The translations under genes and the position numbers were made by a program. From positions 2,687 through 14,173 of the forward strand of contig MHGR01000133.1 of the NCBI GenBank assembly GCA_001805655.1: a stretch of 11,487 nucleotides of DNA, given 5' to 3'. Under the pieces are notes generated by a model. The model saw nothing but the letters and a program-made list of their open reading frames with translations. It was not told the origin of the DNA and did not search any database. This DNA is from Omnitrophica WOR_2 bacterium RIFCSPHIGHO2_02_FULL_52_10. Lineage in GTDB: Bacteria > Omnitrophota > Gorgyraeia > Zapsychrales > Zapsychraceae. Below, piece by piece: positions 1 to 11,487 of this stretch; position 1 is the first letter of the stretch, and every line of letters starts with the position of its first letter.

Positions 1-1
1 C

Positions 2-745
2 GAAGACGAGCTTTTTACCAAGCTGACCAAAACTTTGAATAAAGTGCCGGGTCAAAATGTTTTCCTCCGGCTCCTGGATATTGGCGGGGACAAAACCCTT
101 CCCTTTTTAAAATTTATCGAACTTAAAAATCCGGCTTTGGGGTTAAACGGCATTCGTTTTCTTTTGAAATACCCGCGCTTATTAGAACTACAACTGCGCG
201 TCTTCTTAAGACTGAGCGCGAAGTTTAATATCCGTGTCCTCGTCCCCATGGTTTCACTGCCTAAGGATATGAAAGATGTCCGCCACTATCTTTCCCAAGC
301 AAAAGAAAAGCTCGCGAAAGAGAACCTGCCCTTCAACCCCAATATTCCCGTGGGAGCTATGATTGAGACACCGGCGGCCCTCATGGGCATCGATGAACTC
401 CTTGAGTATTGTGATTTTCTAAGTTTTGGAACTAATGATTTGGTGCAGTATGTTATGGCTGCCGGGAGAGAGAAGATTGATGTCTCCGATTATTATGAAG
501 CCGGGAATCAACTGATCCTGCCTGCGCTTAAAACAGCCGTCCAGAAAGCAAAAGACCATGGGAAAGAGTGCAGTTTATGCGGAGAATTGGCCGGTAATCT
601 GAAGTTTACTGAGGACCTTTTAAAAGCTGGAATCAGAAATTTCAGCGTGCAGCCATCATTGATCCCAAGCGTCAAAAATAAAATCCATTGTATCCTAAAA
701 GCTGAATCTAAACACTCGGATGAAAGAGAAGCCATTCAAGTGTAG
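2..745 (+). CDS. ptsP: PEP-protein phosphotransferase (PTS enzyme I family), C-terminal part
   Basis: The reading frame is open from base 2, so the gene starts left of the window and about 247 C-terminal residues are visible. They match the PEP-binding TIM-barrel domain of enzyme I, which autophosphorylates from PEP and passes the phosphate to HPr. Visible motifs in order are LLDIGGDK, NPALGLNGIRF, the Mg-binding stretch GAMIETPAA, the PEP-utiliser signature LSFGTNDLVQ (nt 422-448) and CGELAG, whose Cys (codon 578-580) is the catalytic proton donor of the family. The end of the barrel (FSVQPSLIPSVKNKI) is also typical. The gene ends at TAG 743-745 and meets the minus-strand small ORF one base later, so transcription is convergent. 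Whether it belongs to a sugar PTS or a nitrogen-type PTS cannot be told without the N-terminus. Confidence 0.93.
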   Translation, partial: EDELFTKLTKTLNKVPGQNVFLRLLDIGGDKTLPFLKFIELKNPALGLNGIRFLLKYPRLLELQLRVFLRLSAKFNIRVLVPMVSLPKDMKDVRHYLSQAKEKLAKENLPFNPNIPVGAMIETPAALMGIDELLEYCDFLSFGTNDLVQYVMAAGREKIDVSDYYEAGNQLILPALKTAVQKAKDHGKECSLCGELAGNLKFTEDLLKAGIRNFSVQPSLIPSVKNKIHCILKAESKHSDEREAIQV

Positions 746-746
746 T

Positions 747-908
747 TCACTTCTTTGACGCCAACCCTGATCCATCTGTCTTTTTATCTTTTTTACGGCA
801 ATACCCGCTAGAAATTATGCCGAAGCCTTCATTCTCCGAACGCGCAATATCTTTTAAATCCTCCCTTTCTTCTTCCCTCTGTATTTTTGCTTCTTTTTCA
901 CAGCCCAT
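747..908 (-). CDS. Small 53-residue hypothetical protein downstream of the PAS gene
   Basis: I do not recognise this ORF. It starts at ATG (906-908), preceded by AGAGGAG about four bases upstream, and ends at TGA (747-749). Its start lies 15 bp after the PAS gene stop, which suggests co-transcription. The protein is very hydrophilic: an acidic/basic N-terminal half (QREEEREDLKDIARSENEG), a short GFGIISSGYC segment, then a lysine-rich tail. It has two cysteines (residues 3 and 37) and no membrane segment or signal peptide. The good ribosome binding site and tight spacing favour a real gene, but the length is short enough for chance and no homologue is known to me. Confidence 0.45.
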   Translation of the reverse strand: MGCEKEAKIQREEEREDLKDIARSENEGFGIISSGYCRKKDKKTDGSGLASKK

Positions 909-923
909 CGTCTCCTCTAAACT

Positions 924-1400
924 TTAATGCGGGTTTTCCGGATATTTCTTCAAGCGTTCTTCTAATTCCATGACCTTGTTGCGGAGACTATCTATCATTT
1001 TTCGGTCCGTAATATCTTTAATAGTAATAATTATGAGCTTCGTACGGTTGGCCTCCAAATAGAATCGACAGGCGTTGAGCGACATGATGCGCTTGCCGAT
1101 ACCGGGAAAATCATGTTCGACCTCAAAGTTATCAAAACTCTCCGTCCTGGGAAGGATTTCTTCTAAAAGCTGCCGTAGTTTCAGGATATCCCACTGAAAA
1201 TTTCCCAGGTCATAAATAAACTGCCCCTCGGTCTCCTCAGGTTTTACATCGAAGGCCTGATAGAAGGAGCGGCTGGCTAACGCCACCTTTAAATCCTCAT
1301 ACAGAATTATTAACGGATCATGCATGGTATTGATGATACGTTCCGTGTATTCAAGAGCATCCTGAATTTCTAATTCTTTCATTTTCTCTCTAAATTTCAT
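924..1400 (-). CDS. Stand-alone PAS-domain protein
   Basis: The 158-residue protein has one PAS domain (about residues 15-132) and a short charged coiled-coil tail (about 134-152). The segment LGNFQWDILKLRQLLEEILP followed by EVEHDFPGIGKRIMSLNA and IKDITDRK is characteristic of the PAS domain found in CheR/CheB-type fusions and PAS histidine kinases, where a HisKA or methyltransferase domain normally follows. Here the gene stops right after the linker helix, so there is no output domain. It may act as a sensor or dimerisation partner for a kinase encoded elsewhere, or be a remnant. The ATG at 1400 is preceded by GAGGTGAG. A possible -10 lies at 1443-1448. It shares its strand and probably its transcript with the small ORF at 747-908. 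Confidence 0.8.
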   Translation of the reverse strand: MKFREKMKELEIQDALEYTERIINTMHDPLIILYEDLKVALASRSFYQAFDVKPEETEGQFIYDLGNFQWDILKLRQLLEEILPRTESFDNFEVEHDFPGIGKRIMSLNACRFYLEANRTKLIIITIKDITDRKMIDSLRNKVMELEERLKKYPENPH

Positions 1401-1442
1401 GCCTCACCTCGTTTCACTCATTAGTAAAGAAATGGATGAATA

Positions 1443-1448
1443 ATTATA
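1443..1448 (-). promoter_or_regulatory. Candidate -10 box for the PAS gene
   Basis: The minus strand reads TATAAT here, about 43 bp upstream of the PAS start codon. At 17 bp further upstream the hexamer is CGGGAT, a poor -35 match, so the call rests on the perfect -10 alone. Confidence 0.35.
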
Positions 1449-1515
1449 CCACCTTTATTCCTTTCATCCCGTACTATTTTTACCAGGGTTGGGAAGTCGC
1501 CAAGGACAAATAGGG

Positions 1516-1575
1516 ATGGAGCCTGCCGCGGAGACTATTCAATACAGAAGTTTAGACCGAGGCTGGTGGCCGTGA
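1516..1575 (+). pseudogene. comM: comM 3'-end remnant 1
   Basis: Codons 1528-1572 read [15 protein letters not shown] and then TGA, matching the ComM C-terminus EAIQYRSLD seen in the longer fragment at 6033-6497. Upstream of codon 1528 the similarity to comM breaks down through small indels around 1518-1530. Only about 15-20 codons survive, so this is a dead tail. It is followed 67 bp later by a pilin 3' end on the other strand, the same convergent arrangement as the comM/pilin pair at 6497/6600. Confidence 0.7.
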
Positions 1576-1642
1576 GATCTTGATTTGAACCGAAATGATC
1601 TGGGGCATGGCACGGGAGTGGGGCAAATCCGCATCTGTCCGA

Positions 1643-1741
1643 TTAACACCCCGGAACAGACGGGCAGGCGATACTTCCCGCGTTACAGCACGGGTTCGCC
1701 GCGGAAGCCGGTCCCTGGTTCATTTCCAGCTCAAAAAGCTG
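1643..1741 (-). pseudogene. Type IV pilin-like gene, 3'-end remnant
   Basis: Read on the minus strand this encodes about 33 residues ending ANPCCNAGSIACPSVPGC and then TAA (1643-1645). The intact pilin at 6600-7031 ends ANPCCNAGSIACPSVPAC. Over the last 31 codons there are only two amino-acid changes (Asp to Glu, Ala to Gly), while several codons differ synonymously (GGG/GGA, AGC/AGT, TGT/TGC, CCT/CCG). The copy therefore diverged as a functional gene before being truncated, rather than being a recent duplication. It is cut at about 1730-1741, where it joins a comM fragment on the opposite strand. No prepilin start or N-terminus is present. Confidence 0.85.
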
Positions 1742-1842
1742 CGCGCACGATTGCAGATTTGGCAAGCTCGGAATAGTTCAAAACCGAACACTTGGCGGAG
1801 GCGATACAGTACCGCTCGTTAGACAGAGATTTTTTTGGTTAG
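1741..1842 (+). pseudogene. comM: comM 3'-end remnant 2 with in-frame stop
   Basis: The frame reads ARTIADLASSE, a TAG at 1774-1776, then [21 protein letters not shown] and TAG at 1840-1842. It aligns codon for codon with [33 protein letters not shown] at the end of the right-hand comM fragment, where the in-frame stop replaces a CAG codon. Most other codon differences are synonymous, so this tail came from a diverged comM copy and not from direct duplication of the one at 6497. It is joined on the left to a pilin remnant and borders the island, whose last gene ends at 1864. Confidence 0.85.
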
Positions 1843-1863
1843 AGATGACCATAGGCTAGAAGT

Positions 1864-2742
1864 TTAGGATTTAATTGTTTGAACATCTATTGATTTTTCC
1901 TCCTGCTTGCTCAGTTGGTCTTTTGAAATCATATCCTGAACCACATTTCGTACAAAGTCCATCGGAACAACAGAAGCTAAACCAGAATTCTCGACAAATT
2001 TAATTCTAGGTTGCGGTGGATCGCTCTGCAAACTATAAGCAATTTCTTCGTAAGGAATATACCCTTTCACTAAACCTAACAAAAACGCACGGTTCACAGG
2101 TGTCGTCCCTTGAATGCTTACAATGGCAGGTTTCAAAATTACCGGACCGCCACTATTCCCTGGGAAAACCGATGAGTCCACCAAAAAAGTTTTTGTAGAT
2201 CTTATGATCTCATCATCCAATCTTGAAATAATGCCGCCTTTAACAATGACATATTTCTTTTCTTCACCAGCGATTCCCATAGGAAATCCTAATACAAAAA
2301 TTTCATCTCCTTGTGATATGCCTAACTCCTTTATTTTATCCATATAGGCGAAATCACTTTCTGTTATCCAAAAGAACTCAACATTGTCCTGTTGTAGCTT
2401 ATCTGCGGCTATTGGGACTATTCCTACATCAACATCTTTTTCTTGATGTGTTTTCCAAAGCGGGCTGTTCTTATCATCAAATAGCGGCAAAAAATATCGC
2501 CTCGAGCCGCTTGCATGATTAAACTTTAACCACACTTCTTTTTTAGTATCGAATACATGCCGATTTGAAACAAGGAATGTCCTGAAAAATTCTTCTCCTC
2601 TATCATTTTTATTCCCTGTCGGAAAACCAACCAAGAAACCGGTGGCGATCGAACGAAATTTCTCTGATTCGCCATTTTGTGGTGCAATCTTTTCCTCGAT
2701 AGAAACAACTGCATCAAGATATTGTCTTGGTAATAATGACAC
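1864..2742 (-). CDS. Trypsin-like serine protease, cytoplasmic
   Basis: The 292-residue protein has a chymotrypsin/trypsin-type fold with a complete apparent triad: His62 in SNRHVF, Asp105 in KDVDVGIV and Ser197 in FPGNSGGPV. A GDEIFVLGFP strand precedes the serine half. There is no signal peptide or membrane segment and no PDZ domain, so it differs from DegP-type proteases and should act in the cytoplasm. The start is GTG (2740-2742) with GGGGAGGG seven bases upstream. It begins 20 bp after the HNH gene stop, so the two are very likely co-transcribed. The C-terminal 25 residues are charged and probably disordered. Its substrate is unknown. Such lone proteases occur in defence islands, where they can act as effectors or regulators; that role here is inference from context. 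Confidence 0.87.
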   Translation of the reverse strand: MSLLPRQYLDAVVSIEEKIAPQNGESEKFRSIATGFLVGFPTGNKNDRGEEFFRTFLVSNRHVFDTKKEVWLKFNHASGSRRYFLPLFDDKNSPLWKTHQEKDVDVGIVPIAADKLQQDNVEFFWITESDFAYMDKIKELGISQGDEIFVLGFPMGIAGEEKKYVIVKGGIISRLDDEIIRSTKTFLVDSSVFPGNSGGPVILKPAIVSIQGTTPVNRAFLLGLVKGYIPYEEIAYSLQSDPPQPRIKFVENSGLASVVPMDFVRNVVQDMISKDQLSKQEEKSIDVQTIKS

Positions 2743-2764
2743 TTAATTGCCCTCCCCTAGAATT
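2739..2764. repeat. Imperfect direct repeat flanking the HNH gene (copy 1)
   Basis: This stretch matches 3165-3190 at 21 of 26 positions in the same orientation. On the minus strand it contains the protease ribosome binding site and GTG start (GGGGAGGGCAATTAAGTGT), and it also overlaps the HNH stop codon. Confidence 0.55.
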
Positions 2765-3065
2765 AGTTTCTGATCTTACACGTAAAATTTGGATAATCAT
2801 CCCCTTTATGGCGATTATTTTCCCATTGAAGGGGTTGTAAATTGCTCAAATCGTCTGTCCCGCCTTTAGAAACTGGGTTGATATGATCAATCTCCCATCC
2901 CCATTGTTCTGTTTTACCGTACTTCTGCCTTTGCATACTCGCCCCACATTTATCCTTCCTATAACTTGGATATTGTGGTTCGGGTGTTCCTTTTTGCCAA
3001 ACGGCTTCAACAGTTCTTTCATCAAATGATCCACCGCTTGTAGTTGTGTTTGGATTACGGCCCAT
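2763..3065 (-). CDS. Small HNH endonuclease
   Basis: This 100-residue protein carries a compact HNH nuclease domain: WEIDHINPVSKGGTDDLSNL with Asp60-His61 and Asn75, then QPLQWENNRHKGD with Asn84 as the likely third HNH residue. Cys40 lies in KDKCGA; the usual second zinc CxxC pair is missing. The N-terminal SFDERTVEAVWQKG helix is typical of this small family, found in phages and mobile elements and beside restriction genes. The ATG at 3065 has GGAGG eight bases upstream. The gene sits between the endonuclease terminator (3101-3133) and the protease gene, within imperfect 26-bp direct repeats (2739-2764 and 3165-3190). It may be a nicking or homing-type enzyme or part of a two-gene unit with the protease. 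Confidence 0.85.
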   Translation of the reverse strand: MGRNPNTTTSGGSFDERTVEAVWQKGTPEPQYPSYRKDKCGASMQRQKYGKTEQWGWEIDHINPVSKGGTDDLSNLQPLQWENNRHKGDDYPNFTCKIRN

Positions 3066-3100
3066 AATTCATCCCTCCTATTTAACGGTATAAAAAATAA

Positions 3101-3133
3101 ACCATAGCCCTTGAACTCCATTAGGACTATGGT
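3101..3133 (-). terminator. Intrinsic terminator after the restriction endonuclease gene
   Basis: On the minus strand ACCATAGTCC pairs with GGGCTATGGT (ten pairs, one G-T) around a 13-base loop, followed at once by TTATTTTTTATACC. It lies about 90 bp after the endonuclease stop and 35 bp before the HNH start, so it separates the R-M genes from the HNH-protease pair, or acts as an attenuator in the leader of that pair. Confidence 0.7.
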
Positions 3134-3164
3134 AAAGTAATTCAGGGGTTAAAAATAATCGCTA

Positions 3165-3190
3165 ATACTTAATTACCCTCACCCAGAGTT
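3165..3190. repeat. Imperfect direct repeat flanking the HNH gene (copy 2)
   Basis: Partner of 2739-2764 (21 of 26 identical, offset 426 bp). On the minus strand it reads like a ribosome binding site plus start (GGTGAGGGTAATTAAGTAT), but the start codon position is GTA and no long ORF follows. Confidence 0.55.
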
Positions 3191-3211
3191 GCCGCTCTGG
3201 GCTTTTCTTTT
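3182..3211 (+). terminator. Plus-strand intrinsic terminator with no plus-strand gene
   Basis: CCCAGAG, a six-base loop TTGCCG and CTCTGGG are followed by CTTTTCTTTT on the plus strand. All neighbouring genes are on the minus strand, where the hairpin is followed by TGAGGGT and has no U-tract. It could end a short plus-strand RNA starting near 3145. Confidence 0.5.
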
Positions 3212-3220
3212 AACTTCCAA

Positions 3221-4069
3221 TCATAATTTACCCTCTTCCAAATCAACTGGCGGTTCTATCCCAAGAAATTCTCTGTATATCCTATCTTTGTATTCCTTGC
3301 CAATTTCATTTACCGCGCTAATGAAAGCTCGATAAGTTCCGATCCCACCAATTTTTTCCCAAAATTCGTCTCCAATCAGCACCACATCGTCATTTTTCAT
3401 GTTGAACCAACGTGCTGGGAAAGTCCAGTTATAATCTGCGCGCTTCCCATAAGGATTATATGGTAGTGCATAATAAGCGCCATCCATCTGCAAAGGCTCC
3501 ATACTATAAAGCTTCAGAATTTTTTCTTTACTTACCTTTGTTTGATCACTGTTGGGGAGAGGGGCCTTTAATTCAAAAACATACTTCTTCCCATTTTTTC
3601 TATCTTCAGCATAAACATCGCAGATAACTGTCGTTGGAATCAGTTTCTTATCTTTGCCACCTAGAATGTATGACAATTCCTCTTTCCAATTCGGTCTTAT
3701 TTTTTTTGCTCCCCTTTCTGAATGTTCTAGTTTGTTCAAAACCTCTTGGATTCGGCGTAACCTCTCGGAATTAACCTGTCCTCTTATATTGAATCCTTGG
3801 ACGCCATATCCTAAACCTTTATTCGCGGCTACTATCGCCAATTTTTCCCACGCGTTACCAAAAGGAGTTACAAATCTTCTTTCAAAATGTGAGCCCTTAA
3901 AGATTTCGTCAGGCACCAGAGCGGCATATAAAGGTTTTTCCGCCCGATGATCTTCCTTAATAAACGGATCCTCAACCAATACCTTATGCATAATCCTATC
4001 CATCATCGTCTTGATGACAGACTGTATGGCCATTTTCATTTCTTTTTTATCTGTCATACCTTTTTCCAT
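3221..4069 (-). CDS. Type II restriction endonuclease, TdeIII-like, PD-(D/E)XK
   Basis: The 282-residue protein looks like the TdeIII family of type II restriction enzymes: TPFGNAWEKLA near residue 68, IICDVYA-type strand with Asp151 (sequence TTVICDVYA), the catalytic E-x-K in FELKAP (Glu166, Lys168) followed by LPNSDQTKVSKEKILKL, then ALPYNPYGKRADYNW, and GDEFWEKIGGIGTY near residue 233. Asp151 and Glu166-x-Lys168 form the PD-(D/E)XK metal site. TdeIII itself is known to cut GGNCC; whether this enzyme does is not shown. The gene overlaps the methyltransferase stop. ATG at 4069 has no clear ribosome binding site; a second in-frame ATG at 4057 makes a four-base ATGA overlap with the methyltransferase stop and may be the real start (278 residues). 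The tight coupling fits a methylase-first R-M pair. Confidence 0.85.
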   Translation of the reverse strand: MEKGMTDKKEMKMAIQSVIKTMMDRIMHKVLVEDPFIKEDHRAEKPLYAALVPDEIFKGSHFERRFVTPFGNAWEKLAIVAANKGLGYGVQGFNIRGQVNSERLRRIQEVLNKLEHSERGAKKIRPNWKEELSYILGGKDKKLIPTTVICDVYAEDRKNGKKYVFELKAPLPNSDQTKVSKEKILKLYSMEPLQMDGAYYALPYNPYGKRADYNWTFPARWFNMKNDDVVLIGDEFWEKIGGIGTYRAFISAVNEIGKEYKDRIYREFLGIEPPVDLEEGKL

Positions 4070-5250
4070 ATCAGAATACTTTCGTAGAAAGCACCTTCTC
4101 TTCGACCCGTTCTTCTGTTGACATGTCGTTCAACACGGCCGATGGGTTTAAAGCCAACCTCCTCTGGTTTGTATAAATTGAATTTGTCGTTAACGACAAT
4201 TAAGGCGAGCGCATCTTTTACCATAAAGTCTCTTGTGTGAGACAGCACTTCATTTATTCCTTTAATGTAATCTTTGCGTGCCTGTTCTGACTGCCCGTTC
4301 TTAGCCGCTCCGATTTCTCGTGTTTCATTATTTTGTAAACCGAATAATTCATAAGCATATTTGTGTTGCTCATGATAGTCAATAAGTCCAATATACGGTG
4401 GTGATGTAAAAACCATATCAATTCCCTTGGGCAACTTTACCTCGTGGGAATCATCGTGATTGACGATAACAGAAGCTTTCGTGCGAATTTTGGCGAATTC
4501 CCTTATCCGGTCTATTGTGTCGAGGGTATATCGATATAAAAACTTATATGCCTCATCAACCGGCTGACATGTCCTATCATGTTTATAACAATAATATGCT
4601 TTGGTTTGTGGGTTTTTGGGAAAATCTAAATCATAATGAGTTACCAAACGAGCAGAGCGGGCTGATCGCGACAGAATGACTTTCAGCAAATCTTGATAGG
4701 TATAATTTCTAATTAATCCCTTAAAATACAAAAGCTCTCGTTGTGTATTTGCCGAGAACCATGTCTTTATGTATTCGCTTTCCGTTGATAATTGACCATT
4801 ACCTCTGGTCTTCCTAAAAATCGAACCGTATTTAAAATCGTATAAATTTCTCAAAATATCCTTGAATTCTTTCTCAAGCAACAAAACATCATATTCTGCT
4901 GTTTTTACCTTTGCTAACAACGTGTTAAAGACCGAAATATCAGTACCAACCGAATCAATACCCAAGACATTTGCTTCGACTAAAGTGGTCCCTGAGCCGC
5001 AAAAAGGATCATAAACTAATTTAGGGGCATATTTTCTTAAAAAGATCTCAACCAGTTGAGGAATAAATTTTCCCATGTAAGGGTGCAACCTGTGGACGTG
5101 CTTTGTTCTTTCAATCTCAGGCAAATCACGTTCACGCCAATTCAAATTTAATTCTTCAAGTTTGGTTAAACGATTTACACTTGCAAAATCCGTTAAAGGC
5201 ATTTCGTTGTATTGTTTTGCAATTTTGTGAGCTACAGCATTATCATACAT
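4054..5250 (-). CDS. DNA methyltransferase of the R-M system (m4C/m6A class)
   Basis: The 398-residue protein has the S-adenosylmethionine-binding motif DPFCGSGTT (residues 81-89) preceded by the motif-X-like stretch HRLHPYMGKFIPQLVEIF (residues 53-70), then GTDIS (103-107), a long variable region (about 120-270) that probably holds target recognition, and the catalytic motif TSPPY (282-286). The order X, I, variable region, IV is the alpha-type arrangement. TSPPY is commonest in N4-cytosine enzymes but also occurs in N6-adenine ones, so the modified base is left open. The start has a strong AGGAGGAGG six bases upstream of ATG 5250. It follows the LexA-like gene by 73 bp and overlaps the endonuclease, giving repressor, methylase, endonuclease order. 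An inverted repeat (5274-5314) lies just upstream. Confidence 0.93.
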   Translation of the reverse strand: MYDNAVAHKIAKQYNEMPLTDFASVNRLTKLEELNLNWRERDLPEIERTKHVHRLHPYMGKFIPQLVEIFLRKYAPKLVYDPFCGSGTTLVEANVLGIDSVGTDISVFNTLLAKVKTAEYDVLLLEKEFKDILRNLYDFKYGSIFRKTRGNGQLSTESEYIKTWFSANTQRELLYFKGLIRNYTYQDLLKVILSRSARSARLVTHYDLDFPKNPQTKAYYCYKHDRTCQPVDEAYKFLYRYTLDTIDRIREFAKIRTKASVIVNHDDSHEVKLPKGIDMVFTSPPYIGLIDYHEQHKYAYELFGLQNNETREIGAAKNGQSEQARKDYIKGINEVLSHTRDFMVKDALALIVVNDKFNLYKPEEVGFKPIGRVERHVNRRTGRREGAFYESILIWKKV

Positions 5251-5273
5251 AGAAAACCTCCTCCTCTTTTTAC

Positions 5274-5314
5274 CAATGTGCAGAGGGGAAATTTTTGGGG
5301 AATGCTACACATTG
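5274..5314. promoter_or_regulatory. Inverted repeat in the methyltransferase leader, candidate operator
   Basis: CAATGTG (5274-5280) and CACATTG (5308-5314) are perfect 7-bp arms, 27 bp apart, in the 73-bp gap between the LexA-like gene and the methyltransferase. The interior holds two similar G-rich stretches on the plus strand (GAGGGGAAATT and TGGGGAATG). The position suits a regulator-binding site or an mRNA hairpin for the R-M genes. Confidence 0.4.
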
Positions 5315-5323
5315 AAATTGTTG

Positions 5324-5947
5324 TTAAAATTCTGGAATCGCTGTGACAACAATTCCTTGAATCTGAAAATCCTTTGTTAAAACAATCGGCTGATGGTCTT
5401 TATTTTTCGATCTTGGCTTCAAAATAACGGTTTCGCCAGCCGAATGAAATTCCTTCACCGTCGCTTCATCGTCAATTAAGGCTACCACTATATCACCATC
5501 TTGAGCGGTTGCTTGCTGCCGGATTAAGAGAAAATCGCCATCATTAATTCCTTTTAGATCCATTGAGTCGCTCTTGGCTCTTAATAAAAAATATTTAGCC
5601 GGCGGTTTGGCCAATTTGGTGGAAACCGGGATCATCGCTTCGACATTCTCTTCCGCCAATACTGGAACGCCGCAAGAAATGCTACCCACCAACGGGACAT
5701 CGACCGTCTGCGCGCGTATTGATTCATCGGCAATGCCATTGACAAGCTGCAAATTGCCATCTCGTTTGCGACGCATAGCGCCCTTTTCAATCAAATTTTC
5801 GTAGATTACTGCGGCGGAACGGGGAGAACGGTAACCTAATGAAGCCATAAGCTCGCGAATGGAAGGGATTCTTCCCCTGTGCATGAGAGAATTACGGATT
5901 TCCCGAAGGGCCTCTAATTCTTTGTTTGATATGTCCTGAACTTTCAT
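5324..5947 (-). CDS. lexA: LexA-like self-cleaving transcriptional repressor (HTH + S24 peptidase)
   Basis: From ATG 5947 the protein has 207 residues. Residues 1-70 form a LexA winged helix-turn-helix (IPSIRELMASLGYRSPRSAA, then ENLIEKG). A short linker leads to the S24 domain: cleavage site SISCGVPVLAEENVE with Cys92-Gly93 in place of the Ala-Gly of E. coli LexA (Cys-Gly is the UmuD type), catalytic Ser128 in KSDSM and Lys165 in IDDEATVKEF. It should bind operators as a dimer and cleave itself when RecA filaments form on damaged DNA. An upstream in-frame GTG at 5965 would add six residues, but that codon lies beside the likely -10 box, so I chose the ATG. It is the first gene of the island and probably controls it. 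It could also be the host LexA, but its setting argues for an element-specific regulator. Confidence 0.9.
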   Translation of the reverse strand: MKVQDISNKELEALREIRNSLMHRGRIPSIRELMASLGYRSPRSAAVIYENLIEKGAMRRKRDGNLQLVNGIADESIRAQTVDVPLVGSISCGVPVLAEENVEAMIPVSTKLAKPPAKYFLLRAKSDSMDLKGINDGDFLLIRQQATAQDGDIVVALIDDEATVKEFHSAGETVILKPRSKNKDHQPIVLTKDFQIQGIVVTAIPEF

Positions 5948-5956
5948 ACATTCACA

Positions 5957-5984
5957 AGTATACACTTCGAATGCTTTATGTCAA
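5957..5984 (-). promoter_or_regulatory. Promoter of the LexA-like gene
   Basis: The minus strand has a perfect -35 TTGACA (5979-5984), a 16-bp spacer (5963-5978) and -10 TATACT (5957-5962). The spacer and -10 contain a near-palindrome AAGTGTATACTT and the palindrome TTCGAA, likely operator positions for autoregulation. The ATG at 5947 begins only ten bases after the -10 box, so the mRNA should be leaderless or carry only a few bases of leader. Confidence 0.75.
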
Positions 5985-6032
5985 CAGGTTTTTCAATCTT
6001 CAAAAAATTCTTTCACCTTCTCCATCCTATCC

Positions 6033-6497
6033 TTGTCGGACCCCAAAAAGGAATGCCAGTGTACCCCGCACCAAATCCAAAAATACCTGTCGAAAATCTC
6101 CGGGCCCCTTTTGGGCCGCATCGATCTTCATCTGGAAGTCCCGGCCCTCCCTTCCCATGATCTGATGGCCAACGCCCGCGCCGAAACATCACAGGCCATC
6201 AAGGAGCACATCCTCAAAGCCCGTGCCCTCCAGAAGGGGCGGTTCGCCGGCAGCGGTGCGGCGGCCAACGGCTACATGAGCCACCGGCAGATCAAGGAAT
6301 TTTGCGCCATGGATAATGAAGGGAAGGAGCTCCTGAAGAAGGCCATCGACGAGCTTGGGCTGTCCGCGCGCACCTACGATAAAATCCTCAAAGTGGCGCG
6401 GACGATCGCAGATCCGGCCGGTTCAGAGCAGGTTCAAACCGAACATCTGGCCGAGGCGATTCAATACCGCAGCTTAGATAAAAATGGGTGGGGGTAA
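6033..6497 (+). pseudogene. comM: comM (YifB family AAA+ / Mg-chelatase-like protein), C-terminal fragment
   Basis: About 154 codons encode the C-terminal third of ComM: SDPKKECQCTPHQIQKYLS, the second half of the Cys-rich loop; ISGPLLGRIDLHLEVPAL, which follows the AAA+ core; and the C-terminal helical domain from ETSQAIKEHILKARALQKG to EAIQYRSLD. Full-length ComM is about 500 residues and acts as a helicase in branch migration during natural transformation. The AAA+ Walker motifs are absent. Upstream of 6033 a frame-shifted trace of the NPCPCG loop may reach to about 6018 (YPCR in another frame), and the island repressor promoter starts at 5984. The frame itself is intact to TAA 6495-6497, so decay is recent or the rest was displaced. 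It is GC-richer than the island and converges on the pilin gene. Confidence 0.88.
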
Positions 6498-6505
6498 AAA
6501 AGAAA

Positions 6506-6539
6506 AACGTAGAAACGGAGCGTGCTCCGTCTCTACGTT
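6506..6539 (-). terminator. Strong terminator after the pilin operon
   Basis: A 34-base inverted repeat has 16-base arms with a single mismatch (AACGTAGAGACGGAGC on the minus strand) and a two-base centre. On the minus strand it is followed by TTTCTTTTTTACC. It lies 61 bp after the pilin stop and 9 bp after the convergent comM stop, so it ends pilin transcription. Confidence 0.85.
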
Positions 6540-6599
6540 ATCTCTTCTAGCTTTTGTAATAATATTGGCAAGGAAAAGGACAAATCCGCGGGCGCCAGA

Positions 6600-7031
6600 T
6601 TAACACGCCGGAACAGAAGGACAGGCGATGCTCCCCGCGTTACAGCAGGGATTGGCCGCGGAAGCCGGCCCCTGGTTCATTTCCAGGTCAAAAAGCGACG
6701 TGCCACCCGGGTCATTCCATCGGATCCCCGCCTCAAAGAGAGTCGGATCCGTGCTGCTATACCGGTACACGTACCGGGTAATGGCGGGCAATGTAAGCCT
6801 AAAGGTTTGATTGATATAATTCAGGTCCCCCGAAGCTTGAGCGGGGTATTGGCCTACCTGAGATCGGTAAAATTGGACAGCCGCGTGAATAACCCTCAAT
6901 TGCGCATTCATGTCCCGTTCGCGCACTTTACGTATGCCCGAGACATATGAGGGTATCGCGAAGGCCGCGACAATGCTGACCAGAATGATGACCACCACCA
7001 GCTCCATCAGCGTAAAGGCCTTGGTCTTCAT
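6600..7031 (-). CDS. Type IV pilin / type II pseudopilin-like protein
   Basis: The 143-residue protein has a class III prepilin leader: MKTKA, cleavage before Phe6, then FTLMELVVVIILVSIVAAFA with Glu at mature position 5, followed by the amphipathic helix (IRKVRERDMNAQLRVIHAAV) of the pilin stalk. Ala rather than Gly occupies position -1, which prepilin peptidases can tolerate. The C-terminal half is soluble and ends with a Cys-rich tail (Cys129, Cys130, Cys137, Cys143) that could form disulphides. GAGG lies seven bases before the ATG, and the start overlaps the upstream gene's stop by four bases (ATGA). It is the last gene of an operon with a response regulator and a secreted coiled-coil protein. 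A truncated homologue of its tail is found at 1643-1741. Confidence 0.9.
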   Translation of the reverse strand: MKTKAFTLMELVVVIILVSIVAAFAIPSYVSGIRKVRERDMNAQLRVIHAAVQFYRSQVGQYPAQASGDLNYINQTFRLTLPAITRYVYRYSSTDPTLFEAGIRWNDPGGTSLFDLEMNQGPASAANPCCNAGSIACPSVPAC

Positions 7032-7309
7032 TGTTTTTCCTCTTTGAATTCATTGAGCATGACCAGAATCCGCTCCAGCAGTTGGACGGTCTTTTCGCTG
7101 TTCTCCAGCATTTTTTTCTGGTACTCTTCCTGCTCTTCGGCCCGCCTGGTAACCTGCTCCTGCATCGTCGCCACACTGTCATCCTGGAATTTTTCCCTTT
7201 TCGTGGCCTTAAGGTCTTCGCTCCCGGCTAGGGCGAGGGCGGCAAAAACAGGGCTCAACATTAAGCAAAGTCCCAGGCAAATGACGCCATATCTCGATTC
7301 TTTCAGCAT
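7028..7309 (-). CDS. Secreted coiled-coil hypothetical protein
   Basis: I do not recognise the family. From ATG 7309, which has AGGAGG eight bases upstream, the protein has 93 residues. The N-terminus is a signal peptide (VICLGLCLMLSPVFAALALA) with a likely signal peptidase I site after Ala28 (ALA/GS) and no lipobox cysteine. The mature part (about 65 residues) is almost all charged helix with heptad-like spacing (EQVTRRAEEQEEYQKKMLEN, then LLERILVMLNEFKEE), consistent with a periplasmic coiled coil. An in-frame upstream ATG at 7342 has no ribosome binding site. Its stop overlaps the pilin start by four bases, so the two products are probably translated together and may work in the same pilus-like machine. 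Confidence 0.75.
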   Translation of the reverse strand: MLKESRYGVICLGLCLMLSPVFAALALAGSEDLKATKREKFQDDSVATMQEQVTRRAEEQEEYQKKMLENSEKTVQLLERILVMLNEFKEEKQ

Positions 7310-7350
7310 TGTCCACCCCTCCTTTTTACTACCCGTCTTCAAATTTGAGG

Positions 7351-7758
7351 TTAATTCTCCGTGGGGGTTTCCCCGGTCTTTTCCTTTATCTTCCTAGCCA
7401 GGTCCTCAAAGGAATAGGGCTTGATAATGTAATCATCGCAGCCCTGGTTGAAGGCCTCCATCCACGGCTCCCTAAACCCGGTCTGCATGATGATCTTGAC
7501 CCCGTCCTCGTAATCCAGCCCGCGGATCTCCTCTTCCTGGCGGATGGTCCTAAGGACGTCCAGCCCGCTGGTATCCGGCAGGCCCACGTCCAGCAGGATA
7601 CAGCTAAACGGCCGCTCATAATAGGCCTCCACGAACGCCGCGACCGCTTCCTTGCCGGTCGAAACGGCCGTCACGGCATATCCCGCTTTTGCCAGGCGGG
7701 AATTCAGCGCTTCACGGACATCCTGCTCATCCTCAACAATCAGTATGTTTCTGTCCAT
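7351..7758 (-). CDS. Single-domain response regulator (CheY-like receiver)
   Basis: The 135-residue protein is a receiver domain only: acidic pair Glu9-Asp10 in ILIVEDEQD, phosphoacceptor Asp57 in CILLDVGLPDTSG, Thr93 in IIMQTG and Lys113 in DYIIKPYSFEDLARKI. There is no DNA-binding output, so it should act by protein contact, as CheY or PilG/PilH-type regulators do. The reading frame stays open further upstream, but the receiver fold begins exactly at ATG 7758. No ribosome binding site is evident before it, and a GC-rich hairpin (7771-7785) lies in the leader. A promoter candidate is at 7806-7834. The stop is 41 bp before the secreted coiled-coil gene, so regulator, coiled-coil protein and pilin probably form one operon. 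Confidence 0.88.
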   Translation of the reverse strand: MDRNILIVEDEQDVREALNSRLAKAGYAVTAVSTGKEAVAAFVEAYYERPFSCILLDVGLPDTSGLDVLRTIRQEEEIRGLDYEDGVKIIMQTGFREPWMEAFNQGCDDYIIKPYSFEDLARKIKEKTGETPTEN

Positions 7759-7770
7759 ATGGTCTTTGCC

Positions 7771-7785
7771 GGCGGACGAACCGCC
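7771..7785 (-). other. Hairpin in the response-regulator leader
   Basis: GGCGG, a five-base loop and CCGCC form a small GC stem 13 bp before the ATG, where a ribosome binding site would be expected a little further downstream. It may limit translation, or it may be incidental. Confidence 0.3.
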
Positions 7786-7805
7786 TCCATCAGACGGACA
7801 CGGGC

Positions 7806-7834
7806 AGTATAACACATGCCGGGAAAATTCTAAA
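7806..7834 (-). promoter_or_regulatory. Promoter of the response regulator-pilin operon
   Basis: The minus strand has -35 TTTAGA (7829-7834), a 17-bp spacer and -10 TATACT (7806-7811), about 48 bp upstream of the regulator start. The -10 is strong, the -35 matches four of six. Confidence 0.5.
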
Positions 7835-7885
7835 GCCTGATGACTGAAATCTGGAAAGTTGAGGCAATATTGTTTCTTTTCCAGA

Positions 7886-7909
7886 CCCCGACGCCCTTCG
7901 GCGTCGGGG
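7886..7909. terminator. GC-rich hairpin, possible terminator after the helicase gene
   Basis: CCCCGACGCC and GGCGTCGGGG form a perfect 10-bp stem around CTTC. Neither strand has a good U-tract after it, so it is either a weak terminator or part of the palindrome cluster that extends to 8011. Confidence 0.45.
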
Positions 7910-7916
7910 TTAATGC

Positions 7917-7963
7917 TTCGACTGCGCTCAGCACTCCTTCGAAGCACCCTGAGCAACGTCGAA
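7917..7963. repeat. REP-like interrupted palindrome
   Basis: TTCGAC-3-GCTCAG (7917-7931) mirrors CTGAGC-3-GTCGAA (7949-7963) around a centre containing CTTCGAAG. Intergenic palindromes built from TTCGAC/GCTCAG blocks recur in many bacterial genomes; a degenerate relative may lie near 11110-11155. Confidence 0.55.
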
Positions 7964-7969
7964 GGGTTC

Positions 7970-8011
7970 GGCCTTCAAACTTGCGTTCGCTATCGCTCCG
8001 CAAGTTTGGCC
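7970..8011. repeat. Inverted repeat just after the helicase stop
   Basis: GGCC...AAACTTGCG (7970-7985) mirrors CGCAAGTTTGGCC (7999-8011), with a 13-base loop. On the minus strand it begins three bases after the helicase stop codon and may protect or end that transcript. Confidence 0.55.
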
Positions 8012-8014
8012 TCA

Positions 8015-10024
8015 TTAAATATACTCAAACTTCTCTTCCTCACGCTCTTCATCATCCAGGCCGTCCCCGGCATAAGCGGAATAACTGTCCAGCCGGGAGG
8101 CGAGCAGTTTGGCGGGGATCTCGTAGAGAAACCGGGAAGGGTGCTGTCTTTTGGTAAATCCGAAGGTCCTGCGCTGGACGGCATAACTTAAATGCAGCCT
8201 GTCCTTGGCCCGCGTGAACCCCACGTAACAGAGACGGCGCTCTTCCTCGAGTTCGTCCAGATCGCCGTTGAGGGCGTTGGCGTGCGGGAGCAGGCCCTCC
8301 TCCATGCCCAGCATGAAAACGACGGGAAATTCCAGCCCCTTGGCGCAGTGCAGGGTCATCAAAGTAAAGGCCTGGTCCCCGTCCTGCCAGCCGTCCATGT
8401 TCGTTTGCAGGCTGATGAATTCCAGGTAAGCCTGAAGGACGTTGACATGCTCTTCGCCTCTCAAGCTCTCCTCGAACTCCTTCACGGAGGCGTAAAACTC
8501 CCGGATATTCTCGATGCGCGCCTTGGCGTCGATGGTGTTCTCGTGCTCCAGCGCGGCCACGTATCCCGTCGTGTCGATGATGGCCTGCAGCAAAGCGCTT
8601 AAGGGAAGCATGCCGCGGATGTCATGGAAATGGCGGATCATCGCATGAAACTGCTCCAGGGATTTCTTCAGCCGGGCCGGGGCGGCCTGGTCCTTGCACA
8701 ACCGGCCGATCGCCTCGAACAAGGGGATGCCCTCCTTGCGGGCGTGCCTCTTGAGCTTGTCCACCGCTTCCTTGCCGATGGCGCGCTTGGGCGTATTGAT
8801 GATGCGCGCCAGATTCACCTCATCCCCGGGATTATAGGTGACCGTCATGTAGGCCAGCAGGTCCTTGATTTCCTTGCGGCTGTAAAATTTCACGCCCCCC
8901 ACAATCGCATACGGAATTCTGTTGCGCCGCAGCTCCTCTTCGAACAGCCGGGACTGGGAATGCGTGCGGTAAAACCCGGCCATGTCGTTGAGCCGATAAC
9001 CCTCCTTTTTCAGGGCGAAAACCGTATCGATGAGATTCATGGCCTCCATGCGGTCGTTGGGGGCTTTATAAAGCTCGATCCGCTGCCCATCGCCACGCTC
9101 GGACCAAAGGTTTTTGGGTTTTCTGTTAAGATTATGGGCAATGACCGCGTTGGCCGCTTTCAAGATCGTATTGGTCGAGCGGTAATTTTGCTCGAGGCGG
9201 ATCACCATCGCCCCTTTATATTCTTTTTCAAAATTCAGCATATTGGCCGCGCTGGCCCCGCGCCACTCGTAAATCGACTGGTCCGGGTCGCCCACGACCG
9301 TGATGCTCCGGCTCTTTGCGGCCAGCAGTTTAATGAAGGCCGACTGGGCGTGGTTCGTGTCCTGGTATTCATCTACCAAAACATGCCTGAACCGGGCGCG
9401 GTATTCCTCCAGGACATCCGGCACGCCGGCGAACAGCGCCACGGTCTTGGCTATCAGGTCGCCGAAGTCCAGCCCGTTGTACAGCCGCAGCTTCTCTTCG
9501 TACTTTTGATAAACCGCGGCGAACAGGCGGTCGTCCTCGTCCGCGCTGCCCAAAGCCGCGTCGCGGGCGGTCTGCAGTTGGTCCTTGCTCCTGCTGATGC
9601 GCTCGCGGACATATTTCGGGCTGAGCGTCTTTTCCTCGATGTCGAGCTCCTTCATGCATTCTTTGATGACGGCCAGCTGATCCTGGTCATCATAAATCGT
9701 GAAATCATTGCGCAGGGACATGCGCGCGGCATGCCGGCGCAGGATGCCAAGACATATCGCGTGGAACGTCCCGATCAGCACCGGGGCATCGACCTGCCGG
9801 GCCACCCTGTCCTTCATTTCCCTGGCGGCCTTGTTCGTGAACGTCACCGCCAGGATTTCATGGGGCGAAATACCGCTGTGGATCATATGGATGATGCGCG
9901 TGGTCAGCACGCGCGTTTTGCCCGAGCCGGCGCCGGCCAGAATCATCAACGGCGAGGGTTGATGCTGCACGGCCTGAAGTTGCTGGGGATTTAATTGGGC
10001 GAGAAAATCGTTTTTCGTGTTCAT
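8015..10024 (-). CDS. uvrD: UvrD/PcrA/Rep-type ATP-dependent DNA helicase
   Basis: The 669-residue superfamily 1A helicase has all main motifs: Q motif LNPQQLQAV (11-19), Walker A AGAGSGKT (30-37), Ia TFTNKAA (61-67), II VDEYQDTN (217-224), III VVGDPDQSIYEWRGA (243-257), IV RLEQNYRS, V MTLHCAKGLEF and VI YVGFTRAKDRL. It should unwind DNA 3' to 5' in nucleotide excision and mismatch repair or at stalled forks. The protein ends in an acidic tail (DDEEREEEKFEYI) and is shorter than UvrD or PcrA (over 700), lacking the usual C-terminal Tudor-like extension, so it is nearer Rep in size. ATG 10024 has only a weak AGG upstream and starts six bases after the preceding stop, so it is probably the last gene of a three-gene operon. 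Confidence 0.95.
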   Translation of the reverse strand: MNTKNDFLAQLNPQQLQAVQHQPSPLMILAGAGSGKTRVLTTRIIHMIHSGISPHEILAVTFTNKAAREMKDRVARQVDAPVLIGTFHAICLGILRRHAARMSLRNDFTIYDDQDQLAVIKECMKELDIEEKTLSPKYVRERISRSKDQLQTARDAALGSADEDDRLFAAVYQKYEEKLRLYNGLDFGDLIAKTVALFAGVPDVLEEYRARFRHVLVDEYQDTNHAQSAFIKLLAAKSRSITVVGDPDQSIYEWRGASAANMLNFEKEYKGAMVIRLEQNYRSTNTILKAANAVIAHNLNRKPKNLWSERGDGQRIELYKAPNDRMEAMNLIDTVFALKKEGYRLNDMAGFYRTHSQSRLFEEELRRNRIPYAIVGGVKFYSRKEIKDLLAYMTVTYNPGDEVNLARIINTPKRAIGKEAVDKLKRHARKEGIPLFEAIGRLCKDQAAPARLKKSLEQFHAMIRHFHDIRGMLPLSALLQAIIDTTGYVAALEHENTIDAKARIENIREFYASVKEFEESLRGEEHVNVLQAYLEFISLQTNMDGWQDGDQAFTLMTLHCAKGLEFPVVFMLGMEEGLLPHANALNGDLDELEEERRLCYVGFTRAKDRLHLSYAVQRRTFGFTKRQHPSRFLYEIPAKLLASRLDSYSAYAGDGLDDEEREEEKFEYI

Positions 10025-10030
10025 GCGGGC

Positions 10031-10675
10031 CTATAATTCGACGAATTTGACGCAATCGGCATACAGCGTCCCGGCTCCCGGATTTTTGGGCTCGAACTGA
10101 AAACTCGTGAAGGGGTAGTCAATATATTTATTCAAATCGGCGCTTTCAGGCTGCCAGTCGCGGCGCACGGAAAAATCGTCAAAAGGCACCGTGAATTTCG
10201 TCCACCCTTTGGTGTCCACGTGGACCGTGTGCCTCCACATCTCCCCGCCGGCATCCTTGAGGTCGATGGCGACCTTGCCGACATTCTTTCCTTTGAGAAG
10301 CACGCTGAACGCGTCATAATCTTTCCAGGAGATCTTGTCCGGATGCACGAGCCAGCCGGACTGCCCGCCGCTCCAGGCATTCACGTCTTTGCGGTGATAT
10401 AAGCCGTAGCCCTTGGCGAAATATACATAACCGTAAGGTTTCAGGTCATATTTCATTTCAACGGATTGACGGCCGCAACGGCTGGACTTTGCGGCGGCCT
10501 TGACCGTCAGCGACGAATCGGGGGACGACCCGTAATCCGCCGTGTCCGCGCCAATCTTGCCCTCAAAGCTTTCCACCAAGATCGAATCCTTACGGGCCGC
10601 ATTGATATAATAGTAGGCGCAGACGATGAGGAGCGCGGTGCCGATGATCATGTGCAGGTTCTCATAAATTTTCAC
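10031..10675 (-). CDS. Membrane-anchored CBM11/CIA30-like carbohydrate-binding protein
   Basis: The 214-residue protein has one N-terminal membrane anchor (about residues 9-26, MIIGTALLIVCAYYYINA) and then a galactose-binding-like beta-sandwich. The pattern ISWKDYDAFSVLLKGKNVGK, then AIDLKDAGGEMWRH, GWTKFTVPFDDF and a final TLYADCVKF strand is characteristic of CBM11 and CIA30-type domains, which bind glycans or act as assembly factors. No catalytic domain is attached. Residues 30-190 should face the periplasm. The start is GTG (10673-10675) with GGAGG eight bases before it. It follows the CxxC protein by 20 bp and precedes the helicase by six; the functional link to a helicase is not obvious and may be only co-transcription. 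The ligand is unknown. Confidence 0.8.
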   Translation of the reverse strand: MKIYENLHMIIGTALLIVCAYYYINAARKDSILVESFEGKIGADTADYGSSPDSSLTVKAAAKSSRCGRQSVEMKYDLKPYGYVYFAKGYGLYHRKDVNAWSGGQSGWLVHPDKISWKDYDAFSVLLKGKNVGKVAIDLKDAGGEMWRHTVHVDTKGWTKFTVPFDDFSVRRDWQPESADLNKYIDYPFTSFQFEPKNPGAGTLYADCVKFVEL

Positions 10676-10695
10676 GGCTGCCCCCTCCGCGCGCC

Positions 10696-10992
10696 CTACC
10701 AGACCTCGTCCTCGGGCCGCTCGAAGATCTCGTCAATAAGCTTGGGATTCCTCTTGATCATGAAATAGCACCCCGCGCAGACCGGTTTCTGCAGTTTCTC
10801 GGTCATGATGATCAAATCGTCGATGCTGATGTCCTCGAACTCCTCGGAGGGATTTTTCATGTACTCATAATATTCGGCCCGGATGTCGTCCGCGGACTTA
10901 TTGCAGAACGTGCAGCGGACTTCCTTTTTCTCGTTATTGATCTTATTGAGATAATCCCTGAACCTGTGGGAAGGATCCCCGAACAGTTCCAT
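10696..10992 (-). CDS. Small CxxC/CxxC putative zinc-binding protein
   Basis: I do not recognise a named family. The 98-residue, acidic protein has two CxxC knuckles: CTFC (about residues 27-30) and CAGC (about 72-75), spaced by a helical acidic region (DDIRAEYYEYMKNPSEEFED). Four cysteines in two pairs suggest one structural zinc site, of the kind seen in small DNA- or protein-binding adaptors. There is no signal peptide or membrane segment. The ATG at 10992 has GGAGG five bases upstream and a promoter candidate at 11037-11065. It is the first gene of the operon with the membrane carbohydrate-binding protein and the helicase. Confidence 0.75.
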   Translation of the reverse strand: MELFGDPSHRFRDYLNKINNEKKEVRCTFCNKSADDIRAEYYEYMKNPSEEFEDISIDDLIIMTEKLQKPVCAGCYFMIKRNPKLIDEIFERPEDEVW

Positions 10993-11036
10993 AGTGACCT
11001 CCTAGTGGTTGGACCGGGCTTGGCGAAGCAGACCAC

Positions 11037-11065
11037 ATTCTAACGTTAAGCGCACCTCAAGACAA
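11037..11065 (-). promoter_or_regulatory. Promoter of the helicase operon
   Basis: The minus strand has TTGTCT (11060-11065), a 17-bp spacer and TAGAAT (11037-11042), placing the transcript start about 38 bp before the first gene. The palindrome TAACGTTA (11041-11048) overlaps the -10 and could be a regulator site. Confidence 0.55.
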
Positions 11066-11071
11066 GATATT

Positions 11072-11107
11072 TGAGCCCTCGGTGAGTTTTTCTTTTCGGA
11101 GGGCTCA
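11072..11107. repeat. Inverted repeat upstream of the helicase operon
   Basis: TGAGCCCTC (11072-11080) and GAGGGCTCA (11099-11107) are perfect 9-bp arms around an 18-base loop. It lies between the partial gene ending at 11220 and the helicase-operon promoter, so it may end transcription from the right, although the U-tract is poor. The rest of the 227-bp gap holds degenerate GTCGAA-containing repeats near 11113 and 11148. Confidence 0.5.
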
Positions 11108-11219
11108 CCCCGAAGTCGAATGGGTTCGGGCCCGCTCAGGATGCGGAGTCGAAGACTGGTAAAAACTCCCCGACCCCTCAGATATTTCGGCCGGCAGGCG
11201 ATAGGAAAACATATTACTG

Positions 11220-11487
11220 TTAAGGCAGGGCGTTCTTTAATGCGGTGACCTGGGATTTTGAAACACAATAGCCTTGGGCGCCTGCGCCGGCCTTCAGAAA
11301 ATGGCATTCCTTTCCGTTATCCAATTTGACATCTTTGCTGACCGTGTATTGTTTGGCCCCCTCTTCGCCCGTTATGTTCAAGGTCATGGCGTTGGCAAGG
11401 GACGCGGCCGGCAGCGGAACCGCTTCGAGATTGAACGCGCTGATTTGATTGATGATATCCCGGACTTTGGCGGCATCCACGCTTTCT
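11220..11487 (-). CDS. Unknown protein, C-terminal part (possibly DUF4340-like)
   Basis: The frame is open from the right edge to TAA at 11220-11222, giving about 88 C-terminal residues; the true start is outside the window. The segment VDAAKVRDIINQISAFNLEA followed by a beta-rich stretch (LTLNI-type strand, KQYTVSKDVKLDNGKECHFL, GYCVSKSQVTALKNAL) resembles the repeated alpha/beta units of DUF4340-type proteins, which occur with ABC-type gliding or secretion genes, but this is a weak resemblance from a fragment. Two cysteines are present. The stop is 228 bp before the next gene's start, beyond a hairpin, so it is probably a separate transcript. Confidence 0.55.
   Translation of the reverse strand, partial: ESVDAAKVRDIINQISAFNLEAVPLPAASLANAMTLNITGEEGAKQYTVSKDVKLDNGKECHFLKAGAGAQGYCVSKSQVTALKNALP

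Follow-up and report, generated by a model that had tools for sequence, protein, structure and literature searches.

We detected, at the head of a type II restriction-modification (R-M) operon in a member of the Omnitrophota, a LexA-like repressor (LexA2) that is distinct from the canonical LexA encoded elsewhere in the same genome. Based on its cleavage residues, its promoter sites and the varied restriction genes found behind its relatives, we propose that LexA2 probably represses its own gene, responds to RecA, and acts as the switch of restriction cassettes that can be exchanged behind it. The window, i.e., the whole stretch of DNA that was analyzed, comprises 11,487 nucleotides from Omnitrophica WOR_2 bacterium RIFCSPHIGHO2_02_FULL_52_10.

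The first-pass annotation had described five minus-strand genes in the order LexA-like repressor, methyltransferase, TdeIII-like endonuclease, HNH nuclease, and trypsin-like protease. This order was confirmed, with each product scoring above a curated Pfam or NCBIfam cut-off. In the profile scan, the product of lexA2 (5324..5947, minus strand) reached 158 bits against TIGR00498 (cut-off 110.95), 100 against Peptidase_S24, and 30.8 against LexA_DNA_bind, while the other four proteins matched N6_N4_Mtase (47.3), RE_TdeIII (237.1), HNH (31.6), and Trypsin_2 (35.6). The DNA methyltransferase gene (4054..5250, minus) encodes motif I as DPFCGSGTT, then SPPY, and overlaps by 16 nt the gene of the TdeIII-family endonuclease (3221..4069, minus), in which we take D...FELK to be a PD-(D/E)XK-like motif. 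An RE_TdeIII nuclease adjoining a DNA methyltransferase is the arrangement of a TdeIII-type II R-M system; the TdeIII recognition site is GGNCC. The island (39.6% GC) had also been called AT-richer than both flanks, which holds clearly for the right flank (55.3% GC) and only slightly for the left one (42.8%, measured over 1-1500). The comM debris reported at its borders was recovered together with further copies of comM and pilin tails. A comM C-terminal piece of 154 codons (6033..6497, plus) lacks the N-terminal part, which was not found in the genome (assembly 76% complete). A second copy of the comM 3' end (1735..1830, plus; 73% to 6390-6485) lies at the left border, besides a third short copy (1528..1556, plus) and a copy of the pilin gene 3' end (1621..1746; 84% to 6578-6703).

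LexA2 has the architecture of the LexA family, a LexA winged helix-turn-helix (wHTH) and an S24 peptidase, with an intact X-Gly cleavage site (Cys92-Gly93) and a Ser-Lys dyad (Ser128, Lys165), and its nearest solved structures are LexA first and UmuD second. The GTG at 5965 is an improbable start codon because it sits between the -35 and -10 boxes; ATG 5947 is probably the start, also because a database copy of the protein (P0126) has 207 aa. In an alignment of 80 LexA2-family sequences (the window protein and 79 of 80 listed loci, L137 being left out as truncated), the Gly, Ser, and Lys columns were each conserved in 80/80, and the P1 residue was Cys in 79 and Ala in one. The P1-P1' pair of canonical LexA was Ala-Gly in 7/7. 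A recA gene is present in the genome.

The first-pass annotation had named a finding that would refute its reading, namely that homologues of the repressor serve as the sole chromosomal LexA of related genomes lacking the R-M genes. This did not appear: the LexA retained by related genomes is a different one, of the canonical type and approximately 28-37% identical, and the island-type repressor is an additional, patchily distributed gene, present in 30 of 334 Omnitrophota genomes. The host itself carries a canonical lexA (G000:C101, 194.7 bits) with CCACACAGATGTATGG upstream, and its product is 29% identical to LexA2. LexA2 neither groups with the usual lexA of the phylum nor has its promoter box. 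In the tree, for which the bootstrap had not settled, the LexA2 clade was separate from canonical LexA with a support of 100/100, and the window fell in a clade of 15 rows, 13 with R-M genes and 2 unclassified.

Upstream of lexA2, a sigma-70-type candidate promoter, TTGACA-N16-TATACT (5957..5984, minus), has 11/12 hexamer matches and outscores the other 10 promoter-like sites in 1400-6600; such sites, 11 in total, are not enriched there (shuffle mean 11.1), and neither are terminator-like sites (7 vs 5.6 in shuffles). A transcript translated from ATG 5947 would have almost no leader. The best operator candidate, CATTCGAAGTGTATACTTGTGAATG (5949..5973, minus), spans the -10 box and the start, and was the single match at up to 3 mismatches in a search of its own genome (76% complete). 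The 69-nt upstream region of the window's lexA2 contains three GTAT/ATAC half-sites, and the strict direct repeat GTAT-N5-7-GTAT is absent from it. Among the Omnitrophota LexA2 upstreams tested (n = 38; L055 was dropped as it has no upstream sequence), at least two half-sites occurred in all 38 and the direct repeat in 26, vs 4/19 and 0/19 for canonical lexA, of which 16/19 carried a CCACAC-N4-GTGTGG-like box instead. In the wider LexA2 set, GTAT/ATAC sites were found in 78/80 upstreams vs 15.3 in letter shuffles. The scanned stretch at the host recA had neither a GTATAC-type nor a canonical-lexA-type site. The first-pass reading is supported in that LexA2 retains the self-cleavage residues and has promoter sites of the repressor type.

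The genes behind LexA2 in the Omnitrophota are predominantly those of R-M systems. A DNA methyltransferase lies behind 25 of the 34 LexA2 genes having sequence behind them (23 in a co-directional chain and two read by eye) and behind 0/19 canonical lexA genes. For the co-directional methyltransferases (23/34 vs 0/19), the Fisher p is 8e-7, but the loci are related by descent and hence do not count as independent events. One further LexA2 of the 34 heads CBASS alone, and neither a methyltransferase nor CBASS was found behind 8/34, including L194 and L197 with just 524 and 394 bases of contig behind them. The R-M genes are of at least six types, the cargo including TdeIII, Mrr_cat, Eco57I-like, MvaI/BcnI, DpnII with Dam, EcoRV, Vsr with C5, and NgoFVII. 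CBASS lies behind LexA2 at L052, L187, and L192, and the wider family also heads CBASS, E1-like, SIR2, translesion-polymerase, and recA operons. Specifically, recA lies behind its members at 4 loci (at 3 directly, at the fourth after a small intervening gene), and Y-family polymerase genes do so at 11 loci, 6 with a DnaE-type gene; 23 rows of the wider list remained unclassified. In all, at least 538 LexA2 loci were counted. In the open-licence PMC literature, searched by titles and abstract starts, no report of a LexA-like repressor heading R-M operons was found.

In support of the first-pass reading, an S24 repressor occupies the usual place of a C gene, and the same head gene precedes many other R-M operons. 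This position, together with the half-sites covering the promoter, would suit a C-protein analogue that times only the establishment of R-M by a burst followed by repression, with cleavage unused in life. We consider this unlikely: across many phyla, 79-80 of the 80 sequences retain the cleavage residues, which dimerization alone would not need, and relatives precede recA and Y-family polymerase genes. Those same neighbors could point to a second general SOS repressor that sits in the island by chance with passengers around it. Against such a role, which appears very improbable, stand the single operator match in the 76% complete assembly, the presence of LexA2 in 30 of the 334 genomes, and the varied R-M types behind it compared with 0/19 for canonical lexA. 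About as improbable is a leftover repressor of a phage or integrative element with defence genes as ordinary cargo. In favor of this reading, L012 has upstream genes for a phage integrase and an NrS-1-polymerase-like protein, and L050 has a serine recombinase. Against it, identity is 31-38% for the 22 relatives in viral contigs and below 60% for all 112 INPHARED records (the best 15 of the 112 at most 37%), the best named cellular locus is 87% identical, integrase or phage structural proteins are 0/12 among the window proteins scanned, and R-M linkage holds at most loci. On plasmids, 4711 records have LexA2 relatives, all below 60% identity; among the best 15 of the 4711, 12 are annotated as lexA, and in the other 3 the matched stretch is unannotated.

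The exchange of cassettes behind an autorepressed LexA2 is consistent with the borders that the islands have in common. The lexA2/R-M junction or leader (5251..5323, minus), with an inverted repeat CAATGTG...CACATTG and the Shine-Dalgarno sequence of the methyltransferase, was found in three of five islands compared, with DNA identities to the window of 89% (L012), 90% (L046), and 79% (L049). It is not common to L044 (64% over 25 nt), which resembles the window through the promoter and lexA2 up to the stop codon, where similarity ends. Three related islands also conserve the inverted repeat (5274-5314), which lacks the GTATAC motif. The fold of the junction does not improve on that of shuffles (z -0.58), and a leader fold hiding the Shine-Dalgarno sequence is at best weakly indicated. 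On the other side of the R-M genes, a conserved 3' element with two hairpins (3090..3211, minus) is common to six islands of the home family with differing R-M genes; all 6 copies found in 55 genomes (E<=1e-14) lie behind LexA2 R-M genes. L050, L052, L056, L057, and L058 lack it, and the loci examined showed it in the home family only. Its first hairpin (3182-3201) is terminator-like on the plus strand, and its second (3101-3133, T-run to 3092) resembles a terminator of the R-M operon. L055 has not conserved the second hairpin. The terminator scan listed the first hairpin and missed the second, the loop of which exceeds the limit of the scan. The fold of the element is modestly better than shuffles (z -1.79), and a search of the window against Rfam yielded nothing at E<=0.5.

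The HNH nuclease (2763..3065, minus; 100 aa), of a widespread family, and the trypsin-like protease (1864..2742, minus), a Trypsin_2 protein with H/D/S motifs, probably lie outside the R-M operon, because the second hairpin of the 3' element resembles a terminator. The initial suggestion that LexA2 also controls these two genes was not borne out, as both follow this hairpin and, when searched for in 91 related genomes, matched only weakly (HNH in 4, trypsin in 17). The protease matched the PADLOC candidate model PDC-S45 (77.1 bits, residues 27-229), although one model does not make a system. Protein-database homologues, counted without genomic context, numbered 2597 for HNH and 2711 for trypsin, and no trypsin homologue in viral contigs was confirmed.

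Considering these results, we hypothesize that LexA2 is a dedicated autorepressor transcribed together with, and ahead of, a type II R-M system, the methyltransferase followed by the TdeIII-type endonuclease. LexA2 dimers would occupy GTATAC-type sites over their own -10 box and start, thus holding the operon low. RecA filaments could form on single-stranded DNA of incoming or replicating phages or, alternatively, following endonuclease breaks in under-methylated host DNA, and would lead LexA2 to cut itself at Cys92-Gly93, derepressing the operon with the methyltransferase gene first. The repressor and the borders may provide a constant frame within which one R-M cassette has been exchanged for another, closed in the home family by the two-hairpin element, past which HNH and trypsin would form a separate accessory unit.

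Regulators of related kinds differ from LexA2 in several respects. CapH-CapP consists of an XRE repressor and a separate metallopeptidase, and C proteins are not known to have a peptidase domain. Canonical LexA (TIGR00498) is alike in its wHTH and S24 domains, Ser-Lys dyad, X-Gly cleavage site, and site on its own promoter, whereas LexA2 has Cys-Gly instead of Ala-Gly, has other promoter sites, and is encoded by an additional, patchily distributed gene at the head of defence operons. Type II C (control) proteins are presented in PMC3874152 as HTH activator/repressors encoded alongside R-M genes; LexA2 is not such a small HTH-type head gene product but a LexA_DNA_bind and S24 protein of the self-cleaving type. 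The non-canonical LexA of Bacteroidetes, according to PMC8565304, are S24 repressors taking over SOS-type control, with a CI-like N-terminus and GGA-N5-TCC or CTAA-N5-TTAG sites, unlike the LexA_DNA_bind N-terminus and GTATAC-type sites of LexA2. The same paper mentions UmuDAb of Acinetobacter as a DNA-binding, cleavable S24 repressor, which controls error-prone polymerases, while LexA2 heads R-M genes. FddR of Francisella (PMC13148647) is an S24 peptidase autoregulating a small damage-linked unit, but it was co-opted from a phage, its targets are transcribed divergently, and it is not the product of an R-M head gene. The WYL regulators BrxR and CapW, as described in PMC9122601 and PMC9122588, precede defence systems (BrxR homologues many kinds), and the CapW site covers the -10 box; they have a WYL ligand domain, whereas LexA2, for which the Pfam scan at E<=0.001 showed no WYL domain, has an S24 peptidase whose expected trigger would be RecA filaments. 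PMC12907096 reports that vsrA of Caulobacter, encoding a Vsr-type nuclease, is SOS-induced, that methylation loss results in Vsr-dependent damage and SOS, and that its authors suspect the housekeeping LexA at an intragenic site; vsrA has, as described there, neither a dedicated repressor nor a linked methyltransferase, unlike the LexA2 islands.

How defence operons are silenced and switched on is poorly known; one family of regulators, with a WYL domain, has already been reported in front of many different systems. If our reading of LexA2 is true, it would add a second regulator family before defence systems, with a trigger known in principle (RecA on single-stranded DNA), would provide a simple, testable infection and damage signal for R-M and CBASS, and would tie the SOS response to immunity across many uncultured phyla. 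The common borders around R-M cassettes would show how restriction specificity can be swapped without re-inventing control. The relatives heading varied restriction and anti-phage operons suggest that DNA damage may be used as a switch for bacterial immunity. More tentatively, and with somewhat less than even confidence, RecA-sensitive LexA-like switches may be an interchangeable front end of immunity across phyla, behind which type II R-M, CBASS, E1-like, and SIR2 genes are swapped, in places between conserved borders, damage (including that by the endonuclease) raising immunity. Methyltransferase-first cassettes would then protect the host by homeostatic methylation.

LexA2, the LexA-like S24 repressor of the window, is the second LexA of its genome (1.56 Mb in 137 contigs, completeness 76%), in which the other LexA, on contig C101, scores higher (194.7 vs. 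157.6 bits for the island protein). The first-pass annotation had named as a counter-case that its homologues are the sole chromosomal LexA of related genomes without the R-M genes; this was not borne out, as the usual lexA is kept besides. A search of 55 relatives with the island protein gave two groups, one of close relatives (46-93% identity) and one consisting of the usual lexA (about 28-37%). In a tree of 80 LexA2-type and seven canonical proteins, whose bootstrap had not settled, the two types were separated at 100/100, and the window grouped with locus L059 at 100/100. The 15-row clade holding the window comprises 13 loci labelled restriction-modification (R-M), one of these labels (L062) being based on an 82-residue fragment at a contig end, and two unclassified loci. 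Of the 80 aligned members, 79 have Cys and one has Ala at P1 of the cleavage site, and all conserve the Gly, Ser and Lys; this mostly Cys P1 differs from canonical LexA, with Ala-Gly in 7/7 proteins compared. LexA2 occurs in 30 of 334 Omnitrophota genomes (E ≤ 1e-50). The wider family counts at least 538 confirmed loci, the best 80 of which were kept and belong to Omnitrophota, Nitrospirota, Bacteroidota, Elusimicrobiota, Acidobacteriota, Patescibacteria and others.

The five minus-strand genes described previously were recovered in the same order, namely lexA2 (5324-5947), a DNA methyltransferase (4054-5250), a TdeIII-family endonuclease (3221-4069), an HNH protein of 100 residues (2763-3065) and a trypsin-like protease (1864-2742), with an overlap of 16 nt between the methyltransferase and endonuclease genes. 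The methyltransferase, endonuclease and protease carry the motifs that active enzymes of their kinds would have. The island (39.6% GC) is AT-richer than its right flank (55.3%), as claimed, but only narrowly so than its left flank (42.8%).

The proposed search of other genomes revealed that LexA2 heads R-M operons of several types in other Omnitrophota, including TdeIII, Mrr_cat, Eco57I-like, MvaI/BcnI, DpnII with Dam, EcoRV, Vsr with C5, and NgoFVII. We laid out 39 loci, and 34 were left after dropping five at contig edges (L045, L047, L051, L053, L054); L181 and L182 appear to be near copies. A methyltransferase followed in the co-directional chain at 23/34 loci (19 by motif script; L044, L056, L186 and L200 by Pfam), or 25/34 if the Dam-like genes of L185 and L190, read by eye behind a short antisense ORF that interrupts the chain, are included. 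CBASS was present alone at L187 and together with a methyltransferase at L052 and L192. Neither was found behind LexA2 at L057, L184, L189 and L193 to L197 by motif script, Pfam or eye, L194 and L197 having 524 and 394 bases of sequence there; a C5-like gene lies upstream of LexA2 at L057. At L184, a 674-residue protein (5397-7421), which we guess from its first residues to be PHP-like, stands behind LexA2 where R-M genes are absent. As a control, 20 canonical lexA loci were fetched and the gene was found in 19, none with a methyltransferase in its chain (23/34 vs. 0/19, Fisher p = 8e-7, for loci that share descent); two methyltransferase ORFs lie elsewhere in the stretch of canonical locus L214, outside the lexA chain.

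Among the best 80 of at least 538 loci, classified by Pfam on representatives and clusters, ten were CBASS-like (one with patatin), and DpnI, ThiF/E1-like operons, SIR2 and OLD-like genes were also found, with 23 rows unclassified. A Y-family polymerase occurred in 11 of these loci, all of one clade and six of them with a DnaE-type gene, and RecA-like genes in four (directly behind at L093, L133 and L134, after a small gene at L090; Pfam was run on L133). Both the Y-family polymerase and the RecA-like genes point to a damage-linked ancestry. Bacteroidota members (L095, L097, L098, L108, L112, L114 and related loci) head Y-family polymerase and DnaE-type genes; the GTGTATA-like repeats found upstream of them differ from the motifs published for Bacteroidetes SOS repressors. 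ThiF (E1-like) genes stand behind the LexA2-type gene at L104, L105 and L116 (Pfam on L104, with DUF6791, and L116), with small multiubiquitin-like genes in between, recognised by eye only. Besides, L126 carries, downstream of its LexA2-type gene, Tox-ART-HYD1 ADP-ribosyltransferase-like and macro-domain genes (3024-3971), resembling a toxin-antitoxin pair.

The 73-nt junction between lexA2 and the methyltransferase gene is 89%, 90% and 79% identical to those of L012 (TdeIII), L046 (Eco57I-like) and L049 (MvaI), respectively (84-89% by BLAST), although the identity of lexA2 itself at these loci is only 74-75%. The endonucleases or methylases of L046 and L049 belong to families other than the window's, and the likeness of their N6/N4 methyltransferases to it is limited to 53-79 residues. 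With L044, the island of a same-genus genome (G004), the promoter and lexA2 are alike (73-88% per 60-nt block), and the likeness ends past the stop codon. Behind the R-M genes, a two-hairpin 3' element of about 120 nt is 83-88% identical to L012, L044, L046 and L049 (78-82% by BLAST) and kept in part at L055, the island of genome G020. A terminator scan lists its first hairpin as a terminator-like site of the plus strand; the second hairpin, which has a T-run after it in the operon direction, is visible in folds and missing from the scan, whose limit its loop exceeds. Across the 55 genomes, a search with the element returned six strong matches (E ≤ 1e-14), each located downstream of the R-M genes of a LexA2 island, plus two fragments of 25-26 nt. 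The element is present at 6/10 LexA2 loci with enough sequence behind them and absent at L050, L052, L056 and L057, as well as at L058, whose sequence begins inside the LexA2 gene; the junction is common to four of the six islands with the element. We read these likenesses as marks of a probable exchange of R-M cassettes between common borders, via homologous recombination or otherwise.

The R-M island had been thought to end in the HNH and trypsin genes, possibly under the repressor. Both lie past the second hairpin with a Shine-Dalgarno-like AGGAGGG of their own, and in our reading they form an accessory unit apart from the R-M genes. They gave weak matches only in 91 related genomes; HNH is a widespread family with many matches at 74-92% identity, and for the trypsin the closest named relatives come from Patescibacteria (81% and 65%). 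In G004, the 3' element is followed instead by genes for a small protein and for a ClpP-like protease (L044, 10003-11075).

The comM debris reported to bound the island was confirmed, with a C-terminal piece of 154 codons on the right (6033-6497) and tail copies on the left (1735-1830 and 1528-1556), beside a pilin-tail copy (1621-1746). On both sides of the island (1528-1830 and 6033-6703), ends of comM and of the pilin gene are present in nested copies, which suggest that insertion at the 3' end of comM has happened more than once. With the complete comM of G020 as query, the C-terminal pieces on the window's own contig (C133) were all the comM found in its genome, and the N-terminal domain was not found, so that comM looks broken there, at least in an assembly that is 76% complete. 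A comM piece also adjoins L044, and a complete comM adjoins L055, where a reverse transcriptase gene (RVT_1, 2567-3526), possibly a retron, lies between the LexA2-EcoRV operon and comM.

TTGACA-N16-TATACT (5957-5984) is the top-scoring promoter candidate of the scanned region, although that region is no richer in promoter-like sites than its shuffles. Every Omnitrophota LexA2 upstream (38/38) has two or more GTAT/ATAC half-sites, and the direct repeat is present GTAT-N5-7-GTAT in 26/38, the window's own being without it; the strict canonical box occurs in 0/38. Canonical lexA upstreams have at least two half-sites in 4/19, the direct repeat in 0/19, and CCACAC-N4-GTGTGG exactly in 6/19 and within three mismatches in 16/19; that of the host reads CCACACAGATGTATGG. 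In the wider set of 80 upstreams, 78 have at least two half-sites, vs. 15.3 in letter shuffles. The window's 25-bp candidate site has one match in its own genome at ≤3 mismatches, and the stretch examined at recA (L268, contig C35) has neither the canonical box nor LexA2-type repeats.

LexA repressors, type II R-M systems and regulators of defence operons are already known kinds; among the papers listed by searches of an open-licence library we found none on a gene of LexA type that heads R-M and CBASS operons of many kinds, which may be described elsewhere. The sequence itself shows the anatomy of the island, the presence of a second LexA, its conserved residues, the promoter half-sites, the gene context and the borders, and we consider it reasonably probable that LexA2 is a damage-responsive, autorepressed switch of the R-M operon. 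By analogy with LexA and UmuD, LexA2 dimers would bind the promoter sites and repress their own gene, and RecA-stimulated self-cleavage would lead to induction. This might serve to raise restriction and methylation once single-stranded DNA appears, and the methyltransferase gene, placed ahead of the endonuclease gene in the window, may guard against self-cutting. In Caulobacter, loss of a cytosine methylase triggers a Vsr-dependent SOS response (PMC12907096), which shows that a feedback signal of this kind is possible.
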